The translations under genes were made by a program, and so were the position numbers. Below are positions 1-64,000 of a DNA stretch of 64,000 nt, in pieces. The notes below the pieces were generated by a model. It worked only from the letters and a program-made list of their open reading frames with translations. It was not told the DNA's origin and did not search any database. This stretch comes from Lactobacillus sp. CBA3606 (lineage in GTDB: Bacteria; Bacillota; Bacilli; Lactobacillales; Lactobacillaceae). Numbering within the stretch: position 1 is the first letter of the stretch; each line of letters opens with the position of its first letter. The DNA is taken from contig NZ_CP027194.1 of assembly GCF_002970935.1 (NCBI RefSeq), positions 2,046,001 through 2,110,000 on the forward strand. The letters are read 5' to 3'.

Positions 1-2148
1 CACTTGGTGATTGTGACCGAACAAGAGATGTTTAAGAAAGTGCCTAAAAAACGGCCGCGGCGACAAACGTTAGCCAATGCTGAACGATTAAAAAGTTATA
101 CGGATTTAAAACCCGGTGACTATGTGGTGCACGTGAACCATGGGATTGGCCAGTATGTGGGGATGCAGACGCTGGAAGTTGATGGGGTCCATCAAGATTA
201 CATTACGATTGCGTATCAGAATAATGCCAAGATCTTTATTCCGGTGACTCAGCTGAATCTCGTTCAAAAGTACGTGTCTTCTGAAGCCAAGACGCCCCAT
301 GTAAATAAGTTAGGTGGGACGGAGTGGACTAAAGCCAAGCGTAAAGTGGCGGCTAAAATTGAAGACATTGCGGATGAACTAGTGGAACTCTATGCGCAAC
401 GAGAAGCTGAAGTCGGGTATGCCTTTCAACCAGATGATAGTTACCAAGATGATTTTGAAAATGATTTTCCATACCCGGAGACACCTGACCAACTCCGGAG
501 TATCGCTGAAATTAAGCACGATATGGAGCGGCCTAAACCAATGGATCGGTTACTTGTTGGCGATGTCGGGTATGGGAAGACAGAAGTTGCCTTGCGAGCG
601 GCTTTCAAAGCCATTGAAGCTGGAAAACAGGTGGCATTCTTGGTGCCAACAACAATTTTGGCGCAACAACATTACGAGACGATGTTGAATCGTTTTGAAG
701 GTTATCCAGTGAATGTGGGGATGTTGTCACGTTTTCGGACCGGCAAAGAAATGAAAGCCACGATTAAGCAATTAAAAGATGGTGAACTAGATATTGTGGT
801 CGGCACCCATCGTCTATTGTCAAAAGATGTGAACTTTGCTGACTTGGGCTTATTGATTGTCGATGAAGAACAGCGTTTTGGTGTGAAACATAAGGAACGG
901 CTCAAAGCATTGAAATCAAATGTGGATGTTTTGACTTTAACCGCAACGCCGATTCCCCGGACGTTGCACATGTCAATGCTCGGTGTTCGGGATTTATCGG
1001 TGATGGAGACACCACCGACGAACCGTTATCCGATTCAGACTTACGTCATGGAACAAAATTATGGCGTCATCAAAGAAGGTATTGAACGCGAAATGCAACG
1101 TAATGGACAAGTCTTTTACTTGCATAATCGGGTGCATGATATTGATAAAGTGGTCGCACAAATCAAGGATTTGGTGCCAACAGCAGCGGTTGCCCATATT
1201 GACGGGCAAATGCCAGAGTCACAATTAGAAGGAATTTTATATGACTTTATTCGGGGAGAATATGATGTCTTAGTGACTACGACGATTATTGAAACCGGGG
1301 TCGATATTCCGAATGTGAACACGTTATTCGTTGAAAATGCGGATCACATGGGCTTATCACAACTGTATCAATTACGTGGTCGGATTGGACGGAGTAGTCG
1401 GGTCGCTTATTCATACTTCACTTATCAACAGAATAAAGTGTTGACTGAAGTGGGCGAGAAAAGATTACAAGCGATTAAGGATTTCACCGAATTAGGGTCA
1501 GGGTTCAAAATTGCAATGCGTGATTTGTCTATTCGTGGGGCTGGTAACTTACTAGGTAAGCAGCAACATGGCTTTATTGATTCCGTCGGGTATGATTTAT
1601 ATACGCAGATGTTATCAGAAGCAGTGGCGAAGAAACGCGGTCAAACCATCAAAGCTAAGACGGATGCGACGATTGAATTGGGCATCGAGGCCTATTTACC
1701 AACCACTTATATTGAAGATGAACGGCAAAAAATTGAAATTTATAAACGGATTCGCCAGTTGGAAAATAACGATCAATATTTGGAAGTTCAAGCAGATTTA
1801 ATTGATCGATTCGGCGACTATCCTACTGAAGTCGCGGGTTTATTGGCCGTTGGCAAGTTGAAAATGCTGGCTGATGAGGCCTTGATTGAAAAAATTCAAC
1901 GCGTCGATAATGATTTACAATTGACGTTATCACAGGTTGGAACCACGAAACTAGATACTAAAGATATCTTTAAAGCCTTAGCAAAAACCAAATTACGAGC
2001 GACAGTCGGGATTGATGATGATAAAATGAAAGTTAAATTAGTCATTCAGCCTAAAATGCAGGTGGCCGACTGGTTGGAACAGTTAACCTTGTTTGTCCAA
2101 CAATTAGGGACTGTGTTACTGACTCCGGTCACTGAACCAAGCAAGTAA
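1..2148 (+). CDS. mfd: Transcription-repair coupling factor Mfd, C-terminal part (5' end outside window)
   Basis: Mfd removes RNA polymerase stalled at DNA lesions and recruits UvrA. The reading frame is open from the first base, so the gene begins upstream; about 715 of the usual ~1170 residues are visible and the UvrB-like N-terminal modules are missing. Visible parts in order (numbering from codon 2): the RNA-polymerase-interacting CarD-like domain ([12 protein letters not shown] near residue 40), the RecG-type translocase with Walker A GDVGYGKT (~186), Walker B DEEQRFG (~287), the [10 protein letters not shown] motif and GRIGRSSR of motif VI, then the C-terminal TRCF domain. The flippase gene follows 21 bases later in the same direction, the usual Firmicutes order. 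Confidence 0.97.
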
Positions 2149-2169
2149 TTGCGGTAGAAGGGAATTGTT

Positions 2170-3774
2170 ATGCCAAAAGATCATTTGAATACCATGTTTC
2201 GAGGGGCGTTAATCTTATCGGTATCATCGTTAGTTGCTAAGATTTTAAGCGCAGTTTACCGGATTCCGTTTCAAAACATGGTTGGTAACACTGGTTTTTA
2301 CGTGTATCAGCAGATTTATCCGATTTATGGTATCGGGATGACCTTTGCGTTAACGGGATTTCCAACTTTTATTTCAAAATTAGTTGCCGAACAACCGGAT
2401 GAAGCGAGTAAGTCATTAATCACACGGCGGGCGTTTCAAATTTTGAGCGGGTTATCATTAATCTTGTTCTTTGGCTTGCAACTGGGATCCAATTGGTTAG
2501 CTGTGCGGATGGGCGATGGGCTATTGGCCCCAATCATTCGCTCGGTAGCCTGGATGTTTCTCTTTATGCCGTGGTTAGCGACTGGGCGTGGTTACTACCA
2601 AGGTAAGTTTTTGATGGGACCGACGGCGGTTTCGCAATTGATTGAACAGTTTGTCCGCGTGGGCGTCATTATTATGGCAGCTTACTTTGGCCTCCATCGT
2701 GGTTGGGATGATTATCACATGGGAACGTGGGCCATGAGCTCGGCGGCGATTGCTGCATTTTGTTCATCCTTGATTTTTCTAAGCTTCGGGTTACGGCAAT
2801 TATTAGCGCCAGCGCCGGTAGCCACCCGACCATTATCCAGTTATCGGGTATTGACGAAACGATTCATAGTTGAAGGTGGAACCCTTTGTCTGGTAGCAGC
2901 CGTTGTTATTTTGTTACAATTAATTGATTCTTTCTCCGTCATGCGAGGCTTGGTGCGCCAAGGACAACCGATTGAGATTGCCAAGGGCATTAAGGGCGTT
3001 TACGACCGCGGTCAACCGCTGGTTCAATTAGGCCTAGTGATTGCGACCTCGTTTTCAGCGACCTTGTTGCCAGCTTTAACCGCCGCGTTAGCCAAGCGAC
3101 AATTTATCGAATTCAAGCGGCATACCCGTGCTATGGTGCATGTCAGCTTGGCATTGTCGATGGCAGCAACGGTGGGCTTAGTGGCGTTAATGCCGCAAAT
3201 CAATCATTTGTTATTTGGATCAGTCGCTGGGACCACTGCGTTAAGAGTCTATGTCGTTAGTATTTTATTTGCGGCGCTCATTACGACTTATACGAGTGTC
3301 TTACAAAGCTTGGATCAATATACGGCGATGATTATTGGTATTATTGGTGGCTTAGCGACTAAGATTGGCTTGAATTATCTCATGGTCGTTCATTTTGGGA
3401 TTAACGGTGCGAGTTTGACAACGGTCGCCAGCTTAGCGGTGATGTTTGGCATTATGTGGTTAGGTTCACCTGAAGACTTGCGTCAAGTGTTAGTCGAAAG
3501 TGGTTATCTCATTAAGTTACTCGCCGTGAGTGGCCTAATGGGCATCGTGGTCTTGTTGACCAGTCATGAAGTACGGGCATTGGTCGGTCCAGCGATGGCG
3601 AATAATCGTGGAATTGCGGGGCTGATTACGCTAGCTGGGGTTGTAGTTGGCGTCGTGGTCTTTGTGGCTGGTGCAGTGGGTGCCCGACTCTTCACGATCC
3701 GCGAATGGCTCGTGCTCCCTTATGGTAAAAAACTGATTAAATTAGTCGCACAAGGAAAGGAACATCATTCATGA
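2170..3774 (+). CDS. MOP-superfamily flippase (SpoVB/YabM/MurJ-like polysaccharide exporter)
   Basis: This is a 534-residue polytopic membrane protein of the polysaccharide-biosynthesis/MVF branch of the MOP flippases. The N-terminus [20 protein letters not shown] followed by [10 protein letters not shown] is characteristic, and about 14 hydrophobic segments run through the protein. Such proteins flip lipid-linked cell-wall or polysaccharide precursors. The position between mfd and an S4-domain gene matches yabM of Bacillus subtilis, so I take it as the YabM-type paralogue and not the main MurJ; substrate unknown. The ATG follows a GAAGGGA ribosome site. The stop codon overlaps the next start (ATGA), which suggests translational coupling with rqcP. 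Confidence 0.88.
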
Positions 3775-4058
3775 GTATGCGTTTAGATAAATTTTTAAAG
3801 GTTTCACGAATTATAAAACGGCGGTCAGTCGCAAAAGAAATTGCGGATAAAGGTCGTATTCAAATTAATGGCAAGGTTGGCAAATCATCATCGAATGTTA
3901 ACGTTGATGATACGTTGATTATTGGTTTTGGAAACAAGACATTGACGGTCAAAATTACCCAATTACTAGAAACAACTAAGAAAAATGATGCTGAATTAAT
4001 GTATGACATCATTAGCGAAGACTATAAGACAGATTTTCGGCAACCTTTTAGCGATTAA
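3771..4058 (+). CDS. rqcP: S4-domain ribosome-associated quality-control protein RqcP (YabO family)
   Basis: A 95-residue protein that is almost entirely one S4 RNA-binding domain ([20 protein letters not shown], then [13 protein letters not shown]). In Bacillus the family member YabO, renamed RqcP, binds 50S-peptidyl-tRNA complexes and works with RqcH in C-terminal alanine tailing of stalled peptides. The mfd-yabM-yabO-divIC-yabR neighbourhood is the same here, except that no mazG/yabN homologue lies between. The start overlaps the flippase stop by four bases and has an AAGGAAAGG ribosome site. The older label is heat-shock protein 15 (HslR)-like; family assignment is firm, function is transferred. 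Confidence 0.9.
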
Positions 4059-4128
4059 CGGCTAGGGTGGTAAATGGCTTTAGTTCAAAAAAATCGCCAT
4101 AAACATTGGTCTAATCGTAATGATGTCG

Positions 4129-4157
4129 TTTACACCGCTGGTTGAACTTGTTATAAT
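4129..4157 (+). promoter_or_regulatory. Sigma-A promoter of divIC
   Basis: TTTACA at 4129-4134, a 17-base spacer and TATAAT at 4152-4157, with TG one base upstream of the -10 (extended -10). It lies 34 bases before the divIC start. Confidence 0.75.
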
Positions 4158-4190
4158 TTAGTCAATTCAATTTGAAAGGACTGGGACAAC

Positions 4191-4589
4191 ATGACGAATG
4201 GGTCACGAAGTAAGGTCAAAAAGTTAAATAATGATTTTTCACGTCAGGTTGCGACGAATAAGCTGAGCTATGAACAGCGTCGTAGTCAGGTTCGCCGGCG
4301 TCGGTTTGTTGGGATTGTGGCTATTTTTGGGGCGTTAGTGTTATTTTTCGGTTACCAACTGATCAATACTCGTGCAAGCTTACATCAGGTCAATCGCCAG
4401 GTTGCGACTAGTCAAGTTAAGTTGAAGCACGTGCAAACGAAGCATGCGGCGTATAAGACGCAGATCAAGCAACTCAATAATAAAGATTACTTACAAAAAT
4501 TATTGCGTTCGAAATACGATTATACGAAGAGTGGCGAGACGGTTTATAGCTTACCAAATGATAATGCGGCGGACGTAACTGCTAATTAG
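4191..4589 (+). CDS. divIC: Septum formation initiator DivIC (FtsB-like)
   Basis: A 132-residue bitopic division protein. The charged N-terminal ~35 residues would be cytoplasmic; a single membrane helix (FVGIVAIFGALVLFFGYQLI, about residues 37-56) is followed by a coiled-coil-like stretch (HQVNRQVATSQVKLKHVQTK) and a short YDYTKSGETVYSLP tail typical of DivIC. The family forms the FtsL-DivIB-DivIC complex that licenses septal peptidoglycan synthesis. It has its own promoter (4129-4157) and an AAAGGA ribosome site, and sits between rqcP and the S1 protein exactly as in Bacillus. Confidence 0.92.
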   Translation: MTNGSRSKVKKLNNDFSRQVATNKLSYEQRRSQVRRRRFVGIVAIFGALVLFFGYQLINTRASLHQVNRQVATSQVKLKHVQTKHAAYKTQIKQLNNKDYLQKLLRSKYDYTKSGETVYSLPNDNAADVTAN

Positions 4590-4672
4590 ACGGGATTTTG
4601 ACTGACTGTTTATAGGTAGACCATTTTAAAACAGGTCATTAAAAATTTAACTCAGCGTTTCACAAAGTATGC

Positions 4673-4678
4673 TATACT
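4673..4678 (+). promoter_or_regulatory. Extended -10 promoter of the S1-domain gene
   Basis: TGC-TATACT (TATACT at 4673-4678) lies 35 bases before the start codon of the S1 gene. No good -35 hexamer is visible, so this would depend on the extended -10. Confidence 0.5.
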
Positions 4679-4713
4679 AAAACCATTATTTCATAGGAGG
4701 AACAACTTTTTTT

Positions 4714-5247
4714 ATGGCAATTGAAGTAGGTACGAAAGTCACTGGTAAAGTATCAGGAATCACCAATTTTGGTGCATTCGTGAACTTGGGAAACAATCAA
4801 ACGGGGCTGGTGCATATCAGTGAAGTTTCTGATGGATTCGTTAAAGACATCCACGATGTTTTAAGTGTTGGCGATGACGTGACTGTCAAAGTGTTATCAG
4901 TTGGTAATGATGGCAAGATTGGTCTGTCAATTCGTAAGGCTGTTGATCATCCTCAGGGTGAAGCCGACCATCATGACCATAATAATAGTCATCAAAGCAA
5001 TAATCATGGCCGTTCTGACCACAGTGAGCACCAAAGTAATGGTGGCAACCGGCGTGATCGGCCCAATAATTTTCATAGTCGTGGTGGCAACGGCGGTGGT
5101 CGTTTCCAATCACGGCAACATGAACCTAAGAAGCAAGACTTTGATTCATTAATGTCTGGTTTCTTAAAAGATAGCGAAGACCGTTTATCAACCTTGAAGC
5201 GTAATACTGAGGGTAAACGTGGCGGTCGTGGTGGCCGGCGTAGCTAA
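4714..5247 (+). CDS. S1-domain RNA-binding protein (YabR/GSP13 family) with His/Gly/Arg-rich tail
   Basis: A 177-residue protein. Residues ~5-73 form one S1/OB fold (VGTKVTGKVSGITNFGAFVNL, then GLVHISEVSDGFVKDIHDVL). The rest is low complexity: a His/Asn/Ser-rich stretch (HHDHNNSHQSNNHG), an RGG-like stretch (SRGGNGGGRFQSR) and a basic C-terminus (KRGGRGGRRS). Homologues (YabR, GSP13/YugI, CvfD) associate with ribosomes or mRNA and act in stress adaptation; the exact role is unknown. It has a strong AGGAGG ribosome site, its own promoter, and a terminator at 5310-5352. Confidence 0.85.
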   Translation: MAIEVGTKVTGKVSGITNFGAFVNLGNNQTGLVHISEVSDGFVKDIHDVLSVGDDVTVKVLSVGNDGKIGLSIRKAVDHPQGEADHHDHNNSHQSNNHGRSDHSEHQSNGGNRRDRPNNFHSRGGNGGGRFQSRQHEPKKQDFDSLMSGFLKDSEDRLSTLKRNTEGKRGGRGGRRS

Positions 5248-5309
5248 GCAGTGCTAACTGCTAGTGGCCGGTACCAGCTTATTGGTGCCATTAATCTAGC
5301 TAAAAACTA

Positions 5310-5352
5310 AAGCTCGTGTGAGACAGTCCTTGTCGAGCATGGGCTTTTTTTG
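5310..5352 (+). terminator. Rho-independent terminator after the S1 gene
   Basis: AGCTCGTG pairs with CATGGGCT (two G-T pairs), with an inner GACA/TGTC stem, followed by seven T. It separates the S1 gene from tilS-hpt. Confidence 0.75.
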
Positions 5353-5381
5353 TCGCTTAATCATCAAAAGGGAGGTAGGCC

Positions 5382-6758
5382 ATGACCTTAATTCAACAAT
5401 TTAATCGTCAGTTGGCACAACAAAAGTTATTGACGCCAGCAGCAACGGTCGTGGTGGCGGTCTCGACGGGTGTTGATTCGATGGTCTTATTGACGTTATT
5501 ACAACAAATTCCACTGCACCAACGGCCACGCTTAATCGTGGCCCACGTTAATCATCATTTACGGGCTCAAAGTGTCACTGAGGCCGACTTTATCACCACC
5601 TATTGTCAGCAACGGCAGTTAGTCTTAAAGCTCGCTGATTGGCCACTAGCGGCACACCCCACCCATGGGATTGAAGCCGCTGCTCGTCAATTTAGGTATG
5701 ATTTTTTTACCCAAGTGATGCAGGCGACTGGTGCTAAAACCGTGTTAACTGCCCATCATGCTAATGATCAGGTGGAAACTTACTTGATGAAGTTGGCTCG
5801 GGGCGGCGACTTAGCGCAATTAGTGGGAATTCAAGCAACCCGACCTTTGGGGGTAGGACACTTGGTACGGCCGTTATTAGACTGGTCGAAACAAGCCTTA
5901 CGCGACTATGCGACAACCCAACAAGTGCCTTATTTTGAGGATGCCACGAATACGGATGTTCAACTCACTCGCAATCGCGTCCGTCACCGGGTTGTGCCAG
6001 AACTAACGGCGGTTAATTCGGCGTTACTGACGCATGTGGCTAGCTACGAAACCCAGTTACAAACGGTCTTATCAGCGCAAGCTCAAATGGTGACTGTCTT
6101 ATTACCAACGGTGCTAACTGCCACCCAACAATTGCGGTTACCGGCCTTACAACAACTCCCCAGTCAATGGCGGTTAGTGGTGTTACAAGCTTGGCTCGAA
6201 CAGCAAGCTGCAGTCCGATTAAGCGCAATAAAACTGCAACCCTATTATCAGTGGTTAAAAAACTCGCAGCAACCGACGGGCACCGTCCAGTTAAGTGCCA
6301 CCGTCATGTTGGTCAAAGCCGGTAATCTGGCTGAGGTTCGTCCCTTAAAAAAAAGGGATAAAAAGTTAATGCCCTCTGAAAAAATTATGGTAGACTTAGA
6401 CCAATGGCAGAAAATTACTGATTGGCAAACTGCGGGCGTCTTTCAGCAAGCACCAAATTCGACGGCACAACCATTTCGGTTACAAGCAAGTGATTGGCCG
6501 TTGACATTTCGCCGTTGGCAAAGTGATGATCGTTTAGCTTTGAAAGGGCATGGTCATCAGTCTGTCCGGCGAATTTTAATTGATCAAAAGGTCCCTGTGG
6601 CCCAGCGATCGACGGTGATGGTGCTGGTCACGGCATCAGGGACTGTCTTGTGGCTAGTTGGGCACAAGTTCAGTTACCGGGCGCCAGATGTTGGTCACCA
6701 AACAGTATTTTTAGCCTTAAAACATACGGAGTTGAAAGGAGTACATCTGAAACGATGA
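5382..6758 (+). CDS. tilS: tRNA(Ile)-lysidine synthetase TilS
   Basis: TilS attaches lysine to C34 of tRNA-Ile(CAU) so that it reads AUA; essential in most bacteria. The 458-residue protein starts with an N-type ATP-pyrophosphatase domain whose PP-loop reads STGVDS (residues 28-33), a T in place of the first G of the usual SGGxDS. HVNHHLR and the [15 protein letters not shown] block, typical of TilS, follow. The long C-terminal part includes TilS-type tRNA-binding domains, ending with LIDQKVP and [11 protein letters not shown]. It has a GGAGGT ribosome site. The stop overlaps the hpt start (ATGA), as in the conserved tilS-hpt-ftsH operon. Confidence 0.95.
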
Positions 6759-7297
6759 ACAACGACATTGAACGAGTACTGTATAGTCGCGAAGATATCC
6801 ACGAAGTTGCGCAGAAATTGGGTCAAACCCTAACCGCTGAATATGCGGGTAAAAATCCATTGATTATTTGTGTACTCAAGGGTGCCGTCTTATTTACCAC
6901 GGATGTTATCCGTGAAATGGATGTGTATGCGGATTTAGATTTCATTAATTTGTCCAGTTATGGCAGTGAGACTGTCTCCAGTGGGGAAGTCCAACTGACC
7001 AAGGATTTGGATGTTGAGGTTGCTGGTCGTGATATTTTGGTCATTGAAGACATTATTGATACTGGCCGGACCTTGAAATTTTTAACGGATCTATTGAAGC
7101 GACGATCAGCTAATTCGGTTAAAGTTTGTACGTTATTAGATAAACCAGCCGGTCGTTTAGTTGATATTAAAGCCGATTATATTGGGTTTGAAGTCCCAAA
7201 TGAATTTGTGGTCGGGTATGGTTTGGACTATGCGGAACGGTACCGAAACTTACCGTATGTTGGAATTTTAAAACCAGCGATTTACGAGCATAAATAA
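6755..7297 (+). CDS. hpt: Hypoxanthine phosphoribosyltransferase
   Basis: Salvages hypoxanthine and guanine with PRPP to IMP and GMP. The 180-residue length and motifs fit: [10 protein letters not shown] near residue 50, and the PRPP-binding [12 protein letters not shown] around residue 100. I chose ATG 6755 because it overlaps the tilS stop, gives the family length and follows AAAGGAG. The frame is open to 6650, but that would add 35 residues with no family counterpart. In Bacillus, HprT can bind and activate the ftsH promoter together with TilS, which fits the neighbourhood; that role is not shown here. Confidence 0.95.
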
Positions 7298-7327
7298 TTG
7301 GTCAATGATAGTCAAATGTGCTATTAT
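7298..7327 (+). promoter_or_regulatory. Sigma-A promoter of ftsH
   Basis: TTGGTC at 7298-7303, an 18-base spacer and TATTAT at 7322-7327, with TG before the -10 (TGC-TATTAT). ftsH starts 67 bases downstream. Confidence 0.6.
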
Positions 7328-7393
7328 TTAAACTATCGAAGTATAGTACCGTGCTTTTAACAGTATATAAAAGTTTCGATGAAGGAGGCCCAT

Positions 7394-9550
7394 ATGAACA
7401 ATCGACGCAACGGACTCTTTCGTAATAGCTTATTTTATATTTTGATTTTTCTAAGCTTGATGGGGATTATTTACTTTTTCTTTGGTAATAATTCCAGCTC
7501 CCAAACTCAAAATATTCGCTATAGCGAATTTGTCAAACAATTAGACAAGAATAACGTGAAAAATGTTAGTATTCAGCCTAGTGGTGGCGTTTACAAGGTT
7601 ACTGGTCAGTATCGGAAAGCCCGCAAGGTTTCTTCAACCAATGCGTTAGGGATTACGAGTTCGTCTTCAAAGACAACCTCGTTTACCACAACCATGTTGG
7701 AGAATAATTCGACGGTCGATCAAGTATCTAAGTTAGCGACTAAAAAGAATGTTAAGTTAACCGCAAAAGCTGAAGAATCTAGCGGTATTTGGGTCACGTT
7801 ATTGATGTATATCGCGCCATTGATCTTGTTTGTATTCCTATTCTATATGATGATGGGACAAGCTGGTCAAGGCGGCGGGAACAACCGGGTGATGAATTTT
7901 GGTAAGACGAAGGCAAAACCAGCCGATAGTAAACAAAACAAAATTCGTTTCTCAGATGTTGCTGGTGAAGAAGAAGAAAAGCAAGAATTGGTCGAAGTGG
8001 TCGAATTCTTGAAAGATCCGCGCAAGTTTGTGTCGTTAGGTGCTCGGATTCCATCAGGGGTACTCCTGGAAGGACCTCCTGGTACTGGTAAAACCTTACT
8101 TGCTAAAGCGGTTGCCGGTGAAGCGGGCGTGCCATTCTTCTCAATCTCTGGTTCAGACTTCGTCGAAATGTTCGTCGGGGTTGGGGCTAGTCGAGTTCGA
8201 GACTTGTTTGATCAAGCTAAGAAGAATGCGCCATCAATCATCTTTATTGATGAAATTGATGCCGTTGGTCGTCAACGTGGTGGTAGTATGGGCGGTGGCG
8301 GTCATGACGAACGTGAACAAACCTTGAACCAATTATTGGTTGAAATGGATGGATTCACGGGTAACGAAGGTGTTATCGTTATGGCAGCAACTAACCGTTC
8401 TGATGTTTTGGACCCTGCTTTATTGCGTCCAGGTCGATTTGACCGGAAGATCTTAGTTGGTCGTCCAGATGTCAAAGGCCGTGAAGCGATTTTGAAAGTC
8501 CACGCAAAGAATAAACCATTAGCTGCAGATGTTGATTTGAAAGAAATCGCTAAGCAAACGCCTGGTTTTGTTGGGGCTGACTTGGAAAACTTATTGAATG
8601 AAGCGGCTTTATTGGCTGCCCGACGCAATAAGAAACAGGTTGAAGCAACTGATTTAGACGAAGCTGAAGACCGAGTCATTGCTGGTCCTGCCAAGCATGA
8701 CCGAGTGGTTAGCAAGCATGAACGGGAAACCGTGGCTTACCATGAAGCTGGTCATACGATTGTTGGCTTAGTCTTAAATGACGCACGGGTCGTGCACAAA
8801 GTTACGATTGTCCCTCGGGGTCGTGCTGGCGGTTACGCCATCATGTTACCACGGGAAGATCAGATGTTAATGTCGAAACGTGATGCCAAGGAACAGATGG
8901 CTGGTTTAATGGGTGGTCGTGCCGCTGAAGAGTTAATCTTCGATGCACAGTCATCCGGAGCTTCTAATGACTTTGAACAAGCAACTCAAATTGCCCGGGC
9001 AATGGTCACTCAATATGGGATGAGCAAAAAGCTCGGCCCAGTTGAGTTAGAAAATGCTAACCAGCAAGCTGCTTACCAACAAGGCATGGGTTCTAGTGCC
9101 TTTTCACAACATACGGCGCAACTCATTGATGATGAAATTCGTGGCTTGGCTGAGGAAGCTCATCAGACTGCAACAGACATCATCCAGAGCCATCGTGAAC
9201 AACACAAGGTGATTGCAGAAGCCTTGCTGAAGTATGAAACATTGGATGAAAAGCAAATTCTCAGTTTGTTTAAGACTGGGGAAATGCCTGCCAAGGGTGG
9301 CAACGAATTTCCTAGTGAAAAAGCGGCAACCTTTGAAGAATCCAAACGTGAATTGGAACGCCGAGAAGCTGAAAAGCAAGCGGCTGGTCAAACTGACGAT
9401 ACGGATGCTAAGACTGAACCAACTTTCCCAAGTGAATCGCAACAAGCGACAACACCAGATTCAGCAGATGCTGAAGCTAGTTCAAGTGCTAGTGCGACGA
9501 GTACGACTAGTTCAGCGTCATCTCAGGATGATTCTGGGAGTCAAGCTTAA
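7394..9550 (+). CDS. ftsH: ATP-dependent zinc metalloprotease FtsH
   Basis: A membrane-anchored AAA+ protease for misfolded membrane and regulatory proteins. The 718-residue protein has a first membrane helix at ~13-32, an extracytoplasmic domain, a second helix at ~135-155, Walker A GPPGTGKT at 227-234, Walker [12 protein letters not shown], and the zinc site HEAGH at 450-454. The last ~70 residues are a low-complexity acidic Ser/Thr/Ala tail, longer than in E. coli and common in lactobacilli. ATG 7394 is preferred over the in-frame ATG at 7379 because the AAGGAGG ribosome site lies between them. A terminator follows directly, so hslO is a separate unit. Confidence 0.97.
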
Positions 9551-9565
9551 CTTAAATTTGTTTGA

Positions 9566-9596
9566 AAGAGCCGAGACTTTGTCTCGGCTCTTTTTA
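9566..9596 (+). terminator. Terminator after ftsH
   Basis: A 12-bp stem AGAGCCGAGAC/GTCTCGGCTCT with a three-base loop, followed by five T. Confidence 0.9.
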
Positions 9597-9643
9597 TGCG
9601 GTATTATTAATCGGACTATTAAATACGAGATAGGAGCATATTG

Positions 9644-10528
9644 ATGGAAGATTATTTAGTTAAAAGTATAGCTGGTAACGACATGTTTCGCGCGTATGCG
9701 GTAAATGCGACCGGCGTGGTTGCTGAAGCGCAGCAACGCCATGACACGTGGAGTGCTGCTTCGGCAGCGTTGGGCCGGAGTCTGGTTGGAACGCTACTAT
9801 TGGCCTCGGCTGGATTAAAAGGTGACGAGACGATGACCGTTAAAATTAACGGGAATGGTCCTGTGGGTGGTATTGTGATTGATGGTAATGCAAATGGTAC
9901 GGTTAAAGGTTACTTACAACATCCACACGTACACCTCCCTTTAAACGCCCAGCATAAGATCGATGTCAAAGCGGCAGTCGGGTCGACCGGTTTTTTGGCC
10001 ATCACTAAGAGTCAAGGCGTGGGCGATCCATTTACGGGGCAAGTGCCATTAGTGTCCGGTGAATTAGGCGAAGACTTTACGTATTATCTGGCACAGTCTG
10101 AACAAATTCCGTCGGCGGTGGGCTTATCAGTTTTTGTTAATGAAGATAATACGATTGAAGTGGCCGGGGGCTTTTTAGTGCAAGTTTTACCTGGTGCCAC
10201 GGATGAAGCCATTAGTGATTTAGAACGTAAGCTCAAAGAATTGCCATTGGTCTCGCAATTATTACGGACGGGTAAAACACCGCAAGATATTTTAAAAGCG
10301 CTGTTTGATGATGTTAAAGTGCTTGATCAGATGCCAGTTAAGTTTGCGTGTGATTGCTCTAAAGAACGGTTTGGCGAATCTTTGATGGCGTTGCCGAAAC
10401 ATGAAGTTCAAGCGATGATTGATGAAGATCATGGGGCAGAAGCGGTCTGTCATTTCTGTGGTAACCAGTACCACTTTACTGAAGCTGAGTTACAGACAGT
10501 ATTATCGCGATCACACGGTCAAGCCTAG
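9644..10528 (+). CDS. hslO: Redox-regulated chaperone Hsp33
   Basis: A holdase chaperone activated by oxidation. The 294-residue protein has the Hsp33 N-terminal domain and a C-terminal redox switch with four zinc-binding cysteines: C236-x-C238 (CDC) and C269-xx-C272 (CHFC). Oxidation of these releases zinc and unfolds the linker. ATG 9644 is the likely start, seven bases after TAGGAG; a TTG immediately upstream is also in frame. The order ftsH-hslO-dusB-lysS matches Bacillus ftsH-(coaX)-hslO-...-dusB-lysS, with coaX and the folate genes missing here. Confidence 0.95.
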   Translation: MEDYLVKSIAGNDMFRAYAVNATGVVAEAQQRHDTWSAASAALGRSLVGTLLLASAGLKGDETMTVKINGNGPVGGIVIDGNANGTVKGYLQHPHVHLPLNAQHKIDVKAAVGSTGFLAITKSQGVGDPFTGQVPLVSGELGEDFTYYLAQSEQIPSAVGLSVFVNEDNTIEVAGGFLVQVLPGATDEAISDLERKLKELPLVSQLLRTGKTPQDILKALFDDVKVLDQMPVKFACDCSKERFGESLMALPKHEVQAMIDEDHGAEAVCHFCGNQYHFTEAELQTVLSRSHGQA

Positions 10529-10558
10529 GTCATGTGTATTGAATAGGAGTGATGGTAG

Positions 10559-11560
10559 ATGACGGCAGCTTGGAAAATTGGTAATGTCCCGATTAAAAAC
10601 CGCGTGGTCGTAGCGCCTATGGCTGGGGTTACTAATGCTGCTTTTCGCGTGATTTGTAAAGATTTCGGCGCTGGCCTAGTGGTTTGTGAGATGATTTCTG
10701 ATCGGGGTATCATGTATCATAATCAAAAAACATTGGCGATGATGTTCGTCGATCCTAAAGAACATCCGATGAGTATTCAAATCTATGGCGGGTCCCAAGC
10801 GACACTGGTGCAAGCGGCTAAATTTGTGGATCAACAGACTAATGCTGATATTATTGATATCAATATGGGATGTCCAGTGAATAAGGTTGTGAAGACGGAT
10901 GCTGGCGCTAAATGGTTATTAGATTCAGCTAAGGTTTACGAAATGGTTGCAGCGGTCACGGCAGTAGTCCATAAACCAGTTACCGTTAAAATGCGGACCG
11001 GTTGGGATGCAGACCATTGCAATGCGATTGAAAATGCATTAGCGGCGGAACGCGCTGGTGCCGCTGCAATTGCCATGCATGGGCGTACACGGCAGCAAGG
11101 CTATCGTGGGACTGCTGACTGGGACCTTTTACGACAGGTAGCGGCGCAACTGACAATTCCGTTTATGGGCAATGGGGATGTTAAGACCCCACAGGATGCA
11201 CAGCGGATGCTAACCGAAGTTGGTGCAGATGCAGTTATGATTGGTCGCGCGGTTGAAGGTAATCCTTGGATGTTACACCAAACAACGCATTATTTAGCAA
11301 CGGGAAAGTTATTACCAGCACCAACGCCATTGGCAAAGATGACGTTAGCCAAGGCCCATTTACAACGTTTAGTCGCACTAAAGGGTGAACACGAGGGATG
11401 TCAAGAGTTCCGCGGGCAAGTGCCATACTACCTAAAAGGAATTCCCCGGTCGACCCGAACTAAAGTTGCTTTGATGGCAACGGATGATGCGACTAAGATG
11501 ACGACGATTATTGACCAATTTATGGACCAAACCGCAACTTATTTGGCAACTAAACCGTAA
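10559..11560 (+). CDS. dusB: tRNA-dihydrouridine synthase (DusB type)
   Basis: FMN-dependent reduction of uridine to dihydrouridine in tRNA. The 333-residue protein has a TIM-barrel N-terminal domain with the family hallmarks VVAPMAGVTNAAFR (near residue 15), DINMGCPVNKVVK (~100, containing the catalytic Cys), AIAMHGRTRQQGYRG (~175) and MGNGDVKTPQDAQRM (~205). The ATG follows a TAGGAG site 31 bases after hslO. It probably shares a transcript with hslO; the lysS start lies about 110 bases on. Confidence 0.94.
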   Translation: MTAAWKIGNVPIKNRVVVAPMAGVTNAAFRVICKDFGAGLVVCEMISDRGIMYHNQKTLAMMFVDPKEHPMSIQIYGGSQATLVQAAKFVDQQTNADIIDINMGCPVNKVVKTDAGAKWLLDSAKVYEMVAAVTAVVHKPVTVKMRTGWDADHCNAIENALAAERAGAAAIAMHGRTRQQGYRGTADWDLLRQVAAQLTIPFMGNGDVKTPQDAQRMLTEVGADAVMIGRAVEGNPWMLHQTTHYLATGKLLPAPTPLAKMTLAKAHLQRLVALKGEHEGCQEFRGQVPYYLKGIPRSTRTKVALMATDDATKMTTIIDQFMDQTATYLATKP

Positions 11561-11637
11561 AATGCAGAATTAACTTGCTTTTTTGCAGTCTAATTGTCAA
11601 AATTAACATTGTAGTGAATGGCTAGCGACAGCGGTAA

Positions 11638-13170
<1,533 letters not shown>

Positions 13171-13178
13171 TAATTTGA

Positions 13179-13226
13179 AACTAGTTCTGAAATTACTGCG
13201 GTAATTTTGGCACTAGTTTTTTTTAT
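13179..13226 (+). terminator. Terminator after lysS
   Basis: Outer stem AACTAGT/ACTAGTT and inner stem AATTAC/GTAATT, with a run of eight T. Confidence 0.85.
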
Positions 13227-13476
13227 AGTGAGCGAGGAAAACGGTCGTGTTGAGCCGGTTTTACGTGGAAATTCAGTTAAAAAGGAACTTTTTTTAAAAA
13301 AACTGAACTTTTTTAAAACGAACATTACCAGCTGACGACGTTTTAAATATTAAGATTATTGAGTTTGAAACGGCGGATAACAGTTTGATTGGTCTGCACA
13401 GGTGATATATCCGTACAATGGATTCGTGTTGGGTTAAACATGGTAATATTGACTGGTTATTTTATCAATTTAGGGC

Positions 13477-13505
13477 TTGCAATTAAGCGTGAAAATTGGT
13501 AAATT
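13477..13505 (+). promoter_or_regulatory. rRNA promoter P1 (distal)
   Basis: TTGCAA at 13477-13482, 17-base spacer, TAAATT at 13500-13505. It is weaker than P2, but its position matches tandem rrn promoters. Confidence 0.45.
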
Positions 13506-13576
13506 TATATACGTTGTTGAGGCGCACAAAGCGGTTAGCCGCAAGCCTTCAACGAAAAAAGAATTATAAAAAGTGG

Positions 13577-13605
13577 TTGACAAATGGTTTGCCACTTGAT
13601 ATGAT
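13577..13605 (+). promoter_or_regulatory. rRNA promoter P2 (proximal)
   Basis: Perfect TTGACA at 13577-13582, 17-base spacer, TATGAT at 13600-13605, about 180 bases before mature 16S. Confidence 0.85.
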
Positions 13606-13645
13606 GATTAAGTTGCGTTGAGGTAATCAACCAACGAATTAGACC

Positions 13646-13680
13646 TTTGAAAACTGAACAAAGTTTCGACAAATCAAATG
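13646..13680 (+). other. Pre-16S RNase III processing stem, 5' arm
   Basis: The stretch with AAAACTGAACAAAGTTTC is nearly complementary to 15388-15420 (GAAACTTTGTTTAGTTTT), on the other side of 16S. Pairing closes a long stem around the 16S precursor, the usual RNase III substrate. Confidence 0.8.
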
Positions 13681-13787
13681 TATAGGGTCTATCAATTCTT
13701 GAATTGGTAGCAAACATTTGCGAAGTCAATTCGTAAACAAACAATTTTTAAATCAAGTACTAAATGAGCTTTTTTAGAACTCATCAT

Positions 13788-15368
<1,581 letters not shown>

Positions 15369-15387
15369 ATATTACGGAAACCTTACA

Positions 15388-15420
15388 CATGATTGTTGAA
15401 ACTTTGTTTAGTTTTGAGAG
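15388..15420 (+). other. Pre-16S RNase III processing stem, 3' arm
   Basis: Complementary to 13646-13680; see that entry. Confidence 0.78.
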
Positions 15421-15448
15421 GTCTAACTCTCAATTTAATAACGCTTTT

Positions 15449-15522
15449 GGGCCTATAGCTCAGTTGGTGAGAGCGCACGCCTGATAAGCGTGAGGTCGAT
15501 GGTTCAAGTCCATTTAGGCCCA
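15449..15522 (+). tRNA. tRNA-Ile (GAU)
   Basis: Cloverleaf with acceptor GGGCCTA/TAGGCCC, D-arm TAGCTCAGTTGGTGAGAGC, anticodon loop CTGATAA with anticodon GAT, and TTCAAGT T-loop. No CCA is encoded. Standard 16S-23S spacer tRNA. Confidence 0.97.
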
Positions 15523-15551
15523 TCGAGGATTTTTTGTCCTTGCATCACTAT

Positions 15552-15624
15552 GGGGAATTAGCTCAGCTGGGAGAGCACCTGCTTTGCAAGCAGGAGGTCA
15601 ACGGTTCGATCCCGTTATTCTCCA
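15552..15624 (+). tRNA. tRNA-Ala (UGC)
   Basis: Acceptor GGGGAAT/ATTCTCC (one G-T pair), D-arm TAGCTCAGCTGGGAGAGC, anticodon TGC in loop TTTGCAA, and TTCGATC T-loop. No encoded CCA. Second spacer tRNA. Confidence 0.97.
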
Positions 15625-15655
15625 TTGGCAACTTTGGTTGTCAATGAAACTTGTT

Positions 15656-15692
15656 CTTTGAAAACTAGATAATATCAAATATAATTTTTCAT
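15656..15692 (+). other. Pre-23S RNase III processing stem, 5' arm
   Basis: AAAACTAGATAATATCAAAT here pairs with ATTTGATATTAGCTAGTTTT at 18724-18760 across the 23S gene, forming the precursor stem. Confidence 0.8.
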
Positions 15693-15782
15693 AATTAAAC
15701 CGAGAACACCGCGTTTTTTGAGTTTTTTAAAGAAGTTTTAAATCGCTAAACTCATTAATCGCATTTTCCGTTAGGAAAATGA

Positions 15783-18703
<2,921 letters not shown>

Positions 18704-18723
18704 GTAATTGGTGTTCCGGTAAG

Positions 18724-18760
18724 ATGAAAAATACAATTTGATATTAGCTAGTTTTGAGAG
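18724..18760 (+). other. Pre-23S RNase III processing stem, 3' arm
   Basis: Complementary to 15656-15692; see that entry. Confidence 0.78.
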
Positions 18761-18777
18761 CACAAGTTTCTCAATAG

Positions 18778-18894
18778 TGTGGCGACGATGGCAAGAAGGA
18801 TACACCTGTTCCCATGTCGAACACAGAAGTTAAGCTTCTTAGCGCCGAGAGTAGTTGGGGGATCGCTCCCTGCGAGGGTAGGACGTTGCCATGC
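18778..18894 (+). rRNA. rrf: 5S ribosomal RNA
   Basis: About 117 bases. Ends pair as TGTGGCGACG/CGTTGCCATG, with the conserved CCCATGTCGAACACAGAAGT core. Confidence 0.96.
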
Positions 18895-18899
18895 AATAT

Positions 18900-18972
18900 T
18901 CCGACATAGCTCAGTTGGTAGAGCGCTTGACTGTTAATCAAGATGTCGACGGTTCGAGCCCGCCTGTCGGAG
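18900..18972 (+). tRNA. tRNA-Asn (GUU)
   Basis: Acceptor TCCGACA/TGTCGGA, discriminator G, anticodon GTT in loop CTGTTAA, T-loop TTCGAGC. Five bases after 5S, so part of the rRNA transcript. Confidence 0.97.
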
Positions 18973-18977
18973 TGACA

Positions 18978-19010
18978 GTAGATGTTGGCCACAGAGTTGA
19001 CATCTTTTTT
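18978..19010 (+). terminator. Possible weak terminator between tRNA-Asn and tRNA-Thr
   Basis: AGATGT and ACATCT can pair across a 14-base loop, followed by six T. The stem is short, so it may only attenuate expression of tRNA-Thr. Confidence 0.4.
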
Positions 19011-19017
19011 CTATCAT

Positions 19018-19090
19018 GCCGGCTTAGCTCAGTTGGTAGAGCATCGGTATCGTAAACCGAGGGTCATCAGTTCGACTCTGGTAGCCGGCA
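19018..19090 (+). tRNA. tRNA-Thr (CGU)
   Basis: Acceptor GCCGGCT/AGCCGGC, anticodon stem TCGGT/ACCGA around loop ATCGTAA giving anticodon CGT, T-loop TTCGACT. Reads ACG codons. Confidence 0.95.
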
Positions 19091-19097
19091 CTTGTTG

Positions 19098-19125
19098 AGA
19101 CGAGACGTGGTTCTCGTCTTTTTTG
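19098..19125 (+). terminator. Terminator of the rRNA-tRNA operon
   Basis: Perfect 8-bp stem AGACGAGA/TCTCGTCT with a six-base loop, followed by six T. Confidence 0.88.
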
Positions 19126-19157
19126 TTACCATGATCATTTTAATAGCAGGGTGATTT

Positions 19158-19188
19158 AGAGTTCGGGGACTTCCTGAGCTCTTTTTTA
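19158..19188 (+). terminator. Second terminator behind the rRNA operon
   Basis: 10-bp stem AGAGTTCGGG/CCTGAGCTCT with two G-T pairs, followed by six T. A tandem backup 33 bases after the first terminator. Confidence 0.7.
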
Positions 19189-19606
19189 GTAGTGAAGGAT
19201 TAATTGATGTGATATAGCACCCAAATTGTGGCTAATATTGGTGATGAAAGGTGACCACCATTCGGATTCTTAGGTAAGCGTTGTTACACGTTGTTGAAGT
19301 ATGCCATGCTTTTGGGGACGTTTTGTAAGGCAATCCTGCCAAAAAATTGGGGGCAATAATATCAATTAAACTTTTGTTTAATTAGATAATCGGGTTGAGA
19401 TTGCAATTTTACGCCGTCTTTTTTGTGAAAACAATCAGGTGTATTCTCATAGTGAATTAGAAATTAATGTCATTAAATAGTTCATAAAAGCTTCTTGAAA
19501 CACTTTAATCTATTAGTTTTAGTGATTTGGCGGGCTTTTTGACTTAAATGTTATTATGAGGATGATTTTTATTTATGGGTTATAAATTAGAAGTTGATTA
19601 AATATA
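19189..19606. other. Gene-free A/T-rich stretch before dtpT
   Basis: About 420 bases with only very short open frames and no ribosome-site-backed start. No RNA gene or repeat recognised. Confidence 0.6.
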
Positions 19607-19635
19607 TTGTTGAATAAGATTAAGGCTAGTATAAT
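19607..19635 (+). promoter_or_regulatory. Sigma-A promoter of dtpT
   Basis: TTGTTG at 19607-19612, 17-base spacer, TATAAT at 19630-19635; the leader before the TTG start is about 78 bases. Confidence 0.65.
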
Positions 19636-19719
19636 GGTTATTATGTTTAATTAGGAAACTATTTTTGTTTCTTTTAAACGAAGTTCAATCGGTTTTAATG
19701 ACGTCTGGAGGAAATTTAA

Positions 19720-21192
19720 TTGGATAAACAACAAAAGCTGGATCGGTCGTTTTTTGGCCAACCACGCGGTTTGCGAACGTTGTTCTTCACTGAAATGTGG
19801 GAACGATTCAGTTACTATGGGATGCGCGCACTATTAATCTTTTACATGTACTATAGTGTTGCTAAGGGTGGTCTAGGGTTCGATCAAGGGACCGCTGCAT
19901 CTATTATGTCGATTTACTCAGCACTGGTTTATGTATCTAGTGTGTTCGGTGGCTTCTTAAGCGATCGTGTCTGGGGTAGTCGAAAGACGGTTTTTATTGG
20001 TGGCGTCCTAATTATGGTCGGCCATATCGTCTTGGCGACACCGTTTGGCGTTAGTGCACTATTTGTCTCAATCGCTTTAATTGTTATTGGGACTGGCTTA
20101 TTAAAGCCTAATGTTTCTGATATGGTCGGACAACTTTATACGACTGAGGATTCGCGGCGCGATGCTGGTTTCAGTGTTTTCGTGTTTGGGATTAACTTGG
20201 GATCATTGGTCGCACCAATCTTGGTGGGCCGCATTGGTCTGAACGTTAACTTCCATCTAGGTTTCTCATTAGCAGCAATTGGGATGTTCTTCGGATTGTT
20301 ACAGTATTACTTTGATGGTAAGAAAAATCTTAGCACCGCTAGTTTATATCCAACTGATCCGTTGGAACCAGGCGATTTAAAGAAAGTTATTCGCCGGTCC
20401 GTTCTTGGTGTTATTGGATTAGGCTTAATTTTAATTCTGATGCAATTATTACATGCCTTAACTTTGGTCAATATCATTACTTTAATTAGTGTACTGGTTA
20501 TTTTAACCCCAATCGCTTACTTTACGTTGATGTTAACCTCTGAAAAGACGAATGCCGTTGAACGATCACGAGTTCGGGCTTACATCCCACTATTCATCGC
20601 TGCGGCGTTGTTCTGGGCTATTGAAGAACAAGGTTCAGCGGTCTTGGCGTTGTTTGCGGCCGATCGAACCAACTTGAACTTCGGAATTTTTCACTTAGCT
20701 GCGTCTGATTTTCAGATTCTAAATCCATTGTTCATTATGTTATATACCATTCCATTCGTGTGGTTATGGACTAAATGGGGCAAAAAGCAACCAAGTTCAC
20801 CAGCCAAATTTGCAGTTGGGTTAGTCTTTGCCGGGGCTTCGTACTTAATTATGGCGATGCCGGGCGCTTTATTCGGCACAGCTGGTAAGGTTAGTCCACT
20901 TTGGTTAGTGGGTAGTTGGGCCGTCGTTGAAATTGCAGAAATGTTGATTTCACCAATTGGTTTATCAGTGACCACCAAATTGGCACCTAAGGCGTTTGCG
21001 TCACAAATGATGAGTATGTGGTTCTTAACTGATTCAGCTGGGAGTGCTTTAAATGCCCAACTGGTTCGATTCTATTCAACTAAGACTGAAGTCCCATATT
21101 TTGCGACGATTGGGATTGTAAGTATCATCTTGGGAATTATCCTATTTATGATGGTACCGATGATCAAACGCGCAATGAAGGGCGTTTTATAA
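19720..21192 (+). CDS. dtpT: Di/tripeptide:proton symporter (POT family, DtpT)
   Basis: Imports di- and tripeptides with protons, important for amino-acid supply in auxotrophic lactic acid bacteria. The 490-residue protein has about 14 hydrophobic segments. The POT signature is clear: [20 protein letters not shown] near residue 25 (the ExxERFxYY proton/peptide motif), [19 protein letters not shown] near 85, and [12 protein letters not shown] near 155. The TTG start is supported by GGAGGA eight bases upstream; no better ATG exists. The gene is monocistronic with its own promoter. Confidence 0.95.
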
Positions 21193-21256
21193 GCGAATTA
21201 TTTAAGCAGGTATGTTATCTTTATGATAATGTATCTTTTTTTTGGAGATGAAACGA

Positions 21257-22090
21257 ATGATTCGGATAGCTTTTAGTAGTGATAATCATTTTGATGTTAA
21301 TCGGGTGGACGTTGCAACGATGTTAGCTGCACAGGCGGATTATTTATTACGTCAACAGGTGCAATGGTATTTGATTGCTGGTGACTTGTTTAATGATTTT
21401 CAGCGAAGTCAACAGTTTGTGGTTGATTTACAGGCCAAATTAGGCACGCAGACACACGTTTTATGGGTCGCGGGAAATCATGACATGGTTCACGGCATCT
21501 CGTTTGACGGGCTTGAAACCGGTCATTTTGAAGGCTATTTGCATAACCAATATGTGGATCTGCCGAATAGCGATTGGCGAATTATAGGCAATAATGGCTG
21601 GTATGATTATCAATTTGCTGCCGCAGTGCCAGATAAGACGCTGGCTGATTTTAAAACTTGGAAACAGGCGTATTGGATTGATCGGACGATTCAGCAACCG
21701 ATGAGTGATCCGGAACGTAGCGATTTAGTCCTCAAACAAGTTCAAGCACAGTTGAAATTAGCACAGGTAGCGAAAAAACGGGTCATTCTGATGACACATT
21801 TTGTCCCCCGAGCTGATTACTTGCCGAACTTGCCGACTAATCGTTTTTGGAAAATGGCCCAGGCTTTAATGGGGACACCACGATTAGGGCAGTTAGTTGA
21901 GCAATACCAAGTCGAACGCGTCTTATTTGGTCACTTACACCTGCACCCGGCGCCTAAAGTCGTGGGGGCGACCACGTATTATGATCAAGCTGTGGGTTAT
22001 GGACTAAAACGAATTAATGAATGGCAAGCGACTGACTTTATTTCAGAGTGGTATCGGGACACTTTTTTGCTTAATTTACCGGAAAAATAA
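21257..22090 (+). CDS. Metallophosphoesterase (calcineurin-like)
   Basis: A 277-residue putative phosphohydrolase of the calcineurin superfamily. Metal-site motifs in order: SSDNH (residues ~6-10, the D-x-H block), AGDLF (~40), the core WVAGNHDM (~75, GNHD), MTHFVPR (~180) and FGHLHLHP (~225, GHxH). Substrate unknown. ATG 21257 is preferred because GGAG lies nine bases upstream; in-frame TTG 21242 and ATG 21248 overlap or abut that site. The two tRNA genes downstream are the nearest neighbours, so context does not help. Confidence 0.85.
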   Translation: MIRIAFSSDNHFDVNRVDVATMLAAQADYLLRQQVQWYLIAGDLFNDFQRSQQFVVDLQAKLGTQTHVLWVAGNHDMVHGISFDGLETGHFEGYLHNQYVDLPNSDWRIIGNNGWYDYQFAAAVPDKTLADFKTWKQAYWIDRTIQQPMSDPERSDLVLKQVQAQLKLAQVAKKRVILMTHFVPRADYLPNLPTNRFWKMAQALMGTPRLGQLVEQYQVERVLFGHLHLHPAPKVVGATTYYDQAVGYGLKRINEWQATDFISEWYRDTFLLNLPEK

Positions 22091-22158
22091 AAAAAGTTTG
22101 CAAAATGACTTGATTTTTTATTCAAAGTTTTGTATTCTAATATAGTTGATTGATTCAT

Positions 22159-22241
22159 GGAGGGGTAGCGAAGTCTGGCTAAACGCGGCGGACTGTAAAT
22201 CCGCTCCTTCGGGTTCGGTGGTTCAAATCCACTTCCCTCCA
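22159..22241 (+). tRNA. tRNA-Tyr (GUA)
   Basis: 83 bases. Acceptor GGAGGGG/TCCCTCC, anticodon loop CTGTAAA with GTA, and the long variable arm CGCTCCTTCGGGTTCGG typical of bacterial tRNA-Tyr. Confidence 0.96.
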
Positions 22242-22250
22242 TTTAATTAT

Positions 22251-22322
22251 TGGGCTATAGCCAAGTGGTAAGGCAACAGGTTTTGATCCTGTCATGCGCT
22301 GGTTCGAACCCAGCTAGCCCAA
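22251..22322 (+). tRNA. tRNA-Gln (UUG)
   Basis: 72 bases. Acceptor TGGGCTA/TAGCCCA, anticodon TTG in loop TTTTGAT, T-loop TTCGAAC. Nine bases after tRNA-Tyr, so co-transcribed. Confidence 0.96.
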
Positions 22323-22349
22323 TCGCAGTAACCGGATAGTCGTTAATGA

Positions 22350-22382
22350 GAGCTGAAAAGCTTGATTTAGCGGCTTTTTTAT
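22350..22382 (+). terminator. Probable terminator after tRNA-Tyr/Gln
   Basis: GCTGAA can pair with TTTAGC, followed by GGC and six T. The stem is short and imperfect. Confidence 0.45.
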
Positions 22383-22743
22383 TTTAGATGCACCAAAAGT
22401 GTGTCACGAAGTTGGATAGGCGTGTAACACGCTAATTTAGTAACTACTGCATTTAGTTGTGCCGTAGTAATGTGTAAAGAGATGGCTGGTGTGAGGCTTT
22501 AAATCAGCATGACCAAGGGGCCTCAATGCGTCACTAATGGCTGTACCGGCTACAAATACCAGTGGATAAAAAGTATGCCTAAATTCATGGATTTTTATGC
22601 GTCTTAGGTTGTAAGCGCTAAATGACGCCTAATCACAAAGCGACCAATGCATAAACCGTTAAGCCTGACATCAGCTTTTAAAAAACTGTTACACTATAAG
22701 AAGCAATCTGCTAAAAAGGGTTTTAAGCCTTAAGGGTGTCAGC
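22383..22743. other. Gene-free stretch before proC
   Basis: About 360 bases without a credible gene. It holds a cre-like sequence (22609-22623) and scattered short inverted repeats, for example GCGTC/GACGC around that site. Confidence 0.55.
22609..22623 (+). promoter_or_regulatory. Cre-like (CcpA) sequence
   Basis: TTGTAAGCGCTAAAT matches WTGNAANCGNWNNCW except for A in place of the last C. It lies ~180 bases before proC, so a direct role is doubtful. Confidence 0.3.
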
Positions 22744-22772
22744 TTTACAAACCAGTGGGAGCTTTGTAAGAT
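22744..22772 (+). promoter_or_regulatory. Probable promoter of proC with internal inverted repeat
   Basis: TTTACA at 22744-22749, 17-base spacer, TAAGAT at 22767-22772. TTACAAA (22745) and TTTGTAA (22763) form an inverted repeat across the spacer that could be an operator. Confidence 0.5.
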
Positions 22773-22804
22773 AAAATGAACGGTTATGATAAGGAGCGAA
22801 TAAA

Positions 22805-23599
22805 ATGAAAATTGGATTTATTGGAGCCGGTAATATGGGCCGGGCAATTATTGAGGGCTGGCTTAAAATGCAGGCGGTAGCACCAACCGATATCTATCTG
22901 CATAGTGCGCATGCCGACAGTTACGGTCCCTATGCTAAGGCGAAAGGCTTACGGGCGTTGGATTCTAATCTAGCGGTCGCTGAGGCGGCTGATGTGATTG
23001 TGTTGGCAGTTAAGCCTAATATTGCGTTAGACGTGCTCAAAAGCGTACAACCGGCTATTACGGCGGATAAATGGGTCATTACGATGAGTTCTGGGCTAGA
23101 TTTAGCAGATTATCGAGCAGCGGTTGGCAACTTGCCAATCTTACGTATCATGCCAAATGTGAATGTGGCGATTGGCGCTGGTATGACTGCTTTAGTCGGT
23201 AACGATACGTTGACTGCGGCGCAATATGCCAGTGGACAACAATTATTTGATGCAATTGGTCAAACCAGTGCCGTGGCTGAAAAAGATTTTAGTACTTTTG
23301 CAGCGTTAGCAGGGAGTTCGCCAGCGTATGTCTACTTCTTCATTGATGCGATGGCCCGGGCAGGGGTTAAGCATGGCTTGGACAAGGCCACGGCGACTAA
23401 AATTGCTGCGCAAGCGACCTTGGGTAGTGCCCAGATGGTCTTAGACTCCGATAAAGTGCCATTTGAATTGGTAGATCAAGTCTCATCACCAGGTGGTACG
23501 ACGGTTGCTGGGTTATTAGCTATGGAAGAAGCCGGGTTTATGACAGCGGTCGTTAAAGGCATTGATGCGACGATTGCCAAGGAACTTGGGATTAACTAA
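22805..23599 (+). CDS. proC: Pyrroline-5-carboxylate reductase
   Basis: Last step of proline synthesis: NAD(P)H reduction of pyrroline-5-carboxylate. The 264-residue length is standard. Rossmann motif GFIGAGNMGRAIIEGW starts at residue 4; VIVLAVKPN (~66), RIMPNVNVAIGAGMTA (~117) and the C-terminal signature VDQVSSPGGTTVAGLLAMEE (~220) are diagnostic. AAGGAG ribosome site nine bases before ATG. It stands alone, without proA or proB. Confidence 0.95.
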   Translation: MKIGFIGAGNMGRAIIEGWLKMQAVAPTDIYLHSAHADSYGPYAKAKGLRALDSNLAVAEAADVIVLAVKPNIALDVLKSVQPAITADKWVITMSSGLDLADYRAAVGNLPILRIMPNVNVAIGAGMTALVGNDTLTAAQYASGQQLFDAIGQTSAVAEKDFSTFAALAGSSPAYVYFFIDAMARAGVKHGLDKATATKIAAQATLGSAQMVLDSDKVPFELVDQVSSPGGTTVAGLLAMEEAGFMTAVVKGIDATIAKELGIN

Positions 23600-23636
23600 G
23601 GTTATTGAGATTGGATTGATCAACCCACTTTTATGG

Positions 23637-23665
23637 TTGCATGTTTGGTCTATACCGATTATAAT
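23637..23665 (+). promoter_or_regulatory. Sigma-A promoter of nagA-nagR
   Basis: TTGCAT at 23637-23642, 17-base spacer, TATAAT at 23660-23665. The spacer contains the NagR-like operator at 23644-23660. Confidence 0.78.
23644..23660. promoter_or_regulatory. NagR/YvoA-type operator (dre-like site)
   Basis: On the minus strand it reads TCGGTATAGACCAA, one mismatch from the TGGTATAGACCA core known for the GntR/HutC regulator NagR (YvoA). It lies between -35 and -10, so bound repressor would block RNA polymerase. The operon encodes a matching regulator (24851). Confidence 0.65.
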
Positions 23666-23695
23666 ATAACCAGTAAATCCTAGGAGGAATAGTTC

Positions 23696-24832
23696 ATGAG
23701 CAAAGTGTTAAAACATGCGATCATCTATACCGGTTTAGAAAAGATTGATGACGGTTATATTCGTTTCGGCAAAGAAATCGAAGCGGTTGGTTCGATGGAC
23801 GATTATGTTGCACAACCAGATGATGACATTGAATTTGTTAGCGGGAAGACAATTATCCCTGGCTTTATTGATGTTCACAGTCATGGTGGCTATAGTTTTG
23901 ATGCCATGGATGGTGACCCAGCTGAAATTAATGAAATGGTCAACGATATGGTGGCACGCGAAGGGATTACGTCATATTTCTGTACGACGATGACCCAGTC
24001 AAATGAAAACTTAGATCATTCGATGGCCGGGATTAATGCCGCTGCTAAAGAAAACCCAGTTATTCAAGGGGTTCATTTGGAAGGACCATTTATTTCAGCT
24101 AGCTTTAAAGGTGCACAACCGGAAGAATACATTAAGAATCCTAATGTGGCTTTATTAGATAACTGGAATAAATTATCGGGCGGGCGCGTTAAGCTAATTA
24201 CTTATGCGCCGGAAGATCCTGGGTCGCGTGAATTTGAAAAGTATTGCTTGGAAAATGGCATTGTGCCTTCAGTTGGTCACAGTAATGCAACTCGTGCCCA
24301 ATTGCTTGCAAGTAAAGCGACCCATGTCACTCATTTATACAATGCACAACGTGAATTTAAGCACCGCGAACCTGGTGTAACCGGGCATGCCATGCTTGAA
24401 AATAACATGTATTGTGAATTGATTTGTGACGGGTTCCATATTGTTCCTGACATGATTAAACTTGCTTATGAACAAAAAGGCGTCGATCGGATTGAATTGG
24501 TTACTGATTCGATGCGTGCGAAGGGCGAACCCGATGGTATCAGTGAATTAGGCGGCCAAAAGGTTATCGTTAAAGATGGTCAAGCGCGTTTGGAAGCTGG
24601 TAACTTAGCTGGTTCTGTGTTAACTTATATCAACGCCTTTAAGAATGTCCAAAAGTTCACTGGTTGTGGGATTGCGGAAGCCGTTAAGATGTCATCCGTT
24701 AACCAAGCTGAGGAATTTAAGCTCACGAAAAAAGGGACGTTGGAAGCTGGCAAAGATGCGGATCTTAACATCTTAGATGCTAATCAAGATTTGGTCGCTA
24801 CTTATAGTTACGGTCAAAAAGCTGTTAAATAA
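23696..24832 (+). CDS. nagA: N-acetylglucosamine-6-phosphate deacetylase
   Basis: Deacetylates GlcNAc-6-P to GlcN-6-P, the first step in using amino sugars or recycling cell wall. The 378-residue amidohydrolase has DVHSHGGYSFD (~62, metal-site His-x-His), QGVHLEGPFIS (~125, metal Glu), PSVGHSNATRAQ (~192), VTHLYNAQREF (~213) and the catalytic ELVTDSMRAKGEPDG (~270). AGGAGG ribosome site. The GntR regulator gene follows 18 bases later. nagB is not in this window. Confidence 0.95.
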   Translation: MSKVLKHAIIYTGLEKIDDGYIRFGKEIEAVGSMDDYVAQPDDDIEFVSGKTIIPGFIDVHSHGGYSFDAMDGDPAEINEMVNDMVAREGITSYFCTTMTQSNENLDHSMAGINAAAKENPVIQGVHLEGPFISASFKGAQPEEYIKNPNVALLDNWNKLSGGRVKLITYAPEDPGSREFEKYCLENGIVPSVGHSNATRAQLLASKATHVTHLYNAQREFKHREPGVTGHAMLENNMYCELICDGFHIVPDMIKLAYEQKGVDRIELVTDSMRAKGEPDGISELGGQKVIVKDGQARLEAGNLAGSVLTYINAFKNVQKFTGCGIAEAVKMSSVNQAEEFKLTKKGTLEAGKDADLNILDANQDLVATYSYGQKAVK

Positions 24833-24850
24833 ATTAATTAGAAGTAAGGG

Positions 24851-25561
24851 ATGAGGACCGTGAGTTCGCCAATTTATATTCAAATTCACAACCAAATTAA
24901 ACAAGCCATTGAGGCCGGTCGGTGGGCGGTCGGTGACCGAATTCCATCTGAACGGGAGTTGGCCAATAAGTTTGATGTGAGTCGCATGACCTTGCGTCAA
25001 GCCATTCAGACTTTGGTTGATGAGGGAATACTGGAGCGGCGAGTCGGCGCTGGCACCTTTGTTGCTAACCAAAAAGTGCAGGAAAAAATGTCAGGAGTGA
25101 CTAGCTTTACCGATTTAATGCTAGCTCAGGGCAAGGTCCCGTCCAGTAAAACGATTTCATATCATGTGACGAGTCCGTCCTTATCCGAAAGTGAAAAGTT
25201 AGCTTTAGAACCTAACGAACAGGTTTTACGGATGGAACGGATTCGGTACGGTGATGACTTACCGATTTGTTTTGAAGTCGCAACGGTGCCCGAACGTTTA
25301 GTCAAACAATTTACTAAGGATGAGGTCACGAGTTCGTTGTATCGAACGTTGGAAGCCAAAGCGGGGTTTGTCCCTGGTAAGGCGCAACAGACAGTTTCAG
25401 CGATGTCGGCTTCAGAACGGATTGCGGAGTTTTTATCTGTTCGGCGCGGGGATGCGTTGTTGCGCTTACGGCAAATTTCGTATTTACAAACGGGTGAACC
25501 GTTTGAATATGTGCGGACTCAATACGTGGGCAATCGGTTTGAATTTTATCTAGAAAAATAG
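24851..25561 (+). CDS. nagR: GntR/HutC-family regulator, NagR (YvoA)-like
   Basis: A 236-residue repressor. The N-terminal winged helix (YIQIHNQIKQAIEAG, then PSERELANKFDVSRMTLRQA) is followed by a UTRA effector domain (SGVTSFTDLMLAQGK, later FEYVRTQYVGNRFEFYLE). NagR proteins bind GlcN-6-P or GlcNAc-6-P and release nag operators. It is co-transcribed with nagA, and a matching operator lies in the shared promoter, which suggests autoregulation. The start is uncertain: ATG 24851 directly abuts AAGGG, while GTG 24860, nine bases after it, would give a 233-residue protein and may be the real start. Confidence 0.88.
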   Translation: MRTVSSPIYIQIHNQIKQAIEAGRWAVGDRIPSERELANKFDVSRMTLRQAIQTLVDEGILERRVGAGTFVANQKVQEKMSGVTSFTDLMLAQGKVPSSKTISYHVTSPSLSESEKLALEPNEQVLRMERIRYGDDLPICFEVATVPERLVKQFTKDEVTSSLYRTLEAKAGFVPGKAQQTVSAMSASERIAEFLSVRRGDALLRLRQISYLQTGEPFEYVRTQYVGNRFEFYLEK

Positions 25562-25569
25562 ACTAGTCT

Positions 25570-25612
25570 AAAAGCAGGATCTGAGATAAAAGCGCTCAGG
25601 TCCTGTTTTAGC
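25570..25612. terminator. Bidirectional terminator between nagR and tagA-like gene
   Basis: Stem AAGCAGGATCTGAG/CTCAGGTCCTGTTT with a nine-base loop, flanked by A and T runs; serves both convergent genes. Confidence 0.8.
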
Positions 25613-25617
25613 GTTGA

Positions 25618-26349
25618 TTAGTGCTGACGGGCAATTTTTTTAACGAGGCGTAAATAGCGTGGTAACACGAGCATCCGTTTGAAACGACTGGGCTCTTTGA
25701 GTAACCGATAAAGCCATTCAATATGATGCTGTTGCCAGAATTTTGGTGCTCGCTTAACGGCGCCAGCTAACACGTCAAAGCTCCCACCAACGCCCATCCA
25801 AAGGCCATCAACCCGGTGGCGATAGGTGGCGATGAAGACCTCTTGTTTGGGAAAGCCCGTTGCTACCAGAATCATATCAGGACGGGCCGCAACTAACTGG
25901 TCAACAACAGCCGCTTCATCGGTATAATAACCGTCGATTGCGCCTGCAATCACTAGTTGTGGGTAGCGTGCAGTAACTTTAGCGACAACCTGTTCTAAAA
26001 CGGCTGGTTTAGCGCCTAACAAAAAGACGCGTTGATGATGTTTGGCACCCCAAGTTAATAAACTTAATAATGTATCGTAGCCAGTAATTCGTTCAGGCAG
26101 CGGGGTTCCTAAGATTTTGGCACCCTGAATGACCCCAATGCCATCGGGGGTGATATAGTCGGCCTGAGTCAAGATGCGCTGATAGTCCGGGTGTTCGCGA
26201 GCATACATAAGAATTTCCGGATTAGCGGTGACCACAAACCGATTGCGGTGCTGTAAGATATCTTGTTGTAATTGTGCTTGAAAAGCGACGTTTGTCGTCT
26301 TAATGAACGAAACGTTTAAAATGGTGACGGTGTCAAAAGGTGCTGACAT
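25618..26349 (-). CDS. tagA: WecG/TagA/CpsF-family glycosyltransferase (GT26)
   Basis: A 243-residue transferase of the family that adds ManNAc to GlcNAc-PP-undecaprenol at the start of wall teichoic acid synthesis, or hexosamine residues in exopolysaccharide pathways. Hallmarks: VVTANPEILMYAR (~35), TPDGIGVIQGAKILG (~63, including the catalytic Asp region), ERITGYD (~82), VATGFPKQEV (~160) and GVGGSFDVLAGAVKRAP (~183). ATG 26349 sits behind a GTGAGG site; an in-frame GTG at 26361 overlaps that site. The gene lies alone, opposite to its neighbours, so the acceptor pathway cannot be told from context. Confidence 0.88.
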   Translation of the reverse strand: MSAPFDTVTILNVSFIKTTNVAFQAQLQQDILQHRNRFVVTANPEILMYAREHPDYQRILTQADYITPDGIGVIQGAKILGTPLPERITGYDTLLSLLTWGAKHHQRVFLLGAKPAVLEQVVAKVTARYPQLVIAGAIDGYYTDEAAVVDQLVAARPDMILVATGFPKQEVFIATYRHRVDGLWMGVGGSFDVLAGAVKRAPKFWQQHHIEWLYRLLKEPSRFKRMLVLPRYLRLVKKIARQH

Positions 26350-26424
26350 AAGAGGCCTCACTTTCTAATCCTAATTAGAGTATAGTTAAATCATGAATTT
26401 CTGCAACTTTTTCAGGTGCTAACA

Positions 26425-26453
26425 TTCATTAGTTTTTAAAAGAATGCTAAAAT
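26425..26453 (+). promoter_or_regulatory. Possible promoter of pncB-nadE
   Basis: TTCATT at 26425-26430, 17-base spacer, TAAAAT at 26448-26453 with extended TGC. The -35 is poor. Confidence 0.45.
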
Positions 26454-26508
26454 AGGCTTAACTTATTTGTAAAGTCGCTTACAACTTACGAAATGGAGAA
26501 TTGGACGC

Positions 26509-27975
26509 ATGACTCAAATATATCCGGATGATAGTTTAACCTTGCATACGGATGCTTACCAGATTAACATGATGCAAACTTATTGGGAACAAGGGATTCA
26601 TAACAAGCACGCTGTTTTTGAGGTCTTTTTCCGTAAAATGCCGTTCCAAAATGGGTACGCAATTTTTGCGGGCTTGGAACGAGTGGTTAAGTATATCAAT
26701 AATCTTCACTTTACGGCGACTGATATCGCTTATTTGCGTGAAGCCGAAGATTATTCTGAAGGCTTTTTAGCTTATTTACAAGACTTTAAATTTGATGCGA
26801 CGATTCGCTCCGCTCGTGAAGGAGATCTCGTCTTTAATAATGAACCCGTGATGCAAGTTGAAGGGCCCCTAGCGACCTGTCAATTAATTGAAACGGCTTT
26901 GTTGAATATTATCAATTACCAAACTTTGATTGCGACCAAGGCCGCCCGTATTAAGTCGGTTGTGGGTGAGGATGGTTTATTGGAGTTTGGGACGCGGCGG
27001 GCCCAAGAATTTGATGCAGCAATTTGGGGCACCCGGGCAGCGTACATCGGCGGCTTTGATGCGACTAGTAATGTGCGTGCGGGTAAAATTTTTGGAATTC
27101 CAATTAGTGGGACGCATGCCCACGCGTTAGTTCAAACTTACCGTAATGATTATGCGGCCTTTAAAGCTTATGCCGAGACCCATCACGATTGTGTCTTCTT
27201 AGTGGATACGTATGATACGTTACGCAGCGGGGTTCCGAGTGCGATTAAAGTGGCTAAAGAAATGGGCGACCGGATTAATTTCCAAGGTGTCCGGATTGAT
27301 AGTGGGGATATGGCGTACTTATCCAAGCGCGTGCGCGAACAATTGGATCAAGCTGGTTTCCCAGATGCCAAGATTTATGCCTCAAATGATTTAGATGAAA
27401 AAACGATTCAAAACTTGAAGATGCAAGGTGCCAAAATTAGTGTCTGGGGGGTTGGAACCAAGCTGATTACGGCGTTTGACCAACCAGCACTCGGGGCGGT
27501 TTATAAGATGGTCTCCATTGAAGATGACCAGCATCAGATGGTTGATACGATTAAGTTATCGAATAATGCGGAAAAGGTTTCGACGCCTGGTCGCAAACAG
27601 ATTTGGCGGATTACGAAGCGGGCGGATGGTAAATCAGAAGGCGATTATGTCACCTTGTCGGATGAAGATCCACGCGATGAAGCGTCTATCTATATGTTCC
27701 ATCCTAGTTACACTTATATCAACAAAACGGTGAGTGATTTTGATGCACGGCCCGTGTTAGTGCCTATTTATGACCAAGGAAAACAAGTCTATCAATTGCC
27801 TGAGTTGGCGGCGATTAAGCAATATGCTTATGATAGCTTGGATTCGTTATGGGATGAATACAAGCGTGACTTAAATCCGCAAGATTATCCAGTGGATTTA
27901 TCACAAAAACTTTACGATCATAAAATGAACATCATTCATTCAGTCCGTGACTGGGTGAGTCAAAAAGACTATTAG
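26509..27975 (+). CDS. pncB: Nicotinate phosphoribosyltransferase
   Basis: Converts nicotinate plus PRPP to nicotinate mononucleotide, the entry point of NAD salvage. The 488-residue protein shows LHTDAYQINMMQTYWEQG (~12), FEVFFRKMPFQNGYAIF (~38), EFGTRRAQEFDAA (~163, with the phosphorylated-His region GTHAHALVQ at ~200) and FQGVRIDSGDMAYLSKRVR (~260). GGAG ribosome site. nadE follows 14 bases later, so the pair forms a salvage operon; nadD is elsewhere. Confidence 0.95.
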   Translation: MTQIYPDDSLTLHTDAYQINMMQTYWEQGIHNKHAVFEVFFRKMPFQNGYAIFAGLERVVKYINNLHFTATDIAYLREAEDYSEGFLAYLQDFKFDATIRSAREGDLVFNNEPVMQVEGPLATCQLIETALLNIINYQTLIATKAARIKSVVGEDGLLEFGTRRAQEFDAAIWGTRAAYIGGFDATSNVRAGKIFGIPISGTHAHALVQTYRNDYAAFKAYAETHHDCVFLVDTYDTLRSGVPSAIKVAKEMGDRINFQGVRIDSGDMAYLSKRVREQLDQAGFPDAKIYASNDLDEKTIQNLKMQGAKISVWGVGTKLITAFDQPALGAVYKMVSIEDDQHQMVDTIKLSNNAEKVSTPGRKQIWRITKRADGKSEGDYVTLSDEDPRDEASIYMFHPSYTYINKTVSDFDARPVLVPIYDQGKQVYQLPELAAIKQYAYDSLDSLWDEYKRDLNPQDYPVDLSQKLYDHKMNIIHSVRDWVSQKDY

Positions 27976-27989
27976 GAGGAATTTAGCCG

Positions 27990-28817
27990 ATGCGGTCATT
28001 ACAAACTGAAATTATTAAGGCACTCCACGTTGCCCCCCAGATCGATCCCGAAACCGAAATTCGTCGGAGTATTGATTTTTTGAAAGCGTATCTCAAAAAG
28101 AATTCATTCTTGACAAGTTACGTTTTAGGAATTTCGGGTGGCCAAGACTCCACGCTAGCCGGCAAATTGACCCAAATGGCCATTGACGAGATGCGTACGG
28201 AAACGGGTAATCCTGATTATCAATTTATTGCGGTTCGGTTACCTTATGGCGATCAGGCGGATGAATCGGATGCGATGGCGGCGATTGATTTTATGCAGGC
28301 CGACGTGGTTGACCGTGTTGATATTCAACCGGCAACGGATGCGATGGTTGAGGCTTTAGAGGCCAATTCACTAACAATTCATGATTTTAACAAAGGGAAC
28401 ATTAAAGCTCGGCAACGAATGATTGTGCAATATGGGATTGCCGGTGAAACTCACGGCGTTGTTGTGGGTACGGATCATGCCGCTGAAGCAGTCACAGGCT
28501 TTTACACGAAATATGGTGATGGTGGCGCTGACGTGGTGCCTTTATATCGCTTAAATAAACGGCAAGGGCGCGCGATGTTGGCTTATTTACAAGCGCCTAA
28601 ACACCTTTACGAAAAGGTCCCAACGGCTGACTTGGAAGATGATCGCCCCGCTTTACCAGACGAAGTCGCGTTAGGGGTGCATTATGATGAGATTGATGAT
28701 TATTTAGAAGGCCGAGCGATTGCGCCTGCTGCCGCTGAAAAGATTGAGGCGTGGTATTTAAAGACTGCGCACAAGCGGCACGCCGCAATTAATGTCTTTG
28801 ACGATTTTTGGAAATAA
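27990..28817 (+). CDS. nadE: NH3-dependent NAD synthetase
   Basis: Final step of NAD synthesis: ATP-dependent amidation of nicotinate adenine dinucleotide. At 275 residues it is the short, ammonia-dependent form without a glutaminase domain. The P-loop [14 protein letters not shown] is at ~47, [17 protein letters not shown] at ~132, the [20 protein letters not shown] block at ~165 and [20 protein letters not shown] at ~215. AGGAGG ribosome site; co-transcribed with pncB. Confidence 0.96.
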
Positions 28818-28837
28818 AGATGACTTATGGTTATTAG

Positions 28838-28866
28838 TAGACAATGGTCCAGTTATTCGCTATACT
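28838..28866 (+). promoter_or_regulatory. Promoter of the riboswitch-ATPase transcript
   Basis: TAGACA at 28838-28843, 17-base spacer, TATACT at 28861-28866. It would start transcription at ~28873, directly before the riboswitch P1 strand. Confidence 0.65.
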
Positions 28867-28875
28867 GATGCTACA

Positions 28876-29002
28876 ATCATAAGGGAGTAACTAGCAGATT
28901 ATCTGCGGCAACGTCGTCAACAAGAAGCCAATCCGGTGTTGTCTTAAATAGTGAGACTTATGTATGTCACATTTTGCGTGCATACATGAGTCTCATTTTC
29001 TA
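28876..29002 (+). ncRNA. yybP-ykoY-type Mn2+ riboswitch with terminator
   Basis: The aptamer has the family landmarks: AAGGGAGTAAC (28881; loop L1), a small GCAGATTATCTGC hairpin, the CGTCGTCAACA segment at ~28912 opposite ATCCGGTGTTG (loop L3), and TAGTGAGAC (28949) closing the fold. CATAAG (28878-28883) can pair with CTTATG (28957-28962) as P1. That strand is also part of the 5' arm of a terminator, GAGACTTATGTATG (28953) with CATACATGAGTCTC (28981) and a short T-rich tail. Mn2+ binding would therefore favour antitermination and pump expression. The family assignment rests on similarity to the Lactococcus yoaB riboswitch as I remember it. Confidence 0.8.
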
Positions 29003-29041
29003 TACCAAGAAGATGAGGCTCAGATGCGAGGAGGAGATTTT

Positions 29042-31705
29042 ATGTCAAAAGCAACACCGATTTATCAGCAGTCGTTAGCAACGATTTATCAGCATTTGCA
29101 AACCAACGACCAAGGTCTGAGCCAAGTCGAGGTGGACGCCCGCCTGGAAAAATACGGCCATAATGCGTTGAATCAACAAAAAACAACGTCATTATTGCAA
29201 AAATTCATTGCCCAGTTTAAAGATTTTATGATTATTGTCTTACTGGTGGCCGCATTAATTGCAGCCTTTACGGGTGAAGGCGTGGACGCTATCATCATTT
29301 TATTAGTGGTCGTATTGAATGCCGTCTTTGGCGTGTTCCAAGAATCCAAAGCTGAAGAAGCGATTAATGCGTTAAAAGAGATGGCGGCCCCGGATGCAAC
29401 TGTCTTGCGCGATCAAGCCTTAACAACGGTCAAAAGCGATGAACTAGTTCCCGGTGATATTGTGTCATTAGAAGCTGGTGACATTGTACCAGCAGATTTA
29501 CGGTTATTGACCAGTGCCTCGCTAAAAGTTGAAGAAGCCGCTTTGACTGGAGAATCAGTCCCGGTTGAGAAGCAAGCAGTGACGTTGACCGCGGCGGACT
29601 TAGCTATTGGCGACCGGGTCAATATGGCCTATATGAACAGTAACGTGACGTATGGTCGCAGCACCGGGATCGTAGTTGCGACTGGGATGCAGACCGAGGT
29701 TGGTCGGATTGCCGGGATGATTGAAGCGGCTGACGAGACGACCACACCATTGCAAGACAATTTAACGCAATTAGGAAAATCATTAACCATTTTGATTTTA
29801 ATTATTGCCGCTGTTGTGTTTGGTGTCGGCATGTTGCGGGGCAGCGAAAGTCTGATCAATATGCTGCTAACGGCCATCTCGCTAGCCGTTGCAGCGATTC
29901 CCGAAGGCTTACCAGCCATTGTGACCATTACCTTAGCGCTGGGCACCCAACGGATGGCGAAACGCCATGCGTTAGTTCGTAAACTTCCCGCCGTTGAGAC
30001 GCTTGGCAGTACCGATATTATTGCGTCAGATAAGACTGGGACGTTAACTCAGAATAAAATGACGGTTGAAAAGTTAGTTGTTAACCAAGCATTAGTTGAC
30101 GCCCGGACGACTCATTTAGCGCCAGCCAGTCATTTGGCACAAGTGATGATTTTAAGTAATGATACAAAAATTATGGCTGATGGGTTAGCCGGTGATCCGA
30201 CCGAAACGGCATTAGTACAGTATCAGTTAGATCAGGATTATCCGGTTGATCAACTCTTAAAAGACCGGCCACGGGTGAATGAAGTGCCCTTTGATTCTGA
30301 ACGTAAATTGATGTCAACGGTGCACCCATTACCGAATGGTCAATTCTTAGTGGCCGTTAAAGGGGCGCCAGATGAATTATTAAAACGGGTTACGGCGATT
30401 GAAAACAATGAACAAGTCAGTCCCTTGACGGCAACTATGCGTGATCAAATTTTAGCGACTAACCATCAGTTAGCGACACAAGCATTGCGTGTCTTAGCAT
30501 TTGCCTATAAGATTATTGACGAAATTCCGGCAACGGTTGATTCTATGACTTTAGAAAATGAGTTGATTTTTGCTGGTATGGTCGGCATGATTGATCCAGA
30601 ACGGCCAGAAGTTGAACAAGCGGTGGCTGAAGCCAAGTCAGCCGGGATTCGCCCATTAATGATTACGGGTGATCATCGTGATACCGCCGAAGCAATTGCA
30701 GTCCGTTTGGGGATTATAGAAGCGGGTGATGATGCTGCCGTGATTACCGGGGCAGAATTAGATGCATTGAGTGACGCTGAATTCAGTAAAAAAGTCGCCG
30801 ATTACGCGGTGTATGCACGGGTGGCGCCGGAACATAAGGTCCGCATTGTTAATGCGTGGCAAAAACGTGGTAAAGTCGTTGCCATGACTGGTGATGGGGT
30901 CAATGATGCGCCCGCCTTGAAAGCTGCCGACATCGGTATTGGAATGGGAATTACTGGTACAGAAGTCTCTAAAGGGGCCAGTGATATGGTCTTGGCGGAT
31001 GACAACTTTGCAACGATTGTGGTGGCTGTTGAAGAGGGACGAAAAGTCTTTGCCAATATTCAAAAAGCGATTCAATACTTGTTATCAGCAAACTTAGGTG
31101 AAGTCTTGACCTTGTTTATGATGACGATGCTTGGCTGGCAAATCTTAGCGCCGGTGCATATTTTGTGGATTAACTTGGTGACTGATACCTTGCCAGCAAT
31201 TGCGTTGGGTGTTGAACCGACTGAAAAGAACATTATGCAGCACAAACCACGGGGACGTAATTCGAACTTCTTCTCCGGGGGCGTGTTCTCCAGTATTATC
31301 TATCAAGGATTACTGGAAGGTGGGATTACCCTATTCGTTTATTGGCTGGCGATTACGTATCCCGTGCATGCCAGTGCGAGCTTGGCACATGCCGATGCGT
31401 TAACCATGGCTTTTGCCACCTTAGGGTTGATTCAGTTATTCCATGCATTTAACTCTAAGTCGATTCACGAGTCACTTTTCACAGTCGGTCTGTTCCGGAA
31501 TAAGTTCTTTAACTGGGCGATTCTGATTGCGTTTGCTTTACTTGCCATGACCATTATGGTGCCAGGCTTAAATGGCTTGTTCCATGTCAGTCATTTAGAT
31601 GGCTACCAATGGGGAATTGTCGCCGCCGCATCAATTTCAATGGTTATTGTTGTTGAAATTGTTAAGTTCGGTCAACGTTGGTGGTTACGCAAGCATAATG
31701 GTTAA
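29042..31705 (+). CDS. P2-type cation-transporting ATPase, probable Mn2+ exporter
   Basis: An 887-residue P-type ATPase of the PacL/SERCA-like group. Order: N-terminal cation ATPase domain, TM1-2, actuator with ALTGESVPVEK (~175), TM4 with PEGLP, phosphorylation site SDKTGTLTQNK (Asp330), nucleotide domain with KGAPDELLKR, hinge MTGDGVNDAPALK (~615), and C-terminal TM5-10. Such pumps are routinely labelled Ca2+ ATPases. The yybP-ykoY riboswitch upstream points to Mn2+ efflux, as for YoaB of Lactococcus and MgtA of pneumococcus; this is an inference. ATG 29042 follows GAGGAGGAG; the longer frame from 28964 lies inside the riboswitch. Confidence 0.92.
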   Translation: MSKATPIYQQSLATIYQHLQTNDQGLSQVEVDARLEKYGHNALNQQKTTSLLQKFIAQFKDFMIIVLLVAALIAAFTGEGVDAIIILLVVVLNAVFGVFQESKAEEAINALKEMAAPDATVLRDQALTTVKSDELVPGDIVSLEAGDIVPADLRLLTSASLKVEEAALTGESVPVEKQAVTLTAADLAIGDRVNMAYMNSNVTYGRSTGIVVATGMQTEVGRIAGMIEAADETTTPLQDNLTQLGKSLTILILIIAAVVFGVGMLRGSESLINMLLTAISLAVAAIPEGLPAIVTITLALGTQRMAKRHALVRKLPAVETLGSTDIIASDKTGTLTQNKMTVEKLVVNQALVDARTTHLAPASHLAQVMILSNDTKIMADGLAGDPTETALVQYQLDQDYPVDQLLKDRPRVNEVPFDSERKLMSTVHPLPNGQFLVAVKGAPDELLKRVTAIENNEQVSPLTATMRDQILATNHQLATQALRVLAFAYKIIDEIPATVDSMTLENELIFAGMVGMIDPERPEVEQAVAEAKSAGIRPLMITGDHRDTAEAIAVRLGIIEAGDDAAVITGAELDALSDAEFSKKVADYAVYARVAPEHKVRIVNAWQKRGKVVAMTGDGVNDAPALKAADIGIGMGITGTEVSKGASDMVLADDNFATIVVAVEEGRKVFANIQKAIQYLLSANLGEVLTLFMMTMLGWQILAPVHILWINLVTDTLPAIALGVEPTEKNIMQHKPRGRNSNFFSGGVFSSIIYQGLLEGGITLFVYWLAITYPVHASASLAHADALTMAFATLGLIQLFHAFNSKSIHESLFTVGLFRNKFFNWAILIAFALLAMTIMVPGLNGLFHVSHLDGYQWGIVAAASISMVIVVEIVKFGQRWWLRKHNG

Positions 31706-31755
31706 GGAACTGTTAGAATAAAAGGTAACTTAAACTAAGAAAAGAGTCATAACTC

Positions 31756-32190
31756 ATGAAAAAAGCAACGATGGCGACCTACATGCCAGTTTTATCGAAA
31801 GTTATTGAAAATACCGAAAAAATGGGTGAACAAATGAATCCCGGTTTTGAAAAAATCCGTCAGGCAGTGGATACGGATGCGATTGCTAAAATGGTTCCCG
31901 CTGAATTTAATGATATTCAGATGGAATTCACGGATGGCACTGAACAATACCAAAAAAATCTACAACAATTAAAGCAAGCGGCTGTTCCTGCACGCTTGAT
32001 TGGGAAGCATCGTAACCTGTTGGCTGCATATGACGCTTATACGACAGCGTGTGCCGCGATGACTGCGAGCTTGAAAATTGCCGATCAAACTGTCGATGTG
32101 GCTGCGTTTAACCAAGCTGAAAAGGATCAAGAAGCTGCGATGACGCATGTTTCTAACGATGTTCAACGGATTATGACGATGGTGATGTAA
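31756..32190 (+). CDS. Uncharacterised small helical protein
   Basis: A 144-residue soluble protein I do not recognise. It has no signal peptide, membrane segment or cysteine, and looks mostly alpha-helical, with Met- and Gln-rich amphipathic stretches (KVIENTEKMGEQMNPGFEKI, and later NDVQRIMTMVM). It starts 50 bases after the ATPase gene and is probably on the same riboswitch-controlled transcript, ended by the terminator at 32204. The ribosome site (AAGAG) is weak. A link to metal homeostasis is possible only from context. Confidence 0.7.
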   Translation: MKKATMATYMPVLSKVIENTEKMGEQMNPGFEKIRQAVDTDAIAKMVPAEFNDIQMEFTDGTEQYQKNLQQLKQAAVPARLIGKHRNLLAAYDAYTTACAAMTASLKIADQTVDVAAFNQAEKDQEAAMTHVSNDVQRIMTMVM

Positions 32191-32203
32191 CACGCATCAA
32201 ATG

Positions 32204-32241
32204 AAGAGGATCTGGCCAGCATGGCCGGGTTCCTCTTTTTA
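32204..32241 (+). terminator. Terminator after the ATPase transcript
   Basis: Stem AAGAGGA/TCCTCTT with inner TGGCC/GGCCG pairing and five T. Confidence 0.8.
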
Positions 32242-32309
32242 TTTAACGAAAATCACGGGTTAAGCGCGTATAATATAACAGAATAGTCAGTTAAAGATTG
32301 GGTGAAAAT

Positions 32310-34484
32310 ATGGATAATGAAATTTTAAAGTTGGTCGAAAAAACGCTAACTGATTTTAAGCCGCAACAAATTAAAGCGGTGCTGAGTTTAATGACTGAAG
32401 GCAATACCGTGCCATTTATTGCCCGCTATCGTAAAGAACGTACTGGTGATTTGGATGAAGTCGAAATTCGGGCAATTAAGGAAAATTATGATCGGTTGGC
32501 TAGTTTAGAAAGTCGTAAGGCGGATGTGATCAAGCTGATTTCTGAACAACAACAGTTAACACCGGCGCTGAAAGCCGCAATTACGACAGCTGATAAACTA
32601 CAAACGGTTGAAGATTTATATTTACCCTATAAGCAGAAACGGCGGACTAAAGCGACAATTGCCAAAGAAGCGGGTCTAGAACCACTAGCCGCTTGGTTGT
32701 TGAAGTTTCCCCAAGGCGACATTGACCAACAAGCACAACAGTATGTGACGGCGGCCGTCCCCGATGCGACAGCCGCTTTAGCTGGGGCTCACGAAATTTT
32801 AGCTGAAGCTTTCGGCGATAATGCTAACTTACGCAATTGGATTCGCAATGAGACCCGCAATCATGGTGACTTGGTGGTCCAGGTGAAGCCCAAAGGGAAA
32901 GCCTTAGATGAACAGGGCGTTTATCAACAATATTATGACTTTACGAGTCCTGTGAAACAACTCGTCTCGTATCGGGTCTTAGCGATTAATCGGGGCGAGC
33001 ATGAAAAAGTGTTACGGGTCAATTTACAAGTCGCACCGACTGCCATTGAGCGGTATTGCCATTTTCGTTTTATCGGCCAACATCAAGGTCCAGCTGTGGC
33101 CTTAATTGAAGCGGCGTATCAAGATGCCTATAAACGGTTTATTGCGCCCGCCATTGAGCGTGAATTGCGACATGAATTGACGGCGACGGCTGATCAGCAA
33201 GCTATCGATGTGTTTGGTGATAATCTCTACCATTTACTCATGCAAGCGCCGTTAAAGGGCCGGGTCGTATTAGGTTTTGATCCCGCTTATCGGACAGGCT
33301 GTAAGCTAGCTGTGATGGATGCGAATGGTAAATTTTTGGATAAGCTCGTCATTTATCCGCATAAACCAGCGCCAATGGCGAAACGCACTGCGGCCGCCGC
33401 TGAATTTACGGCCTTCATTGAAAAGTATCAGGTTGAAATGATTGCGATTGGTAACGGGACAGCTTCACGCGAATCGGAAGAATTTGTGGCAACGATTTTG
33501 AAAACCTTGCAGCGGCCAGTGTATTACGTGATTGTTAATGAAGCGGGGGCCTCAGTCTATTCAGCTAGTGATAATGCGCGGGCCGAATTTCCAGACTTAC
33601 ACGTTGAGCAACGCAGTGCCATTAGTATTGGTCGCCGGTTACAAGACCCCTTGGCAGAACTCATTAAGATTGATCCGAAATCCGTGGGGGTTGGTCAGTA
33701 TCAACATGATGTGCCGCAAAAAGCGCTGTCGGCCCAGTTAGATGTTGTGATTGAAACGGCGGTTAACCAGGTTGGCGTTAATTTGAATACAGCCAGTGCC
33801 GAATTATTGACCCATATTTCCGGATTATCCAAGACAATTGCACAAAACATTGTCGCTTATCGGGATGAAAACGGGGAGTTCAGGAGTCGACCACAATTGA
33901 AAAAAGTGCCGCGCTTAGGACCAAAAGCTTATGAACAGGCGGTGGGGTTCTTACGCATTATTGCAGGTAAGACCATTTTTGATAATACCGATATTCATCC
34001 AGAAAGTTATCCAGCGGCGAAGGCCCTGCTACAGGCGGCTGGCTTAGCGACTCAAGATGTCGGGACGGCGAAGGCTCAACAATTAACGCAGGTCGATTTG
34101 ACGCAAGTTGCGACGACTACTGCGGTCGGGACGTTAACCTTGCAAGATATTAGTCGTAGCTTGCAAAAACCAGGCCGTGATGTGCGTGAGACCATGCCAG
34201 CGCCCTTATTGCGGCAAGATGTCTTAAAAATGAGTGATTTAAAACCTGGGATGCAATTACAGGGGACCGTCCGTAATGTGGTTGATTTCGGGGCGTTTGT
34301 TGATATTGGTGTTAAGCAAGATGGCTTGGTGCATATTTCTAAGTTGACGACTAAGTTTTTGAAAGACCCCCGGCGAGTTGTTGCTGTGGGCGATATTGTG
34401 ACGGTCTGGGTCGACGAAGTGGATGAACAACGTCAACGGATTGCGTTGACAATGATTGCGCCTACTGAGGTTGAGCATGACTGA
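32310..34484 (+). CDS. tex: Tex-family transcription accessory protein
   Basis: A conserved nucleic-acid-binding protein with helical N-terminal modules, a YqgF/RNase H-like fold, helix-hairpin-helix motifs and a C-terminal S1 domain. The 724-residue protein shows TVPFIARYRKERTG (~32), LYLPYKQKRRTKATIAKEAG (~105), VLGFDPAYRTGCKLAVMD (~322, YqgF start), VNLNTASAELLTHISGLSKT (HhH, ~490) and S1 KPGMQLQGTVRNVVDFGAFV (~645). ATG 32310 is favoured over the in-frame TTG at 32298. The stop overlaps the sprT start by eight bases, as in the conserved tex-sprT pair of Firmicutes. Confidence 0.94.
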   Translation: MDNEILKLVEKTLTDFKPQQIKAVLSLMTEGNTVPFIARYRKERTGDLDEVEIRAIKENYDRLASLESRKADVIKLISEQQQLTPALKAAITTADKLQTVEDLYLPYKQKRRTKATIAKEAGLEPLAAWLLKFPQGDIDQQAQQYVTAAVPDATAALAGAHEILAEAFGDNANLRNWIRNETRNHGDLVVQVKPKGKALDEQGVYQQYYDFTSPVKQLVSYRVLAINRGEHEKVLRVNLQVAPTAIERYCHFRFIGQHQGPAVALIEAAYQDAYKRFIAPAIERELRHELTATADQQAIDVFGDNLYHLLMQAPLKGRVVLGFDPAYRTGCKLAVMDANGKFLDKLVIYPHKPAPMAKRTAAAAEFTAFIEKYQVEMIAIGNGTASRESEEFVATILKTLQRPVYYVIVNEAGASVYSASDNARAEFPDLHVEQRSAISIGRRLQDPLAELIKIDPKSVGVGQYQHDVPQKALSAQLDVVIETAVNQVGVNLNTASAELLTHISGLSKTIAQNIVAYRDENGEFRSRPQLKKVPRLGPKAYEQAVGFLRIIAGKTIFDNTDIHPESYPAAKALLQAAGLATQDVGTAKAQQLTQVDLTQVATTTAVGTLTLQDISRSLQKPGRDVRETMPAPLLRQDVLKMSDLKPGMQLQGTVRNVVDFGAFVDIGVKQDGLVHISKLTTKFLKDPRRVVAVGDIVTVWVDEVDEQRQRIALTMIAPTEVEHD

Positions 34485-34923
34485 CTCGCAACTCCAACAG
34501 TTAGTTGAACAGATTTCAGTCCATGAGTTTCACCGGGCTTTTCGCCATCGCGCTTTTTTTAATGCACGGTTACGATCCACCGGTGGTCGTTATCAATTGG
34601 CCAGTCATAACATTGATATTAATCCAAAAATGTTAACGGATTTTGATGAAGCAACATTGATTGGTGTGATTAAACATGAGCTGTGTCATTATCATTTGCA
34701 TCTGACACAGCAAGGCTATCAACATCGCGACCAAAGTTTTAAACAACTATTAGCCCAAGTGCATGGATCACGGTATGCCCCTAAGCCCAAGCAAACGACG
34801 ACCTTGGCGTATCGATATACGTATCGGTGCCAACGTTGTGGACAAGTCTATCACCGGAAACGGCGACTGAATCTGAACCGCTATGCTTGTGGTCGTTGTC
34901 AGGGACCGATTAAGTTAGTGTGA
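34477..34923 (+). CDS. sprT: SprT-like zinc metalloprotease-family protein
   Basis: A 148-residue SprT-domain protein (YdcK in Bacillus). The active-site helix reads KHELCHYHLH with H67-E68-xx-H71 (HExxH). A C-terminal zinc ribbon has two CxxC pairs (CQRC and CGRC). Related eukaryotic SPRTN proteins cut DNA-protein crosslinks; the role of small bacterial members is unsettled. Its ATG overlaps the tex stop, with TGAGG as ribosome site, so translation is probably coupled. A frame open to 34456 inside tex is less likely. Confidence 0.88.
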   Translation: MTDSQLQQLVEQISVHEFHRAFRHRAFFNARLRSTGGRYQLASHNIDINPKMLTDFDEATLIGVIKHELCHYHLHLTQQGYQHRDQSFKQLLAQVHGSRYAPKPKQTTTLAYRYTYRCQRCGQVYHRKRRLNLNRYACGRCQGPIKLV

Positions 34924-34929
34924 AAAGCG

Positions 34930-34958
34930 TTGCTTATCAGTGAGTGGTTCGATAGAAT
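34930..34958 (+). promoter_or_regulatory. Sigma-A promoter of hom-thrB
   Basis: TTGCTT at 34930-34935, 17-base spacer, TAGAAT at 34953-34958, 36 bases before the hom start. No T-box or leader peptide fits in this short space. Confidence 0.6.
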
Positions 34959-34993
34959 GGGCTTAACTATTAGGAATTTTGGAGGCGTTAGCG

Positions 34994-36280
34994 ATGGAAA
35001 CAATCAAAATTGGGATTGTCGGTCTAGGAACGGTTGGGACTGGCGTGGTCAAAATGTTACAAGCGCATCAAGCGAAGATTTCAGAAATTACTGGTCGTAA
35101 GCTCGAATTAGCTTGTGTTGTCGTGCATAACTTGAATAATCATCAACAGGCTGAACTTGGTGCCGTCCGCTTGACCGATCAGATTGAGACCTTGATTGAT
35201 GATCCCGAGATTCAAATTATGGTTGAGGTCATGGGATCAATCCACCCAGCCAAAGAATATATCACCCGGGCACTACAAGCAGGCAAACATGTGGTTACTG
35301 CTAATAAGGATTTGATTGCGCAGTACGGACGTGAATTGGTCCAAATTGCACGTGAAAATCATCGTGACCTTTTCTATGAAGCGAGTGTTGCCGGTGGAAT
35401 TCCGATTTTACGGACGATTGATAATAGCTTTGCAGCGGATAAGATTCAGCGCGTGATGGGGATTGTTAATGGGACGACCAATTACATCATGACGCAAATG
35501 TTAACTAAAAACTGGTCATATCAACAAGCCTTAGCGAGTGCACAGACGTTGGGATTTGCTGAAAAAGATCCAACGAATGACGTTGAAGGCTTGGATGCGG
35601 CATATAAAATGATTATTTTGACACAATTTGCTTTTGGAATGAGTTTATCGTTGTCCCAAGTTAAAGTGCAGGGCATTACTAAAATCAGTCCGGAGGATAT
35701 TGCTGAAGCACATCAACTAGGCTATACCATCAAGTTATTAGGGATTGCTGAAGAGTTGGATGATCGGATTGCGGTATCGGTCGGACCCGTACTGGTCTCA
35801 GATCAACATCCATTAGCGACGGTGCAAAATGAAAATAATGCCGTTATGGTGACTGGGATGGCCGTGGGAGATACGATGTTTTATGGTCCTGGTGCCGGCG
35901 AATTACCGACGGCTAACAGTGTTTTGAGCGATATTACGACGGTTACTAAAAATATTGCCTTGAATACGACTGGGAATACGTTTAATTCTTATCGGCAAGA
36001 GACGAATTTAGCGGCCCCAGTTGACGTTGTTTACCCACACTTTATTGCGCTAAAAATGCGTGATTTACCTGGGATGATGATGCGGTTGACTGAAATTATG
36101 ACCCGCGCCCAAGTTTCCTTTAGTCAGATCATTCAAAATCAATTAGGGGATGGCAATGCGCGGGTGGTGATTATTACGCATGCTATGAATGATCAACAAT
36201 TAGCAGCTATTACCACGGCAATCGGCGAACAAGCCAACATGCAATTGTTAGCCCGTTACAAAGTTTTGAAAAATGAGTAG
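34994..36280 (+). CDS. hom: Homoserine dehydrogenase
   Basis: NAD(P)-dependent reduction of aspartate semialdehyde to homoserine, the branch point to threonine and methionine. The 428-residue protein has GIVGLGTVGTGVVKML (~6), HVVTANKDLIAQYG (~99), EASVAGGIPILRTI (~128), GIVNGTTNYIMTQM (~155), DVEGLDAAYK (~196) and a C-terminal ACT domain (ALKMRDLPGMMMRLTEIM, ~350) that usually gives threonine feedback control. ATG 34994 is preferred because GGAGG lies eight bases upstream. thrB follows directly. Confidence 0.95.
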   Translation: METIKIGIVGLGTVGTGVVKMLQAHQAKISEITGRKLELACVVVHNLNNHQQAELGAVRLTDQIETLIDDPEIQIMVEVMGSIHPAKEYITRALQAGKHVVTANKDLIAQYGRELVQIARENHRDLFYEASVAGGIPILRTIDNSFAADKIQRVMGIVNGTTNYIMTQMLTKNWSYQQALASAQTLGFAEKDPTNDVEGLDAAYKMIILTQFAFGMSLSLSQVKVQGITKISPEDIAEAHQLGYTIKLLGIAEELDDRIAVSVGPVLVSDQHPLATVQNENNAVMVTGMAVGDTMFYGPGAGELPTANSVLSDITTVTKNIALNTTGNTFNSYRQETNLAAPVDVVYPHFIALKMRDLPGMMMRLTEIMTRAQVSFSQIIQNQLGDGNARVVIITHAMNDQQLAAITTAIGEQANMQLLARYKVLKNE

Positions 36281-36288
36281 GTGAAATG

Positions 36289-37164
36289 ATGTTAACAATT
36301 TCAGTACCAGCGACTTCCGCCAATCTTGGTCCAGGATTTGATTCGATTGGCTTGGCTTTGGATTTACAGTTAACGTTAACCGTTGTGGGGCCGAGTACAA
36401 CGTGGCAGGTTAGTCATCCATTTGGAGCTGCTGTCCCAACGGATGCGACGAATTTAATCGTTAAAACGGCGCTAACTTTAGCACCAGATTTACCGCCACA
36501 ACACCTGGAAGTTCAATCGGCGATACCTTTAGCCCGCGGGTTGGGAAGTAGCTCGACAGCGATTGTGGCTGGCTTGGCTTTAGCTAACGCCTTAATGCCT
36601 GAGCCAGTCGCTACAACTGATCTATTACAGCTGGCGACGCAGTTAGAAGGGCATCCGGATAATGTAGCGCCGGCAATTCTTGGTGGCTTGGTGGTGGCAA
36701 CTGCAGTGCAGCAGCGAGTTCAAGCGGTACAATTGCCAACACCAACTTGGTTTGCCAGTGTGTATGTGCCTAATGAACCCTTGTTGACAGTGGCAAGTCG
36801 GGCTGCGCTACCCTCGGACTTAGCATATACACAAGCAATTACGGGGAGTAGCGTTGCGAATACTTTGGTTGCCGCTTTAGCCACGAAAAATTGGTCATTA
36901 GCATTACAATTATTAGAAGCAGATAAATTCCATGAACAGTACCGAGCACAGTTAGTGCCAGCATTAGCCATTGTCCGGCAAACGGCCCATGCGTTAGGGC
37001 TGGTTGGCACATACCTGAGTGGGGCTGGTCCAACGATTGTGACCCTGGGCCAGCGCGCCGACTTGGTAAGGTTGCAACAACAGTTACAACAAAACGTGGC
37101 GTTAACTGGACAGTATTACTTGTTACCTATTGATGCAACCGGGGTTAAAATCAATAAATCTTAA
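36289..37164 (+). CDS. thrB: Homoserine kinase
   Basis: GHMP-family kinase that phosphorylates homoserine. The 291-residue protein opens with ISVPATSANLGPGFDSIGLA and has the ATP-binding IPLARGLGSSSTAIVAGL (~80) and LVGTYLSGAGPTIVTL (~240). Two ATGs are adjacent (36286 and 36289); the second is better spaced from TAGGTG and gives the usual MLTISVPATS start. Translation is probably coupled to hom, eight bases upstream. thrC is not adjacent. Confidence 0.94.
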   Translation: MLTISVPATSANLGPGFDSIGLALDLQLTLTVVGPSTTWQVSHPFGAAVPTDATNLIVKTALTLAPDLPPQHLEVQSAIPLARGLGSSSTAIVAGLALANALMPEPVATTDLLQLATQLEGHPDNVAPAILGGLVVATAVQQRVQAVQLPTPTWFASVYVPNEPLLTVASRAALPSDLAYTQAITGSSVANTLVAALATKNWSLALQLLEADKFHEQYRAQLVPALAIVRQTAHALGLVGTYLSGAGPTIVTLGQRADLVRLQQQLQQNVALTGQYYLLPIDATGVKINKS

Positions 37165-37171
37165 ATTTAGC

Positions 37172-37200
37172 TTGTCAGACTCACGACATTTTGGTAAAAT
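37172..37200 (+). promoter_or_regulatory. Sigma-A promoter of tRNA-Leu
   Basis: TTGTCA at 37172-37177, 17-base spacer, TAAAAT at 37195-37200, 18 bases before the mature tRNA end. Confidence 0.75.
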
Positions 37201-37218
37201 GGTTTTTGTGAGTGTGAT

Positions 37219-37303
37219 GCGGCCATGGCGGAATTGGCAGACGCGCAAGATTAAGGATCTTGTCGGGGTTAACCCGGTGGAAGTTCGAATCTTCTTGGCC
37301 GCA
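37219..37303 (+). tRNA. tRNA-Leu (AAG)
   Basis: 85-base class II tRNA: acceptor GCGGCCA/TGGCCGC, anticodon stem CAAGA/TCTTG, loop TTAAGGA, long variable arm GTCGGGGTTAACCCGGT, T-arm TTCGAAT. With U33 at the second loop base the anticodon is AAG, not TAA; the following G37 fits a CUN-reading tRNA-Leu. Confidence 0.93.
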
Positions 37304-37315
37304 CTTTATATACAG

Positions 37316-37363
37316 AATAGCCGGTATTGATACGAGAAATCGTTGATATGCCGGCTTTTTTAT
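37316..37363 (+). terminator. Terminator after tRNA-Leu
   Basis: AGCCGGTAT pairs with ATGCCGGCT (one mismatch) and is followed by six T. Confidence 0.75.
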
Positions 37364-37395
37364 TAGTCATGATAGTGAATAAAACGGAACAAAAG

Positions 37396-37417
37396 CGATA
37401 CCAGAAACGATACCAGA
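37396..37417. repeat. Tandem CGATACCAGA repeats downstream of tRNA-Leu
   Basis: CGATACCAGA occurs twice with a 12-base period (37396 and 37408). Short direct repeats beyond a tRNA 3' end resemble integrase arm sites of prophages or integrative elements; here no integrase gene remains. Confidence 0.45.
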
Positions 37418-37423
37418 TTTTGA

Positions 37424-37516
37424 TTATTGAGCCAGTATTTTACTCATATCGTAGACCTGTGCAGACAGTTCTATGATACTTTCTCGTTCAGACATAGTAA
37501 AATAGTGATAGTTCAT
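37424..37516 (-). pseudogene. Possible 5' fragment of an IS30-type transposase
   Basis: A 30-codon frame starting MNYHYFTMSERESIIELSAQ and ending with TAA after MSKILAQ. The start resembles the N-terminal helix-turn-helix of IS30-family transposases (pattern Y-x-H/Y-F/L-T-x-x-E-R-x-x-I). AAAGGG lies upstream. Everything after ~30 codons is missing. Could also be an unrelated small peptide; the family call is from pattern memory only. Confidence 0.35.
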
Positions 37517-37632
37517 GGCGAGTACCCTTTGCTTTTCTTGGTTGTTAAGTAATTGTACCCGCTATGGGCTTTTTTTGTTCGATTATGTGTTGCGCTTCAA
37601 TTGTAAATTCGCCCTTCTAAAAAAACGATTCA
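37517..37632. other. Intergenic remnant between transposase fragment and marR
   Basis: No gene seen. It contains ATTTACAATTGAAGCGCAAC on the minus strand, a sequence that looks like an IS30-family end; not verified. Confidence 0.3.
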
Positions 37633-38064
37633 TTACCTAGAATCAAATTTCTTTGTTCGTTCGCTTATGGACGCTAATTGGTTGAAAAAATTTTCGACGT
37701 CGGCAGCGGGCATATCTGCGAGTACTTCGTCCCAGAGCGACTGTTTGATTTGCCGGATGGTTTCACAGGCAGCTAGTCCTTTGGGAGTAATGCTGACCCA
37801 GGTGGCGCGGTGATCGCTATGGTTGGGGACTCTAGCGATATAGCCGTCCCGCTCAAGATGGGTCATTTCTCGACTGACCAAGCCTTTATTAATGGCTAGT
37901 TCACTTGTGATTTGTTTGGCGGTAATACGCTCATGTTCACTAATGAAGAGGAGAAAATTGGCATTGCTAGCGTTGATTCCAGGGAGCGTTAGTTCATGAT
38001 TTGTGGCTGTCTGAAAGCGACGGTGGATTGCGCCAATGAATTTTCCGAGTTTGATAATGTCCAA
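37633..38064 (-). CDS. MarR-family transcriptional regulator
   Basis: A 143-residue winged-helix regulator. The recognition helix region ITAKQITSELAINKGLVSREM and the wing DGYIARVPNHSDHRATWVSIT (D-x-R salt-bridge motif) are typical MarR. A TTG at 38064, eight bases after AAAGGAGG, is the likely start; an upstream in-frame ATG at 38100 has no ribosome site. It is divergent from the membrane protein at 38171. A palindrome in the shared 106-base gap suggests it controls that gene and itself. The ligand is unknown. Confidence 0.9.
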   Translation of the reverse strand: MDIIKLGKFIGAIHRRFQTATNHELTLPGINASNANFLLFISEHERITAKQITSELAINKGLVSREMTHLERDGYIARVPNHSDHRATWVSITPKGLAACETIRQIKQSLWDEVLADMPAADVENFFNQLASISERTKKFDSR

Positions 38065-38104
38065 GGTAATGACCTCCTTTATCTCAATATAGTATAGCAT
38101 ATAG

Positions 38105-38133
38105 TTGACAAATAAACTAAATTCGGTTATTCT
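38105..38133 (+). promoter_or_regulatory. Promoter of the DUF2798-like gene
   Basis: Perfect TTGACA at 38105-38110, 17-base spacer, TATTCT at 38128-38133. Confidence 0.7.
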
Positions 38134-38137
38134 ATAT

Positions 38138-38155
38138 TAGTTGCTTTAGCAACTA
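38138..38155. promoter_or_regulatory. Palindromic MarR operator candidate
   Basis: TAGTTGC-TTTA-GCAACTA is a perfect 7-bp inverted repeat with a four-base centre, directly after the -10 of the rightward promoter. A related half-site ATAGTTG lies at 38101, over the -35. Confidence 0.6.
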
Positions 38156-38170
38156 TATGGAGGAAATCAA

Positions 38171-38629
38171 ATGACTTTAAAACAACGATTGCTTTTTACC
38201 TTATTTTTATGTACCGGGATGGCCGGTAGTATGAGTTGGCTAGGAATGGCGAAGAGTATGGGAATTAATGGCGAAATGTGGCGGCTATTTGGGCTGTCAA
38301 TTGGCCCGACAATTGCCTTCGCATTTGTCTTTAACTTGTTAGTGGTCAGCAATTTAAGTAATTTGTTGATTAAATGGCGAACTAGACGGCTGACTGATTC
38401 AGCGGTGATTCGTCTGAAAGCAGCGACAATTCGTAGTTGGACAATGCTTTTAAGCATGTGCTTTACCATGAGTACGTTGGCATTACTGATGAATGGGACC
38501 TTGTTCCACATGACCGTGGCGCAGTTTATTCTGGGATTCTTTGGCACGCTGACCATGGCCTACTTTATCCGTGATCTCTTTATTATGCCGCTAGCAACGC
38601 GGCTGGTATTTCAGATTATGCCGGCTTGA
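38171..38629 (+). CDS. DUF2798-like four-helix membrane protein
   Basis: A 152-residue integral membrane protein with four predicted helices arranged as two similar halves (FTLFLCTGMAGSMSWLGMA and LLSMCFTMSTLALLMNGTLF both start a half). This resembles the DUF2798 family, whose function is unknown. GGAGGA ribosome site. Divergent from marR, with a palindrome over its promoter, so probably induced when MarR is released. Confidence 0.75.
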   Translation: MTLKQRLLFTLFLCTGMAGSMSWLGMAKSMGINGEMWRLFGLSIGPTIAFAFVFNLLVVSNLSNLLIKWRTRRLTDSAVIRLKAATIRSWTMLLSMCFTMSTLALLMNGTLFHMTVAQFILGFFGTLTMAYFIRDLFIMPLATRLVFQIMPA

Positions 38630-38661
38630 GGGTGCCAAATTCAGTTAAGCTTAATTTACTT

Positions 38662-38709
38662 AAAAAGCTCAGTATTGCGAGACAGTTCCCGCAATATTGG
38701 GCTTTTTAG
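38662..38709 (+). terminator. Terminator after the DUF2798-like gene
   Basis: Long stem AAAAAGCTCAGTATTGCG/CGCAATATTGGGCTTTTT with a ten-base loop. Confidence 0.88.
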
Positions 38710-38797
38710 CTGATTTGAAAGCATTAATAAGGTAACTCATCTGACTAACTAGCGCTAATGCCGACTTGGTCGCGGGAGACTATTTTGATGCAATGGC

Positions 38798-38831
38798 GTA
38801 GTAGTTTAGTCTAAATTGTTACTACTATAAT
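38798..38831 (+). promoter_or_regulatory. Promoter and inverted repeat before the aldo/keto reductase
   Basis: TATAAT at 38826-38831. GTAGTA (38798) and TACTAC (38820) form an inverted repeat over the expected -35 area, a possible operator. No clear -35. Confidence 0.45.
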
Positions 38832-38912
38832 AGGTGTTGTTGATAGTTAACGAACAAATTGGTCAGGATACGCAATGTCAGATGATAATGTTACCCTAAA
38901 GGAGAATCACTA

Positions 38913-38951
38913 ATGACTAGTGATTGGGTAGCAGCTGAATGCTGCTGTTGA
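38913..38951 (+). CDS. Possible 12-residue leader peptide MTSDWVAAECCC
   Basis: A short frame with strong AAAGGAG ribosome site nine bases upstream, in the 5' leader of the aldo/keto reductase gene. It ends in three Cys codons. AGCAG and CTGCT inside it can pair. It may act as a translation-sensing leader, or be chance. Confidence 0.35.
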   Translation: MTSDWVAAECCC

Positions 38952-38982
38952 AACAAGCAAATTGTAAAGGAGCCGTAAATTA

Positions 38983-39933
38983 ATGATAGTCAAAAAGCAA
39001 CCAGCAATTGCGTTGGGGACTTGGGCGTGGGGTGTTGGAGTTAATGGGGGTAGTCAAGTGTTCGGTGACTATCTAACCGCGACTGATTTGAAGCCGGTTG
39101 TCGATCAAGCGATGGCAGCTGGATTTAATCTCTGGGACACCGCCTATGCCTATGGCGCTGGTGCGTCCGAAACTTTGTTGGGGGAGTTACTGAAGCCTTA
39201 TTCACGAAGCGATTATCTTTTGTCAACTAAATTCACGCCACAACTGGCCGGAACTGGTGACCATGAGATGGCGAAGATGTTAGCGGGCAGTCTCAAACGG
39301 TTACATACGGATCATATTGATTTGTATTGGATTCATAATCCTGCCGACGTTGAGAAGTGGACACCAGAATTAATACCATTAGTCAAAAGTGGTCAAATTA
39401 GGCAGGTTGGTGTTTCCAATCATAACTTAGCCCAAATTAAGCGAGCCAGTGAAATTCTTGGTGCGGCTGGTATTCCAATCTCGGCGGTTCAAAACCATTT
39501 TAGTTTGTTATACCGATCATCGGAAACTGCTGGGATTATTGATTATTGTCGTAAACATCAGATGACGTTCTACGCTTATATGGTCTTAGAACAAGGCGTG
39601 CTGACTGGACAATATAATGTTGAGCATCCGCTGCCAGCTGGTAGTTTACGGGCAAAGACTTATAATGCGGTCTTACCACAATTGACGCAGTTGGTAATGG
39701 CTTTAAATGAGATTGGCGAAAAGCAAGGCGCGACGGCAGCTGATGTGGCGACGGCCTATGCCATTGCCAAAGGTACAATGCCGATTATTGGTGTCACTAA
39801 AGCCAAGTACATTGCCAGTGAAGAAAAGGCAGTCACCGTTAATTTGACGGCAACCGATATGATGCATTTAGAAAACTTGGCTCAAACAACCAATGTTGAT
39901 ACTAAAGGGGCTTGGGAAGCCCCAATGATTTAA
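38983..39933 (+). CDS. Aldo/keto reductase
   Basis: A 316-residue NADPH-dependent oxidoreductase with a TIM barrel. The catalytic tetrad can be placed: Asp and Tyr in LWDTAYAYGAG (~46-56), Lys in LLSTKFTP (~80) and His in DLYWIHNPAD (~112). The NADPH-binding end is TMPIIGVTKAKYI (~265). Closest to the AKR11/12-like general stress group; substrate unknown. AAAGGAG ribosome site. The transcript would begin ~145 bases upstream and include the short CCC leader frame. Confidence 0.9.
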   Translation: MIVKKQPAIALGTWAWGVGVNGGSQVFGDYLTATDLKPVVDQAMAAGFNLWDTAYAYGAGASETLLGELLKPYSRSDYLLSTKFTPQLAGTGDHEMAKMLAGSLKRLHTDHIDLYWIHNPADVEKWTPELIPLVKSGQIRQVGVSNHNLAQIKRASEILGAAGIPISAVQNHFSLLYRSSETAGIIDYCRKHQMTFYAYMVLEQGVLTGQYNVEHPLPAGSLRAKTYNAVLPQLTQLVMALNEIGEKQGATAADVATAYAIAKGTMPIIGVTKAKYIASEEKAVTVNLTATDMMHLENLAQTTNVDTKGAWEAPMI

Positions 39934-39950
39934 GGGTCACTTAGTCAAGC

Positions 39951-39982
39951 GACGTAACCGAACTTGGGTTGCGTCTTTTTTG
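39951..39982 (+). terminator. Terminator after the aldo/keto reductase
   Basis: 9-bp stem GACGTAACC/GGTTGCGTC with one G-T pair, followed by six T. Confidence 0.82.
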
Positions 39983-40081
39983 CAAGTTTAGCGGCTTCAG
40001 CAATGAGCACTTATTAAGGAAAACTAAATTAAATCCTAAAAATCACATAAAACAGCTAAAAAAGCATTAAAAATATGTCGT

Positions 40082-40133
40082 TTTGATACACAAAAAGTGA
40101 TACAGAAGACTGTATCACTTTTTGTGTATCAAA
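40082..40133. promoter_or_regulatory. 24-bp perfect inverted repeat upstream of the man operon
   Basis: The arm at 40082-40105 (core GATACACAAAAAGTGATACA) is repeated as its exact reverse complement at 40110-40133 around a four-base centre. No T tract follows on either strand, so it is unlikely to be a terminator. It ends 40 bases before the sigma-54 promoter and is the best candidate for the ManR enhancer or another operator. Confidence 0.7.
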
Positions 40134-40173
40134 TTAAAGCCTGTGATAGCACGTTTTACTAACTAGTGTATTT

Positions 40174-40190
40174 TGGCACGGAAGTTGCAT
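40174..40190 (+). promoter_or_regulatory. Sigma-54 (-24/-12) promoter of the mannose PTS operon
   Basis: TGGCACGGAAGTTGCAT fits the RpoN consensus TGGCAC-N5-TTGCA/T exactly. Transcription would start ~12 bases later, leaving a ~110-base leader before the EIIAB gene. The matching activator ManR is encoded 3.5 kb downstream. Confidence 0.92.
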
Positions 40191-40211
40191 ATATATTAGT
40201 GAGTGCAAAAA

Positions 40212-40226
40212 AGATTGCGCTTACAG
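40212..40226 (-). promoter_or_regulatory. Cre-like site in the man leader
   Basis: On the minus strand CTGTAAGCGCAATCT fits WTGNAANCGNWNNCW apart from the first base. It lies ~10 bases past the expected sigma-54 start, where CcpA binding would block elongation. Confidence 0.5.
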
Positions 40227-40310
40227 TATCACAATAAATGAAGTTACAGGCTATTTAGATATTATTTATTCATTTTCCTATGACTGTAACAAAAAATAGG
40301 AGGTACAAAG

Positions 40311-41285
40311 ATGGTAAGCATTATCATTGCTAGTCATGGCGAATTTGCCAAAGGCATTTATCAATCTGGTTCAATGATTTTCGGCGAACAAGAAAACGTT
40401 CAACCCGTTACGTTGATGCCTAGCGAGGGCCCTGATGATATTAAGGCTAAGTTGGAAAAAGCAATTGCTTCTTTCGATGATCAAGATCAAGTCTTATTCT
40501 TAGTCGATCTTTGGGGTGGCACACCTTTCAATCAAGTCAATGGCTTGTTTGAAGAACATAAGGACAAATGGGCGATTGTTGCTGGTTTGAACTTGCCAAT
40601 GTTAATTGAAGCCTATGCATCACGGCTTTCAATGGACTCAGCTCATGAAATTGCAACTCATATCATTGAGACTGCAAAGGATGGGGTTAAGGTTCGACCA
40701 GAAGCATTGGCACCTAAGGAAACTAAGGCGGCAGCACCAGTAGCTAATGCCGGTGGTCGTCCTGGTAAGTTCGATTACGTGCTTGCTCGGATTGATTCAC
40801 GATTACTACATGGTCAAGTTGCAACGGCCTGGAGTAAAACAGTTAACCCAACACGGATTATCGTTGTTTCTGATAACGTTGCCAAAGACAACTTGCGGAC
40901 TCAAATGATTATCCAAGCAGCGCCAAATGGGGTTAAAGCTCACGTGGTTCCAATTGATCAAATGATTAAGTTGGCTAAAGATGACAAACACTTCGGTGGT
41001 CAAAAAGCCTTACTATTATTTGAAACACCTCAAGATGCTTTGAAAGCAATCAAGGGTGGCGTACCGTTGGATACCTTAAACATTGGTTCCATGGCACATT
41101 CAGTTGGTAAAGTTCAACCTAATAAGGTTTTAGCTTTTAACCAAGACGATATCGATACTTACCATGAATTGGAAAAGATGGGCATCAAGATGGATGTTCG
41201 TAAGGTTCCAACTGATGGCCAAGATAACTTGGATCGTATCATGGATAAAGCTGAAAAACTATTGAAAGAACAAGCAAATAGTTAG
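40311..41285 (+). CDS. manX: Mannose-class PTS EIIAB
   Basis: A 324-residue fused EIIA-EIIB of the mannose (4.A.6) PTS family. EIIA has phosphorylated His9 in [17 protein letters not shown] and the [14 protein letters not shown] block. A Pro/Ala linker ([17 protein letters not shown], ~132-150) leads to EIIB with phosphorylated His167 in [15 protein letters not shown]. It takes phosphate from HPr and passes it to incoming mannose, glucose or glucosamine. AGGAGG ribosome site. Transcription depends on sigma-54 and probably ManR; EIIC and EIID follow in the operon. Confidence 0.95.
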
Positions 41286-41317
41286 TTAACTATCGGAGAA
41301 AAATGGAGGATTAAAAC

Positions 41318-42124
41318 ATGAATTTGAACGCGATTCAAATGATTTTAGTCGTGTTAGTCGCATTTTTAGCTGGTATGGAAGGTATTCTAGATGAATTCCA
41401 TTTCCATCAACCAGTTGTTGCCTGCGCATTAATCGGCTTAGTTACCGGACAATTAGTCCCATGTATTATTTTAGGTGGTAGTCTTCAAATGATCGCCTTG
41501 GGTTGGTCAAACGTTGGTGCCGCTGTTGCGCCTGATGCAGCATTAGCTTCGATCGCATCTGCAATTATTTTGGTACTTGGTGGTCAAGGCCGTGCCGGAG
41601 TTTCATCAGCGATTGCGATTGCTGTTCCTTTAGCCGTTGCCGGTTTATTACTTACTATTCTTGCACGTACTTTAGCAACTTTGATTGTACATGTTATGGA
41701 CCGTGCTGCTGAAGAAGGTAGCTTTGCTAAAATTGACATGTGGCAAATGATTGCCATTGCGATGCAAGGGTTACGGATCGCTATTCCAGCTGCATTAATT
41801 CTTGCTGTTGGTGCTGGTCCTGTTAAATCAATGTTGAACGCAATGCCTGCTTGGTTGACTGATGGTTTGTCAATCGGTGGTGGGATGGTTGTTGCCGTTG
41901 GGTATGCCATGGTTATTAACATGATGGCTACTCGTGAAGTATGGCCATTCTTCGTTTTAGGTTTCATCCTAGCTGCAATTTCTGAATTGACGTTGATTGC
42001 CTTAGGTGGTATTGGTGTTGCGATGGCCCTTATCTACTTGAACCTTTCTAAAATGGGTGGTTCTGGTAATGGTGGCGGATCCGGTACTGGTGACCCTGTT
42101 GGCGACATTATCGATAAGTATTAG
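41318..42124 (+). CDS. manY: Mannose-class PTS EIIC
   Basis: A 268-residue membrane subunit forming the sugar channel with EIID. Hallmarks: ILDEFHFHQPVVACALIGLV (~25), GGSLQMIALGWSNVGAAVAPD (~50) and EEGSFAKIDMWQM (~130). The short C-terminal tail GGSGNGGGSGTGDPVGD is Gly-rich. Sits 33 bases after EIIAB with a GGAGG ribosome site. The ManYZ type is also the docking receptor of class II bacteriocins and an entry route for some phage DNA in related bacteria. Confidence 0.94.
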   Translation: MNLNAIQMILVVLVAFLAGMEGILDEFHFHQPVVACALIGLVTGQLVPCIILGGSLQMIALGWSNVGAAVAPDAALASIASAIILVLGGQGRAGVSSAIAIAVPLAVAGLLLTILARTLATLIVHVMDRAAEEGSFAKIDMWQMIAIAMQGLRIAIPAALILAVGAGPVKSMLNAMPAWLTDGLSIGGGMVVAVGYAMVINMMATREVWPFFVLGFILAAISELTLIALGGIGVAMALIYLNLSKMGGSGNGGGSGTGDPVGDIIDKY

Positions 42125-42142
42125 CGAAGGAGGAAAACTAAA

Positions 42143-43057
42143 ATGGCTGATCAAATTAAATTAAGCAAAAGTGATCGTATTCATGTTTGGTGGCGTTCGA
42201 CGTTCCTCCAAGGTTCTTGGAACTATGAACGGATGCAAAACGGTGGTTGGGCTTATTCATTAATCCCAGCTTTGAAAAAATTATATACGACTAAAGAAGA
42301 CCGTGCCGCTGCTTTAAAGCGTCATATGGAATTCTTTAATACTCATCCTTACGTGGCTTCACCAATTATTGGTGTTACCATGGCACTTGAAGAAGAACGT
42401 TCTAATGGGGCTCCCATTGATGACGTTACGATTCAAGGGGTTAAAGTTGGGATGATGGGACCATTGGCCGGTGTTGGTGACCCAGTTTTCTGGTTCACGG
42501 CTAAGCCAATCATTGGTGCCTTAGCTGCTTCCTTAGCAATTGGTGGTAGCGTGATGGGTCCTATCTTGTACTTCGTTGTTTGGAATATTATTCGGATGGC
42601 CTTCATGTGGTATACACAAGAACTTGGTTACAAAGCCGGTTCTGCGATTACTGATGATTTATCTGGTGGTATTTTACAAGATATTACTAAGGGTGCTTCA
42701 ATCTTAGGGATGTTCATCTTGCCAGCCTTAATTGAACGGTGGGTCACAGTTGACTTCAGTCCAGTTAAAGTTTCAACAATCAAACAAGCTAGTGGTGCTT
42801 ACATCGACTGGAACAAATTGCCAGCTGGTGCCAAGGGTGTCAAAGAAGCCTTGACTCAACAAGCTTCTGGGATGTCATTGGACAAATACAAGGTTACGAC
42901 CTTGCAAGATAACTTGAATCAATTGATTCCAGGTTTAGCTGCGCTTTTGATTACCTTCCTCTGCATGTGGTTATTGAAGAAGAAAGTTTCTCCAATCATT
43001 ATCATCTTCGGCCTCTTCGCCTTTGGTGTTATCATGCATGTTCTTGGTGTAATGTAA
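42143..43057 (+). CDS. manZ: Mannose-class PTS EIID
   Basis: A 304-residue membrane subunit. Hallmarks: RSTFLQGSWNYERMQNGGW (~17), MEFFNTHPYVASPIIGVTMA (~60) and VKVGMMGPLAGVGDPVFWF (~105). The C-terminal helix pair ends with VSPIIIIFGLFAFGVIMHVL. An inserted segment of ~45 residues (VKVSTIKQASGAYIDWNKLP onward, ~205-250) is typical of Firmicutes EIID-Man. GGAGG ribosome site 18 bases after EIIC. Confidence 0.95.
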   Translation: MADQIKLSKSDRIHVWWRSTFLQGSWNYERMQNGGWAYSLIPALKKLYTTKEDRAAALKRHMEFFNTHPYVASPIIGVTMALEEERSNGAPIDDVTIQGVKVGMMGPLAGVGDPVFWFTAKPIIGALAASLAIGGSVMGPILYFVVWNIIRMAFMWYTQELGYKAGSAITDDLSGGILQDITKGASILGMFILPALIERWVTVDFSPVKVSTIKQASGAYIDWNKLPAGAKGVKEALTQQASGMSLDKYKVTTLQDNLNQLIPGLAALLITFLCMWLLKKKVSPIIIIFGLFAFGVIMHVLGVM

Positions 43058-43069
43058 AGATGAATTGAG

Positions 43070-43128
43070 ACAATTTAAATTATTGATTTAAATTGTTGGG
43101 ATGGACTCTTGCGAGTTCATCCCTTTTT
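43070..43128 (+). terminator. Tandem hairpins and terminator after EIID
   Basis: First a perfect 11-bp AT-rich stem ACAATTTAAAT/ATTTAAATTGT (43070-43096), then an 11-bp stem GGGATGGACTC/GAGTTCATCCC (43098-43123, one G-T pair) with five T. The second is a normal terminator; the first may protect the 3' end or aid termination. Confidence 0.8.
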
Positions 43129-43141
43129 ATTAACCGGCACT

Positions 43142-43170
43142 TTGCGAAAAAAGCGCCAACGCCGTATAAT
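43142..43170 (+). promoter_or_regulatory. Sigma-A promoter of manO (DUF956)
   Basis: TTGCGA at 43142-43147, 17-base spacer, TATAAT at 43165-43170. It lets manO be expressed without sigma-54. Confidence 0.7.
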
Positions 43171-43205
43171 CGGTGTAATCAAGAGAAAGAAATGGAGACA
43201 CTCAA

Positions 43206-43589
43206 ATGGTTCAATCGCTTAATACAAAGGTTGATATGGTTGTTGACGGTAATTCGCATTTAGGCTTGACCGATTATGGAAAAATTATGATTGGTGATCA
43301 TGGTTTTGAATTTTATGATAATCGTAATGCCAAAAATTATATTCAGATTCCTTGGGATGAGGTCGATCGGGTGATTGTGTCGGTCATGTTTAAGGGCCGC
43401 TGGATTCCACGTTATGGTTTTCGAACTAAGAAGAACGGGACTTATACGTTTTCTTCGAAAACGCCGCGGAAGGTCTTGCGAGCGGTTCGTAAACATGTTG
43501 AACCAGACCATATCGTGCGTTCGTTGTCATTTTTCGATGTTATGAAACGGGTTATTACCGGTAGAAATCGTAATAAGTATTTGAAGTAA
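43206..43589 (+). CDS. manO: DUF956 family protein (ManO)
   Basis: A 127-residue protein of the DUF956/ManO family, found almost only next to mannose PTS operons in lactic acid bacteria and Listeria and thought to modulate PTS expression; mechanism unknown. Typical blocks: GLTDYGKIMIGDHGFEFYD (~20), IPWDEVDRVIVSVMFKGRWI (~48) and FSSKTPRKVLRAVRKHV (~80). No membrane segment. A terminator and its own sigma-A promoter separate it from manXYZ. Confidence 0.88.
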   Translation: MVQSLNTKVDMVVDGNSHLGLTDYGKIMIGDHGFEFYDNRNAKNYIQIPWDEVDRVIVSVMFKGRWIPRYGFRTKKNGTYTFSSKTPRKVLRAVRKHVEPDHIVRSLSFFDVMKRVITGRNRNKYLK

Positions 43590-43621
43590 GCGAACTATCA
43601 GTAATCAGGTGGTGCTAGTGC

Positions 43622-43655
43622 AGGCGTTTGGGGAGAATCCCAAGCGTCTTTTTTG
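43622..43655 (+). terminator. Terminator after manO
   Basis: Stem CGTTTGGG/CCCAAGCG with one G-T pair and six T. Confidence 0.78.
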
Positions 43656-43695
43656 GTTGCTAAGGCGACGAGTGGTTAGTCACGGAAATATAAAT

Positions 43696-43751
43696 AGTGT
43701 GTTGATACACTGTGTGTTAAGATAAGGACTAACTGAGTGTGTCAATACACT
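43696..43751. promoter_or_regulatory. Two near-identical 16-bp palindromes before manR
   Basis: AGTGTGTTGATACACT (43696-43711) and AGTGTGTCAATACACT (43736-43751) lie exactly 40 bases apart and each has 5-bp AGTGT/ACACT arms. TTGATACACT is shared with the manXYZ inverted repeat (TTGATACACA) and the orphan EIIA promoter. Probable operators for autoregulation or a common regulator. Confidence 0.6.
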
Positions 43752-43792
43752 TGAGATTGTAACGGGTATTCAATAAAGAAGGAGTGGCCCAG

Positions 43793-46645
43793 TTGACCAG
43801 AAAAGCACGAATTTATGAGTATGTTTGTGAGTATGGGGATACTGATGGCGTGACGACTGAAATGGTAGCTAATGCGTTGGCACTAGCGCGGTCGAATGTC
43901 AGCAAAGAATTGAATACATTAGTACGTGAAGGCGACCTATATAAGTTGTCCGGGCGGCCGGTACGCTATGCAGTAAGTGCGGTAACTGCGACAACTGCGG
44001 CTTCAACTGTGACTACGCCAGCACCGCCAGTTGGGACGACGGCGACAGCGACGCAAGTGCGACCACCGGCAGCGCCGACGACCAAGGCGGTTCGACCAGC
44101 CGATGTTTTTGCTAGCATGATTGGTGCGCATGCCAGCTTGGAGAATCAAGTTGAACAGGCTAAAGCGGCCATTTTATATCCACCACGGGGGCTGAATACA
44201 CTAGTGATTGGGCCAACCGGGTCCGGGAAAACGTATTTTGCCAATGTGATGTATCAGTTTGCTGAAACGCAACACGTGCTGACGAATCCGCAAGGGTTGA
44301 TTACGTTTAACTGTGCCGATTATGCGCATAATCCAGAATTATTAATGTCGCATTTGTTTGGTTATGTCAAGGGCGCCTTTACAGGAGCAAATGAAGACAA
44401 GGATGGCTTAATTCAAGAGGCGGATGGCGGCATGCTCTTCTTGGATGAAGTCCATCGGTTACCTCCAGAAGGGCAAGAAATGATCTTTTACTTTATGGAT
44501 CATGGGACGTATTCACGTCTGGGGGAAACGGCAAAAGATCATCATGCCAACGTGCGCCTCGTCTGTGCGACAACGGAAGACCCCGAGAGTGCCCTACTGC
44601 AGACCTTTGTGCGGCGGATTCCAATTACGATTCAGTTGCCAGCATTTAATCATCGTTCAGCGGCGGAACGGCTTGATTTATTAAAAGCCTTATTATCACT
44701 GGAAGCTAACCGCATTAATAAACAGATTCGGTTAACGGAGGATGTGGTGCAGGCGTTACTAGGATCAGTTACTTTTGGGAATGTTGGTCAATTGAAATCC
44801 AATATTCAGCTGGTGTGTGCCCAAGGTTTTGTTAATAGTATTGAAAACGATACTGAAATTGAAATTACGATGGATGACCTGCCACAAAATATTCGGAATG
44901 GCTTAATGACGGTCGCATCTAATCGGCATGAACTCGGCGCAATTTCAGAATTGCTGGATCCCTATTTGATTGTTAAACCAAACGATGGTCCAATGCCCAT
45001 TCGCAATAAGAATGATAATTATGAATTACCTTATAATTTATATGAAATCATTGGCGATAAAGCCTCATTGCTACGGCGTGAAGGCCTCGATAAGGAACAT
45101 ATTAATCGGTTTATTACGACTGATATTAATTTACATTTAAAATCATTTTATAAACAAACCCAGATGAATATTGCCCCTGAAAATAAGTTAGCCGAAATTG
45201 TCGATCAAGATGTGATTGATTTTACCAAAATGGCGCAAACGACGATTCAAGAAATGTTAGGCTATAATTTTAAAGATAATTTTATTTATGCGGTGAGTTT
45301 GCATATTAGTTCATTCATCAAACGGATTCAAGCGGGTAAGCCGATGCGGCAGATGAGTCAAGAGATGTTGGCAATGGTCAAAGAATATCCAGCCGAAATC
45401 AAAGCTGCGCAAGTGCTGAAACAAAGTTTGGATGATCATTATCATTTGCCGATTCCCCAATCAGAAGTGTATTACTTAGCTATTTTACTTATTTCGCTAA
45501 AATCCATGCAACTAAACGGTAAGGTCGGCGTTTTGGTGGCTGCGCATGGGATGAGTACGGCGTCCTCAATGGCGCAAGTCGTTGGTCAACTGTTAGATGA
45601 TTATGATGTCGGTGCCTTTGATATGCCGCTAGATATGGACCCAAGCGTTGCCTATGAACATGTTAGGACCCAAGTACAAGGACTGGATGCCGGTAATGGC
45701 GTCCTCATGTTGGTTGATATGGGGTCACTGGCAACTTTTGGCAAGCGCATCCAGGCGGATACCGACATTGAAATCCGGACGATTGATATGGTGACGACGC
45801 CGGTTGTTTTAGAAGCTGTGCGGAAGGCGAGTCTGATTGACAGCAATTTAGATACGATTTATCACGAATTGGTTGGGTTTAAAGGTTATTCACGAATTTC
45901 ACGGAACTTACCAGTCGCACCAGTTACACCAACCGTTGACGCACCGGTTACAACGAGTGATCAACGGGCGATCATTGCGATTTGTGCGACCGGAGTGGGT
46001 ACTGCTGAACGGATTAAGACCATTTTAGATAGTCTATTGGCCCAAAATTTTGTTGAGGGAATTACGGTATTCCCCATCTCAGTGGTCAATATGCAAGCAC
46101 GGCTCACTCAAATTAGTCAGACGTATCAAATTATTGCGGCGACTGGGATTACCAAGCCAGACTTAGATGTGCCGTTTATTTCGTTGGAAGAATTATTACA
46201 AGGTGGGGGCGAGAAGTTTATCGACCAGTTAACGACCGGCCTTGATGCGCCGCAAACAAAATTAACCGATGCACGGGCCTTAACGCCAGCCTTATGTGAA
46301 CAGTATTTGGGTGATTACTTTACTTTTTTGAATCCGCATAAGTTAACGCCTATTTTATGGGCTTACAGTGAGCTGATTAATCAAAATTTAGTGGTGCCAA
46401 TGACCAATGCTTTTCGCATTGATTTGATCATGCATTTAGCTGGGGCACTAGAACGAACAGCCATTAAAGACGCAATCACGGCACCAGCAGAGGAATTACC
46501 AAGGATTACTGCTTCAAAATGGTATCCAGTTGTGCAACAAGCGGATCAACAGTTAACAGATCAACTCCAATTGACTTTTTCAGCCGCAGAAAATTATTAT
46601 ATCGTGCAACTGTTAGAAAATCATCAAGCCGAGTTGATACACTAA
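43793..46645 (+). CDS. manR: Sigma-54 activator ManR (LevR family) with PTS regulatory domains
   Basis: A 950-residue bacterial enhancer-binding protein. Order: N-terminal helix-turn-helix (1-60), a Pro/Ala/Thr-rich linker (~62-108), AAA+ domain with GPTGSGKT (140-147), the sigma-54-contacting GAFTGA (194-199) and GMLFLDEVHRLPPEG, PRD1 (~450-550), an EIIA-Man-like domain with His585 in AAHGMSTAS, an EIIB-like domain with Cys731 in IAICATGVGTAER, and PRD2 (~840-940). Phosphorylation by HPr and EIIs would tune its activity. TTG 43793, eight bases after AAGGAG, is the likely start; GTG 43784 overlaps that site. Confidence 0.95.
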   Translation: MTRKARIYEYVCEYGDTDGVTTEMVANALALARSNVSKELNTLVREGDLYKLSGRPVRYAVSAVTATTAASTVTTPAPPVGTTATATQVRPPAAPTTKAVRPADVFASMIGAHASLENQVEQAKAAILYPPRGLNTLVIGPTGSGKTYFANVMYQFAETQHVLTNPQGLITFNCADYAHNPELLMSHLFGYVKGAFTGANEDKDGLIQEADGGMLFLDEVHRLPPEGQEMIFYFMDHGTYSRLGETAKDHHANVRLVCATTEDPESALLQTFVRRIPITIQLPAFNHRSAAERLDLLKALLSLEANRINKQIRLTEDVVQALLGSVTFGNVGQLKSNIQLVCAQGFVNSIENDTEIEITMDDLPQNIRNGLMTVASNRHELGAISELLDPYLIVKPNDGPMPIRNKNDNYELPYNLYEIIGDKASLLRREGLDKEHINRFITTDINLHLKSFYKQTQMNIAPENKLAEIVDQDVIDFTKMAQTTIQEMLGYNFKDNFIYAVSLHISSFIKRIQAGKPMRQMSQEMLAMVKEYPAEIKAAQVLKQSLDDHYHLPIPQSEVYYLAILLISLKSMQLNGKVGVLVAAHGMSTASSMAQVVGQLLDDYDVGAFDMPLDMDPSVAYEHVRTQVQGLDAGNGVLMLVDMGSLATFGKRIQADTDIEIRTIDMVTTPVVLEAVRKASLIDSNLDTIYHELVGFKGYSRISRNLPVAPVTPTVDAPVTTSDQRAIIAICATGVGTAERIKTILDSLLAQNFVEGITVFPISVVNMQARLTQISQTYQIIAATGITKPDLDVPFISLEELLQGGGEKFIDQLTTGLDAPQTKLTDARALTPALCEQYLGDYFTFLNPHKLTPILWAYSELINQNLVVPMTNAFRIDLIMHLAGALERTAIKDAITAPAEELPRITASKWYPVVQQADQQLTDQLQLTFSAAENYYIVQLLENHQAELIH

Positions 46646-46646
46646 G

Positions 46647-46663
46647 TGGCATGTTTTTTGCAT
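46647..46663 (+). promoter_or_regulatory. Second sigma-54 promoter, before the orphan EIIA-EIIB genes
   Basis: TGGCATGTTTTTTGCAT matches TGGCAY-N5-TTGCA. It starts two bases after the manR stop, and a TTGATACACT motif (46634-46643) sits just upstream, overlapping the stop codon. Confidence 0.85.
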
Positions 46664-46704
46664 GTATCTTAATAAGAGAAGTTAATCAAAAGGAGGCTGT
46701 TTAG

Positions 46705-47124
46705 ATGCTAGCATTTGTTGTTGTCAGTCACGGTGAATTTGCCGAAGGGGTCGTGAAATCATCATATATGATTTTCGGCCAACAAGAAAAAGTTCAAACC
46801 GTCACTTTTCAGTTGGATGAAGGTCCAGAAGACTTAGCTAAAAAACTAGATGCGGCGATTGCCACATTCGATGCGACGGACCAAGTGTTGTTCTTAGTTG
46901 ATTTGTGGGGGGGCTCACCTTTCAATGCGGCGAGCCAAATTGTGGCCGAACACACTGACCGCATGGGACTTGTCACTGGGTTGAATTTACCGATGTTAAT
47001 TGAAGGCTATACAGTACGGGATAAGCCGCTAGATGCAGTCATTGCTCATTTAGAAGAGACCGGCAAGATTGGCATTAAACATTTAACGTTGCTCCAAGAT
47101 GACGGCGAAGCTGAGCAGTCATGA
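46705..47124 (+). CDS. Orphan mannose-class PTS EIIA
   Basis: A 139-residue stand-alone EIIA-Man domain with the phospho-His in VVSHGEFAEGVVKS and the [17 protein letters not shown] block. No EIIC or EIID gene accompanies it. It follows manR and has its own sigma-54 promoter, so it may phosphorylate ManR or feed phosphate to an EIIB with regulatory function. AGGAGG-type ribosome site. The stop overlaps the EIIB start (ATGA). Confidence 0.9.
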   Translation: MLAFVVVSHGEFAEGVVKSSYMIFGQQEKVQTVTFQLDEGPEDLAKKLDAAIATFDATDQVLFLVDLWGGSPFNAASQIVAEHTDRMGLVTGLNLPMLIEGYTVRDKPLDAVIAHLEETGKIGIKHLTLLQDDGEAEQS

Positions 47125-47642
47125 CCATGGATATTCGACTGGCCCGAATTGATAGTCGGTTATTACATGGACAAGTGGCGACCGTTTGGACCAAAAGTGT
47201 TGCGCCTAATCGAATCTTAGTCGTGTCAGATGTGGTGGCGCAAGATAACCTACGCAAGATGCTAATTGTGCAGGCTGCGCCACCAGGGGTTAAGGCCAAT
47301 GTGATTACGGTCGATAAGATGATTGAGATTTATCAAAATACCTTATTCGATACAGTTAAACCGTTAATTTTGACCGACACGCCACAAAATATGGCGCGGT
47401 TAGTTGCGGGGGGCTTGGATGTGAGTCACGTGGGCGTCGATATTGGCAGCTTAGCCTATTCTGCTGGCATGGTGATGGTGACAAATGCGATTGCGGTTGG
47501 GCATGCTGAAGCCGCTGCCTTATATCAATTAAAGGCGGCTGGCGTTGCAATTTTTGCTCAGAAAGTGCCCACAGATAAAAAAGTTGATTTGATACCATTA
47601 TTGGCAAAAAATGGTTTTGAAACTAGTCCGAATCTGGAATAA
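47121..47642 (+). CDS. Orphan mannose-class PTS EIIB
   Basis: A 173-residue stand-alone EIIB-Man domain with the phospho-His in [15 protein letters not shown] and NRILVVSDVVAQDNLRKML. It is the partner of the upstream EIIA and is translationally coupled to it. No membrane components are encoded, so a regulatory phosphate relay to ManR is the simplest idea. An alternative is use of EIICD from manYZ. Ends at a terminator (47651). Confidence 0.9.
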   Translation: MTMDIRLARIDSRLLHGQVATVWTKSVAPNRILVVSDVVAQDNLRKMLIVQAAPPGVKANVITVDKMIEIYQNTLFDTVKPLILTDTPQNMARLVAGGLDVSHVGVDIGSLAYSAGMVMVTNAIAVGHAEAAALYQLKAAGVAIFAQKVPTDKKVDLIPLLAKNGFETSPNLE

Positions 47643-47650
47643 GATTTAGT

Positions 47651-47678
47651 GAGTTTGGGAAACCAAGCTCTTTTTTTA
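47651..47678 (+). terminator. Terminator after the orphan EIIA-EIIB operon
   Basis: GAGTTTGG/CCAAGCTC stem with one G-T pair and a short loop, followed by seven T. Confidence 0.82.
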
Positions 47679-47742
47679 CCGGTGGCATGGTTAAATTTGA
47701 TGACAGTTGTCTTAGGATTTGACTAAAATTAAGGGACAACCT

Positions 47743-47770
47743 TTGACCGCGGGGCTTTTATTGATAAAAT
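47743..47770 (+). promoter_or_regulatory. Promoter of fabH-accBCDA
   Basis: TTGACC at 47743-47748, 16-base spacer, TAAAAT at 47765-47770, 43 bases before fabH. Confidence 0.6.
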
Positions 47771-47812
47771 TATAGCCAGAAGCTTTAATCGAAATAAGTT
47801 GGGGGTCAGCAG

Positions 47813-48784
47813 ATGACAATATATACGAAAATTACCGCGGCAGGGCAGTACGTCCCTAAACGCGTGGTTGATAATGATGAATTAGCACAAATTATGGCAA
47901 CTAATGACGATTGGATTCAATCGCATACCGGGATTCAAACACGACATTTTGCGATGGCTGATGAAAATACGTCTACATTAGCAACGCAAGTAGCCCAACA
48001 ATTACTTGATCAACAACATTTGGCAGCCAGTGCGATTGATTTAATTATCGTCACGACGATTACACCGGATGCATTGACCCCGGCAACAGCTTGTTTGGTG
48101 CAGGCCAATATTGGTGCGGCGCACGCGTTTGCCTTTGACATGAGTGCCGCCTGTGCTGGTTTTACCTTTGGGGTTGCGACGGCAGATAAATTTATTCGTA
48201 GTGGTCAATACCAAAATGTGATGGTCATCAGTGCTGAAGTTAATTCGAAGATGATGGATTTTAAGGATCGGACTGCGGCAGTATTCTTTGGTGATGGTGC
48301 TGGTGGGGTGCTCTTACAAGCGACCACTGATCCAGCTGAAAATAGTATCTTGGCGGAAAAGCTACAGACGCAAGGCAATGCGACTGTGATTCATTCTGGT
48401 CGGGTAAAGCCCATCACCACTATTGCTGCTAGTAATTATCCCCAAACGGATGCGTTCTATCAAGCTGGCCGCGAGGTTTTCCAATTTGCGACCACGGTTG
48501 TCCCACAACAAATGCAAGCTTTATTGGAGACGGCCCAGGTTGCTCCAACTGACTTACAGTATGTGATTTGTCATCAAGCTAATCTGCGCATCATCGAACA
48601 AATTGCGGCTAAATTAGCTTTACCCATGACCAAATTTCCACATAATGTTGAAAAGTTTGGCAATACGTCTTCAGCGGGAGTTGCGATGGCTTTAGCCGAC
48701 GTCTATGCCACGATGACTGGCCCCGTCTTATTGACTGCTTTTGGGGGCGGCCTCGCATATGGCTCAATTTTAATCAAAAAATAG
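47813..48784 (+). CDS. fabH: 3-oxoacyl-ACP synthase III (FabH)
   Basis: Starts fatty-acid synthesis by condensing acetyl-CoA with malonyl-ACP. The 323-residue thiolase-fold enzyme has the catalytic Cys in DMSAACAGFTFGV (~112), His in YVICHQANLRI (~252) and Asn in FGNTSSAGVAMA (~283). The ribosome site is GGGGGT. It heads a five-gene operon with a complete acetyl-CoA carboxylase, so the operon makes malonyl-CoA and uses it for the first condensation. ACP, fabD, fabG and fabK are not here and must lie elsewhere. Confidence 0.95.
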   Translation: MTIYTKITAAGQYVPKRVVDNDELAQIMATNDDWIQSHTGIQTRHFAMADENTSTLATQVAQQLLDQQHLAASAIDLIIVTTITPDALTPATACLVQANIGAAHAFAFDMSAACAGFTFGVATADKFIRSGQYQNVMVISAEVNSKMMDFKDRTAAVFFGDGAGGVLLQATTDPAENSILAEKLQTQGNATVIHSGRVKPITTIAASNYPQTDAFYQAGREVFQFATTVVPQQMQALLETAQVAPTDLQYVICHQANLRIIEQIAAKLALPMTKFPHNVEKFGNTSSAGVAMALADVYATMTGPVLLTAFGGGLAYGSILIKK

Positions 48785-48797
48785 GAGGATGACCCAC

Positions 48798-49181
48798 ATG
48801 GCATTAAAAGATTTAGATCGATTAGTCGAAAAATATGCACAGCAGGGCTATCAGCATATCCGCGTTAAGGCGGGCGATTTAGAGATTGAAGTCACTAAGC
48901 CGGCTCCTGAGGCAGTTGCTACCAAAGTTCCAGTCTCAGCACCGACCAATGTGGCGGCGACAACGATCACCAGTCCGATGGTTGGGGTGGTCCATTTAGC
49001 CACGGATTTAGCAGTGGGCCAGACGATTACAGCGGGGCAAGAACTAGGTCAAATCGAAAGTATGAAGCTTTTTAATCCGTTGACGAGTCCTGCGGCTGGA
49101 ACCTTAACGGCCATTTTGATTGCAGATGAAGCCTCAGTAGAATTTGAACAACCGCTATTTAAGATGCGAAAGGATCGGTAA
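48798..49181 (+). CDS. accB: Biotin carboxyl carrier protein (AccB)
   Basis: A 127-residue biotin carrier of acetyl-CoA carboxylase. The C-terminal biotinyl domain (from ~52) holds the target Lys90 in IESMKLFNPL, where most AccB proteins have EAMKL. The N-terminal part is linked by a Pro/Ala/Val stretch. ATG 48798 is nine bases after AGGAGG; the ATG at 48789 abuts that site. Follows fabH by 13 bases. Confidence 0.93.
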   Translation: MALKDLDRLVEKYAQQGYQHIRVKAGDLEIEVTKPAPEAVATKVPVSAPTNVAATTITSPMVGVVHLATDLAVGQTITAGQELGQIESMKLFNPLTSPAAGTLTAILIADEASVEFEQPLFKMRKDR

Positions 49182-49183
49182 GT

Positions 49184-50497
49184 ATGTTTCGCAAGCTGCT
49201 AATTGCTAATCGCGGTGAAATCGCCGTGCGGCTTATCAAGGCCTGTCGACAACTTAATATTCAGACCGTGGCGGTGTGCTCAACAGTGGACCGTCAGGCT
49301 TGGTATACCCAATTAGCGGATGAAGTTGTCTGTATTGGACCAGCGGCGGCTACCGGGTCGTATTTGAATGCAGAGGCCATCTTGATGGCGGCCATCAATA
49401 CACACGCCGATGCGATTCATCCTGGGTATGGGTTCTTAGCAGAAAATGCTGACTTTGCCGCCATGTGTCAAGAATGTGGGATTACTTGGGTTGGCCCCAG
49501 TGCTGCTCAGATTCGGCTAATGGGCGACAAGTCATTAGCAAAAACGTATGCCCAAAAGCAACAGGTTCCCGTCCTAGCTGGGCAGTCCATTCAAGGGCTA
49601 ACTTGGCCCAAAATTAAGCAAGCGGCGTTAACGATTGGTTTTCCGCTAGTCTTAAAAGCGAGCCATGGTGGTGGTGGCAAGGGTATTCGGGTACTGCAAA
49701 CGATGGCTGACTTACATCAGCAACTGCGCGTGGCACGCCAAGAAGCCGCCGCCGCTTTCTTGAATGATGCGATGTATTTAGAGCATTATCTGCCAACCGC
49801 ACGGCACATTGAGGTCCAAGTGCTGGGGACTGGTGATCAGCTTTTGGTGTTAGGTGATCGAGATTGTAGTTTACAGTTACATAAACAAAAAGTGTTAGAA
49901 GAAAGTCCAGCTAGTTGTTTAACCGCAGCGCAACGACAAACGTTATATCAGTTATCGCGGCAATTATTGGCGCAATCGCATTATCAAAGCTTAGGGACCA
50001 TCGAATATTTATTTGCAGCGGGACAATTTTATTTCATGGAAATGAATACTCGGCTACAAGTCGAACATGGCGTGACTGAATTAACGACGGGCATTGATAT
50101 TGTCCAAGCACAGCTCAAACAAGCGGCGGGGGTGTCCTTACATTTACCAGTGACAACCACAAAAAAAGTGGCAATTGAAGCGCGTTTAACGGCAGTCCTG
50201 CCAGTAGAACAGACGGTGATTTCACAGTTTGACTGGCCGACTTATGCCCGGGTTGATACGGGGTATCGAGCGGGTGATCACTTGGTCACTATGTATGACG
50301 GTTTGATTGCTAAGTTAATGGTAACGGGACCAACGCGGGCGGCTGCAGTGGCCCGGTTACAAACCGCATTGGCAGCAGTCCGATTAGTCGGTCCGGCAAC
50401 CAATCTCGCCTTTTTACAGCAAACGGTAGCCCGATCGGCTTACCAACAAGATCAGTTTTCAATTCATAGTCTAGCGCAATGGGAGGCCGAACAATGA
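49184..50497 (+). CDS. accC: Biotin carboxylase (AccC)
   Basis: ATP-dependent carboxylation of biotin on AccB. The 437-residue ATP-grasp enzyme shows KLLIANRGEIAVRLIKACR (~4), HPGYGFLAENADFA (~85), the Gly-rich lid LKASHGGGGKGIRV (~157), QLHKQKVLEESPA (~230) and MEMNTRLQVEHGVTE (~285). Slightly shorter than the usual ~450. Starts two bases after accB and overlaps accD by four bases (ATGA). Confidence 0.95.
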   Translation: MFRKLLIANRGEIAVRLIKACRQLNIQTVAVCSTVDRQAWYTQLADEVVCIGPAAATGSYLNAEAILMAAINTHADAIHPGYGFLAENADFAAMCQECGITWVGPSAAQIRLMGDKSLAKTYAQKQQVPVLAGQSIQGLTWPKIKQAALTIGFPLVLKASHGGGGKGIRVLQTMADLHQQLRVARQEAAAAFLNDAMYLEHYLPTARHIEVQVLGTGDQLLVLGDRDCSLQLHKQKVLEESPASCLTAAQRQTLYQLSRQLLAQSHYQSLGTIEYLFAAGQFYFMEMNTRLQVEHGVTELTTGIDIVQAQLKQAAGVSLHLPVTTTKKVAIEARLTAVLPVEQTVISQFDWPTYARVDTGYRAGDHLVTMYDGLIAKLMVTGPTRAAAVARLQTALAAVRLVGPATNLAFLQQTVARSAYQQDQFSIHSLAQWEAEQ

Positions 50498-51300
50498 GCC
50501 ATTATCCAAAAAAAGGGATTTGGACTGCTTGTCCGGCTTGTGGCCGGCATGTGCATGCAAGTCAGTGGGGGCGCTGGCAGCAGTGTCCTTATTGTCAACA
50601 TTGGCAGCGATTAACAGCAACCGAACGGATTGATCAGTTGGTAGATCCCGGAAGTTTTGAACCATTAACAATGCCAGAACAAGCACATAATCAGTTGGCA
50701 TTTCCGAATTATGATCAAAAATTAGCCCATGCCCGGCAAATGACTGGCCTGACTGAAGCCGTAATTACTGGCACAGCAACTTTTGACCATTGGCCCAGTC
50801 TGTTAGCTGTCATGGACAGTCATTTTATGATGGGAACGTTAAATACGGTTGTGACGCAACGGTTAATTACAGCGCTACAAGTTGCACGTCAACGACAACT
50901 GCCCGTGATTATTGTGACGGCTTCCGGTGGGGCTCGGATGCAAGAGGGGCTATATGCGTTAGTCGGGATGAATTTAATCTTGGCAGAGTTAGCACGGCTG
51001 GCACAAGCGACACTACCCTTGATTACAGTTTTGACTGATCCGACGATGGGCGGTGTCTCAGCGAGCTTTGGATTTAAAGGTGACGTCGTGTTAGCGGAGG
51101 CTGACGCTAAGATTGGGTTTGCCGGTGCCCGAGTGATTCAACAGACAATGCCAATCACGTTACCGTCTGATTTTCAGTCCGCAACAAGCTTAGAAGCACA
51201 CGGTATGTTAGATGACGTCGTCTTACGACCAGCCTTACGAGCAAAATTAATCGACGTGTTAGCAAGTTATGCGTGCCAAGGAGGGGATCAACGTGGATGA
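50494..51300 (+). CDS. accD: Acetyl-CoA carboxylase carboxyltransferase beta subunit (AccD)
   Basis: Transfers CO2 from biotin to acetyl-CoA together with AccA. The 268-residue protein has an N-terminal zinc ribbon (C13-xx-C16 and C31-xx-C34), then a crotonase-like core with ASGGARMQEGLYALVGM (~145) and DPTMGGVSASFGF (~182). ATG 50494 is eight bases after GGGAGG. Both ends overlap neighbours (accC by four bases, accA by eight), so translation is coupled through the operon. Confidence 0.95.
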   Translation: MSHYPKKGIWTACPACGRHVHASQWGRWQQCPYCQHWQRLTATERIDQLVDPGSFEPLTMPEQAHNQLAFPNYDQKLAHARQMTGLTEAVITGTATFDHWPSLLAVMDSHFMMGTLNTVVTQRLITALQVARQRQLPVIIVTASGGARMQEGLYALVGMNLILAELARLAQATLPLITVLTDPTMGGVSASFGFKGDVVLAEADAKIGFAGARVIQQTMPITLPSDFQSATSLEAHGMLDDVVLRPALRAKLIDVLASYACQGGDQRG

Positions 51301-52066
51301 TCGGTTACAACGATTACGGGCAGCGGATCGCATTAGTGCGCCTACGGTAATTAAAGCGTTGTTACCCATATTTACGGCCCAGCGTGGAGATCGTGTCCTT
51401 GGTACCGATGCCGCTTTAACGGCTGGTTTTGGCCGGACTGCAACGCAGCAAGGATTGGCCGTTTTGGGGGTTGATCGGGGGTCAGACTTAGCCAGTCGAC
51501 GTCAAAAAAATGGTGGCGCCTTAACTGTGTCTGGCTATCGAACAGCTTTACGAGTGGTTCAACATGCTGAAAAGTTTAAGTTGCCAGTCGTGAGCCTGAT
51601 TAACATGCCCGGTGCGGATGCGAGTCCCCAATCAGAACGTTATGGACAAAGCCAAGCGATTGCAGATTTGATTGCTGCGATGGGGCAGTTAACGGTCCCC
51701 AATCTGGTGGTATTCTTAGGTGAAGGCCATAGTGGCGGGGCATTAGGCTTTGCGAATGCCAACCGCATACTAATGTTAGATGACAGTCTATTCAATGTGG
51801 CGTCGCCGGAAGCGGTGATGGCAATCTTACATGGCCAACAGACGGTAAGTACTGCGATTGACTTGTTGCCAATGACTGCGCCCGAGCTTAAACGCCGGGG
51901 CTTGGTGGATCAAGTGATTCCGCATGGACAACCTGACTTAGTAGCGGCGATTGTAGTAGCGATTACGACTACGTTAGTCACGTTACGGCCATTACCCGCC
52001 ACGACAATCGTCACGCAGCGCGAAGCCAAATTTCAACAATTTATTGCACAATGGGCCTTAGATTAG
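51293..52066 (+). CDS. accA: Acetyl-CoA carboxylase carboxyltransferase alpha subunit (AccA)
   Basis: Partner of AccD. The 257-residue length is short compared with ~315 in E. coli, as is usual in lactobacilli. Motifs include GTDAALTAGFGRTATQQG (~37), INMPGADASPQSERYGQSQA (~103), LGEGHSGGALGFANANRILM (~142) and NVASPEAVMAIL (~168). GTG 51293, inside the accD end and eight bases after AAGGAGG, is the likely start; ATG 51269 lies before that site. Confidence 0.93.
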   Translation: MDDRLQRLRAADRISAPTVIKALLPIFTAQRGDRVLGTDAALTAGFGRTATQQGLAVLGVDRGSDLASRRQKNGGALTVSGYRTALRVVQHAEKFKLPVVSLINMPGADASPQSERYGQSQAIADLIAAMGQLTVPNLVVFLGEGHSGGALGFANANRILMLDDSLFNVASPEAVMAILHGQQTVSTAIDLLPMTAPELKRRGLVDQVIPHGQPDLVAAIVVAITTTLVTLRPLPATTIVTQREAKFQQFIAQWALD

Positions 52067-52075
52067 GCGCACAAA

Positions 52076-52119
52076 AAGAGCTGCTTTACCCGCATGATTC
52101 AGGGGGTGAGCAGCTCTTA
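52076..52119. terminator. Bidirectional terminator between accA and the LCP gene
   Basis: Perfect 10-bp stem AAGAGCTGCT/AGCAGCTCTT with an inner CCC/GGG pairing, A-rich on the left and T-rich on the right; serves both convergent genes. Confidence 0.75.
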
Positions 52120-52132
52120 TTAGATGTTACGG

Positions 52133-53281
52133 TTAATACTGACCGGTCGTTGCAGGAGTGTAACTGTTGGTCGTTTGCGTGTCTTGAGTCTCATTGGTCG
52201 TCGTCGTACTGTCAGTAGTTGTCGTTGTTGAACTGGTGCTACTACCAGTCGTGGCTGTGGTTTCGAAGTCACTGACCGTTAAGTCACTAGTTGTTAACTG
52301 CAATTGCGTCCGAATCCGCTTAGAAGCTTTATACCGTGCAGTCGCTGAAGCAACTTGATAGGAAAGACCATCAATGGTTGAATCCGTTCCTTGTAGGGTG
52401 TAAGTCTTCGCATGATGGGTGGCGTTCTTGTACTTCGTATCGAGGGCAACCATATCATTCCAAGTTAAATCAGTACGCATATTTTTAGCAAGATGCTTCG
52501 TGATTTTTTCAATGTTAGTTAAGGAGCCCAACGAATTTGATTGACTGACCATCGCCATAATAATTTGCCGTTGCCGTTTTTGACGCCCATAGTCACCTAA
52601 AGGATCATCATAACGCATCCGTGAGTAGTCCAAGGCTGCGGCACCGTTCAGCTTGATTTTAACGCCCTTTTTAACGTTGGCATTGCCATACTTGAAGGTC
52701 ATAGTTGGCGTAACGGTCACACCGCCCATGGCCGTGATAATCTGTTTTAAGCCGCCCATGTTAATCAAGACGTAAAAATCAATTGGGAATTTTAGCAACT
52801 TTTGAACGGACTTAACGGCCCCACTGGCACCGCCAATCGTGTAAGCCGCATTGATCTTTTGCGACTGACCATTAATTGTCACTAAGGTGTCCCGTGGAAT
52901 ACTGGTTAAGGTCATGGTTTTCTTTTTGGGATTAATCGTGGCGACAATCATCGTGTCGGTTCGAGTCGAAAAATTAGAACCACGCCCCAAAGCACCAGTA
53001 TCGGTTCCCAATAATAGGATTGAGAACGGTTTACCTTGTTTTAAAACGGCCGCAACGTTCCGTGATTTAGTCGTGCCAGTTGATTGATAAGTCGTATCCA
53101 TGGTATTTTTAGCAGCATTCCAGGTTTTATACCCCCAAGCCGCTGCGCCAGCAACAATGAAGATTAATACAATTAACACGACCACTAACCAAGGATGATG
53201 TTTACGAGCCTTGATATGCGAATTTTGTTGCCGCCGTCGCCGTTGACGGGGGCCCAGTGGATCTTGATTATTTTCTGACAT
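52133..53281 (-). CDS. LytR-CpsA-Psr (LCP) family cell-wall ligase
   Basis: LCP enzymes attach teichoic acids or capsule to peptidoglycan. The 382-residue protein has a basic cytoplasmic start, one membrane helix (WLVVVLIVLIFIVAGAAAWG, ~30-49), and the LCP domain with SILLLGTDTGALGRG (~87), TRTDTMIVATINP (~105), LTSIPRDTLVTI (~125), INAAYTIGGA (~143) and LDYSRMRYDDPLGDYGRQKR (~218), including the conserved Arg and Asp residues. The last ~45 residues are a Ser/Thr-rich extracellular tail. Start ATG 53281 follows a GAGGA site. Confidence 0.93.
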   Translation of the reverse strand: MSENNQDPLGPRQRRRRQQNSHIKARKHHPWLVVVLIVLIFIVAGAAAWGYKTWNAAKNTMDTTYQSTGTTKSRNVAAVLKQGKPFSILLLGTDTGALGRGSNFSTRTDTMIVATINPKKKTMTLTSIPRDTLVTINGQSQKINAAYTIGGASGAVKSVQKLLKFPIDFYVLINMGGLKQIITAMGGVTVTPTMTFKYGNANVKKGVKIKLNGAAALDYSRMRYDDPLGDYGRQKRQRQIIMAMVSQSNSLGSLTNIEKITKHLAKNMRTDLTWNDMVALDTKYKNATHHAKTYTLQGTDSTIDGLSYQVASATARYKASKRIRTQLQLTTSDLTVSDFETTATTGSSTSSTTTTTDSTTTTNETQDTQTTNSYTPATTGQY

Positions 53282-53480
53282 ATAAGTTCCTCATTAATTT
53301 CGTATTTTCACTAGCTCTATTTTATGCTGTTTATTAAGTTATTGTTCCAAAAGATGGTTGATTTAAGAAGATTTTAACAATCATTGGTCAGGCTAGTGAA
53401 CCTAATCAACCGGAACACAATTATAGAATACTATAAGTAAAATTATGACTATAGTCAAACGTTTTCGGCTATAAACCAAC

Positions 53481-53509
53481 TTCAAGTAGGCTAAAAACAG
53501 TGGTATACT
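53481..53509 (+). promoter_or_regulatory. Promoter of the auxin-efflux-carrier gene
   Basis: TTCAAG at 53481-53486, 17-base spacer, TATACT at 53504-53509. Confidence 0.5.
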
Positions 53510-53555
53510 GAAATAATTCTCATTGAATTTTTATTTTACTAGGAGGGTTAGGGGC

Positions 53556-54509
53556 ATGCAGATTTTTTTACATAGTATTCAAGGCGTTGTGATTATCATT
53601 GTCATGATTGCGGTGGGTTATCTGTTGGCAACTTGGGGCTGGTTTAATGATGACTCCACGAAACTAGTGGCGCGGTTAGTGACGCAAATTGCGTTACCTG
53701 CGTACATGATTGCCACCATCACGAAAGATTTTACGGCGCATAAATTATTAGCGACCTTACCGGGATTGCGGTTTCCAATTCTAAATATGGCGATTTTGTT
53801 TGGGCTATCCTTTGGGGTCATGCGCGCCCTCAATATCCGTAAGTCGCATCGCGGGCTATTTTCGTCGATGTTTTTAAATTCGAATACCGTTTTTATTGGC
53901 TTACCTATTAATGAAGCGTTATTTGGCAATAGTGCGTTACCGTATGTGTTGGTGTATTACATGGCGAACACGACGATTTTTTGGACGTTGGGTGTCTATC
54001 TTATTCAACGTGATGGGGTGCAGGCGACCAAGTTTGATTGGAAGCAGACCGTGCAAAAAATCTTTTCACCACCTTTGCTGGGCTTTATGATTGGGGTCGT
54101 CTTAGTGTTGTTACGACTACAGTTACCAGACTTTTTGATGCAAGACTTCACATATATCGGTGGGATGACGGTGCCATTATCAATGATCTTTATTGGAATT
54201 TCGATGGCTAATGCAGGGCTGAGTAGCATGCGCTTAAATCGAGATAGCATCGGGATTCTATTGGGGCGGTTTATTTTTGCCCCCGTCTTAATGACGTTAA
54301 TGTTGATGCCGATGGCGTTACCAGTAGAAATGAAACAAGTTTTCATTTTACAATCGGCGATGCCAGTCATGACGAACGCACCAGTGGTCGCCAAGCTCTA
54401 TGGGGCAGATGCGGATTATGCTGCGGTAATGGTGACAGAAACGACGTTATTGAGCTTAATTGTGATTCCAATTTTGATGTTTGTGGTGCAGTCCAATCTA
54501 ATTAGCTGA
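53556..54509 (+). CDS. AEC-family transporter
   Basis: A 317-residue membrane protein of the auxin-efflux-carrier/bile-acid:arsenite transporter fold, with about ten hydrophobic segments in two inverted halves. Typical blocks: LVARLVTQIALPAYMIATI (~37), LNSNTVFIGLPINEALFG (~108), GGMTVPLSMIFIGISMA (~204) and QSAMPVMTNAPVVAKLYGAD (~268). Bacterial members carry malate or other small organic acids, so an organic-acid carrier is possible; substrate unknown. ATG 53556 follows AGGAGG; the frame is open to 53523. Confidence 0.87.
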   Translation: MQIFLHSIQGVVIIIVMIAVGYLLATWGWFNDDSTKLVARLVTQIALPAYMIATITKDFTAHKLLATLPGLRFPILNMAILFGLSFGVMRALNIRKSHRGLFSSMFLNSNTVFIGLPINEALFGNSALPYVLVYYMANTTIFWTLGVYLIQRDGVQATKFDWKQTVQKIFSPPLLGFMIGVVLVLLRLQLPDFLMQDFTYIGGMTVPLSMIFIGISMANAGLSSMRLNRDSIGILLGRFIFAPVLMTLMLMPMALPVEMKQVFILQSAMPVMTNAPVVAKLYGADADYAAVMVTETTLLSLIVIPILMFVVQSNLIS

Positions 54510-54510
54510 T

Positions 54511-54540
54511 TTGAAAACTAAATGAAAAGGGTGCTATACT
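54511..54540 (+). promoter_or_regulatory. Promoter of the EamA transporter gene
   Basis: TTGAAA at 54511-54516, 18-base spacer, TATACT at 54535-54540 with extended TGC. It begins one base after the AEC stop. Confidence 0.65.
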
Positions 54541-54588
54541 GAGTAACGTTAACCATTAAATTTTTATTAAGAAGGAAGCGAACGTTTC

Positions 54589-55608
54589 GTGAAGAAAGCA
54601 TATCTTTACATTGCAATTTCGACGTTGATGTTTAGCTCGATGGAGATTGCCCTAAAGATGGCCGGTAGTGCCTTTAATCCGATTCAACTAAATTTAATTC
54701 GTTTTTTTATTGGGGCCGTTATTTTATTGCCATTTGCCCTAACTGCATTGAAGCAAGCTGGTCGTAAGTTGGTGGGCGCTGATTGGCGCTTATTCGCTTT
54801 GACTGGGTTTGTCTGTGTGATCGTTAGTATGTCGTTATATCAATTGGCGATTACGGTCGATCAGGCGTCAACCGTTGCCGTCCTTTTTAGCTGTAATCCG
54901 GTCTTTGCCTTACTCTTTTCATACTTGATTTTGCATGAACGGTTAGGCCGAGCCAATTTGATTTCGGTCGTTATTTCGGTGATTGGGTTACTAATTATTG
55001 TTAACCCCACTCATTTAACGAATGGTCTCGGCTTGGTATTAGCGATTGGGTCAGCGATTACTTTCGGGTTGTACAGTATTGTTTCGCGGTATGGTTCCGT
55101 TAAGCGCGGCTTGAATGGGCTGACGATGACCTGTTTTACCTTTTTTGCTGGCGCTTTTGAATTATTAATAATTGCTTGGTTGACTAAAATCCCAGTGATT
55201 GCTGGTGGACTTAAGGCCGTGGGGTTACGACAATTTGCGGCGATTCCTATTTTGGTCAACGTTAATATGACTTATTTCTGGCTATTATTCTTTATTGGGG
55301 TTTGTGTGACCGGAGGCGGCTTTGCCTTTTACTTCTTGGCCATGGAACAAACGGATGTTTCAACAGCTTCGCTAGTGTTCTTCATTAAACCTGGCTTGGC
55401 CCCAATTTTAGCAGCCTTAATTTTACAAGAAAAAATCTTGCCGACCACGATTGTAGGGATTGTTGTTATCTTGATTGGTTCGGTGGTCACCTTTGTTGGG
55501 AATCGCTTCCGGGAACGGGATAGTGCGATGCTTGATGATGGGACTACTGAAGATCAAGCTGAAAAGTCAGGCTCACAGACGACGGCGGTCTCTAATTCAA
55601 AAGATTAA
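54589..55608 (+). CDS. EamA/DMT-family transporter
   Basis: A 339-residue drug/metabolite-type exporter with ten membrane helices as two EamA repeats (first about 3-137, second about 152-300). Repeat ends carry the usual VLFSCNPVFALLFSYLILHE and LVFFIKPGLAPILAALILQE. A ~35-residue polar C-terminal tail (DDGTTEDQAEKSGSQTT) is unusual but harmless. The GTG start has AAGGAAG upstream. Substrate unknown. Confidence 0.87.
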   Translation: MKKAYLYIAISTLMFSSMEIALKMAGSAFNPIQLNLIRFFIGAVILLPFALTALKQAGRKLVGADWRLFALTGFVCVIVSMSLYQLAITVDQASTVAVLFSCNPVFALLFSYLILHERLGRANLISVVISVIGLLIIVNPTHLTNGLGLVLAIGSAITFGLYSIVSRYGSVKRGLNGLTMTCFTFFAGAFELLIIAWLTKIPVIAGGLKAVGLRQFAAIPILVNVNMTYFWLLFFIGVCVTGGGFAFYFLAMEQTDVSTASLVFFIKPGLAPILAALILQEKILPTTIVGIVVILIGSVVTFVGNRFRERDSAMLDDGTTEDQAEKSGSQTTAVSNSKD

Positions 55609-55625
55609 TTTACGGGTATTAACCT

Positions 55626-55670
55626 AAAATTGGCAGTCATTCTTTTTTTGAGAATGACTGCCAATTTTTT
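55626..55670. terminator. Strong terminator with 18-bp perfect stem
   Basis: The arm at 55626-55643 (AAAATTGGCAGTCATTCT) is the exact reverse complement of 55651-55668, with a seven-base loop and T tail. A and T runs on both sides allow use from either direction. Confidence 0.92.
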
Positions 55671-55774
55671 GGTTAAGTGGATCAAGCTGACTTTTGCTCC
55701 CCGCGAGCGACTTGCACTTCAACCTAAAAATCGATTATGATAAGAGTATTGAAGGTTACAGGTGGCGAGAGATA

Positions 55775-56455
55775 ATGACAGAATTGGTAATTGTACGACA
55801 TGGTGAGAGTACGGCTAATCGTGATAATACTTATACTGGTTGGAGTGATGTACCCTTAACGCCAGTAGGAATCGCTCAGGCCCGTCAAGCTGGGCAACGG
55901 ATACAAGTGGCAGACATCCAATTTGAAGCAGTGCATACGTCGGTTTTACAGCGGGCCATTGTCACGGCAAACTTGATTTTGGCAGAGATTAACCAGCTTT
56001 GGTTACCAGAATATAAGTCATGGCGTTTGAATGAACGGCATTATGGCGCATTACGGGGACAAAATAAAGATACAACGCGGCAACTTTATGGTAAGGCGCA
56101 AGTCCAACAGTGGCGCCGGAGTTTTTATACGGTGCCACCGTTATTAGCACCCAGTCAATTGAGTCATGACCGGCGTTATACGACTAATGGTCCGGCCGTT
56201 GAACCGCAAGCTGAAAGTCTACAGATGGCTTATGAGCGGATTATGCCCTACTGGATTGATCAGGTGGCGCCACGGTTGTTAGCGGGTAAAAATCAGTTAA
56301 TCGTAGCCCATGGTAGTACGTTACGGGCCTTAATCAAATATTTAGAACATATTAGTGATACTGGGATTGATGGTGTCGAAGTAGCTAATGGTGTGCCTAT
56401 TTGCTATCAATTAGACGACCGACTGAACATTGTGAATAAGACTGAATTGAGCTAA
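55775..56455 (+). CDS. 2,3-bisphosphoglycerate-dependent phosphoglycerate mutase family protein
   Basis: A 226-residue histidine-phosphatase-superfamily protein close to Gpm[21 protein letters not shown] with the phospho-His at ~10, [20 protein letters not shown] (~87), [17 protein letters not shown] (~148) and the second catalytic His in [15 protein letters not shown] (~181). The GpmA-type insert is kept, so mutase activity is plausible, but the sequence diverges from housekeeping GpmA and it may be a paralogue. ATG 55775 gives the family start; the ribosome site is weak (GGCGAG). Confidence 0.85.
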
Positions 56456-56490
56456 AAGCCTGGGGTGGTCGTGACCCTGGCTTTTTTTTG
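56454..56490 (+). terminator. Terminator after the phosphoglycerate mutase gene
   Basis: AAAGCC and GGCTTT arms with inner GGGT/ACCC pairing, followed by eight T. Confidence 0.78.
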
Positions 56491-56629
56491 TCTAAAATTA
56501 GCTTTTTAGCTCGCTTAACTAAGTCCCGTTTAAAAGTGGGGTTAGTTGTGTTTGCATGTAGGCCTCGTTAGAATGGGGTGTGAGTTGTGCACAACTCGTT
56601 GGCTGAGCTAATTTTTGGGAGGAAAACTA

Positions 56630-57970
56630 ATGACTAAATCTGATTATGATTTTGACGTTTTATACCTTGGTAGTGGTCACGGTACTTTTGATGGGGCCAT
56701 TCCATTAGCTGCTAAGGGGGTTCGAGTCGCCGTCGTTGAAGCGGGCTTAATTGGAGGAACCTGTCCTAATCGTGGTTGTAATGCCAAGATTACGTTGGAT
56801 GCCCCCGTCGCATTACAACGACAACTAGCTGCGCTAAAACCAGTTCTAACAGGGACCACTAAGATTGACTGGACGGCTAATATGGCGCATAAAAAGGCCG
56901 TTATTGATGGCTTACCCGCTGCAATTGGTGGGCTATTGACCAATAGTGGCGTGCACCTGATTCAAGGCCGGGGGACGTTAGTTGATGCCCATACAGTGAA
57001 AGTGGGGTCACAAACGTGTACGGCTGAAAACATTGTTTTGGCAACGGGACTACGGTCGCACCAGTTAAATATTCCTGGGGCTGACTTATTACATGACAGT
57101 ACGGACTTTTTGAGCTTAACGAAGTTACCCGCACAATTAACCATTATTGGTGGCGGCTATATTGCGTTAGAATTTGCAACAATTGCCCAAGCTGCAGGAA
57201 GTGCAGTTACCTTGGTCTTGCGTGGTAAGCAAGCCTTACGCCATTTTTATCAGCCTTATGTTGAACAGCTCTTACAACAGTTAACACTTAAGGGTGTTAA
57301 AATCTATCGTGAAACGGTAGTGACGGCGGTTAAAGCGGTTGGTGATCAGTGCCAAGTTGAGACGGATACGCAATCTGCCTGGTCAACGGATTGGATCTTA
57401 GATGCGACGGGCCGGATACCAAATGTTGAAAATCTGGGCTTGGAAAAAGTCGGTGTCACTTATAATGCTAAGGGCATCGTGGTTAATGATCATTTACAAA
57501 CTAGTGTCCCTAATATTTATGCCTCGGGAGATGTGATTGATAAAATACAACCACGCTTAACACCGACTGCCATTTTTGAATCCACGTATTTGATGCATAC
57601 GTTTGCTGGTGAAACGACGGCACCAATTGATTATCCAGCTATTCCAACGGTGGTCTTTACATCACCAAGATTGGCACAGGTTGGGGTCACTGCCGCGACT
57701 GCCTTAGCGCACCCTGATCAATATCGCGTGGTTACCCATCACGTTCCTGATGATTGGTATCGCCAAGTGGGGCAAGAAACCACCGGCGATAACTGTTTGA
57801 TCTTTGATCAAGACCAACATTTAGTTGGGGCGACTGAAGTCAGTGATCAAGCGGCGGATGTGATTGATACGTTGCTCCCAGCGATTACGTTTAAGTATGG
57901 TCCCGCGCAATTTGAACGGCTCGTTCATTTATTCCCAACGATTTCAGCTTCAGCTTGGGGTCAACTTTAA
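56630..57970 (+). CDS. FAD-dependent pyridine nucleotide-disulfide oxidoreductase (glutathione-reductase-like)
   Basis: A 446-residue flavoprotein of the class I disulfide reductase fold. The FAD-binding start is YLGSGHGTFDGAIPLAAKG, the redox disulfide is C45-PNRG-C50, the NAD(P)-binding GGGYIALEFA lies at ~176, and the second FAD motif IYASGDVID at ~299. The C-terminal dimerisation domain is present, but the usual HPTxxE catalytic His-Glu reads FPTISAS, so disulfide reduction by the standard mechanism is doubtful. ATG 56630 follows GGGAGG. Often annotated glutathione reductase in lactobacilli; the substrate is uncertain. Confidence 0.85.
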   Translation: MTKSDYDFDVLYLGSGHGTFDGAIPLAAKGVRVAVVEAGLIGGTCPNRGCNAKITLDAPVALQRQLAALKPVLTGTTKIDWTANMAHKKAVIDGLPAAIGGLLTNSGVHLIQGRGTLVDAHTVKVGSQTCTAENIVLATGLRSHQLNIPGADLLHDSTDFLSLTKLPAQLTIIGGGYIALEFATIAQAAGSAVTLVLRGKQALRHFYQPYVEQLLQQLTLKGVKIYRETVVTAVKAVGDQCQVETDTQSAWSTDWILDATGRIPNVENLGLEKVGVTYNAKGIVVNDHLQTSVPNIYASGDVIDKIQPRLTPTAIFESTYLMHTFAGETTAPIDYPAIPTVVFTSPRLAQVGVTAATALAHPDQYRVVTHHVPDDWYRQVGQETTGDNCLIFDQDQHLVGATEVSDQAADVIDTLLPAITFKYGPAQFERLVHLFPTISASAWGQL

Positions 57971-58007
57971 AATTTAAGCCACGTTTCGGTACCATTGCGG
58001 GTAAAAG

Positions 58008-58062
58008 CAAAATAGTCGCTTCAAGAATTAGTTGTGAAACTTCTTGAAGTGACTATTTTTTT
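58008..58062. terminator. Bidirectional terminator between the reductase and pepC
   Basis: A 19-bp stem AAATAGTCGCTTCAAGAA/TTCTTGAAGTGACTATTT with one G-T pair, A-rich left and T-rich right. Confidence 0.88.
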
Positions 58063-58096
58063 GACCAAATCTCGTTTGGTGATATTGTGTTTTAAC

Positions 58097-59428
58097 TTAA
58101 GCTAAGGCGCCCATTGGATCCCAAGGGGCCAAAACAGTTGGTTCTTCAGCTTGTGCCGCTTTCAAATCAGCCGTTAAGAATTGTTTGTTAACGACGACTT
58201 GGTAGCAATATTCATCGAGCCAAGCATCGCTCATAACGAAGAAGCCCTTGGTCCCAACTTTATCGCCCCAGCTATTTTCAACCTTCCATTTGGTTGGTTG
58301 ACCATTCACTAGGTCGACACCGGTAATGACCATGGCATGAGTCATTAAGCTTTCACCATAATCGAGCCGTTCAGCTTTTGACATGGCTAAATCGACGTCG
58401 AATAATTCATCTTTACGATAAACATCGGTTGCCATAATGCCTTTTTGCCGGTCAGAAGATTGACCAACATCACAACCGAACCAGACACTTTGTCCAGCTT
58501 GTAATTGCTTGATTGCTAATTGCTTGAAGTCAGCCATTGAAACGTTCAAATGCTTAACCGCACGTCCGCCTAAGACATTCCCTAACATTTCGATAGTGTA
58601 GGTGTGGTTGTATGGCTTGTCGTCAGTTGGGGCATTGATGATTGAAACGTAATCATCTAAGTTCCAGCCAATGTATTTTTTGAAGAAGCTTTGAGGTGTT
58701 AGCCCTTGATCAATGTGATAGTTTTTATCATCATCGCGGTATTCCCAGTCAAACTCAGTCACGGGTTCGCCAAAGGCAATCGCTAGCATCCGATAAACTT
58801 CGTTCAACATCTTTTCCTTACGATCTTGGATCGCAGTCGCACTTGTTTTAGCAGCGACTAATTCGCGCAATTCAACGGCATCTTTACGGAGCTTTAAGTT
58901 AAGGGTGCTATTGATTTCAGCGGATTTAGAACTGTTATAAGTTTCAGGCATGACACTCTTAGGCACGATACCGTACTTTTGAATAATGGCAACTAACATG
59001 TCCCATTGCCCACCATCTTGTTGTGGTGTCGTCATTAACCAAGCAACTTTACGGCTACTAGTTGGTTCAGTGGCGGTCGCTAAGACATTTTCATAGAAGT
59101 AGTTGGCTTTTTCGAATTTGTCCCAGAAGAAGGTATAGTTTTGCGATAATTCAAAATCCTTTAATTTGAATTGGTCAGCCAAGGCGTGGCGCATCGTATT
59201 CAATGCGGCAAACATCCAGCAACGCCCACTTTGTTTTTGGTTGGCAACGCTCCCGGTATCCAAATCAATTGAGAAGACGGGGGTCGTTTGACTCATGGCT
59301 TGAATATCTTGGCTACTAGCCAAAATCCCATTCTTAGTGACACTACGTTCGATGACTTTGGCATCGGCTCGTTGATCTAAATCGGCTTGAAAATTAGCGA
59401 TTTGATCCATACTAATTGCTTTACTCAA
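58097..59428 (-). CDS. pepC: Aminopeptidase C (bleomycin-hydrolase family)
   Basis: A papain-like cysteine aminopeptidase (C1B) that trims peptides in the cytoplasm; typical of lactic acid bacteria. The 443-residue protein has catalytic Cys70 in NQKQSGRCWMFAALN, His in ESLMTHAMVITGVD (~362) and Asn in KWKVENSWGDK (~383). The C-terminus ends ...WDPMGALA, the tail that gates the active site in this family. The TTG start lies nine bases after AAAGGAG. No signal peptide. Confidence 0.95.
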   Translation of the reverse strand: MSKAISMDQIANFQADLDQRADAKVIERSVTKNGILASSQDIQAMSQTTPVFSIDLDTGSVANQKQSGRCWMFAALNTMRHALADQFKLKDFELSQNYTFFWDKFEKANYFYENVLATATEPTSSRKVAWLMTTPQQDGGQWDMLVAIIQKYGIVPKSVMPETYNSSKSAEINSTLNLKLRKDAVELRELVAAKTSATAIQDRKEKMLNEVYRMLAIAFGEPVTEFDWEYRDDDKNYHIDQGLTPQSFFKKYIGWNLDDYVSIINAPTDDKPYNHTYTIEMLGNVLGGRAVKHLNVSMADFKQLAIKQLQAGQSVWFGCDVGQSSDRQKGIMATDVYRKDELFDVDLAMSKAERLDYGESLMTHAMVITGVDLVNGQPTKWKVENSWGDKVGTKGFFVMSDAWLDEYCYQVVVNKQFLTADLKAAQAEEPTVLAPWDPMGALA

Positions 59429-59504
59429 AAAATCACGCTCCTTTAATCTGTTTCTAATTGTAGCGGTTTAATGGCTCACCGGCAAGTGATTCGGTCAGTA
59501 AAAA

Positions 59505-60188
59505 TTAAGGCCGGACGTTAATGACTTCCGGACCAGCGGCATGGCCGACAATGACGGTATTGACCATGTCTAGAAACAGCCCATGTTCAACCACACCTAC
59601 CATGTGGATTAAGTCATCGGCGAGTGCGTGAGGGTCTGTAATCGGGTCGATTTGTAAGTCAATGAGATAATTATTAGAATCGGTGCGAACAAATTCACCA
59701 TTAACTTTACGGAAAACAGGATGATAGCCGCGTGCTGCCATTTTTTCGAAGACGTGTTGACTGCCATAAGGGATAACTTCAACGGGTAACCCAAAGGCGC
59801 CCAATTGGTCGACTAATTTGCTTTCGTCAACGATCCACATGACTTTGTCGGAATTAATGGCCACAATTTTTTCAAATAATAGTGCGGCGCCGCCACCTTT
59901 GATACCTTGATAAGTCGTAGAAATTTCGTCTGCGCCATCAATCGTGAGGTCGAGGTGATCGACTTCATCCACGGATTTCATCGGAATGCCTAAGCTTTTG
60001 GCTTGTTCTGCCGTGCGGTTAGAGGTTGAGACGCCAACAATGTTGAGATGTTCGGCTTTAATACGAGCACCAAGGGCATCAACCATGAATTTAACGGTTG
60101 AACCGGTGCCTAAGCCCACTTGCATGCCATCTTGAACGGCAGCTGCGGCTTTTCGACCGACGAGTTGTTTCAATTGATCTTGTGTCAT
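59505..60188 (-). CDS. rpiA: Ribose-5-phosphate isomerase A
   Basis: Interconverts ribose-5-P and ribulose-5-P in the pentose phosphate pathway. The 227-residue length is standard. Motifs: [17 protein letters not shown] (~28), GVSTSNRT (~55), [10 protein letters not shown] (~86), [15 protein letters not shown] (~100) and [10 protein letters not shown] (~124). ATG 60188 is eight bases after AAAGGAG; the frame stays open to 60215 but that lies before the ribosome site. The small acetyltransferase gene lies 49 bases upstream in the same direction. Confidence 0.95.
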
Positions 60189-60236
60189 TTGCGGGACTCC
60201 TTTGTATAAAATCACTGATTTTTAAAATGCGGTAAG

Positions 60237-60518
60237 TTAGGGTTGAACTAAACAGTCGGCGTATTCAGGATGTCGGTCGAAGAAGGCTTTGGCATATGGA
60301 CATAATGGCTGCAGCTGTTTGTGTGACTCCCGAGCGGCGTCAATCACAGCTAAAGTCAGTTGAGCAGCGAGACCTTGATGACCAAAATCATCACGCACGA
60401 AAGTATGTTCAATGACCCAAGTTTGGTCTTGATTAATGGCAGGAAAAGTAATTTCGCCAGCGAGTTGTCCCTGCTGGTCGTTAAAGTAAAAACGATGTGG
60501 TTCACGGATGAATTCCAT
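60237..60518 (-). CDS. Small GNAT-fold N-acetyltransferase (COG2388 type)
   Basis: A 93-residue minimal GNAT with the pattern FYFNDQQGQLAGEITF, EHTFVRDDFGHQGLAAQLT (acetyl-CoA loop) and LCPYAKAFFDRHPEYADCL. This length and the C-terminal CPYAKAFF-xx-HPEY block are typical of the COG2388 family, whose substrates are unknown. ATG 60518 has AAGGTGGTG upstream. It probably shares a transcript with rpiA. Confidence 0.82.
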   Translation of the reverse strand: MEFIREPHRFYFNDQQGQLAGEITFPAINQDQTWVIEHTFVRDDFGHQGLAAQLTLAVIDAARESHKQLQPLCPYAKAFFDRHPEYADCLVQP

Positions 60519-60656
60519 TGCTATCACCACCTTGTAAAGGGTTTTATAACTTAAGGTAATTAAACCGATAAATGCCTGTTTTGTCAACGATACTCTGGCT
60601 GAAAGTATGGTAAAATGTGAACACTATCATTAATTACAGAAAGCAGGCGTTTTAAG

Positions 60657-61193
60657 ATGGCACGTGGATTTAAAATTGTTCAAAAATATGCAACCCAAGA
60701 CTTACGGTTGCCTTACCGCACCACAAAAAAAGCTGCTGGGTATGATTTTGAAGCCGCAGTTGATTTTAAGCTACCTTCAATTTGGAAACTAAACTTTATT
60801 AAAGTGCTTTGGCAGTTACGTCATGGTACCCCTAGTTCAACTGCCGACTTGGCTGCAGCGACTAAGACGCTAAAACCGTTTTTAGTGCCAACTGGGATCA
60901 AGGCTTACATGAATGATGACGAATACTTACTTTTAGCCAATCGGTCCAGTAATCCGTTAAAGCGCGGGCTGATTTTGCCAAACGGTATTGGTGTCATTGA
61001 TGCCGATTATTATGATAATCCGAATAATGAAGGCGAAATCTTTATTCAACTGATCAACTTCGGTATTCAAGATGTTCAGATAAAAAAGGGTGAACGGCTG
61101 GCACAGGGGATTTTCACGCCTTATTTAACGGCAACTGATGAGACAACGGTTCAGACAACGCGAACTGGTGGTTTTGGGTCGAGCGGTAAATAG
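60657..61193 (+). CDS. dut: dUTP diphosphatase with an internal insertion
   Basis: Hydrolyses dUTP to dUMP. All five trimeric dUTPase motifs are present: KKAAGYDFEAA (~24), LANRSSNPLKRGLI (~101), NGIGVIDADYYDNPNNEGEI (~117), IKKGERLAQGIF (~148) and the C-terminal P-loop-like RTGGFGSSGK (~169). The protein has 178 residues against ~150, mostly because of an insert of ~30 residues (PSIWKLNFIKVLWQLRHG and on) between motifs 1 and 2. Divergent from rpiA; in its own unit before radA. Confidence 0.9.
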   Translation: MARGFKIVQKYATQDLRLPYRTTKKAAGYDFEAAVDFKLPSIWKLNFIKVLWQLRHGTPSSTADLAAATKTLKPFLVPTGIKAYMNDDEYLLLANRSSNPLKRGLILPNGIGVIDADYYDNPNNEGEIFIQLINFGIQDVQIKKGERLAQGIFTPYLTATDETTVQTTRTGGFGSSGK

Positions 61194-61307
61194 CTAAAAA
61201 AGAGTTAAAACAAGGTAAATTGACGGTTTTCAGCGTTATTAATGGTAAAATAAAAGTTATCTGGGTTTAATCATTAGTTTAACGGTTGGATTGGAGGAAA
61301 CGAGTTA

Positions 61308-62684
61308 GTGGCAAAAGTTAAAACACAGTTTGTTTGTTCCAATTGTGGGTATTCCACGCCGCGGTATTTGGGGCGTTGCCCCAACTGTGGCGAATGGAAC
61401 ACGTTAGTTGAAGAACATGTTGATAAGCAACCTGATCGTAAGTCACGTGTGAGTTTTGCTGGAAAAACAGCTAAACCGCAACGACTAAAGGAAGTTTCAC
61501 TGACTAAGACCCCCCGAGTTAAGACCAAGTTAAATGAGTTTAACCGGGTCTTAGGTGGCGGGGTAGTTCCTGGCTCACTCGTCTTAATCGGGGGTGATCC
61601 GGGGATTGGTAAATCCACCTTGCTGTTACAAGTTTCAGGTCAGCTTGCCGATACTGGTGGCTCAGTGCTTTACGTTACGGGTGAAGAAAGTGCCTCACAA
61701 GTCAAGATGCGTGCGGATCGGTTAAAGGTTGAAAGCGAAGACTTTTACCTCTATCCCGAAACGGATATGGCTAATATTCGGGCGACTATTGAAGCAACTA
61801 ATCCGCAATATGTCATCATTGATTCCGTTCAGACCATGCAAGAACCTGATGTGCAATCAGCGATTGGGTCGGTTGCGCAGATTCGTGAAATCACGGCTGA
61901 ATTACTACAAATTGCGAAGACCAACGGCATTACTATTTTTATCGTTGGGCACGTGACTAAAGGTGGCGCCATTGCTGGGCCGAAGATTCTGGAACATATG
62001 GTGGATACCGTCTTGTACTTTGAAGGGGACTTACACCATACGTACCGGATTTTAAGGGCCGTTAAGAATCGGTTTGGGTCAACGAATGAGCTGGGGATTT
62101 TTGAGATGCGGACAGCGGGGTTATTTGAAGTCGCCAATCCTTCTGAAATCTTCTTAGAAGAACGCTTAAAGGATGCGACGGGTTCGGCAATTGTTGTTTC
62201 GATGGAAGGGACTCGGCCCATCTTGGTGGAAGTGCAAGCGTTAGTGACACCAACGGTTTTTGGTAATGCCAAGCGGACGGCCAGTGGGTTAGATCATAAT
62301 CGTGTTTCGTTGATTATGGCGGTCCTCGAAAAACGAGCGAGTTTGATGTTACAAAATCAAGATGCTTACCTCAAGGCGGCTGGTGGCGTAAAATTAGATG
62401 AACCAGCGATTGACTTAGCGATTGCCGTGAGCGTCGCTTCCAGTTATCGCGATCAGCAAACCCGTCCAAGTGATTGTTTTGTGGGTGAAGTGGGGCTAAC
62501 TGGGGAAATTCGCCGGGTTAATCGGATTGAACAACGGGTTGGTGAAGCCACCAAGTTAGGGTTCAAACGAATCTTTATTCCGAAGAATAATCTGCAAGGC
62601 TGGGATATTCCTAAAGGAATTGATGTGATTGGCGTTGCCACACTAAAAGAAGCGTTACAATTAGCATTACAACAGCCAAATTAA
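61308..62684 (+). CDS. radA: DNA repair protein RadA
   Basis: RecA-like helicase for branch migration in recombination repair. The 458-residue protein has an N-terminal zinc finger (C10, C13, C24, C27), Walker [13 protein letters not shown] (~95), the RadA-specific [15 protein letters not shown] (~252) and a Lon-like C-terminal domain (from ~290). GTG start with GGAGGA upstream. radA followed by the PIN-TRAM gene matches Bacillus radA-(disA)-yacL; disA is missing here. Confidence 0.95.
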
Positions 62685-62704
62685 ATAACAAAGGGGCTGA
62701 CGCC

Positions 62705-63889
62705 ATGAAGAAGTTAACGGTACGACTCGTATTCGTGATAGTCGGTGGGACGTTAGGGTTAACTTACCTACCGTTTCTATGGGCCACGATTTGGTCGCAA
62801 CCAAATCCATTATTAAATAATCTTTTTACTAATTTTTTGCTCGGGGCACTATTTTTGTGGGTGTTGTCATTATTCTTAGCGAATGCAGCAGTCAAATTAG
62901 TGGACCGGGTCGAGAAAAACTTGTCCAAACAAAACCCGATGACCTTATTATTCGGGAGCGTTGGGTTCATTATTGGGTTACTGATCGCGGTTCTGATTTC
63001 GCAATTATTCAATCGTAGTCCATTATTCTTATTGAACACGGTCGTCCCAATAATTTTGATGCTGTTTTTTGGGTACATTGGGGCACGTGTTGGGACCACC
63101 CGAATTGATGAATGGCGGAAGGTCTTTAATTTCAAACGGCGTGAAAAAGAAACGTCACCTGAGATTACGGATGCGCAACCTGATCAAAATTATCATCATT
63201 ATAAAATTTTGGATACCAATATTTTAATTGATGGTCGGATTTATGATTTAGTGAAGACTGGCTTTCTGGAAGGAACGCTATTAGTGCCTAACTTTGTGTT
63301 GTACGAGTTACAATACATCGCGGATTCAGCGGATAGCATCAAACGAGTTCGTGGTCGGCGCGGCTTAGATATTTTGAATAAGCTACAAAGTGACCACATT
63401 ATTCCAGTTGAAATGTATAAGGGTGATTTTGAAGATATCCCTGAAGTTGACACTAAATTAATTCAGTTGGCTAAAAAAGTGAACGGGGTCATTGTGACTA
63501 ATGACTATAATCTCAACAAAGTCATTGAATTTCAAAATGTGCAGGTGCTTAATATCAACCAGCTTGCTAAATCCTTGAAACCACGGGTGATTCCGGGTGA
63601 AGAGATGACGGTCATGGTCGTTAAAAATGGTAGTGAACGGCAACAAGGGGTTGGCTATCTAGATGATGGGACCATGATTGTGGTCGAAGACGGTAAGTTC
63701 TACATCAATGAAAAGGTTGATGTGGTAGTTACGAGTGCCTTACAAACAGACGCTGGGCGGATGATTTTTGCCCGGTTGGCACATGCTAATCGTGGTATTT
63801 CAGCCAAGTCAGATAGTGATAAGGGGCATAGTAAGCCGTCTCATGAACGGTCGACGACTAATCAGCGGCATAAGTCGACGAAATCCTAG
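62705..63889 (+). CDS. PIN-TRAM domain membrane protein (YacL family)
   Basis: A 394-residue protein with four N-terminal membrane helices (~5-25, 38-58, 81-101, 109-130), a PIN ribonuclease-type domain (from ~168: ILDTNILIDGRIYDL, later VVTNDYNLNKV) with its acidic residues kept, and a TRAM RNA-binding domain (GEEMTVMVVKNGSERQQGVG, ~299). It ends in a basic tail. YacL-type proteins are conserved in Firmicutes and have an unclear role. It is 20 bases after radA, ATG with AAAGGGG upstream. Confidence 0.9.
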   Translation: MKKLTVRLVFVIVGGTLGLTYLPFLWATIWSQPNPLLNNLFTNFLLGALFLWVLSLFLANAAVKLVDRVEKNLSKQNPMTLLFGSVGFIIGLLIAVLISQLFNRSPLFLLNTVVPIILMLFFGYIGARVGTTRIDEWRKVFNFKRREKETSPEITDAQPDQNYHHYKILDTNILIDGRIYDLVKTGFLEGTLLVPNFVLYELQYIADSADSIKRVRGRRGLDILNKLQSDHIIPVEMYKGDFEDIPEVDTKLIQLAKKVNGVIVTNDYNLNKVIEFQNVQVLNINQLAKSLKPRVIPGEEMTVMVVKNGSERQQGVGYLDDGTMIVVEDGKFYINEKVDVVVTSALQTDAGRMIFARLAHANRGISAKSDSDKGHSKPSHERSTTNQRHKSTKS

Positions 63890-64000
63890 GCAAAACTTTA
63901 TTTTTAAGGATAAACATTGTAAACTAAACTAGTAGTCTGTTTATTGGAACCGTTCGTGGTTACTGATGAGCGCGCTTCGGCAATTTTGCCGGAAAATGAA
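63890..64000 (+). other. Leader region of the next gene (cut by the window end)
   Basis: No terminator and no start codon with ribosome site is visible. The neighbourhood order in Bacillus would place gltX next, but that cannot be confirmed here. Confidence 0.4.

Follow-up and report, generated by a model that had tools for sequence, protein, structure and literature searches.

The window, i.e. the whole 64,000-nucleotide stretch of Lactobacillus sp. CBA3606 DNA that was analysed, contains a gene for a P-type ATPase (hereafter the pump), preceded by a leader in which a structured RNA switch spans positions 28878-29003. The features of this locus are the following.

28838..28866, + strand: candidate promoter, with -35 TAGACA at 28838-28843, a 17-nt spacer and -10 TATACT at 28861-28866
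28878..28883, + strand: 5' strand (CAUAAG) of P1.1, the switch helix, pairing with 28957-28962; from covariation
28884..28889, + strand: L1 5' strand, GGAGUA; from sequence
28890..28893, + strand: P1.2 5' strand, pairing with 28949-28952; both-sided changes in 3 of 4 pairs
28894..28906, + strand: P2 hairpin, 28894-28898 with 28902-28906; from the fold, with both-sided changes in 5 of 5 pairs
28907..28943, + strand: P3.1 and loop L3, 28907-28916 with 28934-28943; both-sided changes in 8 of 10 pairs
28944..28948, + strand: junction UUAAA in place of P4; no helix in the 51-leader alignment
28952..29003, + strand: intrinsic terminator, stem 28952-28966 with 28981-28995, U-tract 28996-29003
28953..28962, + strand: L1 3' strand GAGA and P1.1 3' strand CUUAUG (28957-28962); from covariation
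28987..29022, + strand: third hairpin ('3:4'), terminator 3' arm and U-tract (28987-29001) with 29008-29022
29029..29034, + strand: ribosome-binding site AGGAGG; from sequence
29042..31705, + strand: P-type ATPase of the IIA (Ca2+-ATPase) group, 887 amino acids; from profile and relatives

Promoter, aptamer fold and covariation

The in-frame start of the pump at 29042 was picked by its ribosome-binding site. At the other end of the leader, a reading made earlier from the sequence only had placed a promoter from which transcription would begin just before the aptamer. Taken alone, this promoter is no better than chance, as a consensus scan of the leader returned one promoter (TAGACA-17-TATACT) where 1.0 is expected in shuffled sequences; it recurs, however, in the leaders of relatives: of 25 leaders compared, drawn from the genus group and the taxa closest to it, 24 keep the 17-nt spacer together with both hexamers or close variants of them (the remaining one is incomplete, and among the 25 there are a few near-copies). 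The expected transcription start would lie at about 28873. Downstream of it, the segment 28872-29000 folds with -40.9 kcal/mol versus a shuffle mean of -25.3 kcal/mol (z -4.6; none of 200 shuffles folded as well). Inspection of the sequence finds all four landmarks of the class where the sequence-only reading had put them, and the two strands of its proposed switch, CATAAG and CTTATG, indeed occupy 28878-28883 and 28957-28962.

In an alignment of 51 leaders, each less than 90% identical, all four helices (P1.1, P1.2, P2 and P3.1) covary. Across the 25 helix pairs scored, 91.4% of cells are paired and both-sided changes occur in 21 pairs; none of 500 shuffles reached as high a pairing score, and slid versions scored far lower. 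Since the leaders had been selected by a word containing GGAGUA and AGAC, the invariance of these two motifs in the alignment is no test. The CA at 28918-28919 lies outside this search word and is invariant in 51 of 51 leaders; its adenosine, 28919, is the metal-sensing one and the equivalent of A41 of Lactococcus lactis, to which this role is ascribed in PMC9190785. The P4 helix of the four-way-junction form is absent both from the window and from the 51-leader alignment. By eye, a hairpin is visible at the place of P4 in the clostridial orthologues L130-L131.

Related aptamers also occur outside the window, upstream of Kup K+ transporters (19 loci), and 4 of these 19 loci, which belong to a single genus, have U in place of the Mn-sensing adenosine. 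A loose literature test, with most subscription journals outside its scope, found no link between the yybP-ykoY riboswitch and Kup, and the main text of an account of Enterococcus faecalis K+ transporters contains neither the word riboswitch nor manganese. Have the Kup-linked copies, some of them with an altered Mn2+-sensing adenosine, been retuned?

Family assignment

The sequence-only reading had called the leader a Mn2+ riboswitch of the yybP-ykoY type and had named a covariance-model search with RF00080 as the check. This search gives no match at the leader with E up to 10. At E<=0.5, the same model (gathering score 45) also misses Escherichia coli alx and two Streptococcus pseudopneumoniae leaders that serve here as stand-ins for S. 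pneumoniae mgtA; E. coli mntP scores 41.6 bits. Since it misses alx and near kin of the experimentally studied S. pneumoniae riboswitch, RF00080 is not diagnostic here and, its positive controls having failed, was dropped as an uninformative deciding test. Among 60 Lactobacillales genomes, it rises above the cut-off in 3. The model RF02617 ('SSRC10') matches 28879-28999 with 42.9 bits, which is below its gathering score of 56, at E 7.8e-7 in a 401-bp search and E 1.2e-6 in the whole genome. The likeness extends over the whole leader including the terminator (model positions 1-113). RF02617, which Rfam describes as a streptococcal sRNA, is matched by both S. pseudopneumoniae leaders as well.

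A model of the P4-less form, R1, was built from the 51 aligned leaders. Outside its training set, it recovers three RF00080-positive leaders (L134 with E 1.9e-6, L135 with 3.7e-4 and L136 with 1.8e-3, all rough E-values), and it gives 74.0 and 80.1 bits on the two S. pseudopneumoniae leaders, which, unlike those of other streptococci, had not been aligned. Its E-values for E. coli mntP and alx were 0.33 and 1, hardly distinguishable from a presumed chance match at 1.2 in the same search. Genome searches with R1 returned matches in 81 of 98 genomes of the order (a sample different from the 60 searched with RF00080), no second copy in the window's own genome, and no match in G043, G050 and G056, the three RF00080-positive genomes.

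The class assignment thus stands on structure, covariation and kinship and falls short on the RF00080 match, and the leader is very probably a Mn2+ riboswitch of the yybP-ykoY type in a three-way-junction form without P4. What the analysis shows is its structure, its conservation, its alternative pairings, its genomic association and its kinship with RF00080-positive riboswitches; the ligand, the ON logic and the function of the third hairpin are what we infer. There is also an annotation gap: RF00080 rarely passes in Lactobacillales, and Rfam files the P4-less form as a streptococcal sRNA.

Terminator, switch and third hairpin

How might such an aptamer control the pump gene? According to the sequence-only reading, CTTATG lies inside the 5' arm of a 14-bp terminator, the formation of which bound metal would prevent. 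The stem is present and does overlap CTTATG, but 15 base pairs are counted (28952-28966 with 28981-28995) rather than 14. In 22 leaders, these 15 pairs are paired in 99.4% of cells with little covariation, 9 of them being invariable. The U-tract that follows the stem is weak (UUUUCUAU), and a consensus scanner called no terminator in the window leader. By the fold, the covariation and the 22-leader check, P1.1 has its 3' strand in common with the competing terminator, an arrangement with a precedent in L. lactis (according to PMC11087558 and PMC6754395). In a metal-free secondary-structure model of 19 leaders, the state with P1.1 and the third hairpin averages 10 kcal/mol above the terminator state; ligand or kinetics must therefore do work.

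Presumably, Mn2+ bridges L1 (28884-28889/28953-28956) and L3 (28917-28919), thereby docking the two legs, and stabilises P1.1 (28878-28883 with 28957-28962). As P1.1 holds part of the terminator 5' arm, RNA polymerase would then read through into the cation pump, whereas with too little Mn2+, 28952-28966 would pair with 28981-28995 and transcription would stop at about 29000. Of the earlier claim that metal prevents termination, the switch between P1.1 and the terminator is supported, and its ON logic is probable. Judging from the comparative evidence, we are highly confident that the leader belongs to the Mn2+-sensing yybP-ykoY riboswitches, that it has the three-way-junction form and that it switches transcription on.

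In the read-through mRNA, 29008-29022 could take up the terminator 3' arm together with the U-tract. The resulting third hairpin reaches significance in every one of the 21 genus-group genomes, and other sequences form it in 9 of the 17 named streptococcal leaders that could be tested and in 5 of 7 named enterococcal ones; the leader of Lactococcus hircilactis, the sole Lactococcus examined and the stand-in for L. lactis in this test, has no such hairpin (p 0.764). A general attenuator feature is ruled out, as 29 T-box terminators from the genus were tested and none has it at p<0.05 (30 loci had been taken from among the best-scoring ones of a longer list). One of 18 further terminator-like sites in the window has p<0.05 for this pairing.

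What, then, is the fate of the terminator strands after read-through, a question that the conserved third hairpin poses? Perhaps the leader is a three-state platform, in which P1.1 contests the 5' arm of the terminator and the downstream hairpin, only in the read-through mRNA, contests its 3' arm and U-tract; the hairpin would thus keep the terminator from re-forming and free the aptamer strand, which would reset a Mn2+-readable 5' end. We offer this tentatively, as a conjecture with somewhat less than an even chance of being right. If true, the full-length mRNA would carry a 5' end that can be read by Mn2+, for example for decay control. The third hairpin and the missing P4 are additions beyond the sequence-only reading, and literature priority is not claimed for the hairpin.

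The pump, its metal and the studied riboswitches

Against the profile of HAD-IC P-type ATPases (TIGR01494), the pump scores 329.3, above the curated cut-off of 62.3; it remains below the curated cut-offs of the SERCA-type TIGR01116 (680.9 versus 703.4) and the PMR1-type TIGR01522 (687.4 versus 798.3). Its best solved relatives are lmo0841 (711.6 bits), which we take to be LMCA1, and calcium-transporting ATPase type 2C member 1 (517.2 bits), presumably SPCA1. The cation-site residues of the pump are E288, N684, E687, N711, T714, D715 and Q798. The counterparts of E288, N711 and D715 are conserved in both relatives; at the positions of N684, E687 and T714, two residues are different in lmo0841 and all three in type 2C member 1, and Q798 faces R in the former and D in the latter (alignments by eye). 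All seven residues are shared by 66 riboswitch-linked pumps, and the readable motif-free pumps have the same residues in 12 or 13 of 13, depending on the column, so that no cation-site difference between riboswitch-linked and riboswitch-free pumps appears at these residues. The sequence-only reading had turned the ATPase at 29042 into a Mn2+ exporter. Because these residues do not differ between the two groups of pumps, and because the title of Martin et al. 2019 names the streptococcal counterpart a Mn2+/Ca2+ ATPase, export of Mn2+ over Ca2+ is not established; the riboswitch ties the pump to metal stress and leaves the metal moved unsettled. The host 16S stands at 98.0% to a Lactiplantibacillus plantarum record, in view of which a placement in Levilactobacillus was dropped, and its grouping with Mn-rich lactobacilli is plausible from sequence.

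Could the fold be right and the physiological signal nevertheless be Ca2+, or Ca2+ and Mn2+, with a pump that mainly exports Ca2+? The closest solved relatives are both named calcium-transporting ATPases, the site residues do not separate the two groups of orthologues, according to papers citing Martin et al. 2019 Ca2+ too is bound by the streptococcal riboswitch, and the S. pneumoniae aptamer is reported, as relayed by PMC9495176, to have a higher affinity for Ca2+ than for Mn2+. In the same relayed account, however, Mn2+ activates transcription more than Ca2+ does, and the Mn2+-selective adenosine is kept in every aligned leader; we therefore consider a Ca2+ signal possible but rather unlikely. 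Less likely still is a role of the third hairpin in translation, through masking or exposing the ribosome-binding site. The hairpin is under selection in the genus, and in the window its 3' end lies 6 nt upstream of the Shine-Dalgarno sequence, but the computed accessibility of that sequence is equal in both states (mean 0.49 and 0.49 in 19 leaders), and translational control was set aside for want of a difference.

It is very improbable, finally, that the leader is a trans-acting small RNA (SSRC10, RF02617) of which the terminated RNA is the product, and not a cis switch. Rfam does class RF02617 as an sRNA gene, and SSRC10 is described in PMC3675131 as a discrete S. pyogenes transcript, detected by Northern blot with its ends determined by RACE and proposed as a trans-acting candidate. 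The same source places it directly before a 'putative calcium transporter' gene and on the strand of that gene, and a discrete RNA in that position fits a riboswitch in its OFF state, which itself yields a short terminated RNA. Moreover, the competition of P1.1 with the terminator is conserved, and the leader motif stands before the same pump gene at 67 of 80 named ATPase loci (the best 80 of 592).

The known systems closest to the leader compare with it as follows. The S. pneumoniae mgtA Mn2+ riboswitch (Martin et al. 2019, as related in PMC9495176 and PMC11434433) likewise consists of a three-way-junction yybP-ykoY aptamer before a P-type ATPase. Compared with its S. pseudopneumoniae stand-ins, the window has a terminator stem of -24.4 kcal/mol (versus -14.1 and -14.2 kcal/mol), a weak U-tract and a far stronger third hairpin (z -6.5 versus -1.8 and -2.6). 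The yoaB riboswitch of L. lactis (crystal structure 4Y1I) has the L1/L3 core, the metal-sensing A41 and a P1.1 overlapping the terminator, as in the window (PMC11087558, PMC9190785), but its published form, with helices P1-P4, includes the P4 that the window lacks (PMC9190785). The same holds for RF00080, named Manganese in the Rfam copy used: the window differs from it in having neither P4 nor a match to the model and has the core in common with it. The switch itself is an unexceptional representative of an established riboswitch class.

Setting and structure of the leader

The pump gene and its leader, which occupies 28878-29003 in the gap that follows nadE, lie among these features:

13788-15361, 16S gene
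26509-27975, pncB-like ORF (named by inspection)
27990-28817, nadE, NAD synthase
224-nt gap from nadE to the pump gene, containing the leader
29042-31705, + strand, pump gene

The 16S gene is 98.0% identical over its full length to a Lactiplantibacillus plantarum record, the runner-up being Latilactobacillus curvatus at 93.5%, so that by sequence the host is probably a Lactiplantibacillus or something very near. The rRNA operon spans 13788-19090, with tRNAs in the 16S-23S interval and again following 5S, and 3' of the pump gene lies a 144-aa ORF (31756-32190) with no Pfam or NCBIfam match.

Inspection found the landmarks and pairings of the sequence-only reading in their places, with small corrections only, and the leader folds much better than shuffled sequences. 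The promoter match, taken alone, is at chance level; the promoter or a close variant, with a 17-nt spacer, stands upstream in 24 of 25 leaders from the genus group (21 genomes, this one included, assigned to one genus) and its nearest relatives, the remaining leader being cut short.

The pump was present at 125 of 130 loci examined, which are not all independent, as named and unlabelled sources overlap, and 112 of the 125 carried the leader motif GGAGTA...AGAC. Parsing succeeded for 111 of these leaders, of which 64 were kept as less than 90% identical and 51 entered alignment A2; the 13 dropped were eight whose P3 carries a long insertion, plus L096, L124 and clostridial L130-L132. The 25-pair structure is paired in 91.4% of A2 cells, shows both-sided changes at 21 of its 25 pairs, and outscores all 500 shuffles and, by a wide margin, its slid registers, a control that is biased in its favour because the structure was taken from the window's own fold and motifs; RNAalifold independently predicts 21 of the 25 pairs. 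The weakest helix is P1.1 (28878-28883/28957-28962), whose two outer pairs are open in 12 and 14 of the 51 rows. The invariance of GGAGUA and AGAC proves nothing, since both belonged to the search word; the C and A of the metal-sensing triple lie outside it and are invariant in 51 of 51.

Kinship, junction type and the Rfam models

The covariance model built from A2 (R1), whose E-values are rough by construction, reached beyond its training set to the RF00080-positive leaders L134 (1.9e-6), L135 (3.7e-4) and L136 (1.8e-3) and to clostridial L130-L132 (1.8e-4 to 2.1e-3). Two leaders from S. pseudopneumoniae also matched (1.1e-16 and 2.8e-18), A2 having contained other streptococci, while E. coli mntP (0.33) and alx (1) stood hardly apart from a presumed chance match (1.2).

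An RF00080 match had been set beforehand as the test of a yybP-ykoY riboswitch, and none was obtained at the window leader. Among 60 relatives, RF00080 exceeded its cut-off in three; RF02617 matched 47 at E<=0.1, four of them above its own cut-off, and some weak second RF02617 matches lacking the leader motif resemble terminators only. In a positive-control scan of 11 loci with both models (E<=0.5), three streptococcal leaders (the two from S. pseudopneumoniae and that of Streptococcus henryi) passed the RF02617 gathering score with no RF00080 match, and RF02617 gave 41.9 bits at the Lactococcus hircilactis leader; RF00080 gave 52.4 at L136 and 41.6 bits, under 45, at E. coli mntP. Neither model matched E. 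coli alx, three clostridial leaders or one Leuconostoc leader. Since RF00080 fails such leaders, its miss here is not evidence against the class. Covariation, the invariant CA and kinship through R1 bear out the class, which the sequence-only reading had right along with the proposed ON switch acting against a terminator, and the leader is well supported as a new member of an already known riboswitch class.

The sequence-only reading mentioned neither the junction type nor the third hairpin described below. By eye, the P4 position holds a hairpin in clostridial L130 and L131 and UUAAA in Lactobacillales; both junction types thus precede pumps of one family. The three-way-junction form was already known, since it is reported for the S. 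pneumoniae mgtA aptamer, as relayed in PMC9495176, and the window leader likewise has UUAAA at the P4 position. Mapping in S. pyogenes placed SSRC10, the streptococcal sRNA of RF02617, between SPyM3_0439 and SPyM3_0440, a 'putative calcium transporter', on the same strand, with a putative promoter and Rho-independent terminator (PMC3675131). We infer that SSRC10 is the terminated form of this riboswitch in S. pyogenes; RF02617, which Rfam files under sRNA genes, seems to describe the RF00080 riboswitch in its three-way-junction form.

A third hairpin downstream

The terminator 3' arm and U-tract (28987-29001) can pair over 15 bp with 29008-29022, and folding 28876-29060 to minimum energy yields this third hairpin and no terminator. 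Tested against shuffled downstream sequence, the window pairing scores z -6.5 (p 0.001), and all 21 genus-group genomes reach p<=0.006. Alignment A3 comprises 19 genus-group leaders and three named Levilactobacillus, an identical copy and L050, whose insert is longer, having been set aside from 24 candidates. Pairing holds in 96.3% of its cells, and the Levilactobacillus rows account for 11 of the 13 unpaired ones. None of 500 shuffles was as high on four of five measures, and 32 were on the number of pair types; on the downstream strand 83 of 94 differences from the window preserve the pair. Among controls, T-box terminators of the genus gave 0 of 29 at p<0.05 and 18 other window sites gave one. 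The predicted pairing itself is well supported.

A terminator could be placed by script in 60 of 64 non-redundant leaders, and the third hairpin reached p<0.05 in 19 and p<0.01 in 13. Among named leaders, Streptococcus reached p<0.05 in 9 of 17 testable cases and Enterococcus in 5 of 7, whereas none of ten Lactobacillus did (only 20-28 nt precede the start codon there), none of four testable Lentilactobacillus and none of four Leuconostoc, nor did the three clostridial leaders or Lactococcus hircilactis. A fifth Lentilactobacillus leader, L074, whose terminator was not script-placed, shows such pairing by eye.

In the window the terminator and third-hairpin states differ little in computed energy (-52.3 and -53.3 kcal/mol); forcing P1.1 along with the third hairpin gives -45.3 kcal/mol there, and a mean of 10 above the terminator state over 19 leaders. 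Computed Shine-Dalgarno accessibility did not differ between the two states.

The pump, its relatives and Kup-linked aptamers

Calling the pump a Mn2+ exporter was an overreach, the seven cation-site residues being alike with and without the riboswitch. These residues, which align with the SERCA sites in SERCA numbering, read E N E N T D Q in 66 of 66 riboswitch-linked named pumps (L130, cut short, left out) and identically in readable motif-free pumps (12 or 13 of 13 by column). The nearest solved relatives are the calcium ATPases lmo0841 and type 2C member 1, and the pump scores below the curated cut-off for each of the two Ca2+-ATPase equivalogs it was tested against. The riboswitch suggests that metal excess induces the pump; it does not indicate the pumped ion.

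Across the order, R1 matched at E<=0.001 in 81 of the 98 genomes searched, representing 35 of 40 genera, though not in the RF00080-positive genomes G043, G050 and G056, and gave no second copy in the window's own genome. The pump-locus search covered the best 80 of 592 named ATPase loci, possibly leaving out records near the window; the best named matches listed came from an uncultured Lactobacillus MAG (86%) and from Levilactobacillus (77-80%). By word search, 13 of these 80 lack the leader motif: Lapidilactobacillus, three Liquorilactobacillus, three Ligilactobacillus, Enterococcus hulanensis, a Streptococcaceae MAG, three Paenibacillus and a Candidatus Symbiothrix MAG.

Some loci depart from the common arrangement. 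In genus g35 (L169, L182-L184) a riboswitch copy precedes a P-type ATPase that is a paralogue sharing about 45% identity with the window pump. In Streptococcus suis L113 and L115 an insertion apparently splits the terminator, and the start codon lies 339-341 nt 3' of GCGAGAC, versus 75 in S. suis L111 and L119. L058 (Secundilactobacillus collinoides) may be under translational control, because no terminator could be placed by script and only 46 nt separate the beginning of GUGAGAC from the start codon.

At 40 further R1 loci, taken in two batches and mostly as second copies, the downstream gene encodes a P-type ATPase in 21 and a Kup K+ transporter in 19 (Pfam K_trans in 4 of 4 proteins checked); RF00080 matched weakly in 2 of 6 Kup leaders scanned. 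We found no paper tying this aptamer type to Kup, in a loose text search with poor coverage of subscription journals. The L177 Kup frame, unlike the others, stops after 200 codons in the stretch read, being broken or reflecting a sequencing fault. The sensing A is kept in 15 of the 19 Kup leaders (14 of 18 in alignment A4, plus L176 by eye), namely L175, L176, L178 and L195-L206, from two families of the order (f3 and f9), with a similar aptamer and terminator. In L. lactis, according to three reports (PMC9190785, PMC6754395, PMC11087558), A41 coordinates Mn2+ through its N7, and A41U or the equivalent change compromises sensing. The other four Kup leaders (L173, L174, L177 and L207), all of one genus, have U in place of the sensing A and the triple ACU, whereas the P-type ATPase leaders of the same genomes (L208-L211) keep CCA; the U variant is a natural counterpart of the A41U mutation (L. 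lactis numbering).
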